Positions 1 through 64,000 of a stretch of 64,000 bases of DNA are shown here, piece after piece. Source of the stretch: Tritrichomonas foetus (lineage: Eukaryota; Parabasalia; Tritrichomonadida; Tritrichomonadidae); contig MLAK01001215.1 of NCBI GenBank assembly GCA_001839685.1, positions 6,676 to 70,675 of the forward strand. Reading direction: 5' to 3'. Position 1 is the stretch's first letter; each line of letters opens with the position of its first letter. The notes under the pieces are model-generated. The model was not told the DNA's origin, did no database searches, and worked only from the letters and a program-made list of their open reading frames with translations. The position numbers and the translations under genes were made by a program.

Positions 1-138
1 AAAAAAAAAAAAAAAAAAAGGTTGGTGAAAAAACAAAAACGAAAAGATTCATAAAAAGCTTTCGGTTGAAATCTAATACAGAATAAACAAATATTAACGC
101 AATTTTTATATATATAACAAACAAAAAGTTGAAGTAAT

Positions 139-1005
139 TTAAACAGAAGGTTTTCTAGGTGTATAAAAAATAGTTGAATAAGGATTTGGCGTTCTTTTCG
201 GACTTGGCAATTTTTTCAATTCCAAATTGATACATTCTTGAGAAATTGGCTGGGTTGGAGTTGGTTCTCTTGGTGTTGAACGATAAGGAAACTTAATAAC
301 AACTTTTCCTTCCATTGCTGCTTGTTTTCTGGAAATTTTTCTGTATTTGCTTATCGCTTTTGTTGTTCTTGGGTCGAAACCTTTTTTTAAAAATGATGGA
401 GAATCATCACTATCGTTTTCTTTTAGTTCATTATCAAAAATGGGAGTGGATTTCTTTTTTGGTGATTTTGATCGATTAGGAGTATTATTCATTTGGTTTT
501 TAATGATTGATTCAACATGCTTGATTTTTTCTTCAAGTTCAAGTTGTTTTTCATCTACTGGCGAACTCCTTTTTTGAGCTAGAATTTCATTTTGTTGTTG
601 AATGATTCTTCGGTAGCTCTGATTTTCATATTCTAAATCAGATTTTCGACTGCGAAGTCGATCAATTTCATTTTGATACTTTTTTACTTTCTGTTTTAAT
701 TTGCTATTGCTTTTCTTGTTTGTTTGCTTGCTTTTCGTTTTCGGTTGGTGGAAATCATTGATTTCTGGATATTTCGCTTTTTGGCACAAAACAGAACACA
801 TTTCTTCAAGAACATACCTTTTGTTAGCTGATGTGTCCAACGGAATGTTTGGCAATTCAACAATAGACGAAATCATATTTACAATTCGCGAAAACATGTT
901 GTCCCATTCATACAACTCCCTTTGTAAATTTGCTTTTTGGCTAGTTTCGAAAAATGATTTGTTGTTTTTGTTGCTGAGTTTTTGCGGTGATTTTTTTCGA
1001 TTCAT
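139..1005 (-). CDS. Hypothetical basic coiled-coil protein (288 aa)
   Basis: I do not recognise this protein. The ORF is complete, from an ATG to a TAA. The first ~85 residues look helical and contain two cysteines. A lysine-rich stretch follows (about 88-110), then a heptad-like coiled coil (about 103-170, with KKYQNEIDRLRSRKSDLEYE). The C-terminal half is low complexity, basic and rich in SP/TP sites (RSKSPKK, STPREPTPTQP, PSPKRTPNP), as in cytoskeletal or chromatin-bound phosphoproteins. It lies tail-to-head downstream of the talin-like gene on the same strand, with about 310 bp between them. A TTAACGTAC element (minus strand) sits about 20 bp upstream of the ATG. No enzymatic motif is visible. 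Confidence 0.7.
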   Translation of the reverse strand: MNRKKSPQKLSNKNNKSFFETSQKANLQRELYEWDNMFSRIVNMISSIVELPNIPLDTSANKRYVLEEMCSVLCQKAKYPEINDFHQPKTKSKQTNKKSNSKLKQKVKKYQNEIDRLRSRKSDLEYENQSYRRIIQQQNEILAQKRSSPVDEKQLELEEKIKHVESIIKNQMNNTPNRSKSPKKKSTPIFDNELKENDSDDSPSFLKKGFDPRTTKAISKYRKISRKQAAMEGKVVIKFPYRSTPREPTPTQPISQECINLELKKLPSPKRTPNPYSTIFYTPRKPSV

Positions 1006-1315
1006 GAAAGCGTGGTGATAAATTGTACGTTAAGATAATTAATAATTTCAATTCACCTTAAAAAGTTGATCTACGGATTTATAGAATTTGACTTTTTGAT
1101 ATCCCAATATTCCTTCGTGAATAAGTTGAATGCGCATATATTTATATATATATAAAGGATAGAGAGGAGTTATTAATATCATGATTTAGTTTATAAAAAC
1201 ATTTATTGGTGTGTTATTGTGTCCGATAAAAAAAATATTCAAAAATTATCAATTTTTTGTTTAACACAAGTAAGATAACAGATATATATCTATATATATT
1301 ATTAGGAATATATAT
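1006..1315. other. Intergenic, A+T-rich
   Basis: It holds the likely promoter of the coiled-coil gene at 139-1005 (minus-strand TTAACGTAC at 1026-1034) and the 3' end of the talin-like gene. It also has short TA-rich runs near 1138-1155 and 1280-1315. I see no gene. Confidence 0.6.
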
Positions 1316-4300
1316 TTATGAGTTTAGAGTCGATATATAGGCAATAACTGGGTTAGAAATTGTATCAGGCACATCGAAGGTATCTAGTAAGAAAATTTTC
1401 ACAATTGTTTCAAGATTCTTCTTTTCGCTACTTTTGTTGTAAGTTAATGTTTTAATTGCAAATGCAAATGCAATCAAATCATTAATGTCATATAAAACTC
1501 GTAATTTAAGTTTTGTCATTTGTTGTAAAGATTTAATAAATTCATGAAGAATATTATTTACACCTTTAGATTTATGAAGCACCATAGATTTATCTACATT
1601 GTTAATTATTTCCATAACTTTATCAATTCTTTCACTTTTTGTAGTGAATTTAAATATTGTTGCATAATCATCCAATTGATTTCTTAATAATTTAAAGGAT
1701 TCGTTTATTTCTAAATATAATTGTCGGAATTGTTTGAGATCATCAAAACTAGTAAATATTTTATTCATTTTCTGCAAAATTTCTTTTGAACTTTGAGATA
1801 GAACGTAATTTTGATTGAAATTATAATAGCCGAAATAAATTGTAGAATTTGTAACAAATTTATTAACAGCTGTTATGAAATGAGAAGGATTAGAATAAAT
1901 AAATAACGATGCAAAAATTTGGGAAATGTAATTGTGAGCTTTAATTGCCGACGTTAAAGATGCTGATGTATTTCCAGGAATGATACGAATTTGATTTAAT
2001 ATTTCTTTCTCTTTATCTGTAAAGTTGAATGGATTCTTAGCTTCAAATGCTTCAACTGCTTTTTTGTGTATTTTTGTAAAGATCTCCAATTGGTTTACGA
2101 TTGATTCAAATGAATTTGAAAAATGAAGATCATCTTTAAAGATTTCTTTATATTTGTCAGAATCTTCAATTCCATTACTTTTAATTAACTTTAAAATGTC
2201 TTTTGAATCTGTTGTTTTTGTTAAGAAAAAGCTAAGGTTGTAAAGAATTAAAGCAACAACCAATTCTCCAAGTTTTGCAACTTTTTGAAGAATTGTGATT
2301 TCGGCATTACAAATTGGATTAACATCTTTAATCTTAAATTGTTTTAATATTTTATTTTGTTCTTTAACAAGATCATTAAAAGATGGTTGATCTAAGGCAG
2401 GGATAATTTTCTCCATTGATGATGTAATTGCTACAATACATTCGTAAATTGAAACAAAGGAACCTAAAAATTTCTTTGAAAATGCTTTCAATTGAGAAAT
2501 CAAAGCCGAAACTAATAAAGATTCTTTCGATGTTCCTTTTGTGAGTGCTGCACTTTTTTCATTGTATGATTTATAAGCACTTGTAAATCGCGTAACTTTA
2601 ACTTTTGGCATTTTTGGTTCAGATTCCATAACAAATGACATCGTTTCTTGGGGATTTTGATCCTCTAATTTCATCAAGATGTAATCAATCATTTTTAAGA
2701 AATTGTCATTTAATGATTGGTATGATTTAGGTCTTTCCAAAATGAATTTCGGATTATCTATTTTGATTAGTTCTACTCCTATTTTCGTTAAATATTTAAG
2801 GGTTGACTTCAATCGATTAGATGAATTTACCATGATTGCTGCAGATGATGCCATTTCGTTAAATTCACATTCAATTGCAGAGAAAAAGAATGACCATTTC
2901 TGTGCAACATTTCGGATCAGGATGGAATCTTTATTTTCCGATTCAGTTTTGAATTCTTCATTAACAGCTTCAAAATCTTCTAAAATCTTCTTCACATGAC
3001 CACCAAGTGTTGATTGAACAACTGCTGGTTCAGTGAATCTAATATTAAGCATATTATATCGAAGAGCTACAGTCTGGAAGCAAATTCCGGAAAGTAGAGC
3101 ATCCTGATCTTTCTTTGATGCTTGATGAATATCATTAATGAGGCGTGCTTCAACAAAATCACGTAGTTGTAATGAATACCAATCAGCATCCGCAAAAACA
3201 AAAGTCTTTTGAAGTTCTTGTTCAATAGTATCAAGAAGTTTCAAGAAAAATACTTCATTACTCATTTCTTTACGTGCTCTATCTTTCAATGCTATAACAT
3301 CGGATAAAACTTGAGGAATGGTAGATACATCACGAGTTTCCATTCTTTTAACAGAAGTTACAATATTACGTAATTGAAGACAAAGCTGACATTGAATTAA
3401 AACCATAATCTGTCTTTTTGTAGTTTTATCGATTTCTTCTGCAGTTTGGCCGAATTTGACAAAACCGTTAAAAACTGATTCCAAGAATGCTTTAGAACCA
3501 ATTAAAACAAGAGGCTCGTCTATATCAATCATTTCTTGAAATGTTTCAATTACTTCATCAGCATAAAGTAACCATGACGTTGCCATATCTTTAACTCTTA
3601 AGTCGATTTGCATTAAATCCGTTTCTGCTTTTTGTAGTGCAAATCTAATCAGTCTTAAGAATTTCATTAATTGGTTCATAACATTAATTGATGGTTGAAA
3701 TTCCTCAACTTTGAGTTCATCTACTAGAAGATCAATTTCTACTTTTATTTGATTATAAATTGAAATAAGTTCGTCAATTTCTTTTATATTATATTGTCTT
3801 GCAGCTTGGATTTTAATGGGAACAGAATTAATTGCAGAAATCCAATCAATTACGAAAAATACACGATCAGGAATTGGTGATGGTTGCATTATTTTCATTA
3901 CATTTAGGCAGTTCTGGCATTGAATTACTAATGTTTCAATATCTTCTTCAGCCTTCTCGCTATTATTGTATTGATACCCACCATTGAAGTCTTTATATTC
4001 ATTTAATCTTAATACATCAAAAGTAAGTTGTGAGAAAGAATCAACTTTTCGAATGGTTTTTCGTTTAATCATTCGTGGAATAGGTTTAGCAGTAAATGTT
4101 GGTGTTCTAGAAGGAAGGCTAATATGGTTAATAAATTGGGGTAAATTCCAAGACATAAAGCTTGGTTTCTTACTTGGGAAGAGCGGAATCATATCATTTG
4201 GAAGAGACTCATTAATAACAGTCGGCCTGTTTTCTGAGAAAATTGGTGCATCTTTATCTTTTGTCAGATCAAATGTTACATGAGGGCCAGTTGGTTTCCT

Positions 4301-7300
4301 ATTTACTGTTGTGGTTGGATCCAAAAGAATACCTGGTCGTGAATCTTTTCCAATATTGGATTCAGAACGAGATACTCGAATAACACCATTAGAAATTGTA
4401 TCCAAGCCAACAACAGATAAAGTTTTTGTTCGAGAAACTCTTCGATTAACTCTTTTAGTCGATTTGCATTCATCTTGAGCGTCAGAATCAGAACTAGAAG
4501 ATGAATAATCATTCACTTCTTCATTAACCATTGTTACAGTTGTATCAATCTTGAAAGCAGTATGCTGTTCACAGTAATCATTAAACATATAAATATACGG
4601 TTTTTGAATAATCCTTCCAATTGAAAGTTCAAGGGAGTTTAACAGCTGCTTAAATTTAGGAGAAACTTGCCAAAAATATTGCTTATGATAGATTTCAGTT
4701 AAACCAAACAGAATGGTTTCGATAGAACTTGCATCAGTACATTTTTCAACGTCTTTTACATAAAAAAATAATTGTGAAATAAGTTCTTCTGGAATAGTCT
4801 GGATTACCAAAATTTTAGCTTGAAGTGCTTCAGCTAGTTCTTTTAGAAGAGTCGAACTTTCGCTTAATTGAATTGTTAATCGAGTCGAATGTTTAACTTC
4901 CAAATTGCAGTGAAATATCAACCAGCAACTAATGGATAATGATTCAAAAAAATTTTTGCCATCATCACGCATTAACTTTCTTGGTAAATAAGAAAATAAT
5001 CCACTTATACTATTTCTAATTCCAGTTAGCTTTTTTGTGATTTTATGTGATGTTTTGGTATTCAAAGTTTTTATAAGTATATCTTTTTTAATTTTCTGGA
5101 TATCTCGAATACGAGAAATTAAAGTTGTTACAATTGTTTCAAGTTGATCATCAAATTGTGTATGAATTACTTTTAATACAATTTCTAAACCAAACGCCTC
5201 TGTGTCATTTAAGCTCTTGATAATTTGTGTAACAGAAAATTTGGTTTCTTTAAACATAGATAAATAATTAATTAATTTCTGCAATACAAAGATCAAAGAT
5301 TTAACAGAAGTAGATTTTTTCTGTACTTCGTTTACTTCTTTTAAGAAATCCTTAATTTTTGGTAGTTTTGACACCATGTAAAATTCATTAAACCGATCAG
5401 TAATATCATCCAAAGCGCTTTTGAATTTGATATTTTCGTTTGCACAGATTTGTTTCGTATGATGATGAATTTTCATGAGGAGAAGACCCGGTGGCTGATA
5501 TCTATTTTGCCTTTCAGCGTTTGAAAACAAGATATGAAGTCCAAATTCATAATTTGTTTTACATGAATCAAATGAAGGATCTGATGGGTTTGCTACTTCA
5601 ATTAATGGCTTCCATTTTTGTAGTAATTCGAATAAGTTTCCCATTGTTGGATTCATTGCATTAATTTCACGAATAAAATCTATTAAATTCACAGTTGGAT
5701 CAATTTTAGATTTAAATTCTAGATTGAGTTTTTCAACAGACTCTTTAGAAAGTTCAATTTCATCATCAAGAGTTAAATCTTTCTGTAGTCTAATTCTCTG
5801 AGTTTTGTTCTTTGGAAGTTTAACCTTCTTTTTATTGGCTAGATCTTCTTCATTATCATAAACAAAAGTTTCTGAAAGAATTCTGAAACACCATGATGTC
5901 ATCAATAAAGAATAGCATAACATCCAATAATTGACAATATCATCATCACTTTGATCTTCTTTAAGAACAATTAAATCCTTGAAAAACTTGTTTACCATCG
6001 ATTTTAATTCTTCAAATTCGTTTCTTTTCATACATTTGGTGTTGTAGTCTGGAAGTTTCTGTTGGAGTTGAGAAATTATTTCATAAATAAACTGTGTTCT
6101 TTCTTTCATATTAAGGTCGGTGATGGCTTGGGCGTAGTTATAAGAATCCCTAATTAGACTTCCAATTGATCCGATCAATTCATCTAATGTAGATTGGGTA
6201 TTTGGGAAAATTAAAGCAATTGTTCTGAGATTTTCAAAATACATTAAAAGCCTAGAAAGACTGTAAGAAATTGGTGGATCAATGATTGAGAAAACGGAGA
6301 CGTAATAAGTTATTTGATCAATTGTATCAGTATTTTCAATGGGCTTTTCAAAGAATTTCATATCATCAACATCATGAAAACTAGTAAATTTGCTGTCAAT
6401 TCCTTTCATAAGTTTATCCAATTTCTTCAAAAGGTGCTTCTTTTCTTTAGATGTTGCAGATTTTTTAGCCACTTGAATATTTGAAAGGATTGATTTAATT
6501 AATCTAAAGAGATCCTTTAGAAGTACAGATGGGAAAACAAAAGGCGCACTGTATAAAAACCTGGAAATATCGTAAAATCCTTTTAATTTAGCTATTGTAA
6601 CTTCTGTATTCATTTCTAAAGAAATTCGTTTATAAACAAGCATTATTTCATCGCATAAGTTTTGATCGATTCCCTTTTTGCGCATAAGATGCACAATAAA
6701 CACAACCGATCGTAAATCATTTCCATATTTAGTTTCTAAGTCATAATAAGTAGTTGTCATACTTCGAAGATCTTTCGAAACAATTCCGAGCATGTCCAGG
6801 ATTGCTTTCCCTTTTTCTTTAAGATTAAAACCGGTTTCAATTGTGAAATTTCCAAAATTTGGGATTTTCCCAGATGATACAAAATACAAGTTTCCAACAG
6901 AATTTATAGAACTTTCATTAAAATTAGTGACAGAACTTTCCATTAACTTTTTCGATAGAAAATATTCGGTTGTATGATTAATTACTTTTAATAAAGGCGA
7001 TGCAATTTTTTGAAGTAGATTTGAATCATTTTCCATAACATGATTATAAACAGTACTTTCCAATTTTGCATCAACTTCATTTATTTTTGATAGTTTTGAT
7101 CTTAATGAAGAATAACCTTTAATAAGTGATTCGATTTCAAAGATTTGTTCAGGTGATGTAGTAATTTGATATTTTTCGTTAATAATAAATTTATCAATTC
7201 CGTCAATATCGATTTCATATGAAATTCCTTCCATATCTATAGCATCAATAAGTGATAAATCATTTTTTTGTACAAATAGAACACTCTTATAGCCAATACA

Positions 7301-8179
7301 CAAATAAATAGATTGTGATTCGGATTCTGATTTTAAGTAGGTAACGTCAAAGCTTTGAGTACCAAAAGTAGGTATTGAACGTGCTGCTCGTATAAGTTCA
7401 TATCGCATAATGCTCATATCTAATTGGTCATTTAATTGAATCTGATCAAATAAATCATCTTCAGAATTCGGATCTGCCTTTAATTTTATTGGGAGATACT
7501 TAGTAAAATAAGCTGAATTGAATGACAGTAAATGATCGTCAAGTTCATCACCAGATTCAATTACAGCTATTTTAGCGCAAAGTGAAATATAGTCTTTTTT
7601 TTGAATCGGAGAATTACCAGACAAAATATAATCACGTGTAAGGCTGTATGTCCTGCTCAGAGGAATTCCCGGTTCCATATCATTTAACAAAATTGGATAA
7701 TATTTCAGTCCAAAAATAATTTTATCGTATTTTCTGACCTGGAAACTAAGCGGAAGCTCTTCATAAACAGGAATAACTTTTCCATTTAAAACAGGAAATA
7801 AGGAATATCCTAGATAATAAATAATTGATGCATTTTCTGCTATCTTACCTATTACATCATTTATAGTTTGACTCGGCGAAAAAGATATGTCTATATTTTG
7901 CGAGTTGAATTCAACTTGAATTCGAATTGGATTTCTTAAAATGATAAGCGCCATATCTGATTCAACACCAAGCGATTTAAGCGTGTCGCCTTTTTTAAAC
8001 CAGACTTTGGTTGCAGAATTCTTGTGTACAATGATTTTGGCGTTGTTTAAGGTGGGATCTTTAATTGTTTCGCATATATGTTGAAGAATATCTTTCTTTT
8101 TGGATTTCCGGTCAAATCGCATCACCAATGATTTGGTTTTTTCGAAAGGAAATTTAATATCGAGGTGAACTCTAGCCAT
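1316..8179 (-). CDS. Talin-like FERM plus helical-rod protein (2287 aa)
   Basis: Talins link membrane receptors to actin. The N-terminal ~400 residues follow the talin head. Two ubiquitin-like modules come first (F0/F1-like; F0 ends with a FKKGDTLKSLGV segment and then a new strand, RIQVEF). A FERM F2 lobe follows, with TRDYILSGNSPI matching the talin RDDILNGSHPV region and RAARSIPTFGTQSFDV matching the talin ARSLKTYGVSFF region. A PTB-like F3 lobe ends near LIKGYSSLRSKL. The remaining ~1900 residues are almost wholly helical, as in a talin rod. A low-complexity acidic/Ser linker (SSSSSDSDAQDE, about residue 1240) and a Pro-rich stretch interrupt it. I could not confirm a C-terminal I/LWEQ actin-binding module. 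The frame extends upstream to a TTG at 8212, but the first ATG is at 8179 and fits the start of F0. Stop is TAA. Head assignment is good; rod equivalence is inferred. Confidence 0.72.
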   Translation of the reverse strand: MARVHLDIKFPFEKTKSLVMRFDRKSKKKDILQHICETIKDPTLNNAKIIVHKNSATKVWFKKGDTLKSLGVESDMALIILRNPIRIQVEFNSQNIDISFSPSQTINDVIGKIAENASIIYYLGYSLFPVLNGKVIPVYEELPLSFQVRKYDKIIFGLKYYPILLNDMEPGIPLSRTYSLTRDYILSGNSPIQKKDYISLCAKIAVIESGDELDDHLLSFNSAYFTKYLPIKLKADPNSEDDLFDQIQLNDQLDMSIMRYELIRAARSIPTFGTQSFDVTYLKSESESQSIYLCIGYKSVLFVQKNDLSLIDAIDMEGISYEIDIDGIDKFIINEKYQITTSPEQIFEIESLIKGYSSLRSKLSKINEVDAKLESTVYNHVMENDSNLLQKIASPLLKVINHTTEYFLSKKLMESSVTNFNESSINSVGNLYFVSSGKIPNFGNFTIETGFNLKEKGKAILDMLGIVSKDLRSMTTTYYDLETKYGNDLRSVVFIVHLMRKKGIDQNLCDEIMLVYKRISLEMNTEVTIAKLKGFYDISRFLYSAPFVFPSVLLKDLFRLIKSILSNIQVAKKSATSKEKKHLLKKLDKLMKGIDSKFTSFHDVDDMKFFEKPIENTDTIDQITYYVSVFSIIDPPISYSLSRLLMYFENLRTIALIFPNTQSTLDELIGSIGSLIRDSYNYAQAITDLNMKERTQFIYEIISQLQQKLPDYNTKCMKRNEFEELKSMVNKFFKDLIVLKEDQSDDDIVNYWMLCYSLLMTSWCFRILSETFVYDNEEDLANKKKVKLPKNKTQRIRLQKDLTLDDEIELSKESVEKLNLEFKSKIDPTVNLIDFIREINAMNPTMGNLFELLQKWKPLIEVANPSDPSFDSCKTNYEFGLHILFSNAERQNRYQPPGLLLMKIHHHTKQICANENIKFKSALDDITDRFNEFYMVSKLPKIKDFLKEVNEVQKKSTSVKSLIFVLQKLINYLSMFKETKFSVTQIIKSLNDTEAFGLEIVLKVIHTQFDDQLETIVTTLISRIRDIQKIKKDILIKTLNTKTSHKITKKLTGIRNSISGLFSYLPRKLMRDDGKNFFESLSISCWLIFHCNLEVKHSTRLTIQLSESSTLLKELAEALQAKILVIQTIPEELISQLFFYVKDVEKCTDASSIETILFGLTEIYHKQYFWQVSPKFKQLLNSLELSIGRIIQKPYIYMFNDYCEQHTAFKIDTTVTMVNEEVNDYSSSSSDSDAQDECKSTKRVNRRVSRTKTLSVVGLDTISNGVIRVSRSESNIGKDSRPGILLDPTTTVNRKPTGPHVTFDLTKDKDAPIFSENRPTVINESLPNDMIPLFPSKKPSFMSWNLPQFINHISLPSRTPTFTAKPIPRMIKRKTIRKVDSFSQLTFDVLRLNEYKDFNGGYQYNNSEKAEEDIETLVIQCQNCLNVMKIMQPSPIPDRVFFVIDWISAINSVPIKIQAARQYNIKEIDELISIYNQIKVEIDLLVDELKVEEFQPSINVMNQLMKFLRLIRFALQKAETDLMQIDLRVKDMATSWLLYADEVIETFQEMIDIDEPLVLIGSKAFLESVFNGFVKFGQTAEEIDKTTKRQIMVLIQCQLCLQLRNIVTSVKRMETRDVSTIPQVLSDVIALKDRARKEMSNEVFFLKLLDTIEQELQKTFVFADADWYSLQLRDFVEARLINDIHQASKKDQDALLSGICFQTVALRYNMLNIRFTEPAVVQSTLGGHVKKILEDFEAVNEEFKTESENKDSILIRNVAQKWSFFFSAIECEFNEMASSAAIMVNSSNRLKSTLKYLTKIGVELIKIDNPKFILERPKSYQSLNDNFLKMIDYILMKLEDQNPQETMSFVMESEPKMPKVKVTRFTSAYKSYNEKSAALTKGTSKESLLVSALISQLKAFSKKFLGSFVSIYECIVAITSSMEKIIPALDQPSFNDLVKEQNKILKQFKIKDVNPICNAEITILQKVAKLGELVVALILYNLSFFLTKTTDSKDILKLIKSNGIEDSDKYKEIFKDDLHFSNSFESIVNQLEIFTKIHKKAVEAFEAKNPFNFTDKEKEILNQIRIIPGNTSASLTSAIKAHNYISQIFASLFIYSNPSHFITAVNKFVTNSTIYFGYYNFNQNYVLSQSSKEILQKMNKIFTSFDDLKQFRQLYLEINESFKLLRNQLDDYATIFKFTTKSERIDKVMEIINNVDKSMVLHKSKGVNNILHEFIKSLQQMTKLKLRVLYDINDLIAFAFAIKTLTYNKSSEKKNLETIVKIFLLDTFDVPDTISNPVIAYISTLNS

Positions 8180-8795
8180 AAAAACAAATCGTGAAAAATT
8201 ATTGGTATTCAAAAATTTGAAAATTCAGAAAAATCATCATCCATAAAAGATATATAATAAAGATAATAATATAAGAGATCAAGAAGAAAAATGACAAAAG
8301 AAGGAGAAACAGAGTTTTCTCTTAGATAAAGAAAAAGTTGAAGATACAAAAAGTGAATTGAAGTAATTTTATATAGAATTATTGATTATTTTATTTGGTA
8401 TCATTGGAAAAAGAAGGGTTTTTTTAAAATATTTATGTCAAATAAGGTGATTTATCATGATATGATATGATTCCCAACTGGATAGATAATTCAATTTATA
8501 TTTGAATAACATAGAAAATAATAGAAAAAAAAAGAATAGCTTCTCAATATTTCAGAATAGAGAGGAGACATAAATTAGAGGCATATTACTTTGATTTCAC
8601 ATTTTTTTAAGTCGATTCAGGATTTGCTATTTTATAGTATATCAAAAGTTGTTCTGAATTAATCGGTGAATTCACCCAAACCGAAAAATGCAGGGATTCA
8701 GTAAATTTCTCAATATATTGTGATGGATTGAATATCATCATAGTCAATTAAAAAATTCTAAGACCAGATAACATGTTAAAAAGTTTTATTGATGA
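8180..8795. promoter_or_regulatory. Divergent intergenic region
   Basis: This ~615-bp A+T-rich stretch separates the talin-like gene (minus) from the large WD40 gene (plus) and must carry both promoters. I see no ORF of note, RNA gene or clear repeat. Confidence 0.5.
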
Positions 8796-11700
8796 ATGAT
8801 GGAGACCGTTAAGAGATCTCAACGTATAAAATTCATGAATGATTATGTTAATAATCTAAAATTTGGAATTTTTGAAACAGTCACACATTCGCTCGGTCCA
8901 CAGTCAATCGGTTGTGTTTTTCCAGTCAATAAAGCAGAAATGGTTGCGGTCACAATGAAAGAAATGACATTATTTGAAGGCGACGAAATTAAAGCAAAAG
9001 CGAGATACAATTTTGCATGCGCTTGTTATATTCCAGAAGTCACTCTTATCGTTGGACATACTTATCGCGGCTGTGAATTTTTTGCTATGCAAACAAATGA
9101 TATATCAAATCCGATTTTATCGCATTTCCCATCTGAGCACATGGGCGTTTATCACATGATATATTCATCAAAATCTCATGTTATTATTACTGTTGGAACC
9201 GGAATTAAAGTATGGAATATTTCATGGGTGGAACTTGGGAAGAAAATGTTTAGTTCTAATGCCAAAGTCATTATTTCGTTGAGAGCATCTTTTGCTAATA
9301 ATTATGAAACACCAATTTTAAATCCGCCCGTATTTGATTATGAAAGTGAAAGATTATTTTTGCCAACATCTGAAGGAATTCAAACTTTTTCAATCGACGG
9401 GATTCCTTGTAATTTAGTCACAGGTTTGCCTGCAGACACTCGCACAATTTTTACTTATTGTCCAGTCAATAAAAAAGTTATTACTTTTGATATATCAAGT
9501 GGAGTTTGTATTTGGAAAAAAGATGGGAAAATAGAAAAAAGGGTTAATACTGTTGGTGCTGCAATTCTTTCTTTGGCATTCATTGATCCTCAAAATATTG
9601 TTTATATGAACTCGCAGGGATCACTTTTCATTATGAATATAAAATCAGGTAGCCAGTTTCATTGTTATGAATCTACTCAAAGACCAACTCGATTTTTCTT
9701 GACAAAATTATATCATAAACCAATTATTGCTTTAGGAACTGGAAGTGTTTTAAAATTACTAGATATTGTTGTACCGTGGAAAGTTTGGAATTTAAATATT
9801 TCTAAACCAAAAATAGTTGACAGGTATTCAAAATTTGAAAAAGCTGCAAGAATTTTAATTCATACTGATAATTCATTCGTTAAATTATATAGTCCAAGAA
9901 ATAGGAAACAAATTAATGCAGCGACGCCAAATACTGCAACGACATTGTTTTCTAGTTTTTATGATCGTGGTGTTTTTATTGAATATAAATTCGATCAAGA
10001 AAAATATGAATTTACTGAAAATGTGATTCAAACAATTGTTACTGAGCCAAGAGATCATTTATTTGTAACATTTGATAATGGGTTTTTATCTATTTTTGAT
10101 TGTGCAGTGTCACCATGTGTTGAAAAACTGAGTTTTAAACTTAATGCATTATTTGTTGAGATGGTAATGTTTCAAGGTGTTTGGTGTTATGCTATTGGAA
10201 GATTTGATGGTGGTGTTTCTATATTGGATTATATGTCATATGAAGTATTGAAGACAATTCCAATATGTAAAGACAAAATATATGGAATGAAATATCATTA
10301 TGCTTCAAATTGTTTGCTTTTTTTATTATATCATAATATGGTTCTCCTTGATTTGAAATCGTGTCAAATTGTTGACAATATGCGATTTGATTTTACTGAA
10401 ATGGCAAGACTTCATGGTGATATTTTATACCTTGGTTATAAAGATGGCGATTTAATGAGATATAACATTTCTGATAAATGTTTTAAACCACTTTCTTATG
10501 ATTCGTTGAAACCTCATACAGCGCAAATTACTTCTTTTGGTTTCGGAAAAAAATATTACATGAGTTCATCACTTGATAATACTTTTATGTTATGGGATTA
10601 TGCACATAATAAGATAACGCAGGTGTTTGTTCCTTTTCCATTATACTCTGTTTCCTTTTTAGGTTCTCGAAGAGAAATTTTACTTGGTCTTGAGCATGAA
10701 GTAATGATTATGGATTCTTCTGTACTTTTTGGAGAAGAAGTTGATCCAGAAATTAAAGTAATTGATAATTATGACACACTTGAAGATCCGCTTGATCCGA
10801 AACTTCTTGTAATTCAATCCATGAAAGCAGGTGAAAAAGAAGAAAATACTCCTGTGTTTTTGAGAACCTCACCTCGAAGATCATATAAAAGGTCATTAAT
10901 GAAATATCAACTTGAAAAAGCAAAACTTGAAGAACAAGGAAGATTATTAATTGAAAAAGAAAATGGAGTTGCTGCTGCAACTGATGAAGATCGAGATAGA
11001 CAATATGCTGAAATGCAAAATTTCTTAAAGGAGCCAAACCAGCCACATATCATTACAAAACCGCAAGAAACTGTTGTTGAAGAAGAACCGAATGAGGATG
11101 AAGATGAAAATCCAAATACTTCGAAAGATTCAAAGAAAGAGATTAAACCAAGGAAACCAAGAGAAAAGAAATCTGCCTCTGATTTCTTAAAAGATCAATT
11201 TTTAAAGGAATCAGCGCCTAAAAAAGTTCGAAGAAGAAAAGTTAAACCCGAAGATGAAGAAGAAAGGAGGAAACGCGAAGAAGAAGAAAGAAAGAAGATA
11301 TCTGTAGACACTGAAAAAGCCAATAATTTATTAAATATGTTAAACTCTAAAACTTCCAACCAAAACAATAAAAAATCATATGGTAGGAAATCTGATATTG
11401 ATATCTCAAAAATGAACTTTGTCGCGTGTACCGAAAAGAACGAAGAAATGAAAGAGGAACCTAAAAAGGAAACACCTAAAGAAGAATATGAATACTATTC
11501 ATCATATTCTGAAGATTATGACTATGATGATGATGGTGAAGGAAATCGAAAAAGATCTAAAAAGAAAAAAGAAAAGAAACCGCATAAACCAAAAGTTCAT
11601 AAAGAGAAACCAACCAAAGAACCTAAAGATGCTGTTCATAAAGAACCAAAAGAACCAAAGGAGAAGAAAGCTAAAGAACCGAAAGAAGCTCCGCATAAAG

Positions 11701-14333
11701 AAATTAAAGCCACTAAACCAGTAAAACAGCCAAAGCTAAAGCCACCAAAAGAAAATGTTGAGCCACCAAAGAAAAAGTCACAACTCAGGCCTGAACCAAC
11801 TAAAACAGAAGTTAAGAAAGATTCTAAGAAAGAAGAATCTAAGCCTAAAAAGCAAAGAAAGAGAGATGAGCAACCTCAATATAAAAAAGAAACACCAAAA
11901 TCACCAACTAAAAATCTTCAACAACAAAAGAAATTACATATCAAAAATATTCCAAAAAGTCCTGAACCAAATTCCTATGTCGACAACAAAGGACAAATTG
12001 TTGATCCTTCTCGAAAATATAAAGATAATTCGGGCCAGGTAATTTTATTAAGCAATAGACAATATGTTGATCCTAATGGGAAAGTTGTCCAATTGAAACC
12101 TGGTGAATATTTAAACGAAAATGGCGAAGTTATCACAATTCAAAAGAATCAAGTTATTTCATCAAATGGAGATGTTATTGATTTACCAGCGGGTCAATTT
12201 ATTAATGATAATGGTCAACTTGTTAACGAAAAAGGTGAACTTATCAATGAAAATGGTGAAGTTTTGAAAGAAGGTGAAAACCCAAGATATGTTGATGTTA
12301 ATGGACATATTAAAGTTGCTCAAAAAGACGGTAATAATAATGATAGACAAAATAATACGCTCAAGGCCAACAACAACAATATTAAAAACAATCCCAGGAA
12401 CATCAATAAAAATAATGTTAATAATCCAAGTAACCATAAAAACAATGTTCCAGGCAACACTGTGAATAATAATGACAATGGTAACAAGCTAAATGCTGTT
12501 AATAACAATGTTAATAATATCAGCAAGAGTGAAATAAATGAAAATAGCAATGAACAGAATAAAGTGAGTCCCCCCATTCCAGCCATTATTGATGAAAATG
12601 GCAAAGTCTTAATGAATCTTCATATCAATGAAGACGGAAAAGTGGTAAATGAAGATGGTGAAGTAATTGAAAATATTTATGTAGATAAACAAGGACATCT
12701 AGTAAATGAAAACGGTCAGTATGTCAACAGCAAAGGCGAACTTGTAAATGCAACAGGTAAAGTTAAATATTGTAATATGGCTTCACAATATGATCCAATG
12801 AACGATGAACCTCCAGCTGAAGTTAGTGAGGAAGTGAAAGAACAAATTGATCAATTCCAGAAAGCTTATAATCCTGATCCAGAAAAGAGAGAATTCGAAA
12901 GGCCAAAAACACCACCGCCTGTCCGTTGGATTAAAAAGCCTGCTCCACCAATTCGAAAACTTTGTTCAACGCCTTTAGCAAAGAAATATCCCAAACCATT
13001 CGTTTTACCACCACCTAATTTCATTTTGGATCCAGAAGCGGTATTGGCACTTTTTGGAAGAGGTCATACCGAATTACTACCACTTGTTGAAAGAATCAAA
13101 AGAGATTATTTCGTTTATCAAACGCATATTGCTTTACCACCATTAAGCCTTACGCGTGGTTTTTCTTATCGAATAACACCTCCTGTATTTGATGATGGAA
13201 GTGGTCGACAATGGCCACCTCAAACAGTCCGATTTAATTCACCAAATCGCTTTGATACAACGTTTCGCCCAGTTGTAAAGAAAGTTTTTGCAGCAACGGC
13301 ACGAAATCGCCCAGTTTATACTATTGATGTGCCTTTATCAATGATGCCAACTGATATATCTAGTCTAAATAATACTAATAATATCATTAACAACAATAAT
13401 GATCATGACAATAACGAAGAAAAAGATGAAAATATAAATGAAAATGAAATAGATAATAATCAAGTGGTTGTTCCGAAATCACCTGAAGGCAACGAGGAAA
13501 TATCTCCTAGGAAACACCAACTTAAACTTGAACTTCCTCAATTGAATAGAAGTTTTAATTATAACAATCAAAGATACCCATCTGAAGATCCATATAATGA
13601 CAGCAATATTTATCCTGTTCAACAAGTTGCTGGACTTCAGATTAATACATCATCACCAGTTTCACCTCGTCTTCGACGCTCAAATCAAAATAGTATAGGT
13701 CGACCAACTCCATTAAGTGCACGTCGAAATAGGAAAGAATTCAGCAATACGAGTCCAATAGTGATACCAGGTTCATTTAATATTGATTCCGAATCCGATA
13801 ATGATCCACAGCCACTTGTGAATCCAAATAACACATTACATCCTTCGAAATGCCGAGGATCAAAAGTTCCACATGTTTATCCAATGTCTGCTCGAAATCC
13901 GGCAACTTTGAAACAAAGCCTTCCTTTCAGAAGATCATTAAGAGACAGTCCAAATGCAAATTCTGTTCGAAGAATTCTTGCTTCTCTTAATCGTCCTTTG
14001 AATAATTTATTGGATAATGATCTTTCACATCCATCAACTCCATCTTCTGCAGCCATCAAAGATTATACTTTTCTGCTTGATCCTCTAAATAATAATGATT
14101 CAAGAATTGAGCAACAAGATAGCGGAAATGAATCCAATGAAATTGGATCAGGAGCACGGTTTATGCTTCCTGATTTTTCTAAAACATATACTAAAAAGCT
14201 TACTAAACCAACAACAAAAAATAAAAGTGTGCCAAGCAGAAGAAGGAAAACAGATAATAACGAAGTTAGTGATTATGTATTTTTGCCAACTTATGAACTC
14301 GAGAAGGAGTTACTTACTGGATCAGGTGAATAA
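8796..14333 (+). CDS. Giant WD40 protein with K/E-rich and N-G repeat regions (1845 aa)
   Basis: Residues ~1-640 form tandem WD40-like blades (GIKVWNISW, GVCIWKKDGK, SLDNTFMLWDY), probably two propellers. Next comes a highly charged Lys/Glu region (~690-1040, many KEPK/KKE repeats). Then there is a run of short repeats of the form Y/I-V-D/N-x-N/K-G-x-V/L (about 1058-1178 and 1264-1322) split by an Asn-rich spacer. A conserved-looking globular segment follows (~1370-1530, VRWIKKPAPPIRKL, VLALFGRGHTELLPL, YRITPPVFDDGSGRQWPP). The tail is disordered, with many SP sites. WD40 proteins with long charged tails (WDR87/WDR97-like) are often ciliary in other protists, so a cytoskeletal or flagellar role is possible but inferred. 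ATG-ATG starts at 8796/8799; stop is TAA. It converges on CFAP45. Confidence 0.75.
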   Translation: MMETVKRSQRIKFMNDYVNNLKFGIFETVTHSLGPQSIGCVFPVNKAEMVAVTMKEMTLFEGDEIKAKARYNFACACYIPEVTLIVGHTYRGCEFFAMQTNDISNPILSHFPSEHMGVYHMIYSSKSHVIITVGTGIKVWNISWVELGKKMFSSNAKVIISLRASFANNYETPILNPPVFDYESERLFLPTSEGIQTFSIDGIPCNLVTGLPADTRTIFTYCPVNKKVITFDISSGVCIWKKDGKIEKRVNTVGAAILSLAFIDPQNIVYMNSQGSLFIMNIKSGSQFHCYESTQRPTRFFLTKLYHKPIIALGTGSVLKLLDIVVPWKVWNLNISKPKIVDRYSKFEKAARILIHTDNSFVKLYSPRNRKQINAATPNTATTLFSSFYDRGVFIEYKFDQEKYEFTENVIQTIVTEPRDHLFVTFDNGFLSIFDCAVSPCVEKLSFKLNALFVEMVMFQGVWCYAIGRFDGGVSILDYMSYEVLKTIPICKDKIYGMKYHYASNCLLFLLYHNMVLLDLKSCQIVDNMRFDFTEMARLHGDILYLGYKDGDLMRYNISDKCFKPLSYDSLKPHTAQITSFGFGKKYYMSSSLDNTFMLWDYAHNKITQVFVPFPLYSVSFLGSRREILLGLEHEVMIMDSSVLFGEEVDPEIKVIDNYDTLEDPLDPKLLVIQSMKAGEKEENTPVFLRTSPRRSYKRSLMKYQLEKAKLEEQGRLLIEKENGVAAATDEDRDRQYAEMQNFLKEPNQPHIITKPQETVVEEEPNEDEDENPNTSKDSKKEIKPRKPREKKSASDFLKDQFLKESAPKKVRRRKVKPEDEEERRKREEEERKKISVDTEKANNLLNMLNSKTSNQNNKKSYGRKSDIDISKMNFVACTEKNEEMKEEPKKETPKEEYEYYSSYSEDYDYDDDGEGNRKRSKKKKEKKPHKPKVHKEKPTKEPKDAVHKEPKEPKEKKAKEPKEAPHKEIKATKPVKQPKLKPPKENVEPPKKKSQLRPEPTKTEVKKDSKKEESKPKKQRKRDEQPQYKKETPKSPTKNLQQQKKLHIKNIPKSPEPNSYVDNKGQIVDPSRKYKDNSGQVILLSNRQYVDPNGKVVQLKPGEYLNENGEVITIQKNQVISSNGDVIDLPAGQFINDNGQLVNEKGELINENGEVLKEGENPRYVDVNGHIKVAQKDGNNNDRQNNTLKANNNNIKNNPRNINKNNVNNPSNHKNNVPGNTVNNNDNGNKLNAVNNNVNNISKSEINENSNEQNKVSPPIPAIIDENGKVLMNLHINEDGKVVNEDGEVIENIYVDKQGHLVNENGQYVNSKGELVNATGKVKYCNMASQYDPMNDEPPAEVSEEVKEQIDQFQKAYNPDPEKREFERPKTPPPVRWIKKPAPPIRKLCSTPLAKKYPKPFVLPPPNFILDPEAVLALFGRGHTELLPLVERIKRDYFVYQTHIALPPLSLTRGFSYRITPPVFDDGSGRQWPPQTVRFNSPNRFDTTFRPVVKKVFAATARNRPVYTIDVPLSMMPTDISSLNNTNNIINNNNDHDNNEEKDENINENEIDNNQVVVPKSPEGNEEISPRKHQLKLELPQLNRSFNYNNQRYPSEDPYNDSNIYPVQQVAGLQINTSSPVSPRLRRSNQNSIGRPTPLSARRNRKEFSNTSPIVIPGSFNIDSESDNDPQPLVNPNNTLHPSKCRGSKVPHVYPMSARNPATLKQSLPFRRSLRDSPNANSVRRILASLNRPLNNLLDNDLSHPSTPSSAAIKDYTFLLDPLNNNDSRIEQQDSGNESNEIGSGARFMLPDFSKTYTKKLTKPTTKNKSVPSRRRKTDNNEVSDYVFLPTYELEKELLTGSGE

Positions 14334-14467
14334 TATATTCACATACTTTACATGTATTCGAAAATAAATTGTTTGTATTCTTAACTCTCTATTTTATATA
14401 TGAATTTACATGACAATAGAATGATCATTATAATAATTTTATTAATGTATAATCATAACTTAGTTAA

Positions 14468-15853
14468 TTATTTCAATACAAATCTCTTATTTTGAAGATC
14501 TGCAAGATATTTTTCAGGAATTCCTTCTGAGCGAAGTTGATCGAGCTTCATTTGCCTTATTCTTTCCAATCTATCCATGTAATCATTATTCAATTCATCC
14601 AGATGCTTTTGCTCATCTAAATTATTTAATGGCTGCATTCTTTTAACTTCTCTTCTCGCTTGAGTATCTGCCAATAGATCTTTTCTATAATCTTCTTGCA
14701 TCTTTAGTTTCCTTTCATGTGCTTCTCTTTCCTTTTCCCTATTCTGTCTTTGAGCTTCTGTTATTCGATCAAATTCGGCTTTTTCAATTGCAGCTATTTC
14801 AATAAGTCTTCTCTGTCTCAGTAATTGAGCTTGTTCTCGATCTTGGCGCATTGTTTCTGTTAATTGCTGGGTTTTGTGAATTTTATCGAGCTCTTGTTCG
14901 CGAGCCTTTCTTTCTTGTTCTTCGGTAATTCGTCTTGCTCGAAGTTCATCTTCAATTGCTTTAGAATCGAGAACTCTTTGTTGTAATTTCCGAACTTCTG
15001 CGATTTCTTTTTCCTTTAGTGCTTTCTGAGCAAGAACTTTCCTTTCATATTCTTCTTCACGTGCTGCTTTTTCTTTCTGGTAGGCAATTATTGCATTTGA
15101 TTCTTCAATTTCTCTTTCTTTTTCTTGCTGTTTCCTTTTCATTGCAAGAGAGTTAGCAGTCATGCATTCTGTCAGAAATTCAGATGATCTTTTCTTCTTT
15201 TCAGCAACAATACTCTGCTCTTCTTCAAGTGCTCTTTTATTTGCACGTATCATTTCTAACTTTTCTCTTTCCCTTCTTGTCATTTCAAGGTTATTGTTTG
15301 CCCTCTTTTCTTCGATTTGGGCCATTAAAACTTCACCTCCCAATTTCCTTTGTTCTTTCAACATAATTTCTCTATTTTCGTATATTTTGATAGCTCTTTG
15401 ACGATTTTCTTCTAATTTCCTTGCCATTGCTGCATCTTCTTCTTTTTCTTGTTGTTCTCTTCTTTTTTTAAGAAGCATTTGTTGATCTCTAATTGTTCGA
15501 ACTCTTGCCTGCATCATTTCTGCATTCATAGCTTTAACTTCATCCAATTCTTCATTAGCTTTTGCTTCAGCTTCTTTAAGAATTTGATCATGCTCAGCCA
15601 TCTCCTGCATTGTATCCATTTGTTGTTTATACAGATTTTTTTCGGTTTCAGCTTCAAGTAAAGCAGTTCTTTTATTTTTGATTGCCCGGAGTTCATTACG
15701 CTTTCTTTCATCAAGATCTTGGGTTAGAGTCATCTGCTGTGCAGCTGTAAAATGGATCGATTCTTTTTTAACTCTTTTGAAGTTGTTCTTATCTACAATT
15801 ACGGCGTCTGTGGTAACATTAGATATGCGTGTGTTATACTTTGGGTTTTTCAT
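14468..15853 (-). CDS. CFAP45: CFAP45 (flagellar doublet microtubule inner protein)
   Basis: CFAP45 (CCDC19/NESG1) lies inside the B tubule of axonemal doublets. This 461-residue protein is nearly all charged coiled coil of the trichohyalin/plectin-homology type (dense in R, K, E, Q). It has the family's N-terminal layout (DAVIVDKNNFKRVKKESIHF, then a segment starting around QQMTL) and the diagnostic C-terminal end, in which ERIRQMKLDQLRSEGIPEKY is followed by LADLQNK. Its length is close to that of other family members (~500-550 aa). ATG and TAA are clear. An AAACGTTAA element lies ~95 bp upstream of the start (15946-15954). The low complexity means that other MIP coiled coils (MNS1, CFAP53) must be considered, but the C-terminal motif favours CFAP45. 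Confidence 0.82.
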   Translation of the reverse strand: MKNPKYNTRISNVTTDAVIVDKNNFKRVKKESIHFTAAQQMTLTQDLDERKRNELRAIKNKRTALLEAETEKNLYKQQMDTMQEMAEHDQILKEAEAKANEELDEVKAMNAEMMQARVRTIRDQQMLLKKRREQQEKEEDAAMARKLEENRQRAIKIYENREIMLKEQRKLGGEVLMAQIEEKRANNNLEMTRREREKLEMIRANKRALEEEQSIVAEKKKRSSEFLTECMTANSLAMKRKQQEKEREIEESNAIIAYQKEKAAREEEYERKVLAQKALKEKEIAEVRKLQQRVLDSKAIEDELRARRITEEQERKAREQELDKIHKTQQLTETMRQDREQAQLLRQRRLIEIAAIEKAEFDRITEAQRQNREKEREAHERKLKMQEDYRKDLLADTQARREVKRMQPLNNLDEQKHLDELNNDYMDRLERIRQMKLDQLRSEGIPEKYLADLQNKRFVLK

Positions 15854-16416
15854 GTCTGTTAAGATGTTAGATGTGAGTTTCTAATATTAACGAATTTTCG
15901 AATTGAAAATATTTTGATGGCTTTTTTCTGAGAGAAACATCAAAGAAACGTTAAAATTTCGTATCTCTCGATTGAAACTTTAAAAGATGATAAAATTTAT
16001 TAGTATCATGTATATGAATTAGATTGTTATTATTTGTAAAGTTGACCATCAAAAATCACAAATGAATCAAAGTTTCTTTACTTTATTCGAATTGAAGCGA
16101 TTTTGTTGCTTTCTTATGCTCAAAAGTAGCATGTGTATTTCCATGATTGTAGGAATTGAAATTAGACAGGAAAAAGATCTTATCAAATCATTGAGATATT
16201 GGTTTTATTTTTTCAAATCGATAAATTATGCAAGATAATACTTTTTAATGTTATTAGAATCAGTAAATACTTCATGAAAAATGAATCTAAGTAGATCACA
16301 TCATTATTTTATGATGTTTTGCTCAAAGACCATATATGCGTACAAAACTATTTTGGTTAAAAAGTTTGTATGTCAGTATTTTTCCTCTACAATTTTCAAG
16401 ATTGTCATATTTACAA
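15854..16416. promoter_or_regulatory. Divergent intergenic region between CFAP45 and TAF12-like gene
   Basis: A+T-rich spacer with an AAACGTTAA element at 15946-15954. The plus-strand frame of the TAF12-like gene extends back to an ATG at 16336, but this extension is hydrophobic and unlike the family, so 16336-16416 is treated as leader. I see no other gene. Confidence 0.5.
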
Positions 16417-16785
16417 ATGCAAAATAGTAACATCGATTTGGCGAAAACTATCTTCAAAGAACATGGAGCATCCGATCTTTTAGCACAGATGATTGAAGGC
16501 GAATCGCTTGCGCCTGAATCAGAAGCCCTTATTAACGATATCGGGGCCACATTACTAACTCAAATCACAGAGCAGGCTTTTCTTACCGCCAAAAGCAGAG
16601 GATCCGATTCAGTCGGAAAAGAAGACATCATTTTTGTAGCAGAAAAGTATTTCCCTGAAAAAAGGAGACACCAAAATCCGAATAATGAGCCACCACAAGA
16701 AAATAATGGATCTTCTGAACATCAGCGTCGAATGGAAATGGTTCGTCAATTTAATGAAATGAATGATCAAGAAAGTCAAGACTAA
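16417..16785 (+). CDS. TAF12: TAF12-like histone-fold protein (TFIID/SAGA subunit)
   Basis: TAF12 is a histone-fold subunit shared by TFIID (paired with TAF4) and SAGA (paired with ADA1). Residues ~1-80 fit a histone fold: LLAQMIEGESLAPESEALIN (helix 1 and loop), then a long central helix with ITEQAFLTAKSRGSDSVGKED, and a third helix IIFVAEKYFP. The pattern, an acidic helix followed by a helix with an (A/T)AK-x-R-x-S turn and KED, is that of TAF12 rather than H2B or NF-Y. A Gln/Asn/Glu-rich tail follows. I chose the ATG at 16417 (122 aa) over the upstream ATG at 16336, whose extra 27 residues are hydrophobic. TAA stop. An ADA1-like gene lies at 60775 in this window. Confidence 0.65.
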   Translation: MQNSNIDLAKTIFKEHGASDLLAQMIEGESLAPESEALINDIGATLLTQITEQAFLTAKSRGSDSVGKEDIIFVAEKYFPEKRRHQNPNNEPPQENNGSSEHQRRMEMVRQFNEMNDQESQD

Positions 16786-16934
16786 TTTTTATGAGTATTA
16801 TTTTTATTTGAATAAAATATTATATACTATCGATCAAATCTACAACTGCTTATATTTTTGAATGAAGATGCTAAAAGTATTGAATATATTTACGAGTATA
16901 TTTTCTATTTTATCAAATCACATTTTGGAAATGA

Positions 16935-17177
16935 TTAATAATTGACTTGCATCATTGATAATTGACTTGCATCATTAATAATTGACTTGCATCATTAATA
17001 ATTGACTTACATCATTAATAATTGACTTACATCATTAATAATTGACTTGTATCATTAATAATTGTCTTACATCATTGATAATTGACTTGCATCATTCATA
17101 ATTGACTTGCATTATTAATAATTGACTTGCATCATTAATAATTGACTTGCATCATTGATAATTGACTTACATCATTA
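16935..17177. repeat. 20-bp minisatellite, about 12 copies
   Basis: A 20-bp unit, ATTGACTTGCATCATTAATA, repeats head to tail with starts every 20 bp from 16941 to 17161 (12 starts). Changes are few: G or A at the tenth base, A/G/C in the ATTAATA/ATTGATA/ATTCATA part, and one GTCTT. It lies between the convergent 3' ends of the TAF12-like and TBC1D31-like genes, so it is not in a promoter. A 20-bp period is not a multiple of 3 and no ORF uses it. Confidence 0.95.
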
Positions 17178-17263
17178 TATGTAAAAGATGATAAAAAGCA
17201 TGAAAGAGAAAAATTTATATTTGATATCTATTTTTTAATGATAAAAAACAAACAATTTTGAAA

Positions 17264-18754
17264 TCAGACTTTGTATTTTGATGAATCTCTTCTCTTGGAA
17301 AAGGATTTGAGTTGATTTCTTCGAACTTCTTCTAATTTTCGCTTAAGTTCTGCCTTTTGTTCCGAAAGTTCTGCACTTCTTTTCATTACTCGATCAAGTG
17401 TAGCTTGCTCCTCTTCAGCAGCCTTTTCCATTAATCGATTATGTTTCTTCACCTCTTTTTCATGTGAAAAGTCTCTTTGCTTTATTAAATCAAGTTCAAG
17501 ATTTACTTCTTCTTCTGTTAAACGGGCAGCTTCTTCTTTTACACGTAACCAGTTTGACCAAGTTTGTCTTCTTGTATCCATAACATTTCTCATTTCGTTA
17601 TGTACTCTTTCACAATCTTTCCTCCATTCATTCATTGCATTTTCTTCTTCAATTCTTCTATTCCTAAGCCTTTCCATTCTCAGCCTTTGATTAATTTCTT
17701 CTTTATAGTTTTCTTTAACAAGTAGTTCACGTTCTCTTCGACGAAATTCTTGCATTTGTTCTTCTTCAATTTCTCGAAGAATTGCTCTTTCTGCCATCCA
17801 ATTTTTTCGTTGTCTTTCAATACGTACTGCTTCTTTTTCAATTTCGTAGTTTAGTTCTTCTTGTTGACGAGCAGCCTCAGCCTCCTTCTTAATCCTACTA
17901 ACCTCTTTTTCACGCCATTTAGGAACTTTTTCAACGATTGTCAAGACTGGATAAAATCCATTTGGAAGAGGAACGAAGGATGAATTATTAGGATTTTTAA
18001 TAGTATCTTTTTCAAACAGTCTTCGTGCTCTCTCAATGACAGAATGGACATTCCTTTCATCAATCACTTTTTGTCCTTTAATCAAAGAAAAAGAAGCAAC
18101 TAAATATTCAAGAAAAACAGGCTTTGCTGTCAAAATATTATCAAACATAATTAGAGCAGCTTCGGTTGTCGCCACTTCACTAAACATACTCCTCATTGCG
18201 GGCCACGACACGGCAAGTGGAGCTGATCCACCTTCGGCTTTACAGATTCGATCTATTCTCGAAAGAACAGTGATTGGTGGATTTGGAATAAATGTCAGCC
18301 ACTCTGTGCACCAGTTGGAAATAACTGTCATGACAATTTCAAACGATACAATCGAATCTCTTTCAAACAATCTGAGAAATGGAAAAGCCAGCCCTGGAAG
18401 CCAGTCGCACTCACTGAGAGGAGGATGCCAATATATTAAAGCTGATAATAAGCGCATAAATCGATTAGATAAAACGGAATAACGAATTGGTAAAGTTTTC
18501 GGAAGAATTTTAACTGACGGATGATGCGGCTGTTGAGCATATAAAGCATAGGCATCCTCGTTCATTGGTAAACGGAATAGATATCTCCAAATAATAATTC
18601 GATGTTCACTTGGTAAACAATAATGCTTCGTCATGATTCCCACGAGAGTTTTTTTATTTAAAACGGCAGTTGCTCCAACTTGTCTTGCTAACTGTGCAAC
18701 GTAGTGGTCTCCATCTTCAGTTGCAGCTGAGATCGAAGAACCTTCAAGAAACAT
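17264..18754 (-). CDS. TBC1D31-like protein (TBC domain plus coiled coil, no WD40)
   Basis: TBC1D31 (WDR67) is a centriolar-satellite/basal-body protein with a TBC fold. The TBC-like part (about residues 45-290 of the 496-aa form) has the family's diagnostic stretches: LPSEHRIIIWRYLFRLPMNE, LSALIYWHPPLSE, LPGLAFPFLRLFERD, ISNWCTEWLTFIPNPPI, WPAMRSMFSEV and MFDNILTAKPVFL. The catalytic Arg/Gln fingers of active RabGAPs are not evident, as in this family. A charged coiled coil fills the rest. The N-terminal WD40 propeller of animal TBC1D31 is absent, and there is no room for it because a divergent gene starts 190 bp upstream. The frame reaches back to a GTG at 18835 directly after an in-frame TGA; the first ATG is 18754. 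The stop is TGA. Confidence 0.75.
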   Translation of the reverse strand: MFLEGSSISAATEDGDHYVAQLARQVGATAVLNKKTLVGIMTKHYCLPSEHRIIIWRYLFRLPMNEDAYALYAQQPHHPSVKILPKTLPIRYSVLSNRFMRLLSALIYWHPPLSECDWLPGLAFPFLRLFERDSIVSFEIVMTVISNWCTEWLTFIPNPPITVLSRIDRICKAEGGSAPLAVSWPAMRSMFSEVATTEAALIMFDNILTAKPVFLEYLVASFSLIKGQKVIDERNVHSVIERARRLFEKDTIKNPNNSSFVPLPNGFYPVLTIVEKVPKWREKEVSRIKKEAEAARQQEELNYEIEKEAVRIERQRKNWMAERAILREIEEEQMQEFRRRERELLVKENYKEEINQRLRMERLRNRRIEEENAMNEWRKDCERVHNEMRNVMDTRRQTWSNWLRVKEEAARLTEEEVNLELDLIKQRDFSHEKEVKKHNRLMEKAAEEEQATLDRVMKRSAELSEQKAELKRKLEEVRRNQLKSFSKRRDSSKYKV

Positions 18755-18945
18755 TTGCTTAACGTACAATTTTCGTGTTTTCCATTGAATTTCTAAACGG
18801 CTGCCTATTTTATTGAAATTTTGAGAATTTTTCACTCAAATTTTGATAACATAAACGTTCGCTTCATTCACTCATCAAACTTTGATCAAAGGTGAAATTA
18901 AATCTAACCATAATATAAACGGTCGCTCGCTTGGGAAATACATTG
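18755..18945. promoter_or_regulatory. Short bidirectional promoter with AAACGTTCG / AAACGGTCG
   Basis: This 191-bp gap separates two divergent start codons. It holds two near-identical elements in the same orientation, AAACGTTCG (18853-18861) and AAACGGTCG (18917-18925), each next to a further CGCT/CGCTTC. CG dinucleotides are rare in the surrounding intergenic DNA, so the pair stands out. The core resembles a Myb site (AACGG/AACGT). Confidence 0.55.
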
Positions 18946-19755
18946 ATGACGAATATATATAATTTTCTTGGAATCCCACCAAAAAGAATCGGCAGTAATA
19001 CACCAAATATATCCCCTTCATCAACAGTAGCAATTCAAGCACAAGCCTCAACATTAGTTCGAAATTATTTTCGGTCCATCGAAGTCGACCAAACGGCCAT
19101 CTTATTGCGACAACCACAAGAAGAACTCGCGAATCCAATTTCTACGATAATTGATGACTTTCGAAACACTCGCACGAAATTTTCATCAATTTTTAATGTC
19201 ATTCTTAAAGAAAAAATTAAATGCAATTATGAAATTCGAGATTCAAAACGAGCCCATTACGCCGAAATTTTAAGAATGATCTCAAAAAAAGAATATGAGA
19301 AACTTATTTCATTCGCCAAATTATTGCTTATGAAGAACACTGGTTTAGCCTGCATTCCATATTTTGGCTACATGGCTTCAATCTGTGCACGATCACGCGA
19401 AAATGAGCTTTTCTTTGTAAAGGCGATTGAAAAAACCATTATTTCAAAAGAAGACTATCCAACATTTATTCACATTCTTGATGAAATTAGATGTCTTGAA
19501 ATGAACAAAAACTTTGTTCCACTTCTCGTAGCTTTTATGAAGTTCTATCCTGGCGACCTCTCAACATTCATCACTGGGGGCTACAGAATTGTGCCTGGAT
19601 ACTATCAATACATGAGTCACCTCAAAGGCGGAGCTGCAACAGCTGAAGCTTTGGCAATAATCAAAAGAAAGGCAGCCAAAAATATTCCAAAATTGGAGCC
19701 AGAATCCGAAGAAAACTTTTCAGCTGAAAAACAACCAAATGATGAACAAAAATAA
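18946..19755 (+). CDS. Hypothetical helical protein (269 aa)
   Basis: I do not recognise this protein. It is soluble and mostly helical, without signal peptide or membrane segment. Recognisable stretches are QASTLVRNYFRSIEVDQTAI, FSSIFNVILKEKIKCNYEI, LACIPYFGYMASICA and a C-terminal PGYYQYMSHLKGGAATAEAL before a charged disordered tail. The open frame begins at a TTG (18931), but the first ATG is 18946. It starts 191 bp from the divergent TBC1D31-like gene and probably shares its promoter, which could mean a shared cytoskeletal or basal-body programme (inference only). TAA stop. Confidence 0.75.
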   Translation: MTNIYNFLGIPPKRIGSNTPNISPSSTVAIQAQASTLVRNYFRSIEVDQTAILLRQPQEELANPISTIIDDFRNTRTKFSSIFNVILKEKIKCNYEIRDSKRAHYAEILRMISKKEYEKLISFAKLLLMKNTGLACIPYFGYMASICARSRENELFFVKAIEKTIISKEDYPTFIHILDEIRCLEMNKNFVPLLVAFMKFYPGDLSTFITGGYRIVPGYYQYMSHLKGGAATAEALAIIKRKAAKNIPKLEPESEENFSAEKQPNDEQK

Positions 19756-20121
19756 ATAAAAACAAAAAAATTAGAATTTTCGAATGGAACAATTCGAAAA
19801 TTTCTGATTTAATGAATTGTAATGAATCTCTAACCGCAATTCTTCTCTCTATGTAATGTATATATAAATGTTATAAGTATTTACAAATTTAAAATGATTT
19901 TTATTTTAAGTTTACAGATATACGATGAAAAAACTAACATAATTATGTTGGGTTATTAATTTAATTTGCTTGTGTCAACTCTAAGTTTTAATTGTCAAAT
20001 AATAATCATGAAAGAAAAAGATAAAGAAATTTAAAATATTGTTTTATTTTGAAATGTTTATATATGTGGTAATTGCTATGTAATATTACAAACAGACTCA
20101 TTGTAATACATATTTGTTGAT
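19756..20121. other. Convergent intergenic spacer
   Basis: 3' flanks of the 269-aa gene (plus) and rtcB (minus). A+T-rich, with several TAAA and AATAAA-like strings usable for 3' end formation. I see no gene. Confidence 0.6.
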
Positions 20122-21618
20122 TTATCCTTTGATGACACCGATTGGCAAAAGGCGAGCAACTTTCTTTGATGCTCCAACTGTTTGGCATGCCTCAACGACC
20201 AACTCAACATCCTTGTAAGCTTCTGGTGCCTCTTCAATTAAGGATGTCTTTGTGGCTGCCCTGAATTCAATCCCCTTTGTATTAAGATCACTCTTAATAG
20301 CTTCTTCATTGAGACTTCTTAATGCCTTTTGGCGTGAAAGCATTCTTCCAGCACCATGGCAAGTTGAGCCAAATGCCAAATCCATTGACTCCTTTGTTCC
20401 AGCAAGGATATATGAAGCAGTACCAAGTGAACCACCAATGAGAACTGGTTGACCGACTTCACGATATTTTTCTGGGATTTCTGATCTTCCTGGTCCAAAA
20501 GCACGTGTAGCACCCTTTCTATGAACAATAAATTCACGTTCAACTCCATCAACAACATGTTTTTCTACTTTTGCAATGTTGTGTGCAACATCATAAATCA
20601 AATTCATTTCAATATCATCACGTTGGAAAACATCACTGAAAGCTTTACGTACGAAGTGAGTGATGATTTGTCTATTGCACCAAGCGAAGTTTGCTGCAGC
20701 ACCCATTGAATGAAGATAATTTTGACCAAGTTCACTGTTGAAGGCTGGTGAGTTGAGTTGATTATCGAATAACTTTTCATTCTTATTTTTATTCATCTGT
20801 TTCATAATATCATCTGCAACTTGGTATCCTAATCCTCTTGATCCTGTATGAATCATAACAACAATTTGTCCTTTTTTAACCCCCATTACATCTGCAATCT
20901 TTTGATCGAAAATATCATCAACAACTTGGATTTCAACATAATGATTTCCTGCTCCAAGTGTTCCAAGTTGATCAAGACCGCGTTCTTTAGCACGTTCGGA
21001 AATGAGTGATTGATCTGCATAAGTCATTCGTCCATTTTCTTCACAGTTATTAATATCTTCTTCAGTAGCATAGCCATTCTTAAGAGCCCAATGAGCACCG
21101 TTTGTTAATATATCTGTAAGGTCATCCATTGTGATGAATTTCTTGCGCTTTCCGCCAACACCGACTGGAACATTTTTATATAATGCATTAACAAGTTCCT
21201 TCTTAACTGGTTCAACATCTTCAAGTGTTAAATTTGTTGTTACACAACGGACTCCACAATTAATATCATAGCCGACACCACCTGGTGAAATGATTGCTGC
21301 TGGATCAGATGTGTCAAAAGCTGCAACACCACCGATTGAAAATCCATAACCACTGTGCATGTCTGGCATAGCAAATGATCCTTTTGTGACTCCATCCAAA
21401 GATGCGACAAATGCTATTTGCAAAATTGATGGAAGTCCTTTATTTCTATTTTCCATCCATTCACTCAATTCCTGGAAACTTGCTTCTGCCATTTCTGGTG
21501 TTGCAAAAAATCTTCCTGGAACTTTCATATTTGGCACGAAACCAATTGGAATTTCATAAACGCATGGTTCAACCAATTTGATCATACTTGGGTCAATAAC
21601 CAATGATTTGCGATCCAT
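20122..21618 (-). CDS. RTCB: tRNA-splicing RNA ligase RtcB
   Basis: RtcB joins 2',3'-cyclic-phosphate and 5'-OH RNA ends, using GTP and Mn2+, in tRNA splicing and, in some eukaryotes, mRNA repair. The 498-residue protein has the full set of signatures: PGGVGYDINCGVR (Mn-binding Asp and Cys), GTLGAGNHYVEIQ, MIHTGSRGLGYQV, YDVAHNIAKVE, HRKGATRAFGPG, GGSLGTASYILAG, and STCHGAGRMLSR with the His expected to carry the GMP. It ends in the canonical LLPIGVIKG. Length and order agree with archaeal/animal-type RtcB, so an active enzyme is expected. ATG at 21618, TAA stop. An AAACGTTG element lies ~150 bp upstream. Confidence 0.97.
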   Translation of the reverse strand: MDRKSLVIDPSMIKLVEPCVYEIPIGFVPNMKVPGRFFATPEMAEASFQELSEWMENRNKGLPSILQIAFVASLDGVTKGSFAMPDMHSGYGFSIGGVAAFDTSDPAAIISPGGVGYDINCGVRCVTTNLTLEDVEPVKKELVNALYKNVPVGVGGKRKKFITMDDLTDILTNGAHWALKNGYATEEDINNCEENGRMTYADQSLISERAKERGLDQLGTLGAGNHYVEIQVVDDIFDQKIADVMGVKKGQIVVMIHTGSRGLGYQVADDIMKQMNKNKNEKLFDNQLNSPAFNSELGQNYLHSMGAAANFAWCNRQIITHFVRKAFSDVFQRDDIEMNLIYDVAHNIAKVEKHVVDGVEREFIVHRKGATRAFGPGRSEIPEKYREVGQPVLIGGSLGTASYILAGTKESMDLAFGSTCHGAGRMLSRQKALRSLNEEAIKSDLNTKGIEFRAATKTSLIEEAPEAYKDVELVVEACQTVGASKKVARLLPIGVIKG

Positions 21619-22434
21619 TTTATTTTGAGGTTCTTTAAAATAAAAATGAAATGTTTTACTTTCTGTAGAAAAATTTTCTAAATTCTGGAAATTGAGAAAG
21701 AATTGAATTTTTGATGCCTATAACCTGAAAAAGTCAAATATATCACTTTTTAAATGTTGTAAAATAAACGTTGTAGACAACATTATTATTGAAAACTATG
21801 ATTTGATTCGATTTGATATATGTCACATCACCATAGATGGATTAATATGACAACTCACATGATCTTGATTGGAAAATAGTTATAGGATCTATTAATACAT
21901 TCTACATTAGTTTTTCGTAGCAACTTTTATGATAATATCGACTTACTCCAGTAGATTAATGAATAATTGAAACATTACACGCTATGTTTGTTACCTAGTT
22001 TATATTAATATTATTAGGCAATTTATCCTTTCAGAGACTTTTTCAATCATCTTAAACTTTGTTCAATTTCACCTGATCGAACGAAATTCCTAATAATTGA
22101 ATGTATCATGTGATTACTGATTTGAGTACCATTGATTATTCCATAAAAATAGAATAAGGAAAATAGATAATCTGTAAAATATTAAAACTTTTATTATTAT
22201 ACAAATAACATTGAGAAATTACTATCAGAGATGATCAACATCTTCTTTCATCAAATAATATTCCGCAAATAATTTTCAATAAATTATGATTAGCAGTGTT
22301 GAATTTCCTGGAATCAGAATCTCGAGTTTAACCATAAAATTCTGTTTAAAACGAAAAAAAAAATTTATTATGATTATCGTAGCTACAGCAAGGTGTAAAT
22401 GCATGAATCAAAATTTTAAAGGAATTAAAACTCA
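21619..22434. other. Intergenic, ~815 bp
   Basis: It lies between the rtcB start and the importin gene 3' end (both minus strand). It holds the rtcB promoter (AAACGTTG at 21766-21773; TTTCATTTTTATTTT on the minus strand just upstream of the ATG, an Inr-like TCATTT). A small plus-strand ORF near 22286 runs into the importin gene and looks like chance. Nothing else is visible. Confidence 0.5.
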
Positions 22435-25386
22435 TTACTTGTTTTCCAAATGTGCTTGGAGGTTTGTTAGTCTAAATGAATCATTATTGCAGACTTGAAT
22501 GCATAAATTATTAAAATCAGGAATTGCTGGAATTAAAGTTTGCAAAAGTGTTTTCATTCCAATTAGATTCTCATTGGTTAAACATCGTTGCTTCAATAAT
22601 GAGTCAGTTTCACTAAAGAGTTTAATAAGTGAAGTAGCAATTGGAATAATTAATTCATTATTATTTGCTGATGCAATAAATTGTACAAGTTCAAGAAATA
22701 TATTCGTCCTTTTCAATAAAGTTGAAGGGGGTGTTGATTGTAGAATTATTGGTACAAAGATGGAAATATCAACTTGGCATTTATTTAACAATGTACTACA
22801 TAAAATAATACATTTTTCTGTCACTATAATATTATTTTCAGCGAAGCGTATTTTAATCATTTCTATGATTTGTGGGAGTATTGGTGAAATAAATTGTGGA
22901 ATAGTTTTAGCAAACTTTGTTATGCAATCTATTGATGAATATCCATCATTTACACTTAATGCTGTTTGCAATATGCTTACTTTCATTTCATCAGGAAGAA
23001 TTCCAACAAAAGCACTGCAATAATCACCGAAAAACTCTAAAGCGAAATCACGAAGACGATAACTTTTTGAAGTTTGAAGCATGTTTTGGAAAATCGGCAA
23101 AAATGGCTTGATTTGTTCAATTAAATCAGCTTTGATAAGTGATTTCAGAAGATGTAGAATTCCATCAAATAAAGTTCGATTATATGTAACTCTTCCACGT
23201 TGGAAAAACAATTCGCCATTCAATGCCATTGATAAAACTTCAAGAATGTTTGGTGAAATTGCATTTTGGTATTTTCTTAGAATTATAGATAAAGCAAGAA
23301 AAGCATTTCCAGATGTTTCAACATCAGATCCACTCATTAATGGAAGAATTATTTCATTAATAATTTGTAAACATTGTGGTTCACAATTTTGGATTTTAGT
23401 TAAAGCTGTGGCAATAAAAATACAACCTTTTGCACAAGCAAGGGTGCCATCACCACTAATGTGGTCTTTGAATTTCATTAAAATTGAAAAGGCATCATTA
23501 TAATTTTGAAGCAGAAGCTCGGGATATAAAGAAAACATCTTACAAATGACTCTAACAGCAGCAGAATTGGCATTAATTGTATTTTGGAATTCGAAAAATT
23601 CATCATCTTCATCGTTCGCATCAAAATTAAAGTCATTTTCATCATCAATGTTAATTTCAACATTACTAATTTCAAATAAACTCTTTAAAGCTGTAACAAC
23701 AAATGATTTGGCTTCCTCAGTATAATATTCAAATATTGTAGATAATGCATTAATCGATTCAAACTGAGTAACTGAATTATTTAAGGTTCCTGTAATAAAA
23801 TTTAAAAATGTTGGAATAAAACTTGCCATTTGGGCTGTACAAGATTGGCAGAGATGATAAAGACATGCAATTGCAGGAGAAAGAAGGGATTCTTCATTAG
23901 AATTAAGAACATGTGACATCATTGGAAAAATTTGGTGAAAATAAACACACACTCTTTCTCGTGAATGCTTCGTGAGTGAAGAAATACAAATAATCACTTT
24001 TTGTTGGAATAAAACATCATTTACATTTAATAATTGAAATAAATATGAACAACATTGATCAAAGATGGAATCAGTTTGTGCAGAAATATCAAAAATGTCT
24101 GTTAGGCATGTTAAATATTCAATTGATTGATTTGAATTCAAACATTCAACCAGAGAATGAATTATTGGTTCAAAATTCAGAGATGGCTTAAAAACTTGAC
24201 AGAAACGAGATAAAACAAAAGATGCAGTACTTTTTACACATAAATCTGGATCTTTTAATGTCATATCCAATAATTGGAATAACTCTGGAATTCGAGATGT
24301 ATAAAAATCTGATGAAAAATCAAAAGAGGAATCTAAAATCAAAAGCGAAACGTATTTACCTGATGATTCTTGACATAATGAAGGAATTTGTTGATATATT
24401 GGTAAAATGATTTCATCGTCAAAAAATATTTTGAAAAACATAGAAAAAGTCAAATAATTGGATAATTCATAAGTATCTGAAGGATTATATGTTCTTTTTG
24501 CATAATAAATGTAAGCTTTTAAAACTTCACTCAATATTGGATTTTCAACAATCGAATCTTGACAGGATTCTAATATATTATCTGTTAATGATAAAATTTG
24601 TTCTGCTACAGGAACTGGGAGATCTGGCATTACTAAAAATTGAATGCATGTTGACAAAAGTGGTAAACAATCAAAAGAAAAAGAATTGGCATGAATGAAA
24701 TCAATTAAAACTGTTACAAGCTCATCAGTGTGAAGTGAATCACCTTGTTGAAGAAGTTGAATTAAAACTTGGATTGATGCTTGAACATATTCTTGGAAAG
24801 ATGGTGAATCAGGTGGAAGAAATGGAAGAAAAGAAATTCGAAAAATTGAAGCAGAAACGATCACATCAATACTTGATGTTTGGAAAGCAAGTTGGCTAAG
24901 ACCTGTGCATAATTCAATAATAGACATCAAATCTTCTTCTGGAATAATTTTGAGTAAGATTGTTAATAATTTCATTGCTGCTTCCAAATGAATTTCATTT
25001 GGTGATTGTGATAAACTTTGAATAAATTGCAAAATAATTTGAACAGCTGGCGGAGAAATAAATTTTGATATATAAAAAATAGCATTTTTTCGGACAAAAA
25101 CTGAATTTGGAAAAATTGATAAATTTAACAAGGATTTAAATGCATCAATACCTTGAAGTTGTTCGCCGTTAACTTGTAGGCACTGTTTTAAACCTAACAC
25201 TGCGCAATTTTGTAGAACTTCGTTATTGATATTCGATATATAATTTATTAAAAATACGAATGAGTCTGATTTCGAATAAAAATCCATCAAAAAACTGGTA
25301 ATTTCGGGAACTTTTTGCGGGTAGGGATTAGGGTTACTTAAAATAGCATAGCATTGAGTGAGTTGGTGAGCCAAATCTTCACTCAT
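22435..25386 (-). CDS. Importin-beta family karyopherin, importin-4/Kap123-like
   Basis: Karyopherins carry cargo through nuclear pores with Ran. The 983-residue protein is made of helical HEAT-type repeats from end to end. Features fitting importin-4/5/Kap123 are: an importin-N-like start (QLTQCYAILSNPNPYPQKVP, then LQNCAVLGLKQCL), a mid-protein acidic loop (NIDDENDFNFDANDEDDEFF, about 600-620) preceding a repeat with NSAAVRVICKMF, and a C-terminal segment resembling the family's last repeats (LLQTLIPAIPDFNNL). Some repeats are divergent, so the exact orthologue is uncertain. ATG at 25386, TAA stop; the TKL kinase gene is divergent 153 bp away. Confidence 0.65.
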   Translation of the reverse strand: MSEDLAHQLTQCYAILSNPNPYPQKVPEITSFLMDFYSKSDSFVFLINYISNINNEVLQNCAVLGLKQCLQVNGEQLQGIDAFKSLLNLSIFPNSVFVRKNAIFYISKFISPPAVQIILQFIQSLSQSPNEIHLEAAMKLLTILLKIIPEEDLMSIIELCTGLSQLAFQTSSIDVIVSASIFRISFLPFLPPDSPSFQEYVQASIQVLIQLLQQGDSLHTDELVTVLIDFIHANSFSFDCLPLLSTCIQFLVMPDLPVPVAEQILSLTDNILESCQDSIVENPILSEVLKAYIYYAKRTYNPSDTYELSNYLTFSMFFKIFFDDEIILPIYQQIPSLCQESSGKYVSLLILDSSFDFSSDFYTSRIPELFQLLDMTLKDPDLCVKSTASFVLSRFCQVFKPSLNFEPIIHSLVECLNSNQSIEYLTCLTDIFDISAQTDSIFDQCCSYLFQLLNVNDVLFQQKVIICISSLTKHSRERVCVYFHQIFPMMSHVLNSNEESLLSPAIACLYHLCQSCTAQMASFIPTFLNFITGTLNNSVTQFESINALSTIFEYYTEEAKSFVVTALKSLFEISNVEINIDDENDFNFDANDEDDEFFEFQNTINANSAAVRVICKMFSLYPELLLQNYNDAFSILMKFKDHISGDGTLACAKGCIFIATALTKIQNCEPQCLQIINEIILPLMSGSDVETSGNAFLALSIILRKYQNAISPNILEVLSMALNGELFFQRGRVTYNRTLFDGILHLLKSLIKADLIEQIKPFLPIFQNMLQTSKSYRLRDFALEFFGDYCSAFVGILPDEMKVSILQTALSVNDGYSSIDCITKFAKTIPQFISPILPQIIEMIKIRFAENNIIVTEKCIILCSTLLNKCQVDISIFVPIILQSTPPSTLLKRTNIFLELVQFIASANNNELIIPIATSLIKLFSETDSLLKQRCLTNENLIGMKTLLQTLIPAIPDFNNLCIQVCNNDSFRLTNLQAHLENK

Positions 25387-25539
25387 GATTTTCCTCGACC
25401 AATGAAGGAAGATTTTAAATTTTAGTTAACAAAAACATTATTAACTATTTAGTAATGTGAGATAGTATCAATTTTCAAAATGTTTCTTAAGAATTTTGAA
25501 TATCATTGAATTTTTGAATTAATTGAGAAAATTTTTGAG

Positions 25540-28500
25540 ATGATTAAAACAAAATTCGGAAATCTTGATCACATAATGACAGAATCAACACATCAATTCA
25601 TTATTAGTTCACTAATCATTAAAGGTAATGAATGTATCTCACACATAAAGCAATCATTTATTTTTAGATCGTCGCTGGCATACATTGGGCATCACATTCA
25701 CATTTTTCTGACAGGATTAACACCAATCACACAGACACAGATCACAGATTCTCAAATTCAAGCACTTCGACAATTACAAGAATTATTCAATCATTTCGAT
25801 TCAGTTGTTTCACATCTTTCAGAAAAAAAGTGGATTCAGCCAGCTTTAAACTGGCCTGCTTCTTATGTTCATATTTACATTGATGGTTTCAGAGATAACT
25901 TAACAAAAGTTGCGCCAGCTTTTGGATTGATGTCAAATGATTTATTCAATTATGACAAAGAGCAAGACATGATCAATAAACATGCTGATTTGAAAGCACT
26001 CAAAGCTTCACTTGAAAACTTACTTGATAAAATTGATATTTCTGATGCTGTTGGTGTTCAACAACAAGTTCAAACAAAATTATCAGAAATAAATAAAATT
26101 ATTCCACCAACAAAAGTTGATCATCGAAGTTCAAAAAGGAGGCCATCTGCCGAACGTTTACCTGTCATCACAATGAAGAACCGTGTTGAGCACTTACTAA
26201 GTCAGTTTAAAAATATCAACATTGAAGTTGAAAATATCTTATTACGAGAGCAGATTGGAGCAGGTGGATTTGGTACGGTTTATAAAGCAACTCGATTATC
26301 GACATCTGAAGTTTTAGCTGTGAAAGAACTTCGATCAGATCGATTAACAATGGCTAGTTGGGCATCTCTTTATGCTGAAGTTGAAACAATGGCATCAGTT
26401 AGACATCCATATGTTCTTGAACTTGTTGGTGCCCACATAACTGAGCCTTATAGAATAATTACCCGTTTTTGTCCAGGAAAGTCTCTTTTTGAGAGAATTC
26501 ACAGATCCAATTCCAAATTTCCTTCACTTTCACCCACAAGACTCACACTTATTGCTTACCAAGTTGCTGTTGGGATGGCACATTTGCATTCATTAAGAAT
26601 TGTTCATCGAGATTTGAAAACATTGAATATTTTGCTTGATGAAGAAGATAATGGATGTGTGGCAGATTTTGGACTATCAGGGATGATGAAAGACAATCAA
26701 GAACTGTGTGGAGGAGTTGGAACACCACATTATACAGCACCTGAAGTTCTTTCACATTCTAGATATGGACCAAAAGTGGATTCTTTCTCATTTGCTGTTG
26801 TTTTATGGGAAATGTTGGTTAGAAAAGTTCCCTATGGTGAAATGACTCACATGGCGATCTATGAACATGTTGTTACACGAAATTGGAGGCTTCCAATTCC
26901 ACATGATACTCCGGATGGTTTAAAGAAATTAATTACACATTGTTGGAGCAAAAATCCAAATGATAGACCTGAGTTTAAAGAAATTGTCCAACTATTTGAA
27001 AAGGGTGATATTTATTTTCCTGGTAGCGAGGAAATTAACTTTCAAGATCTGAAAATAGTGCATCAATGTCCTTTGCTTGATCTTGAATTTGCATTTTCAT
27101 GTCTGAAAGATCCGCATAATCCTCATTTTTCGTCAATTTGTTATTATATTTGTTCAAAAATTGACACGAATTTAAGAAATGAATTGAAAAAACAAAATTT
27201 GTTTGAAACCTTGGTTAAAGCTGAGGTTAATATTGATGCTATTCTTTTATTAGCAAGTGCTATTTTAGAACAAGATGAATTATCTGACTTTTTGGGAAAT
27301 GGTGGTTTGGAAATGTTTAAGAAATGTATTGATACTGAAAATGGTCAAGAAGTTTCTGCTGCTTTAAAATTCGGACTGAAAATTTCACTAGATGATTTGA
27401 ATAAATTGAGAGGATTTTTACCACAAATTGTGAAATATCTTGATGTTACTTCATCTTCAATGATTTCTCATGCTTTACAATTTATTACTCGTTTTCCAAA
27501 TGATGAATTAAGTAAATTTACGGAAAACATAAGTTATGCATTGATTAATACTGCTGAAGAAGTTGATGATCAGCAAACTTTTGATGCTATTGTTTCTTTA
27601 TTACCTTTATGTAAAGAAACTATAATACCCACAGCAATGCAACGGTTTTATAAACTTTTAAATGGCAAGTTTATTGTTCCACAAACTTTTGTTGAAACGT
27701 TAATTCAGGCAAGCACAAAAAGTTCACATCCAAACTTGATTTTATCAATATTAAAAGCAACTGCTAAATCAGATATCACTGAAATATTTCTTCAGTTTCT
27801 TCAAAAGTGTGAAAAAGAAGAAAAAGAAACATTCAATAGTTTATATAAAATCGATTCATTCTTTGAAACAATGCAAAATTTAATTGAAATTGGCTCAGTC
27901 CGATCACCTCTTTTTCTTATATTTTGTATTGCACCGATCGAAGATGCTGCTTTAAGAATTGCTAATCATCCAGTACTATCATCTCTCTTACAAATGAAAG
28001 GATTTCAAAATCAATGTCTTCATGTTTTAACTGTCTTATGTATGCACGAAAAATTCTGTTTGAAAACGACGGCAATTGATGGAATTATTCATTTGCTTGT
28101 TGCTTCTTTATCAAAAAATAATTTAGTTTCATCGGCTGTTCGTCTAATTGGTGCTTTTTCTTCGCATGCTTGTGGTTGCAATATTTTAAGTGACAATGGA
28201 GTGCTAGAATTATTCACACAACTATTTCTAACATCATCTGGTAATGATACAGCAACTTCCCATACTATTCTTCGGAATATTGCTCGCCAAAATTGTGAAA
28301 TCCCTCAAGGATCTCTGATAGTTTCTTGTTTGATGCAGGATATGATTTATGATATTAATCGAAGATGTGAAATACTTGATACTTTAATTGCACTTGTTGA
28401 AGTTATGCCGGGTAGTGTACAAGAACATGATCTTCAACGCGTTGTAATGCCACAAATAAAAGTATCTGATAAGCCACTTCTTATTCATTTAGCTTTATCA

Positions 28501-28791
28501 GTTTTCGCAGTATGTGAACCAACTGTGTTAAGAAACATTTACCCACAACTCCTTGCATCGATTTATGAGCTTCTTGACAATCCAAATAATATGTATCCCG
28601 AAATTATTATGCCATGTTTGAAAATAATTACACAAATTTCCACGCAAGTTGACATCAGTGAATTTATCAAAAAGATTGAATTGTTCACCTTTATTGATGA
28701 AATTGTCAAACTTCTACAGGAGGACTCAGAGAATGACTGTAAAATTATCATTGGATTCAAAAATGACCTTATTTCACAAAATCAATATTAA
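25540..28791 (+). CDS. TKL-type protein kinase with C-terminal helical repeats (1083 aa)
   Basis: The N-terminal ~220 residues are helical and of the type seen in parabasalid TKL kinases (ALRQLQELFNHFDSVVSHLS, KKWIQPALNWPASY). The kinase domain (~230-490) is complete: Gly loop GAGGFGTVYKA, VAIK-type VLAVKE lysine, HRDLKTLNILLD catalytic loop, DFG in VADFGLS, and GTPHYTAPEVL as activation segment. Substrate type is not predictable, but TKL enzymes are mostly Ser/Thr kinases. Residues ~520-1083 are ARM/HEAT-like helices, likely a scaffold. ATG and TAA are clear. It starts 153 bp from the divergent karyopherin gene. All catalytic residues are present, so it should be active. Confidence 0.9.
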   Translation: MIKTKFGNLDHIMTESTHQFIISSLIIKGNECISHIKQSFIFRSSLAYIGHHIHIFLTGLTPITQTQITDSQIQALRQLQELFNHFDSVVSHLSEKKWIQPALNWPASYVHIYIDGFRDNLTKVAPAFGLMSNDLFNYDKEQDMINKHADLKALKASLENLLDKIDISDAVGVQQQVQTKLSEINKIIPPTKVDHRSSKRRPSAERLPVITMKNRVEHLLSQFKNINIEVENILLREQIGAGGFGTVYKATRLSTSEVLAVKELRSDRLTMASWASLYAEVETMASVRHPYVLELVGAHITEPYRIITRFCPGKSLFERIHRSNSKFPSLSPTRLTLIAYQVAVGMAHLHSLRIVHRDLKTLNILLDEEDNGCVADFGLSGMMKDNQELCGGVGTPHYTAPEVLSHSRYGPKVDSFSFAVVLWEMLVRKVPYGEMTHMAIYEHVVTRNWRLPIPHDTPDGLKKLITHCWSKNPNDRPEFKEIVQLFEKGDIYFPGSEEINFQDLKIVHQCPLLDLEFAFSCLKDPHNPHFSSICYYICSKIDTNLRNELKKQNLFETLVKAEVNIDAILLLASAILEQDELSDFLGNGGLEMFKKCIDTENGQEVSAALKFGLKISLDDLNKLRGFLPQIVKYLDVTSSSMISHALQFITRFPNDELSKFTENISYALINTAEEVDDQQTFDAIVSLLPLCKETIIPTAMQRFYKLLNGKFIVPQTFVETLIQASTKSSHPNLILSILKATAKSDITEIFLQFLQKCEKEEKETFNSLYKIDSFFETMQNLIEIGSVRSPLFLIFCIAPIEDAALRIANHPVLSSLLQMKGFQNQCLHVLTVLCMHEKFCLKTTAIDGIIHLLVASLSKNNLVSSAVRLIGAFSSHACGCNILSDNGVLELFTQLFLTSSGNDTATSHTILRNIARQNCEIPQGSLIVSCLMQDMIYDINRRCEILDTLIALVEVMPGSVQEHDLQRVVMPQIKVSDKPLLIHLALSVFAVCEPTVLRNIYPQLLASIYELLDNPNNMYPEIIMPCLKIITQISTQVDISEFIKKIELFTFIDEIVKLLQEDSENDCKIIIGFKNDLISQNQY

Positions 28792-29119
28792 TGTATATAT
28801 TTTCTAAAATAATTGATTGCGTTTTAACTCTTAAGCCTATTTTATTCATCTTTCTTGTCAAGATATATATTTCATATTCTGAAAAATTCTTTTTTACATG
28901 TTGAAAGATATCAGTCAAAATCATCGAGAATAGGGAAGAAAAAAAAAAGATGAATTATAAAACTTTGGGAAAGATTACATTCATCACATACTCGGAAAAA
29001 CACATATATACTTTGGAAAAACTTCGAGCGATTGAGTTGATCAAAGGAAAATGGGCAAATTAGAAAACTAGATAAATAAATTGTTTAATTAGATTAATTC
29101 TGTGGATTTAAGCTGTTAT
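28792..29119. other. Convergent intergenic spacer
   Basis: 3' flanks of the TKL kinase (plus) and the SYCP2-like gene (minus). A purine-rich run sits at ~28934-28950. I see no gene. Confidence 0.6.
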
Positions 29120-30931
29120 TCAAGCAGGTATTTCGCACATGATGTCTCTCAAATTTGCAAGATTGTTCGAAAGTCCAACAATGGCGTTGTTTGTGAAAGC
29201 TTCGTTTGTGTCTTGAATAAATCCTTGCTTCAAATTTTCAATATCATTATTTAGCTTCTCGACGATTTTTCCTTTCCTTTGAGCTGTTTCATTATGCTTT
29301 GAAAGGAAATCCTTGTTCAATTTTGCAACGTTTTCAGCGATTTCTTTGTTTTCGAAAAGTGTTGCTTCTGTCAAATCTTTATGCTGCTGTTCCATTTGCT
29401 TCAAAACGCGAATGTTGTCAGTTAGTTTTGAAATAATGATATCAAGTTCTTCTTTTGCTTGTGCTTCAGTTTCATTGAGTGATTTTTCGGTATTTTTTTG
29501 GAAATCAGAAAGAATTTTCTCGATTTGATTCATACTGATTTCTTTCTCTTGCGTGGTTTTTCCATAAAAATCATCTTCAATAAAATAATTAGCACTTTTT
29601 GATTCAGCTTCATCTTGTTCCAAAACCATTTTGTCCTTTGGATTTGCATAAACTCGCTTTTTATTATAGAAGTGGTCGAAGTTATGTGAATTCCCATTTT
29701 CAGTTTCATCGAGATCATCATCACCATCTATAATACGGCTTTTATTATATTTGTTATTTCCTTTTGTTGGGTTTCCTTGATAGTTATTTTCTTTGATATT
29801 TTTATTATTTTTGATATGTCTTATAGCAACTTTTGGTTTATTTTCTCTGATTTTTTTCAGAAAAGTATCTATTTCGCTTTTCGTGATGAATGGTACAGAA
29901 AAAGTGAACTCACTGGATTTTTTGTTGGATATTTTGTGGAAGGCAGTCATATTCTCTTTTGTGTGGAATTGTAGCATCTTGTCTGCAACTTTTCCATTGA
30001 ATACCAAAGATGTTCGAAAAACAACGACATCTGGAAGTTGAGCATTTGATCTTTTATTCGATTTCCCGGTGATCCAAACAACGATTGTGTCAGGATTTAT
30101 ATCAATCCAACCATTCGATTCGATTCTTTCGTTGTTGTATAAGAATGAGTTATATTGAATGTGAGTTATCGGCAATCTGAATTTTTTGTTTGCAGTCATA
30201 ACAAAATCATGTAAAGAACTTCGAAAGTTGGAAAGATCAATTTGTTTGAACGATTCCAGGAGGCCTCCAAAAATTTTAACTTTGTTGAGGCAGTCTCCTA
30301 ATATATTCGAAGATCTCCATAACCATTCGGCAATCAGCATCTGCGCAAGCGAGTCTTTACTTTCTTTTATTAGATTCAAGCACCTTGTGAAGTGTACTTC
30401 CTTCAAGTACTTGGAAATCATATTTCGATTTTCTGGGCATTGGGAAATCAATGTAATCATTAACTCAAAGATGGCCGATAAAACTGGTGATGCAAACTCA
30501 AATCCTGATGCCAAGTTTTCCGTGAAAGGATCGATGATTTCGTCCATTATACTTTTCTTAAGATGAATATTATTTGTGACAATGTAGCTAATAGTGTTAA
30601 TGAACTCAGTGACTTCGTTGATATTTGCATTGCTTGTTCTGAAAACCACATTAGATATCGTAGATCCGATTTCACATCCAATATCGGCTTTTAATGATGA
30701 TCGCAGCAACCTCAAGAGTGATGAAAGAGTCGATAAATGTTGAATATTTCCGCTAATTTCACTGAAAATGAGTTTAAGATTGAGAATTGATCGCCTGTCC
30801 AAAGTTTGTATATTCTTCGAAATGAGTACAGCCTGTTTTAGGTCTTTCCAGAATGATTGTTTGCTTGGATTGATTGGTGTTTTGAGTAACTCATGAACCT
30901 CGACGCAAGTACTGTTTGGGCCTCTTTTCAT
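29120..30931 (-). CDS. SYCP2-like protein: ARM-like, Spt16M-like and C-terminal coiled coil (603 aa)
   Basis: SYCP2 (with yeast Red1 and plant ASY3) is the core of the meiotic chromosome axis: an N-terminal ARM-like domain, an Spt16M-like PH fold, a long disordered linker that recruits HORMA proteins, and a C-terminal coiled coil that makes filaments. The same order is visible here. Residues ~20-240 are helical repeats (ILNLKLIFSEISGNIQHLS, LAQMLIAEWLW). Residues ~245-375 are beta-rich with NGWIDINPDTIVVWITG, matching the WIDFN...ISFYIAG segment of animal SYCP2. Residues ~380-465 are disordered and basic/acidic. Residues ~470-590 form a coiled coil (IEKILSDFQKNTEKSLNE and on). Length is shorter than animal SYCP2 (~1500 aa) but near Red1. 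Stop is TGA. Similarity is by eye, so the call is tentative. Confidence 0.5.
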   Translation of the reverse strand: MKRGPNSTCVEVHELLKTPINPSKQSFWKDLKQAVLISKNIQTLDRRSILNLKLIFSEISGNIQHLSTLSSLLRLLRSSLKADIGCEIGSTISNVVFRTSNANINEVTEFINTISYIVTNNIHLKKSIMDEIIDPFTENLASGFEFASPVLSAIFELMITLISQCPENRNMISKYLKEVHFTRCLNLIKESKDSLAQMLIAEWLWRSSNILGDCLNKVKIFGGLLESFKQIDLSNFRSSLHDFVMTANKKFRLPITHIQYNSFLYNNERIESNGWIDINPDTIVVWITGKSNKRSNAQLPDVVVFRTSLVFNGKVADKMLQFHTKENMTAFHKISNKKSSEFTFSVPFITKSEIDTFLKKIRENKPKVAIRHIKNNKNIKENNYQGNPTKGNNKYNKSRIIDGDDDLDETENGNSHNFDHFYNKKRVYANPKDKMVLEQDEAESKSANYFIEDDFYGKTTQEKEISMNQIEKILSDFQKNTEKSLNETEAQAKEELDIIISKLTDNIRVLKQMEQQHKDLTEATLFENKEIAENVAKLNKDFLSKHNETAQRKGKIVEKLNNDIENLKQGFIQDTNEAFTNNAIVGLSNNLANLRDIMCEIPA

Positions 30932-31235
30932 TCAAGATCTAATTGAAAACTTACATCAAAAATTGATGTTGTCAAAACCGTTTTTCATATTTGGTCATTC
31001 ACTATATTTTTCTTTAAACTAGATTTTTCTTCCGTTAAATAGCCAATAAAAGCTCCCAAGACAAATTTAATGGAGATGTTTTAAATAATTTTTCTTAATG
31101 TGTCTGTAACGGCCCAAAATAAAGAAAAGTGAATCAGCTTTTTGTTTATTACGTAAGCATTATTAGAAAATAATAAAACTAATAGCAATTTTTGCATTAA
31201 TATTTATATAAATATATTCTCTAAGAATCAGATTC
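30932..31235. other. Intergenic spacer
   Basis: It holds the promoter of the SYCP2-like gene (TTTTCAATTAG on the minus strand ~15 bp before the ATG) and the 3' side of the broken small gene. I see no gene. Confidence 0.5.
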
Positions 31236-31568
31236 TTATTGCTCATAAACATAAGGAATTCTTGGAATGGCATTTATGATTTTTTGTATCAAATCAGGAT
31301 TAATCATTTCATTAGGATAAGAAATCGGAGCAATAACCATCTTTTTTCTTAATGATTTTTTAAGTTCAGTTAATTATTCCTCCTCACGTAAAACTGCGCC
31401 AATAACAATTGTTGGAACGATATCAGATAAAACATTAATTATTTGTTTTTCTGATATAGGAATCATGTGCTTCTTTTTCTTATCTTCGGAATCAGATACA
31501 CAATATAAACATAGTCGAACTTTTTCCATTTCACTTTCGGATTTTTCATATATGTAGCGCTTGCCCAT
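31236..31568 (-). pseudogene. Small unknown gene interrupted by one in-frame TAA
   Basis: An ATG frame starting at 31568 (GKRYIYEKSESEMEKVRLCL) reaches a TAA at 31374-31376 after 64 codons. The same frame then stays open for 45 more codons, with protein-like composition (LTELKKSLRKKMVIAPIS, then PYVYEQ), to a TAA at 31236. The total would be about 110 residues. I do not recognise the family. A single stop inside an otherwise continuous frame suggests a recent nonsense change or a sequence error. Alternatively only the first 64 codons are the gene. It is divergent from the ankyrin gene 180 bp away, with AAACGGTCG (31678-31686) between them. Confidence 0.4.
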
Positions 31569-31748
31569 TCACTTTTTCATAATAACCTTTATTTGAATAA
31601 ATTCTGAAACTGGCAAAATTTGCCAAGTTGAAAATTGTATGGTCAAAAATTCTTGAGCAATCGTTAAATTGGTTCACAAACGGTCGCCTAAATTTCTTAC
31701 GCCAAAGGCACTTTTTCTGAATGGCCAAATTGATAGTGAAATGTTTCA

Positions 31749-33030
31749 ATGCTGAATGAGAATGATACGCGCTTGATTGAATTTCAACATTTGCTATTTT
31801 CTTTGTGTCCAGAGAATTATAAGAGCACGTTAAGTCAAATCCAGCAATCAACATTTTATTCTCAAAAAGAAGGCTTCACACAATTGATTCATTCCATCAA
31901 AGCGATTTACAAAATTAACGATGAGCTTTCAGATTTATGTACTAATCTTTTAATTGATATGTCCCCAAATATCACAGCATTTTTTTCGATGGAAGAAATT
32001 ATTCATCTTTTTTCTTTTCATGAGTATAAAAGCATCATTTATCAATTACGGGAACATAATATTATAACCAATGCTTTTTTATCAGAGGCTTATATAATTG
32101 GATCAACTGAATATGGTTATTTTATGCTTCCAAAAGGTGATCACCTTAAAAAGCTTGCCATAAACCCGGATGAACTAGCGATAGCAATTCGTAAAGACAA
32201 TTTTGAAGATTTTCAAACCATTATTAGCAATTCCAATTTAGATATTAACATGACTATTGACAATTCACAATATGAAAGATTTAATTTTATCAATTGCAGG
32301 CCAACACTTTTGGAATTTTCCGCTTTTTTCCGTTCGATTATTATTTTTAAATATTTATTAATGAATGGAGCGAAATTGACACCGAAATTGCCAAAATTTG
32401 CCACAGCTGGAGGAAATTATGAAATAATTCACATCCTTGAAAGTCGTAATATGTCATTTGATGGATGTCTTGATATTGCAATCGCTTATTTTAGAGAAGA
32501 TTTAATCAACTATTTCATTGAAACAAAAAATTACCAATTTTCTATAAGTTCTTTGGTTTCAGCAATTATGAATTACAATTATGAATATTTTTTTAAAATC
32601 CTTCAGGAAACTAAAAATATTAATGAAATTACTCAATATGCGTTTGGAACAGTAATGTCTCCACTTCATGCTGCTGCAGAAAATGGATATTTAGATATCG
32701 TAAAAATTCTTTGTTCATTACCAGATATTGATCTTAATGTGCGGGTTCCAATTTTTTTGGTTCTTTTTCTTTTTTTATACGACCCCTTTGCATTTAGCTG
32801 CTGAAAATGGTCATTTAGAAGTAGTGAAATTTTTATGTGGACTAAAAGGGGTTGATATTAATGCAGAACAATGTGTTTTTTATTGAAATTAAGAGAGTTA
32901 ATTTCCAATTTTTTATCATGTTTTACTATCAACTTATTATACTCCCCTAAAATTGGCAATGTTAAATGATCAAAATAAAACTATTGTGTACCTTAGAAGT
33001 ATTGGGGCTCGTCTATCATTCTATTATTAA
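31749..33030 (+). pseudogene. DUF3447-type ankyrin-repeat gene, broken by T-rich inserts
   Basis: This is the large ankyrin family of trichomonads. The N-terminal part (~1-130, ENDTRLIEFQHLLFSLCPEN, FSMEEIIHLFSFHEYKSI, TEYGYFMLPKG) is the DUF3447-type region. Ankyrin repeats follow (LHAAAENGYLDIVKILCSLP). After the repeat ending DIDLNVR, a 34-bp T-rich stretch (32745-32778) shifts the frame. The next repeat resumes as TTPLHLAAENGHLEVVKFLC, ending VDINAEQ. A second T-rich stretch with stop codons (about 32872-32934) follows, after which a last repeat fragment (YTPLKLAMLNDQNKTIVYLR, then ARLSFYY) ends at TAA 33028-33030. Read as is, translation ends at 32804 (351 aa). It is either a decayed gene or one with unrecognised introns. 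AAACGGTCG sits ~65 bp upstream. Confidence 0.7.
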
Positions 33031-33179
33031 TTATTTATTCACATTTTCTTTGTATATTATATTGTATCTATAAACAGCAATCATGCTATATTCGGATAAA
33101 CTATATAAAACAATTCATACCGAAGTAAAAAGAATTTATTGGATTGAAAATTTAATAACTGCATGTAATATAATCAGTT

Positions 33180-34331
33180 TTATTTTTTGGAAAAGATTGG
33201 GAAACGGAACTTTATTTTTTTATTATCTTGATTAAAAACATTACTTTCATTCTTAATGCCCAAATCCCCAACATTTCCACGTTTTCGGTAATTAATCTTA
33301 TGATTAGCTACTTTATCGCACAGTCCCAAAAACCTTTTTGGAGATAGTGATTGTACATTATGTTTGACATTTTTGTTGAGTTTATTATTCTTCGATGCTT
33401 TTGAATGCTTTTCATGAATGTTTATATTTCCACGAAGTGTAATACTAGTCCTTTCATTTGTAGAAGCATATTGATGTAAACCACTTTGTGCTGTTGTTTT
33501 TATTGAAGACTGTATCCATGGATGCTTTAAACAATCATCAATTGTCATTCTTTGTTTCGGATCAATTTTCATCAGTGATGAAATGAAGTTTCGGCACTCA
33601 TTTGAGATGCCTGAAGGCATTGGTGGTTTCGTGGAAAATATTTCATGTAGGAGTATAGTTGGATTTTCTGATTTCCATGGAAGTCTTTGTGCTACAACGG
33701 CATAAACAACCACTCCCAGTAACCACATATCACACTTTTTTGCGTCATAGATTTTCCTTTGAATACATTCCGGAGCTGTATATCCAATTGATCCACATGG
33801 AGTTGATGTCAAAATTTTATCTTCGAGATCAACCGATAATCCAAAATCAGTCAATTTTGCATTTCCAAATTTGTCGAAGAGTATGTTTTCTGGTTTCAAG
33901 TCTCTATGTGCAATATTGTTTGAGTGTAATACATGCAAGGCGTCTACAATACTTTTCACAATCTTTTGGGCTTGGCTCTCTCGAATATGGCTGGTTTGAG
34001 TGATTAAATTAAACAAATCTCCATTTGGACAGTATTCTAGAAACATGTAATAATTCTCGTCATCTTCTTGAAAGCTTATAAGTTTAACGATCGATTGATG
34101 AGAAACTTTCTTCCATATCGAAACTTCGTTTTTAACAATGGACTTCGCGTTAGAATGATGAGATAAATTCTTTTTTGGAATAACTTTGCAAGCATAATAA
34201 TCGCATGTTTCAAGATCATAAGTTAAATAGACTGAAGAGAATGCTCCTTCACCTAGAAATCCTCTGAAAACAAATGATCCGACGCATTTCAACAATGATT
34301 CTGGATGTTTAATCGCTGTGGTAGAAGTCAT
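33180..34331 (-). CDS. Ser/Thr protein kinase, CAMK-like (383 aa)
   Basis: The kinase domain (~20-270) is complete: GEGAFSSVYLTYD Gly loop, YYACKVIPKK lysine, catalytic loop HRDLKPENILFD, DFG in LTDFGLSVD, activation segment TPCGSIGYTAPECI, and the KCDMWLLGVVVYAVV helix typical of CAMK/AMPK-like enzymes. It ends with MTIDDCLKHPWIQ, the usual C-lobe end. The ~100-residue tail is basic and low complexity, with no recognisable domain. All catalytic residues are present. ATG at 34331, TAA stop. AACGTAC (34355-34361) lies ~25 bp upstream of the start. Confidence 0.92.
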   Translation of the reverse strand: MTSTTAIKHPESLLKCVGSFVFRGFLGEGAFSSVYLTYDLETCDYYACKVIPKKNLSHHSNAKSIVKNEVSIWKKVSHQSIVKLISFQEDDENYYMFLEYCPNGDLFNLITQTSHIRESQAQKIVKSIVDALHVLHSNNIAHRDLKPENILFDKFGNAKLTDFGLSVDLEDKILTSTPCGSIGYTAPECIQRKIYDAKKCDMWLLGVVVYAVVAQRLPWKSENPTILLHEIFSTKPPMPSGISNECRNFISSLMKIDPKQRMTIDDCLKHPWIQSSIKTTAQSGLHQYASTNERTSITLRGNINIHEKHSKASKNNKLNKNVKHNVQSLSPKRFLGLCDKVANHKINYRKRGNVGDLGIKNESNVFNQDNKKIKFRFPIFSKK

Positions 34332-34506
34332 TTGAAAGAAACAAAATGAAAACTAACGTACACTATGAAAATCTTTCAAATTTGATGTGATATTCTCAAA
34401 ATTGATAAGAATCAAACAATTGATTTTGAAAAATTCCTTGGTCAAATTTCTTCTTCAAATTTTGTTATTCACATCAAAATTGTCACTTGATATGATCCTG
34501 TTTGAC

Positions 34507-35097
34507 TTAGAGTTCTTCATTATCACTATTCTTTAATTTTTTTACTTTCATTTGATTATTACTATAACAAAATCTAGAAGATAAACAATATTTATTTTCC
34601 AATCGTGAAAGTGCACTAATGAATGTCTTTGATTTATTTCCATCTAAAAATAAGCAAAAATCAACAAAAAGTCCTCTAGTTGTTTGGCAAAATTCTTCAA
34701 AATAAGGCAATCGATCATTCATGTTCATTTGTAATAATAATTTGCTGATAAATCGACATTGGAAGCACATCGATCCATTATATTGTGATGAAAATTGGGT
34801 CACACAAGGACCAATCTCACTACACAAAGTTTTTGGAGTTATTTTCTTTTTTAATATATAATTATTATATATATAATTTGATAGATTGTTTGTATAATGA
34901 CAATAAAGATTGTTAGTTTGTTGAGATGAGCATTCACTTTTATTTGCGGGATTTAACATTTTTTCATTCTTTTGATAATAATTTATAATTGTATTGCAAA
35001 AGCTACATGCGGTTAATAGCTCTTTCTCAGTTGTGAATACTTCCCATTTCAACTCTAGTTTTCTAGAGAAAGACAGAAAGAGAAAATAAAAAATCAC
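34507..35097 (-). CDS. Tandem saposin-B-like protein, start unresolved
   Basis: Saposin-like proteins are small, secreted, disulphide-rich helical proteins that bind or disturb membranes; trichomonads have a family of them. Two six-cysteine modules are visible. The first has C-x2-C (ACSFC), two middle cysteines and a closing LCSEIGPC. The second has CFQC, two middle cysteines (EEFCQ, VDFCLFLDG) and CLSSRFC. A short hydrophobic stretch (IFYFLFLSF) at the very N-terminus could be part of a signal peptide. The frame has no ATG before module 1: it opens with GTG at 35097, preceded in frame by a TGA. The real start is therefore either in an upstream exon, or the gene is 5'-truncated. A pyrimidine-rich run ending in CTAG sits just after the GTG. 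TAA stop. Confidence 0.6.
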   Translation of the reverse strand: MIFYFLFLSFSRKLELKWEVFTTEKELLTACSFCNTIINYYQKNEKMLNPANKSECSSQQTNNLYCHYTNNLSNYIYNNYILKKKITPKTLCSEIGPCVTQFSSQYNGSMCFQCRFISKLLLQMNMNDRLPYFEEFCQTTRGLFVDFCLFLDGNKSKTFISALSRLENKYCLSSRFCYSNNQMKVKKLKNSDNEEL

Positions 35098-35746
35098 GAT
35101 GATGTTGTGTTTTGATGTATTAATTTTTCACTAACTTTGTATGAATGAATAAAGTCCAGAGCTTGTTTCCATTTAATTTCACCATATTTCTGAATTGGTT
35201 TGGCCTTATACTATCCAATTATTTCTATGAGATTCACTTAAAATTTTTCAATTAAGGGATCATTCAAAACATTAAAGAAAGTTATAAATGTTGACATTTT
35301 GTATTTTTAGGTGAAGAAAAGTGAAGAAGAAAGATATAAATATAGGTGAAAGAAAAGTTTAGTTGGTAATGTCATATCACAAAAACATTCTTTTTCTGAT
35401 TACATAGTAATATTTGGTGGAAATATCCCAAAAATCTGACATGACTGATGATCTGATAATTTATACAATTGGCAAAAAAATTGTCAGATATTTCATCTTT
35501 AATATAACCATATCTTGCCAAAAAGTATTGAAGTATCGGCTATTTTTAACACAAATCAAAAAGAATTATGTGTAACCACCTGCAAAATGTTCTGATATCT
35601 CTGCGAAAGTTCAATTGATATCTTTTTGAAATGGAATATCTTCAATTCTTCTTTCTTTCTCTCACAATTTTTTTTACAAATTTTTCTTTACTTTATTCAT
35701 ATCGGCTTTTTGTCATTTAATAGCGAATTCTTTTTAATCTTCCTTT
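35098..35746. other. Divergent intergenic region, ~650 bp
   Basis: It lies between the saposin-like frame (minus) and the 139-aa gene (plus). If the saposin gene has an upstream exon, it should be here. I see no strong ORF, repeat or RNA gene. Confidence 0.5.
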
Positions 35747-36166
35747 ATGACACAAGAAAAAGATTCCAGCGTTCAAGACATACTTCGACAAATTCAAGAA
35801 CAAGTTAGTTTACATCCAAACTACACAAACACCATAATTACAGACCTTCATTCGATTATCAATAAATTTGATCCTGACATTAAAGAAGGGAGGAAAGAAC
35901 CACTTCCGCTTATCTACCAAAATTTTAAACAGAGAGTGAAAATCGTAAAAGATAAAATTTTTAATATTCTCGGACAAAAAATCAAAATCCCAGATCTTCG
36001 TTTTGAAGCCGATAAAATCAGCCAAGAGATTGGAATTCCGCTGCCAAATTCCACCCGCAAAAATAATGAAGCCCTCATGCAATGGTTTGATGTCAATTGG
36101 GATTTGGTTGAACCGAATCTGAAATTGCTGAAAGGGAAAATTCGAGCTCATGAAAAAGGTGCCTAA
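35747..36166 (+). CDS. Hypothetical helical protein (139 aa)
   Basis: I do not recognise this protein. It is soluble and helical: SSVQDILRQIQEQVSLH, TDLHSIINKFDPDIKEGRK, FKQRVKIVKDKIFNILG, and a C-terminal segment with MQWFDVNWDLVEPNLKLLKG. No signal peptide or membrane span. Clear ATG and TAA and ordinary codon use make it a likely gene. A longer plus-strand ORF just upstream (35626) overlaps only in another frame and is T-rich, so I left it out. Confidence 0.65.
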   Translation: MTQEKDSSVQDILRQIQEQVSLHPNYTNTIITDLHSIINKFDPDIKEGRKEPLPLIYQNFKQRVKIVKDKIFNILGQKIKIPDLRFEADKISQEIGIPLPNSTRKNNEALMQWFDVNWDLVEPNLKLLKGKIRAHEKGA

Positions 36167-36873
36167 AATTTTGGCACGAAATTGTTTTATTAAAAAAAAA
36201 TTGTTGACATTCATTTTTTTTCTGTTTTTTCAATTTAAAATGATTCAAATTGACAAAGCTATACCAAATGTACTAACATCTGCATTACAATCAAGTTTGA
36301 TCAATTATTCAACAAAATTTCAATTATTGAATCAGCTAAAAGTTAACTTTTGGTTGTAAATTATGACGCGTAATGCAAATATATAATATAAACTCTAAAA
36401 ATAATGTAAAATATTTGATAATATTGCAAAATTCATAGGAATTCGCAGAAAAATTAGGATTCTTGATTTAAATGGTGAGAGAAGGTATGTATAATTGAGA
36501 AGATATCATCAGTTCTTGAAAGGATATCAGATTGGCCCCACAAACCTTTGGGATTGAGACGATCCAAAATGTCAACCAATCATATCGGAGAACTATCTTT
36601 ACTTCTTTTGCAATTCCACAATACAGCTAGTATAAAAATTACTTTTACCATTATTTATTCAAATTTTAATTTTACAATTTTCGATGTGAATTTTCACAAA
36701 CCAGAAACATCATAACTTTAATAATAAAATGGTCATAAATAATATAAAAATTGATATCATTGAATTAAAAACGAAAGAAAGAAATTTGAAAACACAAAAA
36801 CGTAAATTTACAAAATAAACAAAGAGGCAAAAACGAACAGAATAAATGCAAAAGGGATGCAAATATTCAATAG
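36167..36873. other. Convergent intergenic spacer, ~700 bp
   Basis: 3' flanks of the 139-aa gene and the EF-hand gene. A+T-rich, with a small chance ORF at 36150-36359. Nothing else is visible. Confidence 0.55.
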
Positions 36874-37389
36874 TTAAGAAATGTCACAATGTCCAGCATA
36901 ATCAGGAATGTAGCAGAATTTCTGCTTATATGGATTTTCATGAGCCCTGACCTTGATAGAAAATAATTTTCGTGCCACTGTTCTGTATGATAATTTCCCA
37001 ACTTTGTGCTTGTCAAGTTCGTGAAACATCTTCTGAATATCTTTTTCGGTTTTATTTAAAAACAATATATTATATAATTTAGAAAATTCGTTGTAGTTAA
37101 TCCAACCGTCTCAGTCAGTATCAGCGCCTCGGAAAAGAATCAACATCATCATTTTATTTCGGACACCAAAAATTGAGTTTTCATAAAGGGCACGGATATC
37201 GTTAAATTTGATTCCATCATATCCTTCCATTTTCAAAGCGTTGAAAGTAATTTCAACGAACGCGGGATCTTTGGATATCTGCATATCTTCTAAAATGCAT
37301 CCAAAGTCCTTTTTATTGATGATATACGTAGAGTTCTTATCGTAGTACTTCATTCTCTCGATTAACTTAGGGTAATCCAAATGTGCCAT
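36874..37389 (-). CDS. EF-hand protein, frame interrupted by one TGA
   Basis: One reading frame runs from ATG 37389 to TAA 36874 (172 codons counting both stops), with a single TGA at 37111-37113. The TGA falls at position 4 of a textbook EF-hand loop: D-T-D-(stop)-D-G-W-I-N-Y-N-E. Position 4 is usually Gly, and GGA to TGA is one base. Upstream is an EF-like loop at YDKNSTYIINKKDF and a degenerate one at MEGYDGIKFNDI. Downstream is a fourth at ELDKHKVGKLSYRT. The protein resembles a calmodulin/calcyphosin-type Ca2+ sensor. Either it is a very recent pseudogene, the base is a sequence error, or the product is truncated. Confidence 0.65.
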
Positions 37390-37814
37390 CGCAGAATTGA
37401 TATTTATTGTGATATGATTATGATTTTTTGAAAATCAGTCATTCAAAAAGTGAATAGTTGAGAATGTTATCACTGTCATTCAAACAAAAGTTTGAATCAA
37501 AATATTCTCAAATTTCCCAGATGAGTAGAAGTTCAGAAAAGGCTTCTTTTTCTATTGAAAATAATTTATAACATATTGAATATTTTCAAAGGTTCATCAT
37601 TATTTCTCGAAAAAATTAAAAACGTTCTGCTAAATTTTTTGATAATTCCATCAAAACTAAAATTTCGAAAAAATAACGAGTTCTAAAATAAAAAAAAGGA
37701 ATAAGTGGCATTAAAATAACGTAATTTTTAAACGACATGGTTTATTTACATACATATATATTTTTTCATATCAATCTGAATGCCCAAAATTAGAATATAA
37801 AACGTTTCAAAAAA
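37390..37814. other. Intergenic, ~425 bp
   Basis: It lies between the EF-hand gene start and the 3' end of the cyclase gene (both minus). A+T-rich; no gene seen. Confidence 0.55.
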
Positions 37815-40800
37815 TTATTTCATCTGTGCTTCTTCTTTTCTGCCTTCAACGAAGTAAGTAATAACATCTCCATTTTTAATTTGAATTTGGCCTCTTTCAC
37901 GAATTTTGAAATCTCCTCCATAAATTAATTCATAAACACTTCTGGAAATATGTACAAGCATTGGCATGCCATTATGTTCCATTTGTTGTGCCATATTAAT
38001 GCATGGACCAATTATTTCAAATGTTGGTTTTTCTGTTCCAATAACACCTGCAACCAAAGGCCCACCAGTGTTTACACCAGCACGAATTCGGAGGGTTTGA
38101 TTCATTTCTGCATCTAAAACATTTACTGCATTTATGCATTCTAAACAAAACTCAACAACTTCTCTTGCATGCGTGTTTGGCTCATTAATTTCAGAAAAGA
38201 TACCACCTGCTGCCATGTAGCAATCACCAATACACTTAATTTTTGTCATTGTTGGCTTCATTGCCAATGATGCATCAAATAATTTATAGAGTTGGTTTAA
38301 TGTCATCATGACAACCGCTGCAGTATTTGATGCGCACCATGGAGTAAATTCAACAATATCCATAAATGTAATTGTTGCGCTTTCCACAGAGAAAGAAATG
38401 TTAGTTTCACCATCTTGAACACGTTTTACAAGATTGGCTGGAAGAATTGAAGCAAGAAGTGAATCACTTTTGGCTCTTTCTTCTACAATTAATGAATTAT
38501 AACAAACTGTTTGTGTTTCATCACAAACCATAATGACATAATGATTATTTACAACACCACAATTAATTGTCAAAAATTCTTTCGTTTCGTCATACATATA
38601 TTCGATGTTGAGAGTTAATTGACTATCAGTAAAAATTTTTGATACATCTTGGTTGAAATTCTTCCTTTGGAAAAATTCCCTAACATCACCTTCAATGGCT
38701 TGTGTATGGAAGATTCTTTCAAATGCAGAATTACATGTAACAACTTGATATTGTTGGTTTGCAATAATGATAGCATCTGGTAAATTTTGAACAACATTTT
38801 CAAAGAATATATCCGTTCTTTGTGTTGTATCTTTTACTCGATTTGAAAAATCGCCGGAAAGAACATCATTAATTTTTGGAATTTGGAGAACAACTTTTGA
38901 TTGAGTATGTAAAAGAAGCCTCAATGCAAATTTCATTTTTGATTCAGAAATCACAGTCTGAATAATAATAATTACGGTTAAAATTAAGCCAAGGAATAAT
39001 AAAATGATTACGGGGATTTGCGTTTTTGGAATGGCTGCTGCCATCATATCTTTCATTTGTGGAACAATTCCATCAAACATTGGATAAAACAATGTATCAT
39101 ACAAGTTACAAGCAAGAATTCACAGTTCAACAAAGACAAAATCATCTGTTCTAATTCGGCCACCAGGCATATCATGGACAACTGGATCAATAAATTTGTA
39201 AACAAATGGCTCGAATAATAAAATTTGTGAATCAACAGGGAAACAGGAATATGTATTATGTATATCTTCATAAATTTCAGAAGTGTTATCGCATGTTAGA
39301 ATTTCGGAAGCCTTTTGAATTTGTTCGCTATATCCTTCAAAAGGCGGTTCAGTAAGATCTTCTGATCCATAACGAGCTCTATGATAATATTTTAAGTAAG
39401 TTTCAAGTCTTCCTGAAACTCTTTCCAATGATGACAAGATTGGTCTTCCACCAATTCCTTTGTTAATTTCAACCATTCCATTATATCCGTTCATATTTGC
39501 AATAACTGCATTATTTAATGCCAAAAATATTCCAACCATATATGCAGTTGTTCCCATAACATCATCAAGATGTGGAGCATTTCTTGTGAGGGTTTCGGAA
39601 ATACTAGGGAAGGTCTCACAAAGAACAACGATAATAATTATAGCAAATACTAGCATAGCCATATAACATATTGAAAATATGATTATATCAGCAGATATAC
39701 TTGTATTAGAATCACTAGCAGATGCAAAAATTTTCAGCATATTTTCTTCTTGTTTGTTAAGTTCAGTATCAGCTTCTGTTGTGCGCGACGTATCATTTTC
39801 ATCTTTCTTAAGAACTCTCATTGCTTCAGACATTGAACTAACAACATTTTTTGGAAGTGCAGTCAAGCATTTATAGATTTCCATTTTATTTCTTTTTAGT
39901 TTTCTTAATTGAACAATTAATAAAACTATCCAAATTACCACAAAAACAATGGAAACTATAATTTCTACTAGCCTAATGATTGTGGTGAATGTATTCGATG
40001 TATCAGCAATATAATCAGTTAGGCAAATTAAAGCATCACTTATGTTCACAGCAAGACTATTGGCATTTAAATATGGATTGAGCAATTTTGGTGAATTAAA
40101 CATTTCAAATGACAGTTCTTCTTCAGTTAATGATGATATTTGAATAACATGATCAAGGAAGAATGACATAATACTTCCTGTTGTCTTATAACTGGTATTG
40201 ATACTTGTATAATAGTCATAATTGAGGGAAGTTTCGAAAACTACCTTATGGACTGGTGCCAGAATTGCATTATCTCGTTCAAATGATCGAAACGTTCCAA
40301 GTTTTTCCAAATTTGCCGAACATTCATGTAAAATGAATTTAAGTTGCTCAAATGTATCAGTTATTCCACCTAATGTTGTTGGAATATGAGTGAAATTAGG
40401 TTTTGAAAACATTGGCTTGTTATCGTAAGATGGAAATGGCAAGTTTTCATTAATCCAATGATGTGCCCAAAGTGGAAGTGCGAAATTAAATGATCTAAGA
40501 ATCGATAAATATGACATAAACTCCAAGGGTGTTGTCATTGAACTAATATAAAATGGAATATAAACAAGGATTGCAACGGCTGGAAAAATCATTAAGACAA
40601 TTAATAAGAAAAGTGAAATTATTCGAATATTTCTAATTGCGGGAATTTTTAATTCTTCAATCCTTGAACGAATTAATGAGCCATGTTCAGTCAATGCTTG
40701 TGTTGTTTCTTCATCCATTTCTACATCACCTAATGTTGAAAATGATTCTGATTCTGATACTATTCCTGTCTGTCCTAATGCTTTGGATGCAGTAACAGGT

Positions 40801-42524
40801 AATGCTGGATAGGCATGAAGACCCATTTGATTAGTAACATCAGTATTGACTGCAATTCCACGTTGAAGTACTCTGATTTTTTCTTGCCAAGCAACATATT
40901 GTTGTATATCGCCCATAATTTCATTAAGAAAGCGTGCATATCCTCTTGCAACAAATCTATTGTTAGGATAAAGTGATATTAAGTGAGAAAATTCATTATG
41001 TGTCTTATTCACGGAATTATAAGCATTGTTAATTGAATATTCCAAATCATTGATATTTCCCTGGATAACAAGATCCCAAATATTTCTAAGCCTTCGCTTT
41101 GTTGATGTATTTTCTTTTTGAACATGAGCAATTTTTCTTTTAAGATCGTTCGATAAAGAATTTTCTCTTTGCATTTGAATTTGATTTGCTTGGATCACTG
41201 TATTTTTCGCAAGTGATCCAGCTAATTTTTTGGCAACGATATTTCGAACAATATATGATAACAAATTAGTTTCTTCTGGATAAATAGCGGTAAATTTAGC
41301 AAAAAGTGGCCAAATATAAACATTCTCAGGAAAATGATCAGCTGCATAGTTGAATAGTTGCCACTCAATGCAAACAGGATGTGCGTTTGACATTCCTGTG
41401 CACAAAAGCTGAACCATTTTTGTTGGACTGGTAATGGCTGATGCATTTTCTATATTATCAATGAATTCATCTAATGTTACTAATTGATTCAATTCTATTT
41501 TCTTCAGTGTAAAGTGTGCAATTATATACGAAACAATGATTAATGCAATAAATACAAAAATTTGTGGTTGTGAAGCATGTTTTCCAAGAATTAAATAAAT
41601 TGCAACCATGAACAAATGGAGACCTCCAGAAAGTGAGGCAGAAAAGATTAATCTATTATGATAGTTTTTGATGAAAGAACCAGGCATAAAAATTGCCAGC
41701 AATAAAGATAGGTTCAAAAGTGCAGCAATGATGGTAAGAACTATTTTTGGAATTTGAGATAAATGTGCAGCAATACCAGTGATTAATGTAATAAAGTATG
41801 AGACTGTTGTTAAATATACTCCTGCATTATTTAATACAGAAATAAAAGACATCGGGCGAAAAGTGATTGAAATTGAAGTCACATTTTTGTAAAACCAAAA
41901 AGAAACCGCAAAAAGAGCAATAACAAGTAAAATCACAAATATTTCAAGTCCAATGTGATATTGTGTTTTTCTATTCATAATTAAATAACTTATTTCTTCT
42001 CCACACATTTCTAAAGCCATTGGCTGAATCAAAAACATAATTGAGGAAATGAATAGTGATAGAAGGGGAGGAACTGCTTTTGGCAACTTGGCTGTTTTCT
42101 TATAAACAAAGGCTGCTGAAATAATACCAATATAAAATACTAGCATTATAGCAACATATATAATTTCCACAATTAGTCCATTATCGTGTCTGTATTTTGG
42201 CGGACAAAAATGAAAAATGATTGAAATTATTCCAACTGCGGTTTTCGCGACTGAATTATTTTCCCAGAAATTATCGTATCCTGCTGCCAAGGCTGGCCCA
42301 ATTAATTGAATGAACCGCCAAACAGTAATAACTTCATGAAGCGCGTAATAGAATGGCACTGATGTGTCCATGTAAGACATTAGCTGAAATAATCGATTTC
42401 TGGCGACTTTTATAGTGCTTTGTTCCACCAGGCCGTTGTATTTCGTTGACGAGGAGAAATCCGAGAAAAACGAATTAGTTGAAGATTGAATTGTTGACTG
42501 AGATAATTTAGTTTCTTGGATCAT
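37815..42524 (-). CDS. Receptor-type PAS/nucleotidyl cyclase, frame interrupted by one TGA
   Basis: This is a multi-span cyclase of the large trichomonad family, expected to make cAMP or cGMP at the membrane. From ATG 42524: about eight membrane spans (residues ~85-350), a cytosolic helical region (~360-630), then further spans (~640-670, ~865-890, ~950-980, ~995-1015) around an extracellular loop. After RTDDFVFVEL the frame meets TGA (39120-39122), then continues in the same frame as ILACNLYDTLFYPMFDG, a last span (PVIILLFLGLILTVIIIIQ), a PAS domain (VVQNLPDAIIIANQQYQVVT) and the class III catalytic domain. The catalytic part has both metal Asp sites (TFMDIVEFTPW; CIGDCYMAAGG) and GVNTGGPLVAGVIG. 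In NMAQQME the Asn is kept but the usual Arg is Gln. Stop TAA at 37815. The TGA would remove the whole catalytic part. Confidence 0.8.
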
Positions 42525-43218
42525 TTTATTTTATTCACGAAAATTTACATTCTCAATATTTCAATGCGCCTTTAATTTTTCATTGGAATACATTTTCTTT
42601 CAATTCAAATTAATGAATCACCTAATTCAAATTGTCGAGAATCACACTTTTGAAAAAAAAAATTGAAAAAAATGATACCGAATTTTATACAAAAAGTTAA
42701 CGATTTTCTGAAAAGAAATCCTGAACCATATCGTCCTCGCTTTAAAAATATTGGCAAGAAATACTCCTATTAAGCCGAAAAAATGTTCATTCAATATTGT
42801 TCACATAATAGCTATTTAGAATAGTTAGCTAACTCTGTTGTGAGGAATCATTAATATGAGCGAATCACTGAATTCTCAGTGTTCACCAAACCTTGTGTAA
42901 AATCAGACTTCTTACTCTAGATATATTTAATTTTCGTGCGAATGATCTATTTAAAAGAGATTGTTGGATGATCACGAAAAAATTATGCCAAATGCTCAGT
43001 TTTTATAATCGTATTGCATTTTAAAAGTGAGAATATAGTAATAATAAATAATGCCAGACATATTTTGATCAGAAAATCAATTTTTATCAAAGTCAAAAAT
43101 CAATTCTAATTTGACCTTTCTCTGAAAAAGTCGAAATTATAAACGAGACTCGACCACATCCTTAAGATATTTAAAAAATTAGAAACAAAATGAATTAATG
43201 AAGACATAATATATACAT
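42525..43218. other. Intergenic, ~690 bp
   Basis: Upstream region of the cyclase gene (a TTAACGATTTT element near 42700) and 3' flank of CTF8. I see no gene. Confidence 0.5.
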
Positions 43219-43521
43219 TTATTCTGGAAATATGATCGTCGGTCTTTCTGAAAAAACAATCTTTTGCCTGATTACTGCAATAATGGAAGTCCCTTCTGTT
43301 GTTCCTTTTTTCATGACGGCAAGCGGTTTCTTAAGCTTGTGTAGTTTTCCTCTGAGTTCGTGGTTTCCGATAATTAAAGTTGCATGGTCACCATTCATTT
43401 TTAATGGGCCAAAAGACTGATTTTCGAAATCGTCGCCTGATTTTAGAACAATTCGTCCTTGTAATTCAATTACTGCTAGTTCTTTTGGGTCGCTGTTAAT
43501 CGGAAGGATTGGAATTCGCAT
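43219..43521 (-). CDS. CTF8: CTF8, subunit of the Ctf18 clamp loader
   Basis: Ctf8 joins Dcc1 and Ctf18 in an alternative RFC complex that loads PCNA and supports sister-chromatid cohesion. The 100-residue protein shows the family's core in order: ELAVIELQGRIV, FGPLKMNGDHATLIIGNHEL (the family's G-x-L...I-G-x-H-x-L), RGKLHKLKKPLAVMKK (G-K...L-x-K-P-x-A-V) and a closing beta strand KIVFSERPTIIF. The frame extends to a TTG at 43566; the first ATG is 43521 and fits the family's short N-terminus. TAA stop. Small size is normal for this subunit. Confidence 0.85.
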   Translation of the reverse strand: MRIPILPINSDPKELAVIELQGRIVLKSGDDFENQSFGPLKMNGDHATLIIGNHELRGKLHKLKKPLAVMKKGTTEGTSIIAVIRQKIVFSERPTIIFPE

Positions 43522-44099
43522 TGTGTTGATTTCGCGAATTACGTTTATTAATTTCTCTCCTTTCAATTTTTGAGTGCTTGTTTATGGTTAGGGTCTAATT
43601 TAAGGTTAAATTCGGGTAAATGAAGATCCTTCCTAAAAATTGAATTGGTTTCATCGAAACTTGGAAACAATTGATTAAGCACAAGAAGATGAATCAGATG
43701 AAGATGACGCAAAAAAAAATATCATACAATGAGATTCCCGATAATATTTCTTCAGTATTCATCATCGGAATATCCATGTGAAATCTTTAAATCAATTTTG
43801 GATGTTTATTCAATTAAACATCTACTTTTGAGCCCTCTGAATGGCCAATTTCCTTTTGATGTAGAAAACACTTTTAGTTGATTCTTTTTTCAGAATACAT
43901 TTCAATCAGCAAAGATTGAAAGGTTTCACTTATTGTTGTGTCACACAAAATGAAATAAATAAGCCAACAAAATTGAAAGTATAAATAGTCATATTTGGTG
44001 ATAGTAATCTATTAATATAATTATGCTTGTTTTCTCAATGGTCGACTTTGGCATACGTTCTGAATAAATTTGTGAATGTGCAAAAATCTACTTTTTTTG
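43522..44099. other. Intergenic, ~580 bp
   Basis: Upstream region of CTF8 and 3' flank of the next minus-strand gene. No ORF of note and no repeat seen. Confidence 0.5.
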
Positions 44100-44513
44100 T
44101 CAGTGGATGAATTCTGGGTCATCAAGAACTTCATTTTCGGCTTTCGTTTGTTGTGAAAGTGGTCTTGCTTTTTCTTCTGGAAATGGATTAGGAAGATTCT
44201 TTGTTTCAAAGTTGTGAATGAAACTTGGTGCTGCTGATTTATCACATAAATTTTCCGTGATGCTGATGGATATGATTTGTGCGTACTTTACATCATCTGG
44301 TGTTCCTATTTTTCCATATGGAGCCCCTTCTTCTAGCTCTTTGACTATCTCTGGCGTAATTTTGCTGGTCGTTATTAATCTCAAATTATTATTAAAAATC
44401 GAAGATTTCGTGGTTGTCGTGTCGTAGTCAATTCTTATTTGTTCAGCATTTTCGCCTTCTACCCACTCTGTTGTTTCATCATCGACCAATGGAAGGATTT
44501 GCTTGGATTTCAT
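44100..44513 (-). CDS. Hypothetical acidic protein (137 aa)
   Basis: I do not recognise this protein. It is acidic and probably largely disordered, with one more ordered stretch (FNNNLRLITTSKITPEIVKE, then PYGKIGTPDDVKYAQIISIS) and a Pro/Glu-rich C-terminus. No signal peptide or membrane span. A minus-strand ATTAAACGTA element (44541-44550) lies ~30 bp upstream of the ATG, as with several other genes here. Clear ATG and stop. Confidence 0.6.
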   Translation of the reverse strand: MKSKQILPLVDDETTEWVEGENAEQIRIDYDTTTTKSSIFNNNLRLITTSKITPEIVKELEEGAPYGKIGTPDDVKYAQIISISITENLCDKSAAPSFIHNFETKNLPNPFPEEKARPLSQQTKAENEVLDDPEFIH

Positions 44514-44741
44514 AAGACCGAATATACTCTTAAAAATGAGTACGTTTAATAATTATTAATTCAGTATATAAATGGTCCAATAACTGATGACTTGACTAAT
44601 AAATGATTATTCTATATATCTTTATTTTGACATCAAACAGAAAAATAGCAAAAGTAAGGTGAGTATTATAATAAGTTTAATGCAAACATAAATAAATTTA
44701 ATATAGAATATTATAATAAGGTAACAAATAGGGACATATAA

Positions 44742-47700
44742 TCATTCAACTCGTGGTGATGTGAAATTTGTTGGTGGGTTAGTTGTACAGTATTGGCAAA
44801 GCCATTCAGCCAGTTGAGGAGATTTTTCATTAATACCATATTGAGTATTAAAGAAATGAGAAATTGTTGTTGCGTTTGACATTTCAACAGCATCCATTTT
44901 GACTTCAGTTGGCCATCTATTTCTTTGTTCTACTAAAAATGATATAATTCTGTTAGATTTATTGAAAATTGATTCTGCTTTATGAAGAGTCAATTTCCAT
45001 TTAATTTCTGCATTTTTCATTGCTAATTGTGCTTGATTCTTTAATAATGATACATTTTGTGTTACTTCTGGTGAAGCTGCTTTGGATTTTGCCTGTCTGC
45101 TTCGTTTTCTTTTTGCATCGGGAGTTTCCTGTGGTTCACACTGTGGTGGTGCTTCACATTGAGCGTCTGAACTCTCCATTCTTGTTGCTTCTTCTAATTC
45201 TAAACCAACTTCAGACATTTCATTACTAACACTTCTTAAATCATTTTGTTGAGCTGCAATCATAAGTGGTGTGAGTTTAATGGAATCATTTGGTATGGAA
45301 GTTGATCCTCCTTTACTCGTGGGTGGTTTCTTTTTGGCTGCTTCATCAAGGTCGACAATAACACCAATAAAAAAGTATAAAGAACCTTTCAAATTAGCTG
45401 AGCGTTGACCTCTTCTTCCAGAAGCAGTCGTACTAGTACGTGAAGATCGTGAAAATGATGTTCTAGAAATTGCTGTTGAAGATCGATTGGCAATAGTAAC
45501 ATTTTCACTTGTCATTCCATCGCCTAATTTGAAGATTTTTGAATCAACTTGATACCATTGGCCAACAACTTGACCAGCATCGAGTGTTAATTGTTCAGAG
45601 GCTTGTTGAAGTGATTTAAATGATGTGCACTGTTCTTCAAAGCATTTAAAGTATAAAAGAGTTCTCATTTCATATATTTCGGTATCAAAGAATGGAAGAT
45701 CAAGGCTACAAACATGAGAATAATATGCTGCAGCAATTCCACGAAGTTTTTGGTCTTTATGATCATTAAGAAGCAAAAATGGACATGAACCAGATGGTGG
45801 CGCATCAGGGCTTTGAGCAATAAGGGATTGGATAAATCGTCGAGATGATCGAACAGCAGAAGCTACAGATAATATAGCCAATGATTGTTCAAGTCTCTTT
45901 CCATTTTCATTTGAAGAAACTCCTGCAAGTACTGCAAAATCAAGAATACTTTGTTGACTTTCGGGGTGAACAACACAATCAGGTGCTTGTGCAAACATTG
46001 TATGAAGCAGGAGAGTTAATTTTTCAATAAAATCAGGAGAAATATTTACTCCACTTGAAAGAGGATTAATATCATGATTCCAATATTGAATTAAGGTTGG
46101 GTTTTTGGCTAAGAATGATTGCATTTGAATTCGAGAACATGTTGCATTTAAGAGAAATGCTAATCCATGTGCAATGTATGGACACTTATTTGTCAGAAGA
46201 TTCTGTGCATCAGCCAAAAGTTCAATTGGATTTGCAAGTCCGTTAAAGCAAGAATTGACTTCTGCTTGTAAGTGTTTAATACGAACAAGTAAATGAGTGT
46301 CTCTTATGAAATATGAACGTCCTTCATTCATTCCTAATTGTTCAGTGAAAAATGAATAAGTCGACTTATATAATTGAGTGATTAACTCAACAGGTTTGAT
46401 AATATTTTTGTCTTTTTGATTAAGTTTCAATTGAATACTTTCATATAATTGTGGATTGAAGCAGAAAAGACTTACAAGTTGGGCTACAGATAATACATAT
46501 TCACGATGAAATGCCGTGATCGGTGGATGAAGAGCGATTTGAGTGAGGAGTTGAGTTGCACCTTCGTAATCTGCTTTATGAATCAAAAGAAGGCATTTCA
46601 TGTAAGGGGATGCAACTTTTTGAGCATCTTGATAATCATGTAAATTATATGATGCATTAGCAATAATTTGAGTTGCAGTTGAAACAAGTCCACTTGCTAA
46701 GAGCATTGGTCTATCAATATATGGAATATTCATAGTTGGAGGTGTTGGATTAGATTTTATTATTGTTTGTGCAACTCGTATTGCATCTTCCCAACGCCAC
46801 TGTCCCATGTAAATCATTGCCTTTTCAAGTTGCAATTCTAGTTTAATTAAGGCTTGTTCTGGTTTTAATTCTTTTGAAAGAACATCAGATAAGAGCATAT
46901 CTGCATTTCTTAATGATCCATCAAAAGAATCAACAGTTGGTGATAATTGTGCATTTTGAGATGTTTCGAAATCTTTTTTGCCATGATGCTGTCTCCCCCT
47001 ATGCTTTCCTCTAGCATTTCCATCTTTTTGTTTACTATTTGTGGAGTCAGATGCAGTACTTCCGGATGGATCGGACACTAATGCAATATTCTGTAAAATT
47101 CGTGATACACAAATTACATAATGACACATAATTGATGAACCATAATTTTGCATAATTTGTGTTAGATGAGCTGGTGTTGCAATTGTACGAGCTGCTTCTA
47201 AATTTGTTGGTGAATTAGGAGGTTCGGATACTTCAAATATAATTTTCTTTGCACTTGCTGGATATAATGAAGATTCTTTGGTTATTCTTGGTTCACCATA
47301 ATTTGTAATAATATCATTGATAATCTTTATTGCTGGCTGAAGTATTCCAAATTGGGTGCATGCCATAATAGTAAATAAACGAGCACGAGCTAAACCTCTT
47401 TTCTCTCTTACTATAAATCGGTAGAAATGTCTTGCAAAAGAAAGTGGTTTAAACATTTCAAAGTACATTTCATATGATAATAAAGATGAAATAAGATTTG
47501 ATATGGCTATTGACATATATAATGCAGGGGCTGGTTCAAGTAGCGGCATATGTGGATCATATTCGCTGAATATATCAACACCTTGAATAATTTCCGATGG
47601 TTCAAAATCTGCAAAATCAATTTGCTTCTGAGGGTGAGAAGGAGTTGCAGAAAATATAGCAGATATTGAAAATGCAGCCAGTCTGGATAATTGCATCGCG

Positions 47701-50700
47701 TGAACTCTATCGGAATAAAGAGAAATAAGCGATGAAATCACAAATATTGACATACAACCAGACCATGAGTGTTTTTGATAAAAGCTGGCTTCAGTTTCCC
47801 CTTTTAATATTTGGTCAACCTTTTCATGTGCTCTCACAAGGCGGAAATGACATTCTAAAGCTTCACAAAGCTTTGTTGTTGCTAAAGCAGTTTCATTTCT
47901 GTCAAACAATATAAATGCCAATTTAGAAAGTAAACAAACACTCATAGAAAGTTTTTGTTTATGTTGAAGGGCAACTGCAATTTCACTAATTCCTTTTATT
48001 AATGCTTCATTACTATTGTTAGCAGGTTCATTCGGATATAAATGAGATCTAATTGCTCTTTGATAAATAGTATCCGCTTCATAAAATTGATTTTCGGCAG
48101 GATCACGTTGTTGAAGGCTTGATTGAACACTATGAAGTTCTGGAGGAATATCTTCTGGATTTGATAAAATCCATAAATGCTGTCCAGAAAGTTGACAGAA
48201 TTTACAAGCGACTTGAAGATTAATCCTGATATTATTAATTTGATTATCATTCATCATGAAGATCAAAACATCACGTAGCAGATCTTGGGAATATGTTTCT
48301 TGGAGAGGGAGATTGTAAATGAGAACTTGACATATTGAAGAAGCAAGTGGGGACAAAATATTAAATGATGAAGTTCCTGGAGAAATTGTAGATATGTATA
48401 CGTGAAAGAATGTTGCTGCTGATTTGATAATAATATCATCATTTGACCTAGCCCCAATTACTATCGCCCTACGCAATGCAGAAATAACTGCTGCAGATTG
48501 ATTGTTTTGTGCTGGATCCTCTTCACCAGGAGTTGCACGTTTTGGATTAGAATGCTTTGAAGCTCTTCCTTTGTTTTGTTGAATTGTTTTATCTTTTCTT
48601 CCCGTTCTTGATGTTTCTTGTGTTGTAGCATTAATCAACTGTTGATCTTGCTCAATAAGACACATTGCTAAAAGGAGATTAAGAGCAGCTCTATATTTAT
48701 TAACTGCATCAAATTTAGCAATATTTGCTCTTCTGTGCTGATATTTATTCCAAACAGAGATAATTTTAGTTGCTGCTATTGTTTCTGTTGCATCTTCAGT
48801 TGATTGTTTTATCATTTCATTCTTTTTGCCTCTTATTGGGAGTCGTCTCTTTGGTGTTGGTTTATTATTTGCAGCTCTAGAGTTTGCCTTCTTAGTCGGC
48901 TGCTTTTCATCATTTTCATGAAGCGTTGATTTAATATAATCAAGCGCTGCATTACACCACTCGACTCCTTTTGAGCATAAACCAGCATTGTGAGCTGCTG
49001 ATACTAGAAAAACTGCTGCTGCAGGAAATTGTGGATCTAATTTAAATTTATTGAAAAGTTCGTCATAACTTTTTTCTGGTGATGTTCTAAACATTTCTGC
49101 TGCACAGAGTGGTAAAGTAGTATCATTAACATTGGCCTCAAGTAATTGATTTTTGGATGCAAACATCATAAATGCAGATCTCGAGAGATTTGGAGGAAGT
49201 TCAACAACCATCTTCATAATATATGATGATAGTTGTTTTTCTTGATACAATTGAACCAATATATTTTCAAAAGCGTAAGCACATTGAGCTGAAAGATTTT
49301 GGTGAAGCTCAGTTTTGGCTGTATTTTTGTTGTGTTTCAATGTATCGATGATATATAATAATGGATGAAATACCCATTGCGTATGGTATATATTAACCAG
49401 TAATGGTTGAAGGATAGCAAACATTTCATGACATATTTGCAACGTTAAATCATGGTTATGCAAAATTTGTGACAGAACTACTGCGATTCTTTGGAAAGAA
49501 GTCGCATAAATTGGCTTGGCAGCAAATAATCTAGCTGCCATCATTAATGCAGAAGAAAAGGCTCTAAGTAATGGTGCAGGCTCAGAAAATGTCGTTGTTT
49601 TAAGCATGAATTTATTAAATGGATTTGTTTGTTGATAAAATGCATGATCTTCATTAACTTTCACTATATCAACAAATCTATTCAGTAAAAAGGATAATGC
49701 AACATCAAATGTTCCCATATCTTTTAATCGGTATGATGCTGATGCTAAATAGCAATAAGCCAATTCAGTTGAGAGATCATGACAAGTTGTAACAGAAAAT
49801 GGTTCAGTAATATTATCAATTAATTCATTGAGAGAATCAAAAGCACCAAATCCAAATGAATACAAAGTGTTTGGCTTCAGTTTTGTAACAATGAATGGAT
49901 CAATTACATCTTGCTTTATACCAGTTCCACTTAATGCTACATTTGATAATGTTAATCCACTTGAACCAACTGTTTCTTTACCATATATTGCGACTTTCTT
50001 TGCTCCTGGTGTTGAATATGGATAGAGAAAACCAATTTCAGTCCTATTAACGTATAAAACTGGAGAATTTAAAGGTAATTTCTTCGCTTCAAGTTCTGTA
50101 AGATTTTGTCTTGCCTTTTCAAGTAAAGATGCTGCTCTTGATGGACGGAAAAAGGCCATTTGAGTATATAAAAGCGCTTTTGCTGCATTATTATTTTTGA
50201 AGTGATCCATGAGTTCCTGCTCAGTAGCTGTTGAATGAGATGGAGGTTTAAATTGTCTATTTAACAAATTATCAAAATGCTCCTTTTGTTTGATAGAAAA
50301 CTTTCCATATAATTTCATGGCCTTTATACGTTCAGCTTTAGTATTTTCTATATCTTTTGCATATTGAATTTTAGCGGCTTCTGTATCGACTTTGAGACCA
50401 TGTTTTAGTTTTGATTTTATCCATATAGTCAGTAGATCAGTATGAAGACATTCAAGCCATTTTTCAAAAAGTAAATATCCCTGGTCAAGTGGTTTATTTG
50501 GTATTTTTGTTGAAGACGGAATAACACGTGTGAATTTCCTAATTGTAAATATATCACGATATTCTTCCATTACTTTCAATGCAGATTGTGCAGAAATTGC
50601 AGCTTCTTCATTCATGTTCTGCTCATCAAGATACCAGCAATAGTGCAATGCAACCATTGCTGTTTGCATTGGGCATGGTGCTGGTGAAAGAAACATAACA

Positions 50701-51782
50701 TGAAGAACACCTTTCAAAACAGACGGAGTATCAATATTATTAGCGCAGAATCTTTTCCATATTTTTAAAGCTATTTCATTAAAAAATTGGAAGTCAGTTG
50801 ATATTGTTTCTTGTGGTAATTTTTCCATAATATTTGATGTTTCCAACCAATCCTCTGTAGAAATAGCAGTTGCCAATTGAACAATTAAATCATCTGGAAG
50901 TGCAGCAGCAAGAGCTTCATGTCCTTCGAGTGCATTTCCAGCTTTCAAGAAAGAAAAAATTAATCTATGTAATAAAGAAGGAGCTAATTGGCATTCTGGA
51001 TTAGTCCATGCTTGTGCAGCTTGTCCATATTTGTTTAGATAATCGTTTTTGGAAAGAGGCGAATTAAAAGCATTAGCAATAAGATTAATTGTATGTGGTG
51101 GAGGTGGTTGAATGACTTGAGGAGTTGGTTCTTCTTTAACAGGTCTTGCTGGTTTCCTTTTTTGCTTATTTGCAGAGCCGACTCGTTCAAAAACAATTTC
51201 TTCATTAACATTAAAATGAACTGCCATTAATTCTATCGTTGTTGCAGCTGTCTGAAAAATATCTGAGAGTTTGCATTTCGTTCCATCGCATAGTTTTATA
51301 GTTTCGGCCAGCCCATTGACATTGCATTCTTCCAGTTGTTTCAATTGATTAATATCATTTTTAAATGTATGTACAAATTGATCTGCATCTTTATCCCTTG
51401 GGTCTTCAGTGTTTGCAAATGCTGAACATACAATTGTAAATACCTGAAGCCGAAACGGAATAAATCGAGATGTGCAAAATATTAAAATCGAGGAAAGCGT
51501 ATTATTTAACAAAAGCAAAAACTCTAAAACATGATCTGAATATCCCGCAAAAATAATTCTTTCACATATTGGAAGTATTGAAATCACAATATTATAAATA
51601 ACCCAGTAATTTGATGGATTTGACGCAGTTTCGTTGATTAAATCTTCGATATTATTTAATTGTAATTTTATGCGTTCAAACGAGTCGCTGAAAACGAGAT
51701 TTGGATCATATTGAAAGATTGAATTAATGGTCGACATTATGTCTGATAAGCTCTTAAGCTCAGCCTCCGGGGTTCGACTCAT
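44742..51782 (-). CDS. CFAP54: CFAP54, central-apparatus C1d protein (2346 aa)
   Basis: CFAP54 is a large scaffold of the C1d projection of the axonemal central pair and is needed for normal beating. The protein is mainly helical-repeat. The diagnostic part is the segment around residues ~575-690: PVLYVNRTEIGFLYPYST (beta strands), ALSGTGIKQDV, FIVTKLKPNTLYSFGFGAFD and ELIDNITEPFSVTT, followed by STELAYCYLASASYRL. This corresponds to the fibronectin-like GTG...GL.PNE.YVFAVAAYD region of CFAP54. The C-terminus keeps WYQVDS and a strand YFFIGVIVDLD, as in the family. Basic/Ser-rich insertions (about 990-1040 and 1640-1680) look disordered. ATG 51782; stop is TGA, and the extension after it is clearly non-coding. 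AAACGTAC lies ~12 bp upstream of the start. Confidence 0.8.
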   Translation of the reverse strand: MSRTPEAELKSLSDIMSTINSIFQYDPNLVFSDSFERIKLQLNNIEDLINETASNPSNYWVIYNIVISILPICERIIFAGYSDHVLEFLLLLNNTLSSILIFCTSRFIPFRLQVFTIVCSAFANTEDPRDKDADQFVHTFKNDINQLKQLEECNVNGLAETIKLCDGTKCKLSDIFQTAATTIELMAVHFNVNEEIVFERVGSANKQKRKPARPVKEEPTPQVIQPPPPHTINLIANAFNSPLSKNDYLNKYGQAAQAWTNPECQLAPSLLHRLIFSFLKAGNALEGHEALAAALPDDLIVQLATAISTEDWLETSNIMEKLPQETISTDFQFFNEIALKIWKRFCANNIDTPSVLKGVLHVMFLSPAPCPMQTAMVALHYCWYLDEQNMNEEAAISAQSALKVMEEYRDIFTIRKFTRVIPSSTKIPNKPLDQGYLLFEKWLECLHTDLLTIWIKSKLKHGLKVDTEAAKIQYAKDIENTKAERIKAMKLYGKFSIKQKEHFDNLLNRQFKPPSHSTATEQELMDHFKNNNAAKALLYTQMAFFRPSRAASLLEKARQNLTELEAKKLPLNSPVLYVNRTEIGFLYPYSTPGAKKVAIYGKETVGSSGLTLSNVALSGTGIKQDVIDPFIVTKLKPNTLYSFGFGAFDSLNELIDNITEPFSVTTCHDLSTELAYCYLASASYRLKDMGTFDVALSFLLNRFVDIVKVNEDHAFYQQTNPFNKFMLKTTTFSEPAPLLRAFSSALMMAARLFAAKPIYATSFQRIAVVLSQILHNHDLTLQICHEMFAILQPLLVNIYHTQWVFHPLLYIIDTLKHNKNTAKTELHQNLSAQCAYAFENILVQLYQEKQLSSYIMKMVVELPPNLSRSAFMMFASKNQLLEANVNDTTLPLCAAEMFRTSPEKSYDELFNKFKLDPQFPAAAVFLVSAAHNAGLCSKGVEWCNAALDYIKSTLHENDEKQPTKKANSRAANNKPTPKRRLPIRGKKNEMIKQSTEDATETIAATKIISVWNKYQHRRANIAKFDAVNKYRAALNLLLAMCLIEQDQQLINATTQETSRTGRKDKTIQQNKGRASKHSNPKRATPGEEDPAQNNQSAAVISALRRAIVIGARSNDDIIIKSAATFFHVYISTISPGTSSFNILSPLASSICQVLIYNLPLQETYSQDLLRDVLIFMMNDNQINNIRINLQVACKFCQLSGQHLWILSNPEDIPPELHSVQSSLQQRDPAENQFYEADTIYQRAIRSHLYPNEPANNSNEALIKGISEIAVALQHKQKLSMSVCLLSKLAFILFDRNETALATTKLCEALECHFRLVRAHEKVDQILKGETEASFYQKHSWSGCMSIFVISSLISLYSDRVHAMQLSRLAAFSISAIFSATPSHPQKQIDFADFEPSEIIQGVDIFSEYDPHMPLLEPAPALYMSIAISNLISSLLSYEMYFEMFKPLSFARHFYRFIVREKRGLARARLFTIMACTQFGILQPAIKIINDIITNYGEPRITKESSLYPASAKKIIFEVSEPPNSPTNLEAARTIATPAHLTQIMQNYGSSIMCHYVICVSRILQNIALVSDPSGSTASDSTNSKQKDGNARGKHRGRQHHGKKDFETSQNAQLSPTVDSFDGSLRNADMLLSDVLSKELKPEQALIKLELQLEKAMIYMGQWRWEDAIRVAQTIIKSNPTPPTMNIPYIDRPMLLASGLVSTATQIIANASYNLHDYQDAQKVASPYMKCLLLIHKADYEGATQLLTQIALHPPITAFHREYVLSVAQLVSLFCFNPQLYESIQLKLNQKDKNIIKPVELITQLYKSTYSFFTEQLGMNEGRSYFIRDTHLLVRIKHLQAEVNSCFNGLANPIELLADAQNLLTNKCPYIAHGLAFLLNATCSRIQMQSFLAKNPTLIQYWNHDINPLSSGVNISPDFIEKLTLLLHTMFAQAPDCVVHPESQQSILDFAVLAGVSSNENGKRLEQSLAILSVASAVRSSRRFIQSLIAQSPDAPPSGSCPFLLLNDHKDQKLRGIAAAYYSHVCSLDLPFFDTEIYEMRTLLYFKCFEEQCTSFKSLQQASEQLTLDAGQVVGQWYQVDSKIFKLGDGMTSENVTIANRSSTAISRTSFSRSSRTSTTASGRRGQRSANLKGSLYFFIGVIVDLDEAAKKKPPTSKGGSTSIPNDSIKLTPLMIAAQQNDLRSVSNEMSEVGLELEEATRMESSDAQCEAPPQCEPQETPDAKRKRSRQAKSKAASPEVTQNVSLLKNQAQLAMKNAEIKWKLTLHKAESIFNKSNRIISFLVEQRNRWPTEVKMDAVEMSNATTISHFFNTQYGINEKSPQLAEWLCQYCTTNPPTNFTSPRVE

Positions 51783-52150
51783 TGTAATTAAAAAACGTAC
51801 TTAATTTAAATTTGATGTGCGTTTATTAATTCGAAAATCCTGAATCACTTTCCAAAGACTTTAGCAAGAAAGAAGACATTAATCTTTTATCAACAATCGC
51901 CTTTACCCTTTCCCAAATCCTATTCACAGATGTCCACAATTATTCTCACTCCAATTGAAAATATTGAAAATATCTTTGAATATTTGATATTTTACGAAAA
52001 GCTATCCATCAAAAATGTCGCTTAGTATTAATGATCAGTGAAATTTATCTTAAAACCAACAAAACAATAAAGGAATATTCTCTTCAAATATTTGATTAGC
52101 TTTGAAATTCATTACTTTTCAAAAAAACAAAACAAGAAGTAAGAATGACA
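51783..52150. other. Intergenic, upstream region of CFAP54
   Basis: It holds AAACGTAC at 51793-51800 next to the CFAP54 start. Otherwise A+T-rich, with no gene, up to the tandem repeat and N gap. Confidence 0.5.
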
Positions 52151-52994
52151 GTATGAATAGAGAGAATGAATAGAGAGAATGAATAGANNNNNNNNNNNNN
52201 NNNNNNNNNNNNNNNNNNNNNNNNNNNNNNNNNNNNNNNNNNNNNNNNNNNNNNNNNNNNNNNNNNNNNNNNNNNNNNNNNNNNNNNNNNNNNNNNNNNN
52301 NNNNNNNNNNNNNNNNNNNNNNNNNNNNNNNNNNNNNNNNNNNNNNNNNNNNNNNNNNNNNNNNNNNNNNNNNNNNNNNNNNNNNNNNNNNNNNNNNNNN
52401 NNNNNNNNNNNNNNNNNNNNNNNNNNNNNNNNNNNNNNNNNNNNNNNNNNNNNNNNNNNNNNNNNNNNNNNNNNNNNNNNNNNNNNNNNNNNNNNNNNNN
52501 NNNNNNNNNNNNNNNNNNNNNNNNNNNNNNNNNNNNNNNNNNNNNNNNNNNNNNNNNNNNNNNNNNNNNNNNNNNNNNNNNNNNNNNNNNNNNNNNNNNN
52601 NNNNNNNNNNNNNNNNNNNNNNNNNNNNNNNNNNNNNNNNNNNNNNNNNNNNNNNNNNNNNNNNNNNNNNNNNNNNNNNNNNNNNNNNNNNNNNNNNNNN
52701 NNNNNNNNNNNNNNNNNNNNNNNNNNNNNNNNNNNNNNNNNNNNNNNNNNNNNNNNNNNNNNNNNNNNNNNNNNNNNNNNNNNNNNNNNNNNNNNNNNNN
52801 NNNNNNNNNNNNNNNNNNNNNNNNNNNNNNNNNNNNNNNNNNNNNNNNNNNNNNNNNNNNNNNNNNNNNNNNNNNNNNNNNNNNNNNNNNNNNNNNNNNN
52901 NNNNNNGAAAGAGAGAATGAATAGAAAGAATGAATAGAGAGAATGAATAGAAAGAATGAATAGAGAGAATGAATAGAAAGAATGAATAGAAAGA
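52151..52994. repeat. 13-bp tandem repeat with a 719-N assembly gap
   Basis: On both sides of the N run (52188-52906) the same unit is seen: GAATAGAGAGAAT alternating with GAATAGAAAGAAT. At least two copies lie on the left and about six on the right. The gap is therefore an unresolved tandem array; its true length is unknown. The apparent long ORFs through the N run are artefacts. Confidence 0.93.
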
Positions 52995-53046
52995 AAAACA
53001 AGAAGTCAAAGTTATTGCGAATGAAATAGACTTTAAATATCTAATT

Positions 53047-53904
53047 TTAATGAGGTGACAACTTTCCCGTTGAAGCGTGAGGTGATCTTCTCTTCGGCGA
53101 CGTCAGCGCCGATTGCCTTGTTTTTCTGGGGCTTGGAGAAGTTGCAGATTTCTCTGAAATCACGCTGGATCTCTCTGATGGTGCCGCTGTGTCTTCATCT
53201 GGCTCGAGTCTCTCGAAAAATGACTCCTCTTCGTCAAGGTCTGGGGAAATCTGTAATTTTTGTGCTGCTGCAGCGAGCCTTCGCTTCAATTTTGTCACTT
53301 CGGTGTCATATTTTTGAACTATTTCTGCAATTGCGATCTTTTCTTTTTCTTTACAAAGCTCGTTTTCTTCCCTTTGCTTTTTAGTTATTTGGTCGGATTT
53401 CAATGCATATATTTTATGTACCTCTGCCTCCCTTTCGGCTATTGTTTGCGCTCTTGCCTGCTTTGACTGTTGGAAAAGTGAATCGGCGAGCTCGAATTCG
53501 CCATTTCTGGCCTTGCTTTGGGCCTCCTTTTTGAGAAAAACTGCATCCGGCACGCCGCGTGTTGAGCAGAGCTCCAAATCGCACGAATATGAGTCTGCGT
53601 GTCTTTTCAGCTGTTCGGCGTGGTTTCTGTGTAAAGTTGCCATTCGATCTTGGAATTTTGCTTTGATAGCATAAATCTCTTCGTACGCGTCGCTGAAAAG
53701 TAGTGATGCTTCTTTCCTAACTGCTTCTTTTTCCGATTCATACATGAGTTCGTTTCCGATTCGCTTTTTCGTTTGATTATTGTGTTGAATTTGCGCTGTA
53801 AGTCGTTTAATGTGGATATCAATTGCTTTAGCTTTTTGGAATTCGCAGTCTTCGATGGCCTTGGCGCGCTCTTTTTGCAGCAGGACTAATTCTTGTGAAG
53901 ACAT
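53047..53904 (-). CDS. Coiled-coil protein (285 aa), G+C-richer than its neighbours
   Basis: No named family recognised. The N-terminus (ELVLLQKERAKAIEDCEFQK and the next turn) resembles a UVR-like helical hairpin that recurs (SKARNGEFELADSLFQQSKQ). The middle is a charged coiled coil (residues ~150-215). The C-terminal ~60 residues are a Ser/Pro/Arg-rich tail with SP sites (ATSPSPRKTRQ, LTSPKRRSPH). Such proteins are common in protist cytoskeletons; that role is only a guess. The coding DNA has many more G/C and CpG than adjacent genes (e.g. GGCGACGTCAGCGCC). A TTTAAACGTT element lies ~57 bp upstream on the gene's strand. ATG 53904, TAA stop. Confidence 0.75.
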   Translation of the reverse strand: MSSQELVLLQKERAKAIEDCEFQKAKAIDIHIKRLTAQIQHNNQTKKRIGNELMYESEKEAVRKEASLLFSDAYEEIYAIKAKFQDRMATLHRNHAEQLKRHADSYSCDLELCSTRGVPDAVFLKKEAQSKARNGEFELADSLFQQSKQARAQTIAEREAEVHKIYALKSDQITKKQREENELCKEKEKIAIAEIVQKYDTEVTKLKRRLAAAAQKLQISPDLDEEESFFERLEPDEDTAAPSERSSVISEKSATSPSPRKTRQSALTSPKRRSPHASTGKLSPH

Positions 53905-54339
53905 CCAAATTTGGTGATTAAATGAAGGAACCCGTTTAGATTTCAGAAAATAATGTGGTGAACGTTTAAAAAATACTTTTGCATAAACACATCAAATTTA
54001 AACATACTTTGCGCTAAATATAAATCATTCAAGCTTCAACACTAAATGATGCATAACTCTTTTTACATACTGAAAATCTCTATGATGTCATACCATTAAT
54101 ATGCCTATGCTTAAAATAATAGCTGAGAGAGCAGTAAGTCAGACTATTCATTTGTTCACTGGAAATATAGTTAATTTGTATATTTATTATTCATTTAGAA
54201 ATAATTAAGATTGAATTACTTATGAATATTCTCTAAATCGGATTTGGTTAATGAAAATGTTATTAACCAATAAAAAATTTTATATCACATTTCATTTAAA
54301 CTTATTCAATTAAACCTCTTTGTCTTGGCCTTTCGACAA
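53905..54339. promoter_or_regulatory. Divergent intergenic region
   Basis: It serves the coiled-coil gene (minus; AAACGTTC on the minus strand at 53960-53967) and eS17 (plus; TTTCATTTAAAC and TTCAATTAAACC, Inr-like TCA-T/A-T strings, within ~50 bp of the ATG). I see no gene. Confidence 0.5.
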
Positions 54340-54726
54340 ATGGGAAGAATTCGTACAAAGACAACAAAGAGAGCTGCTCGCCTTGTCATTGAGCGTTTTT
54401 ACGGACAGCTCAGCTTCGATTTCCAAGACAACAAGCGCGTTTGTGACGAAGTTGCTACAATCCCATCAAAGCGCATGCGTAATAAGATCGCTGGCTACGT
54501 TACTCACCTTATGCGCCGTCTTGAACGTGGACCAGTCCGCAACATCTCCTTCAAGCTTCAAGAAGAAGAACGTGAAAAGCGTGATAACTGGATGCCAAGC
54601 GAATCATCCCTCAACCAACCAACAATCTACGTTGACTCAGACACCAAAGCCATGCTTGCCGCCATCGGTCTCGAAAAGATGGAAGGCGTCGCTGTCCAAG
54701 ATCGTGTCAAACGTAATGCCAAGTAA
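54340..54726 (+). CDS. RPS17: Ribosomal protein eS17
   Basis: Small-subunit ribosomal protein eS17, 128 aa, about the usual length. It begins [20 protein letters not shown], followed by [20 protein letters not shown] (shared by all eukaryotic eS17), [19 protein letters not shown] and a divergent tail. The frame opens earlier at a TTG, but the ATG at 54340 matches the universal start. Codon use is strongly biased to C/G-ending codons (AAG, CGT, ATC, CTT), as in highly expressed genes. Stop in TAAA context. Confidence 0.97.
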
Positions 54727-55160
54727 ATGAAATTGATCTTTTAATTCTTTTATAATTTAAAAAAAATTTATGACTTTTCAGATTTTTTTAAGCTATAGTA
54801 ATTTATTACGCAACTATTAAAAAAAATAATGGAATTGGGAAAAATTCATAAAATTATCAAATTCTTCATCATGGAAAGAATCTGTATGAAATATATTTGA
54901 AACACTTTAAAAATGGTTTAAATGAGTTATGAAGCACCAAAAACCGTCAAAAAAAAAATCACAAATGTATTCACATTTTTTATTTTTTGGTCAATTCAGT
55001 GGCAAACAAAATTGTGTGCTCATACTGGAGAAGCCAGATTAGAATAGAAAATGATAATAAAATGTGTGAACATTCCAAATTGTAAAGTTGTGAATATAAA
55101 AGAAAATAAAGCAAAGTGATTATATATGGTATACAATACGAATCAGTTTACTCAAATCAA
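54727..55160. other. Convergent intergenic spacer
   Basis: 3' flanks of eS17 (plus) and the 55-aa gene (minus). A+T-rich with several A runs. No gene seen. Confidence 0.6.
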
Positions 55161-55328
55161 TTATAGTGGCTTTCTGTCTGTTTTTCCACCATGGTTAGCT
55201 TTAATATTCTTGGCCTTTTTGGCACCCTTTGAAAGGTGCATTGGACCCTTCTTTTCTTTCTTTTCGGCTGCGGCGTTCTTGCTTTCTGCGGCTTCGGCCT
55301 TTCCTTGTTTGCTTCCTGGTTTTCCCAT
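55161..55328 (-). CDS. Small basic Lys/Ala-rich protein (55 aa)
   Basis: Family not recognised. The protein is MGKPGSKQ followed by an Ala/Glu/Lys stretch, then KKGPMHLSKGAKKAKNIKAN and a basic end. The KKGP...KGAKK pattern faintly recalls the end of the translation-machinery protein TMA7, but the match is too short to name it. I chose the ATG at 55328: upstream residues in the same frame are hydrophobic and unlike the rest, and the codon use sharpens (AAG, GCC, GGC) exactly from here. That bias is like eS17 next door and suggests high expression. AAACGGTCG (55523-55531) lies ~195 bp upstream. Confidence 0.65.
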   Translation of the reverse strand: MGKPGSKQGKAEAAESKNAAAEKKEKKGPMHLSKGAKKAKNIKANHGGKTDRKPL

Positions 55329-56208
55329 TTTGAAAAAATGAAATCCCAAAATTTGAATTTTCAGAAATTTCGACCATAGCATTTTTTTGAGAAGGTCTGT
55401 TCACTTACAATTTTTTTGCCTAATCATGTTTTTTTTCATACATTTTTATGGACAGATTATTAATATCATAACAAAAACGAAATCATCATTTTTTTGCGAA
55501 AGAAAATTTTAGTGAATTTTTTAAACGGTCGTTAGATCTATTCAATATGAAATTTTCAAAATCTTTCCCTTTCATCTCATTTACTCTTTGTCTATATATA
55601 AATTAATGTTGTGCAGAAACTATCCAATGTTCTTGGCATGTGTTCTATAGAATTTTGCGGGATTCGTAAAAAATAATAACATCAATATCACAGCTCTCGA
55701 ATTGATATAGCTCTTTCTTTATTTTTTTATATTATTTTTCTTTGATTTATATTAGGGATCCTTTCGTTAAAATTTAAACATCAAAATATGAGAAAATCTC
55801 AAATGATTGTGATTTACAAAAAAAAACGGTTTTTCTGGGAAAACTATTAACTTGATAGTATCTAGTAATTTATTGTGAAAAATGTACCTCTGTATTATGA
55901 CCAAAAATTAAGCTAAAAATTCACATGAATAATTGACCAAACTTATACCAAATCTTTTTCATGTTTAGCCTTAATGTAGAGTTATAATGATTGATTATGC
56001 CATAGAATGAATGAAAAATCTTCGATCTGATGAAAGTGTTGGGAATATGTCCAATTTGTACATTTTGGCGTAATTCTATTTCTTTCATTTTTTCCATTTT
56101 CAAATGTTGTTGTGAAGTTATGTTAGGACTTATAATCTCATTTCCGTCAATAAAGGGTGAAACAACATTAAACGAAATTTTTGTGCGTTTATTTGGCCAG
56201 ACTTATTA
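55329..56208. other. Divergent intergenic region, ~880 bp
   Basis: It holds AAACGGTCG at 55523-55531 and, near SEC13, TTAAACGAAATTTTTG at ~56168-56183. A small minus-strand ORF (55921-56103) has no protein-like features. I see no other gene. Confidence 0.5.
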
Positions 56209-57027
56209 ATGAGTGTCGAATTTCAACATCAAATTACATCCCTTAAAGCAAACGTTGGTGGGAACGGCACAATTGCCCTTACTTTATTAAATGGAAATAT
56301 TTCCTTAGTTTCACCCCAAGATTTACGAATATTAGCGAATATCCCAACAAGCGACGCAACACCTCAATCGGCCAGTTATTCATCAGCCCAGTGTGGCTCG
56401 ATTTTAGCTGTCGGTTTTTCTGACGGAACAGTTCGATTATATCAAAATAACAAAGAAATCCATCGCTTCGAAAAACAAAATGGAGCCATTCTTTCGGTCG
56501 CCTTTCATCCATCCAAATGCATTGTCGCAGCGGCTTGCCTGAATGGCACTTTTAATGTCCATACGAATAACGGAAATTCTTGGCAATCATCCACGACGGA
56601 CGCCTCCCACATGGGATTGACAGCAATAGCCTGGGGATCGGATTCCGGCTCAGGAATCCAGCATACCCTCATAGTTGGTGGCGCTGATGGCGTCATCAGA
56701 GTTTTCAGGTCAATTTCAAACAATTGGGAACAAATCTGTGCTGCACAAGTTCATAACGGCTGGGTAAGGTCAATATCGACACCAAATGCACCAATTGGTG
56801 CTGTTCAAAAAATTGCATCATGCTCAGACGACCAAACAGCAGCTGTTCTCAAAATTGTGAATAATGAAATCACGGTGTCGCAAATACAGCCATTAAGTGT
56901 ACCAGTACAAGGTGTATCTTGGGCAATGGTTGATAAAACACTCGTTTTGGCTCATACAAATGGATCGACGTCGATGTGGAAAGAAACCGAAAACAACGAA
57001 TGGACTCTATCAAAGAACTATCAGTAA
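56209..57027 (+). CDS. SEC13: SEC13 (COPII coat and nuclear pore WD40 protein)
   Basis: Sec13 is an open six-bladed WD40 propeller shared by the COPII coat (with Sec31), the Nup84/107 nuclear-pore complex and SEA/GATOR. The 272-residue protein has six blades. Family signatures are VHNGWVRSISTPNAPIG followed by IASCSDDQTAAV (compare HNGWVRDVAWAPS...IASCSQD), and the last blade VQGVSWAMVDKTLVLAHTNG with MWKETENNEWTL (compare WRVSWSLSGNVLAVSGGDN..LWKE). It is shorter than animal Sec13 (~322 aa) because of short loops and no C-terminal tail. ATG and TAA are clear. Confidence 0.85.
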   Translation: MSVEFQHQITSLKANVGGNGTIALTLLNGNISLVSPQDLRILANIPTSDATPQSASYSSAQCGSILAVGFSDGTVRLYQNNKEIHRFEKQNGAILSVAFHPSKCIVAAACLNGTFNVHTNNGNSWQSSTTDASHMGLTAIAWGSDSGSGIQHTLIVGGADGVIRVFRSISNNWEQICAAQVHNGWVRSISTPNAPIGAVQKIASCSDDQTAAVLKIVNNEITVSQIQPLSVPVQGVSWAMVDKTLVLAHTNGSTSMWKETENNEWTLSKNYQ

Positions 57028-57449
57028 GTAATTAAGCCATCTAATAAAATATTACTAAGTATCTCTTTTTTGTAACATTTTTATATCTGGTTTATTTTCA
57101 TCTGTCCCAGAGCATTATTGATTTGGTATTTCTCTCCAAACATATCAATAGAAGTGTTTTTGATACAAAAGCGCATTGATAGAAAAATTAATCACAGATA
57201 GTGGCAAATAATCATTGATACTATGATTATATTTCACATTAAACAACTGGAAAATGAAAACCAAAGATAACGACATAATTAAAAATATACTGGAAAAAAG
57301 ATAAGAAAATGGATAGACAAAAAAAAAAAAAAAATAAGATCATTTATGGTTTTTGCCTCTATATTAATACATTAAAATCAATAAAAAAAATATGTAACGA
57401 CAGTATTCCAACTTAATACGATTATTGCGAGACAAAGTAACTGCACAGA
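57028..57449. other. Intergenic
   Basis: 3' flank of SEC13. A+T-rich, with a run of 16 A at ~57319-57334. No gene seen. Confidence 0.5.
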
Positions 57450-57641
57450 ATGATCAATCAACTTTTTTGGAAGTTACAAGATATTGACATAAATTCCAGA
57501 GACTTTTTTATTTCCTTAATTTTAGTATTTTCCTTTTTTTTCCATATAGAATTTATTCTGTATAGTACACTGCCTCATGAGAATGTTGTAAAGACAGTTA
57601 TGAAATTGTTGATCTTTTATTTCTCAATAGATTTTATTTAG
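57450..57641 (+). pseudogene. Possible ankyrin-repeat remnant with a T-rich insert
   Basis: A short plus-strand frame reads WKLQDIDINSRD, then a T-rich hydrophobic stretch, then STLPHENVVKTVMKLLIFY. This is close to a degenerate ankyrin repeat junction (D-I-N-x-x ... T-P-L-H-E-A-V-V). The layout is the same as in the ankyrin gene at 31749-33030, where T-rich DNA sits at the same point. The match is weak and by eye. Confidence 0.3.
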
Positions 57642-57682
57642 TCCTTTTCAATTGGAATTTATTAAAGTTTTATAAAATATCA

Positions 57683-57991
57683 ATGGATAACATTGAATGT
57701 GATAATAAATATGAACTTTCGAAAAAATTTCTCAATAAACCAATTAAAAAAATCTTTTACTCTAACCATTTTCAATTTATTTTGGATGTCATCATTTTAC
57801 AACATAGAATGAATAAATTTCTGTCAATATTTATTGTTCTTTTATTCAGAAGATCAGAATTAGACACATATTCATATTCATTAGTGAGAAAATGTGATCT
57901 GATGGTTTTGTATAATGTTAATTATCATTGTGAAAAATTCTATCATCAACCTATGGTCATTAGCATGTATAATAAGTTTGCATATACCTGA
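57683..57991 (+). other. Unassigned ORF (102 codons), doubtful
   Basis: An ATG frame with ordinary but very A+T-rich composition (SKKFLNKPIKKIFYSNHFQF, SLVRKCDLMVLYNVNYHCEK). I recognise no family. Its place between two decayed genes suggests it is a remnant rather than a working gene. Confidence 0.25.
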
Positions 57992-58015
57992 CTGTGGAAT
58001 AGTCCACCCATGTTG

Positions 58016-59130
58016 TTAAAGGAGGTTGATGGCAGTATTATTAAGATGAACAACACTGCTCATATCATAAAAAATTTTTCGACGTTTATTTAAATTTGGT
58101 GGATGTAATAAAGATAGATTCTTTGGATTCGAATCTGTATTTCCTTTAGAGAGATAACAGCAACATATTATTGCCTCATGGTGATGGTTTCTTACAACTT
58201 CACAAGGATCTTTACCATAAAAAGTTCTACCACTGACAATAAAAAGGGTTTTAGAATGATATTGTTTTCCTTCAAGTGTATGATAAGCAATATCTAATGT
58301 CTGATTCATACTTCTCCTGAAATCAAAAAATAAACTTTTCATAGCATCAGTCATGGATTCTTTGCATGATGGAGGAGACCGTTCGTAGAGAGAATTAGCA
58401 AAAGAAATAATTTCTGATGGTGAACAAATGAGAAATTTTTAAGGGTTTTTCCAATTGAAATTTCGCAAGATTTTAAAAAAATTATGTGAACAAGAACAGA
58501 GTACAATGAATGAGTCAATGAATAATATCCCAGCATGTCACACCGATGAATAACATCAGAAAAGCATCCAGACAATCTTAAAAGAGGATTTAACACAAGT
58601 AAAATGCCAGTTGTAAACGACATTACAGAATCTGAATGTTTAGCCTGAGGATAGAGTTCAAAGTATTGATGTGAAGATTCTTTGTGAAATTCATGATATT
58701 CTTCAAAGCTAATTTCGTAGAAAATGTTAGGATCATTTTGGCATACTTCAAGTAGGTATTGACATTGTGATTCAGTTAACTCTCTTTCTGCAACTTGTGA
58801 AATATTTTCTGCTCATGCCTCTTGAAGCTTCTTAATAAAAATTCTCTTGGAATTATTTCTTCCATTTACTGATGGTTCTATAATAGGAAGATTTTCACAA
58901 CTTGAAAGGCATTTCAGAAGGAGAAGAATGTCACAGATTCTCCCATATCGATAATCAACTCCTTCTGCTCCAATAAAGATATCAAATTGATCATCTATTG
59001 AACTTGACAACAATTCCAGAAATGGGAGAAAAGATCCTATCACATCTCCAGAGATACCGGCATCAATATTGGAGAATTGATGTTTAGTTCTTGATGAAAG
59101 ATCAAAGATAATTCCAATGCAATTTTTCAT
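58016..59130 (-). pseudogene. Decayed gene, possibly von Willebrand A-like
   Basis: One gene can be followed on the minus strand through breaks. It starts at ATG 59130 (KNCIGIIFDLSSRTKHQFSN, then QFDIFIGAEGVDYRYGRICD). A TGA near 58814 follows LQEA. The same frame continues (AENISQVAERELTESQCQYL, later SVMSFTTGILLVLNPLLRLS) to about 58450. There a shift of frame in an A/T run moves the protein into the next frame (CSPSEIISFANSLYERSP, then MKSLFFDFRRSMNQTLDIAY and HHHEAIICCCYLSKGNTD), ending at 58016. The start GIIFDLSSR and the pattern of alternating strands and helices are vWA-like, but without a clear DxSxS site. Two separate lesions make it a pseudogene. Confidence 0.6.
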
Positions 59131-59747
59131 AAAAAGTGAAGTAAACGAATGTCATCATCTAAGATCTGAAAAAATGTTAACTCAATATTGCCAAAAATAT
59201 GAAACAAAATTTTATTAATATATCCATCTAGAATCATTGTGAGCTGAAAGTAAGAGAAAAAAAAATGAATTATTTTTTAGAATCTCATTTTATAGGGGAT
59301 ATTGTAAAGATTTTTCCTGATAATCAGAAATATTTAAGAGATTGAGATGATAGATATTTCCCAGGAGACACAAAAATTGCCTCAAAATTGAACACATAGA
59401 ACAAAGATGCCACAATGGCCCAAATTTAAGTAAGTACATGACTAAAAAACGAAAAGAATCGATATTTACTTTGAAAGTTTCAAGGTAATAAAAATGGCTG
59501 AAAAGGGAATATTATTAACAAAATTATTGGAATTTTTTCATTTGTCATCATTGGAATTTTTCCAATTATTTTTAAGGCAGAAGTTATTTTCATTCTATCT
59601 CAAAAACAAAAATAACACAATATGAGGAATTTACAAAACTTAAGAGAAAAAAAATCAGTATTGATTATCATAATTCTGTTGATCTATTGACCTAAGAATA
59701 GTTGCACTTTTCTAAAATCAATATCGAATTTAGCTTTAAATAACATT
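59131..59747. other. Intergenic, ~615 bp
   Basis: It lies between the decayed gene's start and the 3' end of the methyltransferase gene (both minus strand). A+T-rich; I see no gene or repeat. Confidence 0.5.
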
Positions 59748-60440
59748 TTACTTTTGGAAAATATAAATAAATTGTGTTGATTCTTCATTCTTTGGATTTG
59801 TTACATCAATATACTTCAGAAAGTTCATGTTAGGGTAATTTACAAGATATTCCCGAGATTGTGGGTTCCCAAAGGAGATTGATATGTAGAAGTATTGAGG
59901 CTTAAGAACCCTCTTTACTTCATCTAAAGTTTTGCTTATTAATTCTTGAGAATTTGATGAACAATATAAAGCATCAATTGTACCTTTATCAACTACACAA
60001 TCAAAATAATCATTAGGAAAATCTAATTGTGTACAATCCATGGTCTGCCAGATCAAATTGGAATTATCAGAATATTTTTTTTTCATCTGCTCTATTAATA
60101 CATCTGATACATCAATATTATATACTTGTGAAAACCCACTCGAAATCATTTCCGAAGGCATTGGCGAGTTTCCACACCCTAAATTCAAAGCTTTTCCTTT
60201 TTTACAGAATTCCTTAACATAAGGATAGACATAGCTCCAAGACATAAACCACTCATATTCATCAGGAGATTCACTATACCTCTGATTCCAATAATCTGCT
60301 TCACCATAATCTTGTGTAAAGAATGATCGCAGAAGACGTTCAATGACTGACTCAACAGTAACTTGATGCTTAGGGTCATTATCCATCATCCAATATGAAT
60401 TATCATCAGAATCATCATCACTATCATTTAAATGATTCAT
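59748..60440 (-). CDS. Class I methyltransferase, eEF1A-lysine methyltransferase-like (METTL13/EEF1AKMT4 type)
   Basis: The 230-residue protein has the family's layout. It starts with an acidic N-terminus, then ADYWNQRYSESPDEYEWFMS (compare YWdeRY...FEWf). Motif I is ALNLGCGNSPMPSEMISSGF (SAM-binding LGCGNS). Motif post-I is NIDVSDVLIEQMKKKY. Then comes WQTMDCTQLDFPNDYFDCVV with DKGTIDALYCS (the D-K-G-T-x-D-A signature), and YFYISISFGNPQSREYL. Known members methylate lysines of eEF1A and use S-adenosylmethionine; the exact site here is inferred. ATG 60440, TAA stop. A TAACGATA element (60448-60455) abuts the start, matching the Myb-type site described for Trichomonas. Confidence 0.85.
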   Translation of the reverse strand: MNHLNDSDDDSDDNSYWMMDNDPKHQVTVESVIERLLRSFFTQDYGEADYWNQRYSESPDEYEWFMSWSYVYPYVKEFCKKGKALNLGCGNSPMPSEMISSGFSQVYNIDVSDVLIEQMKKKYSDNSNLIWQTMDCTQLDFPNDYFDCVVDKGTIDALYCSSNSQELISKTLDEVKRVLKPQYFYISISFGNPQSREYLVNYPNMNFLKYIDVTNPKNEESTQFIYIFQK

Positions 60441-60774
60441 TTAAAATTAACGATATCAAAGGTCAATTATGAACTTTTTCAGAAGGTTGTTTATTTTTAT
60501 GATACATTGCTATGAGAAATACCATTTCATTAATTATTTTGATTATTTCGTTACTATGATATTTTTAAAAATCGCTTATTAGAATAATTATCATATAAAA
60601 AGCGCAAATCTTCGGAAATTAAAAAAATTATAATGCTATATAAGTAAATAAAGATAAAATTAATAAGTAATAATGAAAGATAACAAATCTTAAATATATT
60701 GTTTTATTTGCTTTCGTTTTTTTCGAGATAAAATTTTTCTTTACTCAGAGTTGACAAAAGTCGTTTGGCAACAA
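60441..60774. promoter_or_regulatory. Divergent intergenic region
   Basis: It serves the methyltransferase gene (minus; TAACGATA at 60448-60455, 8 bp from the ATG) and the ADA1 gene (plus; TTACTCAGAGTTG just before the start). No other gene. Confidence 0.5.
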
Positions 60775-61491
60775 ATGCACCCCAACTATGCTTCGGAAGG
60801 TGTTCAAGTTTCATCAGATCCCGCAGCTGAATTGAGGGCACTTAAGCCAGTCGGAAATATATATACAAGCAGGAAAGACGTTCGCTCAATTCGACAACAA
60901 TTACAGGAACTTGTTCCAGAGAAGGAATACTGGACGACATTCGCATCATTCTTACATGGAATGTGCTCAAAGAAGAATTACGATAAAGCCATCAACGAAT
61001 TTCTCACCACCGACCAAGCGCGGGCATTACATAATGAGCTTCTCCGCGCAATTATTTTCAATGCTCACTTTTCTCGAATTCCTCCGCCCGACGTTGTTCC
61101 CAAACGGATGCCAATTCTGCCAAAGAGAGATGATATAATTATCGCCGAAAAAGATCCAAAAATTATCAACATTAAAACCTATACAGCCTCAGATCTCAGA
61201 CGATTGCCTTCCTCCAGAGAACTAAATCTACGAATTAAGGACTTGTTATCCAATTCTAAGCTCAGCGGAATTATCGCCGATCCAGAGGCAGTCAATCGGC
61301 TGCAGTTCGCCTTACGAGGATACATCACAGCCATACTCAAAAAGTCGTATGATTTAATTTCTCCCCCAAATTCGTATTCTGAGCGAAAAACCGCTACACA
61401 CCAGGACATTTTTTATGTATTGAAAACAGACAAGATTTTATCATCTACGGTTTCATTGAGTGTTTTTACAAAGTATTCCACAATATGTTAA
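60775..61491 (+). CDS. TADA1: ADA1/TADA1-like SAGA subunit
   Basis: ADA1 is a core SAGA subunit whose C-terminal histone fold pairs with TAF12. The 238-residue protein starts with a SAGA-Tad1 domain (~30-110): REYW-type KEYWTTFASFLHGMCSKKNYD and ALHNELLRAIIFNAHF (the family's LHN...ai..N). The C-terminal histone fold is DLRRLPSSRELNLRIKDLLS, then a helix LQFALRGYITAILKK (compare LPDA..LR.RM and LQ.HLK.LL). The open frame begins at a TTG (60751); the first ATG, 60775, is used. TAA stop. A TAF12-like partner is encoded at 16417-16785. Confidence 0.75.
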   Translation: MHPNYASEGVQVSSDPAAELRALKPVGNIYTSRKDVRSIRQQLQELVPEKEYWTTFASFLHGMCSKKNYDKAINEFLTTDQARALHNELLRAIIFNAHFSRIPPPDVVPKRMPILPKRDDIIIAEKDPKIINIKTYTASDLRRLPSSRELNLRIKDLLSNSKLSGIIADPEAVNRLQFALRGYITAILKKSYDLISPPNSYSERKTATHQDIFYVLKTDKILSSTVSLSVFTKYSTIC

Positions 61492-61889
61492 TATGATCAG
61501 ATAAAACAATATTATTTTTATTTTTGTTGAATAAACAGCTAGAGTATAATTTAGCTTTGTTACTTTTTATTTTTATTTTATTCACAAGAATCTCATCTTT
61601 CGAGTTTTCCATCTGAGAATATTATGCATTAATGAATCACATGGAAATAGAGAGGCCATTTCATCTCACATTATTAATAATTATCCTAAATCATGAACAT
61701 GAAGTAATAAAGTGAAATAAGGAATATTGATTCTTGATGTTATATCCCTTGATGTTATATTCCTTGATGAGATATTCCTTGATGTTATATTTCTTGATGA
61801 AATGTTTCCTGATATGAAATTTCTTGATGTGATATTTATGGGGATATTTAGCCGGACAAGTAATAAATCAAAAAGTTTCATTATAATTA
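61492..61889. other. Intergenic with a degenerate 15-bp repeat
   Basis: 3' flank of ADA1 and 5' flank of the 109-aa gene. Apart from the repeat at 61726-61842 I see no gene. A minus-strand ORF through the repeat (61681-61917) encodes pentapeptides like NITSR and is probably an artefact. Confidence 0.55.
61726..61842. repeat. Degenerate 15-bp tandem repeat
   Basis: About seven imperfect copies of TTCTTGATGTTATAT (variants CCCTTGATG, TCCTTGATGAGATAT, TTCCTGATATGAAAT). The period stays at 15, so every frame through it stays in register. It lies immediately upstream of the 109-aa coiled-coil gene (start 61890), so it could affect that promoter. Confidence 0.8.
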
Positions 61890-62219
61890 ATGATCGAAAC
61901 AGATGATCATAATACAATTCCTGTTATAATTCCACAATGGTATCCAAACGAACCAACCGCTTGTCCGACTGGAGAATTATCAGAAAAATGTGATCGCTTA
62001 ATATCCGAATACAAAAGGCAACATCAAAAGAATCAAGAACTGAAAGCAATCATCGAAAGGCAGGAGAAAGAAAAACTACTTTTAACTCAACCTCAGTTTT
62101 TCGAAACAGAAATGAGCAAACTTGCTCTCACAATTAAAGTCTATCAGCAAACTCTTGAGGAGCTTGAGCAGTTGTCAACCAAAACGCTTGAACAGCTACA
62201 AAATTCAGTGAACAGTTAA
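61890..62219 (+). CDS. Small coiled-coil protein (109 aa)
   Basis: Family not recognised. The protein has a short N-terminal segment with a PQWYPNEPTACPTGELSE stretch. A long helix/coiled coil follows, covering the rest (CDRLISEYKRQHQKNQELKA, then ALTIKVYQQTLEELEQLSTK). The size and helical form are those of small subunits of nuclear or tethering complexes (Mediator, kinetochore), but nothing in the sequence decides. ATG and TAA are clear, and codon use is less A+T-rich than in the flanks. Confidence 0.65.
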   Translation: MIETDDHNTIPVIIPQWYPNEPTACPTGELSEKCDRLISEYKRQHQKNQELKAIIERQEKEKLLLTQPQFFETEMSKLALTIKVYQQTLEELEQLSTKTLEQLQNSVNS

Positions 62220-62903
62220 ACCTCTCTTCTTGATTTTCCTCACTGAGACGAATTCCAGATTGCCAAATCTGGCAAAAACGGTTTTAGAACCCTTATCCAA
62301 TAGAAAGTAATTTAGGATTCATATTTGTTTTGTATTTAAAACACGATTTTTTTTAAAAAAATTAACATTTATTTTTTAATTTTGATTTTGAACATAAATA
62401 AAAGAAAAAGAATTGAAAATATACTTTTATCATCATTTTTGTTGTATACCGCATTTCTCAAGTGTTTTTCAAAAATGTATGAAATGAATCATCATCAAAA
62501 TATCTTCAAACATTTTCGATTAAATTCTAATGAAAGCAGCAACAAAAAATCTTTTCAAAATATAATTTTTACACCTCTGCATAGCATCCAAAAGTTAATA
62601 CAGATATTCACATTCGCCTGGGTAATTATTTGGTTGAAATCTTTTTCATATTTGGTCGTAATGCAGAGGTATAATAATCATTCACGAGAGAATATAGCAT
62701 AGCATAGAAAATTTTAAATAATATAAAAATGAAAATTAGGTTTAATAAATTACATTTCAAACAACTCATATATTTCAAGTGCATATATGGAACTTGGCTT
62801 CTTTACAAGTTCTTAATTCGCTTTTTTTGGGATTAAATTGATTAATTTTTATTTTATAAAAAAGCAATCAATTTTGTACAAATAAACTTACGCAAACATG
62901 TTA
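62220..62903. other. Convergent intergenic spacer, ~680 bp
   Basis: It holds a 106-codon plus-strand ORF (62382-62702) that is very A+T-rich, with mixed hydrophobic composition and no family resemblance. I regard it as chance. No RNA gene seen. Confidence 0.5.
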
Positions 62904-63212
62904 CTAAGAGTGAGAAAGTAGTGTGACTTCTCTTTCCAAAGTCTTCACGCGAGTTCCAAGTTTTTCAGATTCGTTGATATAAAATGCTTTCAAATTTTCC
63001 AAGTAAACTTTAATCGAATCAAATGTAGTTCGAATAACCTGTGGTGAAACATTTTGTTCGTCATGATTTTCCGTATTTTGGTTTAGATTATTATCGTGCG
63101 ATTCTTTTTGATGTTTGGCAGGATTTTGGGCAAAGGAAACTTTTGGCTTTTTTGCTGGCCTTTTTTGTGGGACAACACTGGATCCTCTTTTACTTCGATT
63201 GATACTTTTCAT
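62904..63212 (-). CDS. Small basic protein with C-terminal coiled coil (102 aa)
   Basis: Family not recognised. The N-terminus is basic, with a likely nuclear-localisation stretch (KRPAKKPKVSF). The middle is Asn/Gln-rich and disordered. The C-terminal ~40 residues form a helix (IRTTFDSIKVYLENLKAFYI, then VKTLEREVTLL). This is the layout of a small chromosomal or kinetochore protein, but that is a guess. The stop is TAG, rare in this window. AAACGTCTCC (63226-63233) lies ~14 bp upstream of the ATG, with AAACGATT further up. Confidence 0.6.
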   Translation of the reverse strand: MKSINRSKRGSSVVPQKRPAKKPKVSFAQNPAKHQKESHDNNLNQNTENHDEQNVSPQVIRTTFDSIKVYLENLKAFYINESEKLGTRVKTLEREVTLLSHS

Positions 63213-63473
63213 TAATAATTTTATTAAACGTCTCCACTTAAGAAAAAGTTCATAAACGATTAACTTTCATTCAAATAAAGATTTTGAAGAATTCGCAATA
63301 AAAATGGCGCATATCTTTGCCAAACTCGCAATTTTCTCGGGAAATCACATTGCTTTATGATCATAAAACATGCCGGACTCATATAACAAATAAAAATTAT
63401 GAGAATTCAATAATATAAAAAATAAGATAAAAAAAGTAGTATAGCGAATATAATTAGTTTATATGACAAGTTT

Positions 63474-64000
63474 TTAAAGAACACCAGCACGACTTTGTTG
63501 GAACATATCAAAAGAATCTGAATCAGATGAATAACGTTTTGATGACATTGTGCTTGACGATGAAGAGGAAGAAGAAATAATATAATTTTGTGACCAAATC
63601 ATATTTTTCCGAGGTGCTTTATTTCTTTGGTTTACAGGTTCATCATCATACATTGCAGAAATCATTCCCTTTCGCCTGCAGCAAAGCAATGACGAAAATC
63701 CAATCAATGAAACAAGATAGAAATGTGCAAAAACAGCTAAGTATGCAAAAGTTCCACCTGTTTCTTTGCAAAAGATCTGTTTGCTACTACGAAGAGGGCA
63801 AGTGAATTTTGAAGTTCCTAAAGTTTCTTCATTATCAAAAATTTGTTTATAAGCCAAATTTGAAAATGAATTCACAAATTGATTTTTGGATGCTTCTCCA
63901 TTATAATTAGTGAATGAATTTGCAGCAGTTTGAACTAATGGTAAATCATAGTTCATTAAAAAGTAGAAAATATTAGCTGTATTTATAACTTGTGTTAAAT
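63474..64000 (-). CDS. C-terminal end of a type I membrane protein (partial)
   Basis: The frame is open from the window edge, so the 5' end lies outside; an internal ATG at 63956 is not the true start. Visible parts are an extracellular segment with two Cys (TSKFTCPLRSSKQIFCKE), one membrane span (FAYLAVFAHFYLVSLIGFSS), a stop-transfer CCRRK, then a ~60-residue cytosolic tail with a run of eight Ser and SxSD motifs. No NPF- or YxxPhi-type endocytic motif is clear. The family is unknown; such single-span, short-tailed proteins are common at the trichomonad surface. TAA stop. Confidence 0.6.
   Translation of the reverse strand, partial: LTQVINTANIFYFLMNYDLPLVQTAANSFTNYNGEASKNQFVNSFSNLAYKQIFDNEETLGTSKFTCPLRSSKQIFCKETGGTFAYLAVFAHFYLVSLIGFSSLLCCRRKGMISAMYDDEPVNQRNKAPRKNMIWSQNYIISSSSSSSSTMSSKRYSSDSDSFDMFQQSRAGVL

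Follow-up and report, generated by a model that had tools for sequence, protein, structure and literature searches.

The meiotic chromosome axis of animals, fungi and plants is built by axis-core proteins, which also recruit proteins of the Hop1 type (West et al. 2019, PMC6349405). In mouse SYCP2 (PDB 5iwz), an ARM-like helical domain stands before a PH-type domain, with a disordered linker next and a long helix at the C-terminus; ecRED1 of the brown alga Ectocarpus is described with the same ARM-PH-coiled coil order. Recruitment is realized through closure motifs, which bring Hop1-type proteins to Red1, ecRED1 and ASY3, in some cases with demonstrated HORMA binding. As described in the same work of West et al., the closure motifs of SYCP2 (395-414) and Red1 sit directly after the ordered N-terminal domain, and those of plants have a hydrophobic centre flanked by basic residues. 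In Ectocarpus, conserved arginines matter for binding, the common core is (K/R)C(S/G)LA(K/R), and one of the six motifs predicted in ecRED1 bound (PMC12678776).

Members have also been described from the same protist group as the present locus. Tromer et al. 2021 (PMC8131943) reported three SYCP2-type paralogues (I-III) with ARM-PH-coiled coil topology in Trichomonas vaginalis and divergent orthologues in Giardia, an assignment obtained with stepwise sequence profiles, and considered the family to be best recognized by the end of the ARM domain plus the PH domain, in combination with a coiled coil at the C-terminus. The kinetoplastid proteins KKT17 and KKT18, compared here by their published description, have the same family membership and topology but work at mitotic kinetochores (PMC8131943). 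The main text of the 2008 T. vaginalis meiotic inventory contains neither "Red1" nor "SYCP2" (PMC2488364), and a 2014 survey lists mouse SYCP2 with a score of just 51 for the group to which Parabasalia belong (PMC4132317). The first-pass annotation of the present DNA had stated that it knew of no axis-core protein named in trichomonads; that claim to novelty fails because the T. vaginalis paralogues had already been published. Its description of the organism as usually regarded as asexual should also be softened, since 27 of the 29 meiotic genes surveyed are retained in T. vaginalis (PMC2488364) and single-cell data from Tritrichomonas musculus show one cluster of cells in which the expression of meiotic genes is raised (PMC10944700).

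The gene, its relatives and its paralogues

The window, that is, the whole stretch of 64,000 nucleotides that was analysed, comes from the Tritrichomonas foetus assembly (63.7 million bases, 1064 contigs), which was also the genome searched for paralogues and partners. On its minus strand, a single open frame at 29120..30931 runs from an ATG at 30931 to a stop at 29120-29122 and encodes 603 aa with no internal stop, just as first annotated. This gene probably encodes a chromosome axis core protein of the SYCP2 type (Red1/SYCP2/ASY3 family).

When 7994 candidate proteins sharing most words with the window protein were searched, at least four relatives aligned over 98-100% of its length at 43-44% local identity, and the profile alignment built from the same candidates (A1) contained the same five proteins, window protein included, with none added. 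The closest named protein among the matches listed is from T. musculus, at 44% identity, and its locus tag, M9Y10_038235, gave no paper in a search of the open-licence literature; nor do the matches listed from that literature include experimental work on a trichomonad protein of this kind. A region search with residues 15-345 of one relative, P0002, added at least four more (P0006 to P0009, 541-581 aa), and no T. vaginalis sequence was among the proteins retrieved in these searches. Across the alignments (A1, A3 and A4), conserved columns are distributed over the helical, beta and C-terminal parts, while the linker is mostly poorly kept. Conservation spread over the domains in this way indicates a working protein under selection rather than a chance frame.

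Searching its own genome with the window protein yielded two further copies, so that three SYCP2-type copies were found in this genome. The first, on contig C315 (531 aa), matches residues 25-367 with E 1.4e-37 and the C-terminal helix, over residues 454-596, with E 3.3e-5; the other, on contig C86 (130016-132631, minus strand), matches residues 137-291 with E 8.2e-8. The C86 copy is an 896-residue frame starting at TTG, of which the last 872 residues were used for the comparisons; it has a long charged linker, and its C-terminus is helical by eye. The reverse searches agree, and C315 and C86 match each other weakly (E 0.005 and 0.03). When the ten-sequence alignment A3 was compared with C86 by hhalign, 195 columns matched (97.2%, E 3.6e-11), covering the end of the ARM part and most of the PH part. 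T. vaginalis likewise has three SYCP2-type copies (PMC8131943), the likeness being one of copy number.

Predicted fold and the match to SYCP2

The structural description is based on two AlphaFold2 models, both of the window protein. Residues 12-250 (30182..30898, minus strand, as are all features of the gene) are modelled as an ARM-like domain of 13 helices, with pLDDT of 81-95 in ten-residue blocks, which matches 5iwz. It is followed directly by a PH-type beta domain with a closing helix (residues 256-362, 29846..30166), in which nine strands span 256-345 and the helix runs from 351 to 362 or 363, depending on the model. Residues 363-460 (29552..29845) form a linker that is disordered by pLDDT, mostly under 50 at about 365-464, and mostly poorly conserved by column. 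A single long helix, presumed to be an oligomerising coil and matched by the C315 paralogue as well, occupies residues 461-599 (29135..29551) in the second model and 467-598 in the first. Thus, in the models, the ARM-like domain stands directly before the PH-type domain, arranged as in SYCP2, and the long helix lies behind a disordered linker, which is the domain order first proposed from the sequence. At 603 aa, of which the linker takes up about 100, the protein is compact compared with mouse SYCP2 of 1500 aa (PMC4132317).

The ARM-like and PH-type domains match mouse SYCP2 in one continuous structural alignment that reaches residue 365. In Foldseek, the TM-score against 5iwz is 0.57 (by target length) and the rmsd 6.7, so the match is a distant one, with an identity of 14-15%; against the virus structure library, the model found nothing at E 0.001 or better. 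The first-pass annotation had recognized the protein as SYCP2-type and had named a structural search as the check able to overturn that reading; the structure comparison came out in its favour. For the beta domain, which the annotation had called Spt16M-like, the comparison covered the match to the SYCP2 domain. It also adds structural support to the published parabasalid assignment, which rested on sequence profiles.

The annotation had further pointed to a W-I-D-I-N..V-W-I-T-G segment resembling animal SYCP2. The segment is present at residues 275-289 and lies on two adjacent predicted strands (273-278 and 282-288), the pair W-I-D-I-N..V-W-I-T corresponding to residues 275-288 (30068..30109); W275, I276, D277 and N279 are identical in all five rows of A1, and the ten rows of A3 all share I276 and D277. 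Its sequence likeness to mouse SYCP2, in contrast to its presence and position, did not hold up, being not above chance. In the HMMER tests, profiles of the window family were run against 5iwz and 1000 shuffles of it, and those reported shuffles that equalled or exceeded the real score were counted. For residues 250-350, these were 200 of 802, and for residues 10-362, 130-350 and 225-350 they were 889 of 904, 109 of 893 and 228 of 856, respectively. With C86 added to the profile, one of 921 reached the real score for residues 10-350, 49 of 884 for 130-350 and 88 of 892 for 225-350; the C86 stretch by itself, limited to its first 400 residues, gave 98 of 687. Only one of the eight tests is therefore strong, and the segment match would fall without the fold.

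Other sequence comparisons gave a similar picture. Against 5iwz, hhalign with A3 returned a 16-column match in the wrong register, and the global alignment scored 1.7, whereas the five highest-scoring of 60 shuffles reached 7.1 to 13.6. A Pfam scan of the window protein and seven of its ten relatives and paralogues (C315, C86, P0002 and P0006-P0009) showed no SYCP2 domain, and scattered sub-threshold matches, such as Nod1 (1.9e-4, C315) and DUF885 (0.011, window protein), were rejected. The SYCP2_SLD profile PF18584 had no match in the genome, but neither did it match the control, which makes this search uninformative. All five matches of the window protein in the PDB sequence search were set aside: each is to apolipoprotein A-I, a known false match for the family (PMC8131943), lies over the linker and C-terminal helix and has an E of at least 1.8. 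The same search with C86 gave no match, and of the 12 matches of profile A2 to the PDB (best E 0.0024), likewise rejected, 10 lay over the linker and C-terminal part and none was SYCP2. On these results, the sequence-only case for kinship with SYCP2 is weak, and the likeness, as modelled, is one of fold rather than of sequence. An alternative, regarded as very improbable, is that the protein is some other helical-solenoid-plus-PH protein, or an ARM scaffold outside the family, with no more than a resemblance to SYCP2.

The C-terminal helix is likely a coiled coil, as judged from its residue pattern. It is amphipathic, with a hydrophobic period of 3.62 in the nine sequences, a peak matched by 18 of 1000 shuffles, and local values of 3.52-3.66, with little signal at exactly 3.5. 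A period near 3.6 lies between the heptad (3.5) and the hendecad (3.67); its departure from the value of a plain heptad coil speaks against the family reading, and it fits a mixed heptad/hendecad coil or a plain amphipathic helix.

The linker motif and candidate meiotic partner genes

Within the poorly conserved linker, the stretch K-K-R-V-Y-A-N (residues 424-430, 29642..29662) is a candidate HORMA closure motif, a function suggested by the conservation of R[IV][YFL]A and by analogy drawn after the motif had been seen. R426 and A429 do not vary across the nine A4 rows, and Y428 is present in 78% of them; for residues 360-423, most columns stay below 50%. The pattern R[IV][YFL]A is present in the linker of all ten A3 sequences, occurs outside it once (in the ARM part of P0007) and appears once in the 12334 residues of the 12 other window proteins; it is absent from C86 and from the Hop1-type protein described below. 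In P0002, the motif reads K-R-I-Y-A-K and shares its outline with the brown algal core. The motif lies about 60 residues past the PH domain, whereas those of SYCP2 and Red1 stand directly behind the ordered N-terminal domain. A looser pattern, [KR]xx[ILVMFY][AS][KR], also chosen after the motif was seen, occurs seven times in the same 12334 residues and three times in the Hop1-type protein, including K-H-L-I-S-K in its C-terminal tail; in the C86 stretch that was compared, R-P-F-I-A-E-K at residue 367, close to where the matched region ends, fits apart from the last basic residue. As pattern matches, these occurrences are only a lead. A second conserved stretch (residues 453-463, 29543-29575, minus strand), consisting of D453 and then G-K-T-T-Q-E-K, lies at the end of the linker and runs into the C-terminal helix.

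The conserved linker residues may have another use: adding a strand to the PH domain, or serving as a nuclear import or modification site, is a serious possibility, though somewhat less probable than not. Both models place a short strand here, at 426-428 in the first and 427-428 in the second, with low pLDDT in both, and K-K-R is basic; on the other side, what stays invariant is the R and the A, the latter preceded by Y, F or L, and there is no lysine run.

A possible partner for a closure motif is encoded in the same genome. On contig C200 (locus L007, 358-1353, minus strand), a Hop1-type protein of 331 aa carries a HORMA domain (E 6.3e-62), and its best solved relative is HORMAD1 (E 1.9e-30). 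Because this one clear HORMAD1-like protein is present, it is plausible that the window protein is its partner, with binding being putative. Another HORMA match, on C918 (E 0.0147), was dropped, being under the cut-off and overlapping a frame that looks ankyrin-like by eye. The genome also contains a Spo11/topoisomerase VI-type N domain over the family cut-off (E 1.7e-19), in a search that matched four archaeal controls too, as expected for topoisomerase VI; two Hop2-type TBPIP matches over the cut-off, the three prokaryote controls that matched being all under it; and three kleisin N-domain matches over the cut-off, which may be mitotic or meiotic. Five SYCP3/Cor1 matches in the genome were all sub-threshold and one prokaryote control matched as well, so no SYCP3 is claimed.

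Proposed role and genomic surroundings

By analogy with Red1, SYCP2:SYCP3 and ASY3:ASY4, we infer that the SYCP2-type protein would form tetramers and filaments through its C-terminal helices, by itself or together with the C315 paralogue, along an axis based on cohesin; the ARM-PH head would dock onto chromatin or onto partners in the axis. Threaded into the HORMA domain of Hop1, the linker motif R-[IV]-[YFL]-A would bring Hop1 to the axis, where it could govern Spo11 breaks and repair between homologues during a stage that is meiotic or parasexual. The most complete form of this scheme has a full Hop1 and axis-core system in which K-R-[IV]-Y-A is the closure motif, following the brown algal outline, and the three copies divide the roles among them: the compact window and C315 proteins would form filaments by pairing of their C-terminal helices in place of SYCP2:SYCP3, and the long-linker C86 would be nearer the animal form. 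In all its parts together, this scheme is doubtful.

The main rival is that the protein, as a member of the same family, has a mitotic function, for instance at centromeres, in the way that its fellow members KKT17 and KKT18 act at mitotic kinetochores (PMC8131943). SYCP2L, too, sits at centromeres according to the same source, and with three copies in the genome it is relevant that repeated duplication may accompany new functions, as Tromer et al. suggest; the compact copies (window and C315) could then be mitotic and the long-linker C86 meiotic. The retention of Hop1-, Spo11- and Hop2-type genes speaks against a mitotic role, as does the linker motif, which would suit a HORMA partner, and such a role is judged unlikely.

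For the question of whether trichomonads have meiosis, a conserved, intact member of the axis-core family beside Hop1-, Spo11- and Hop2-type genes offers a concrete target for tagging and two proteins whose pairing can be tested. It supplies a testable marker and a candidate closure motif for the study of trichomonad sex. As a hint of a hidden sexual cycle, the gene is good but not unprecedented, since relatives have already been reported in another trichomonad.

Several neighbouring genes in the window can be named. Tail to tail with the SYCP2-type gene, 328 bases from its stop, lies a gene (25540-28791, plus strand) for a 1083-residue protein with a protein kinase domain (E 5.7e-56) and, in its later part, a sub-threshold RICTOR_M match. 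An RtcB-type tRNA-splicing ligase is encoded at 20122-21618 (minus strand; Pfam E 5e-163). Shortly downstream of where a 1134-residue frame (39120-42524, minus strand) stops, a TTG opens a frame with PAS and adenylate/guanylate cyclase domains (37815-39104, minus strand); a single broken gene may have given rise to both. At 44742-51782 (minus strand), a frame of 2346 residues has a match to the CFAP54 N-terminal part (E 2e-8), from a flagella-associated protein family, and at 60751-61491 (plus strand) there is a SAGA-Tad1 match over residues 40-106 (E 1.4e-16).
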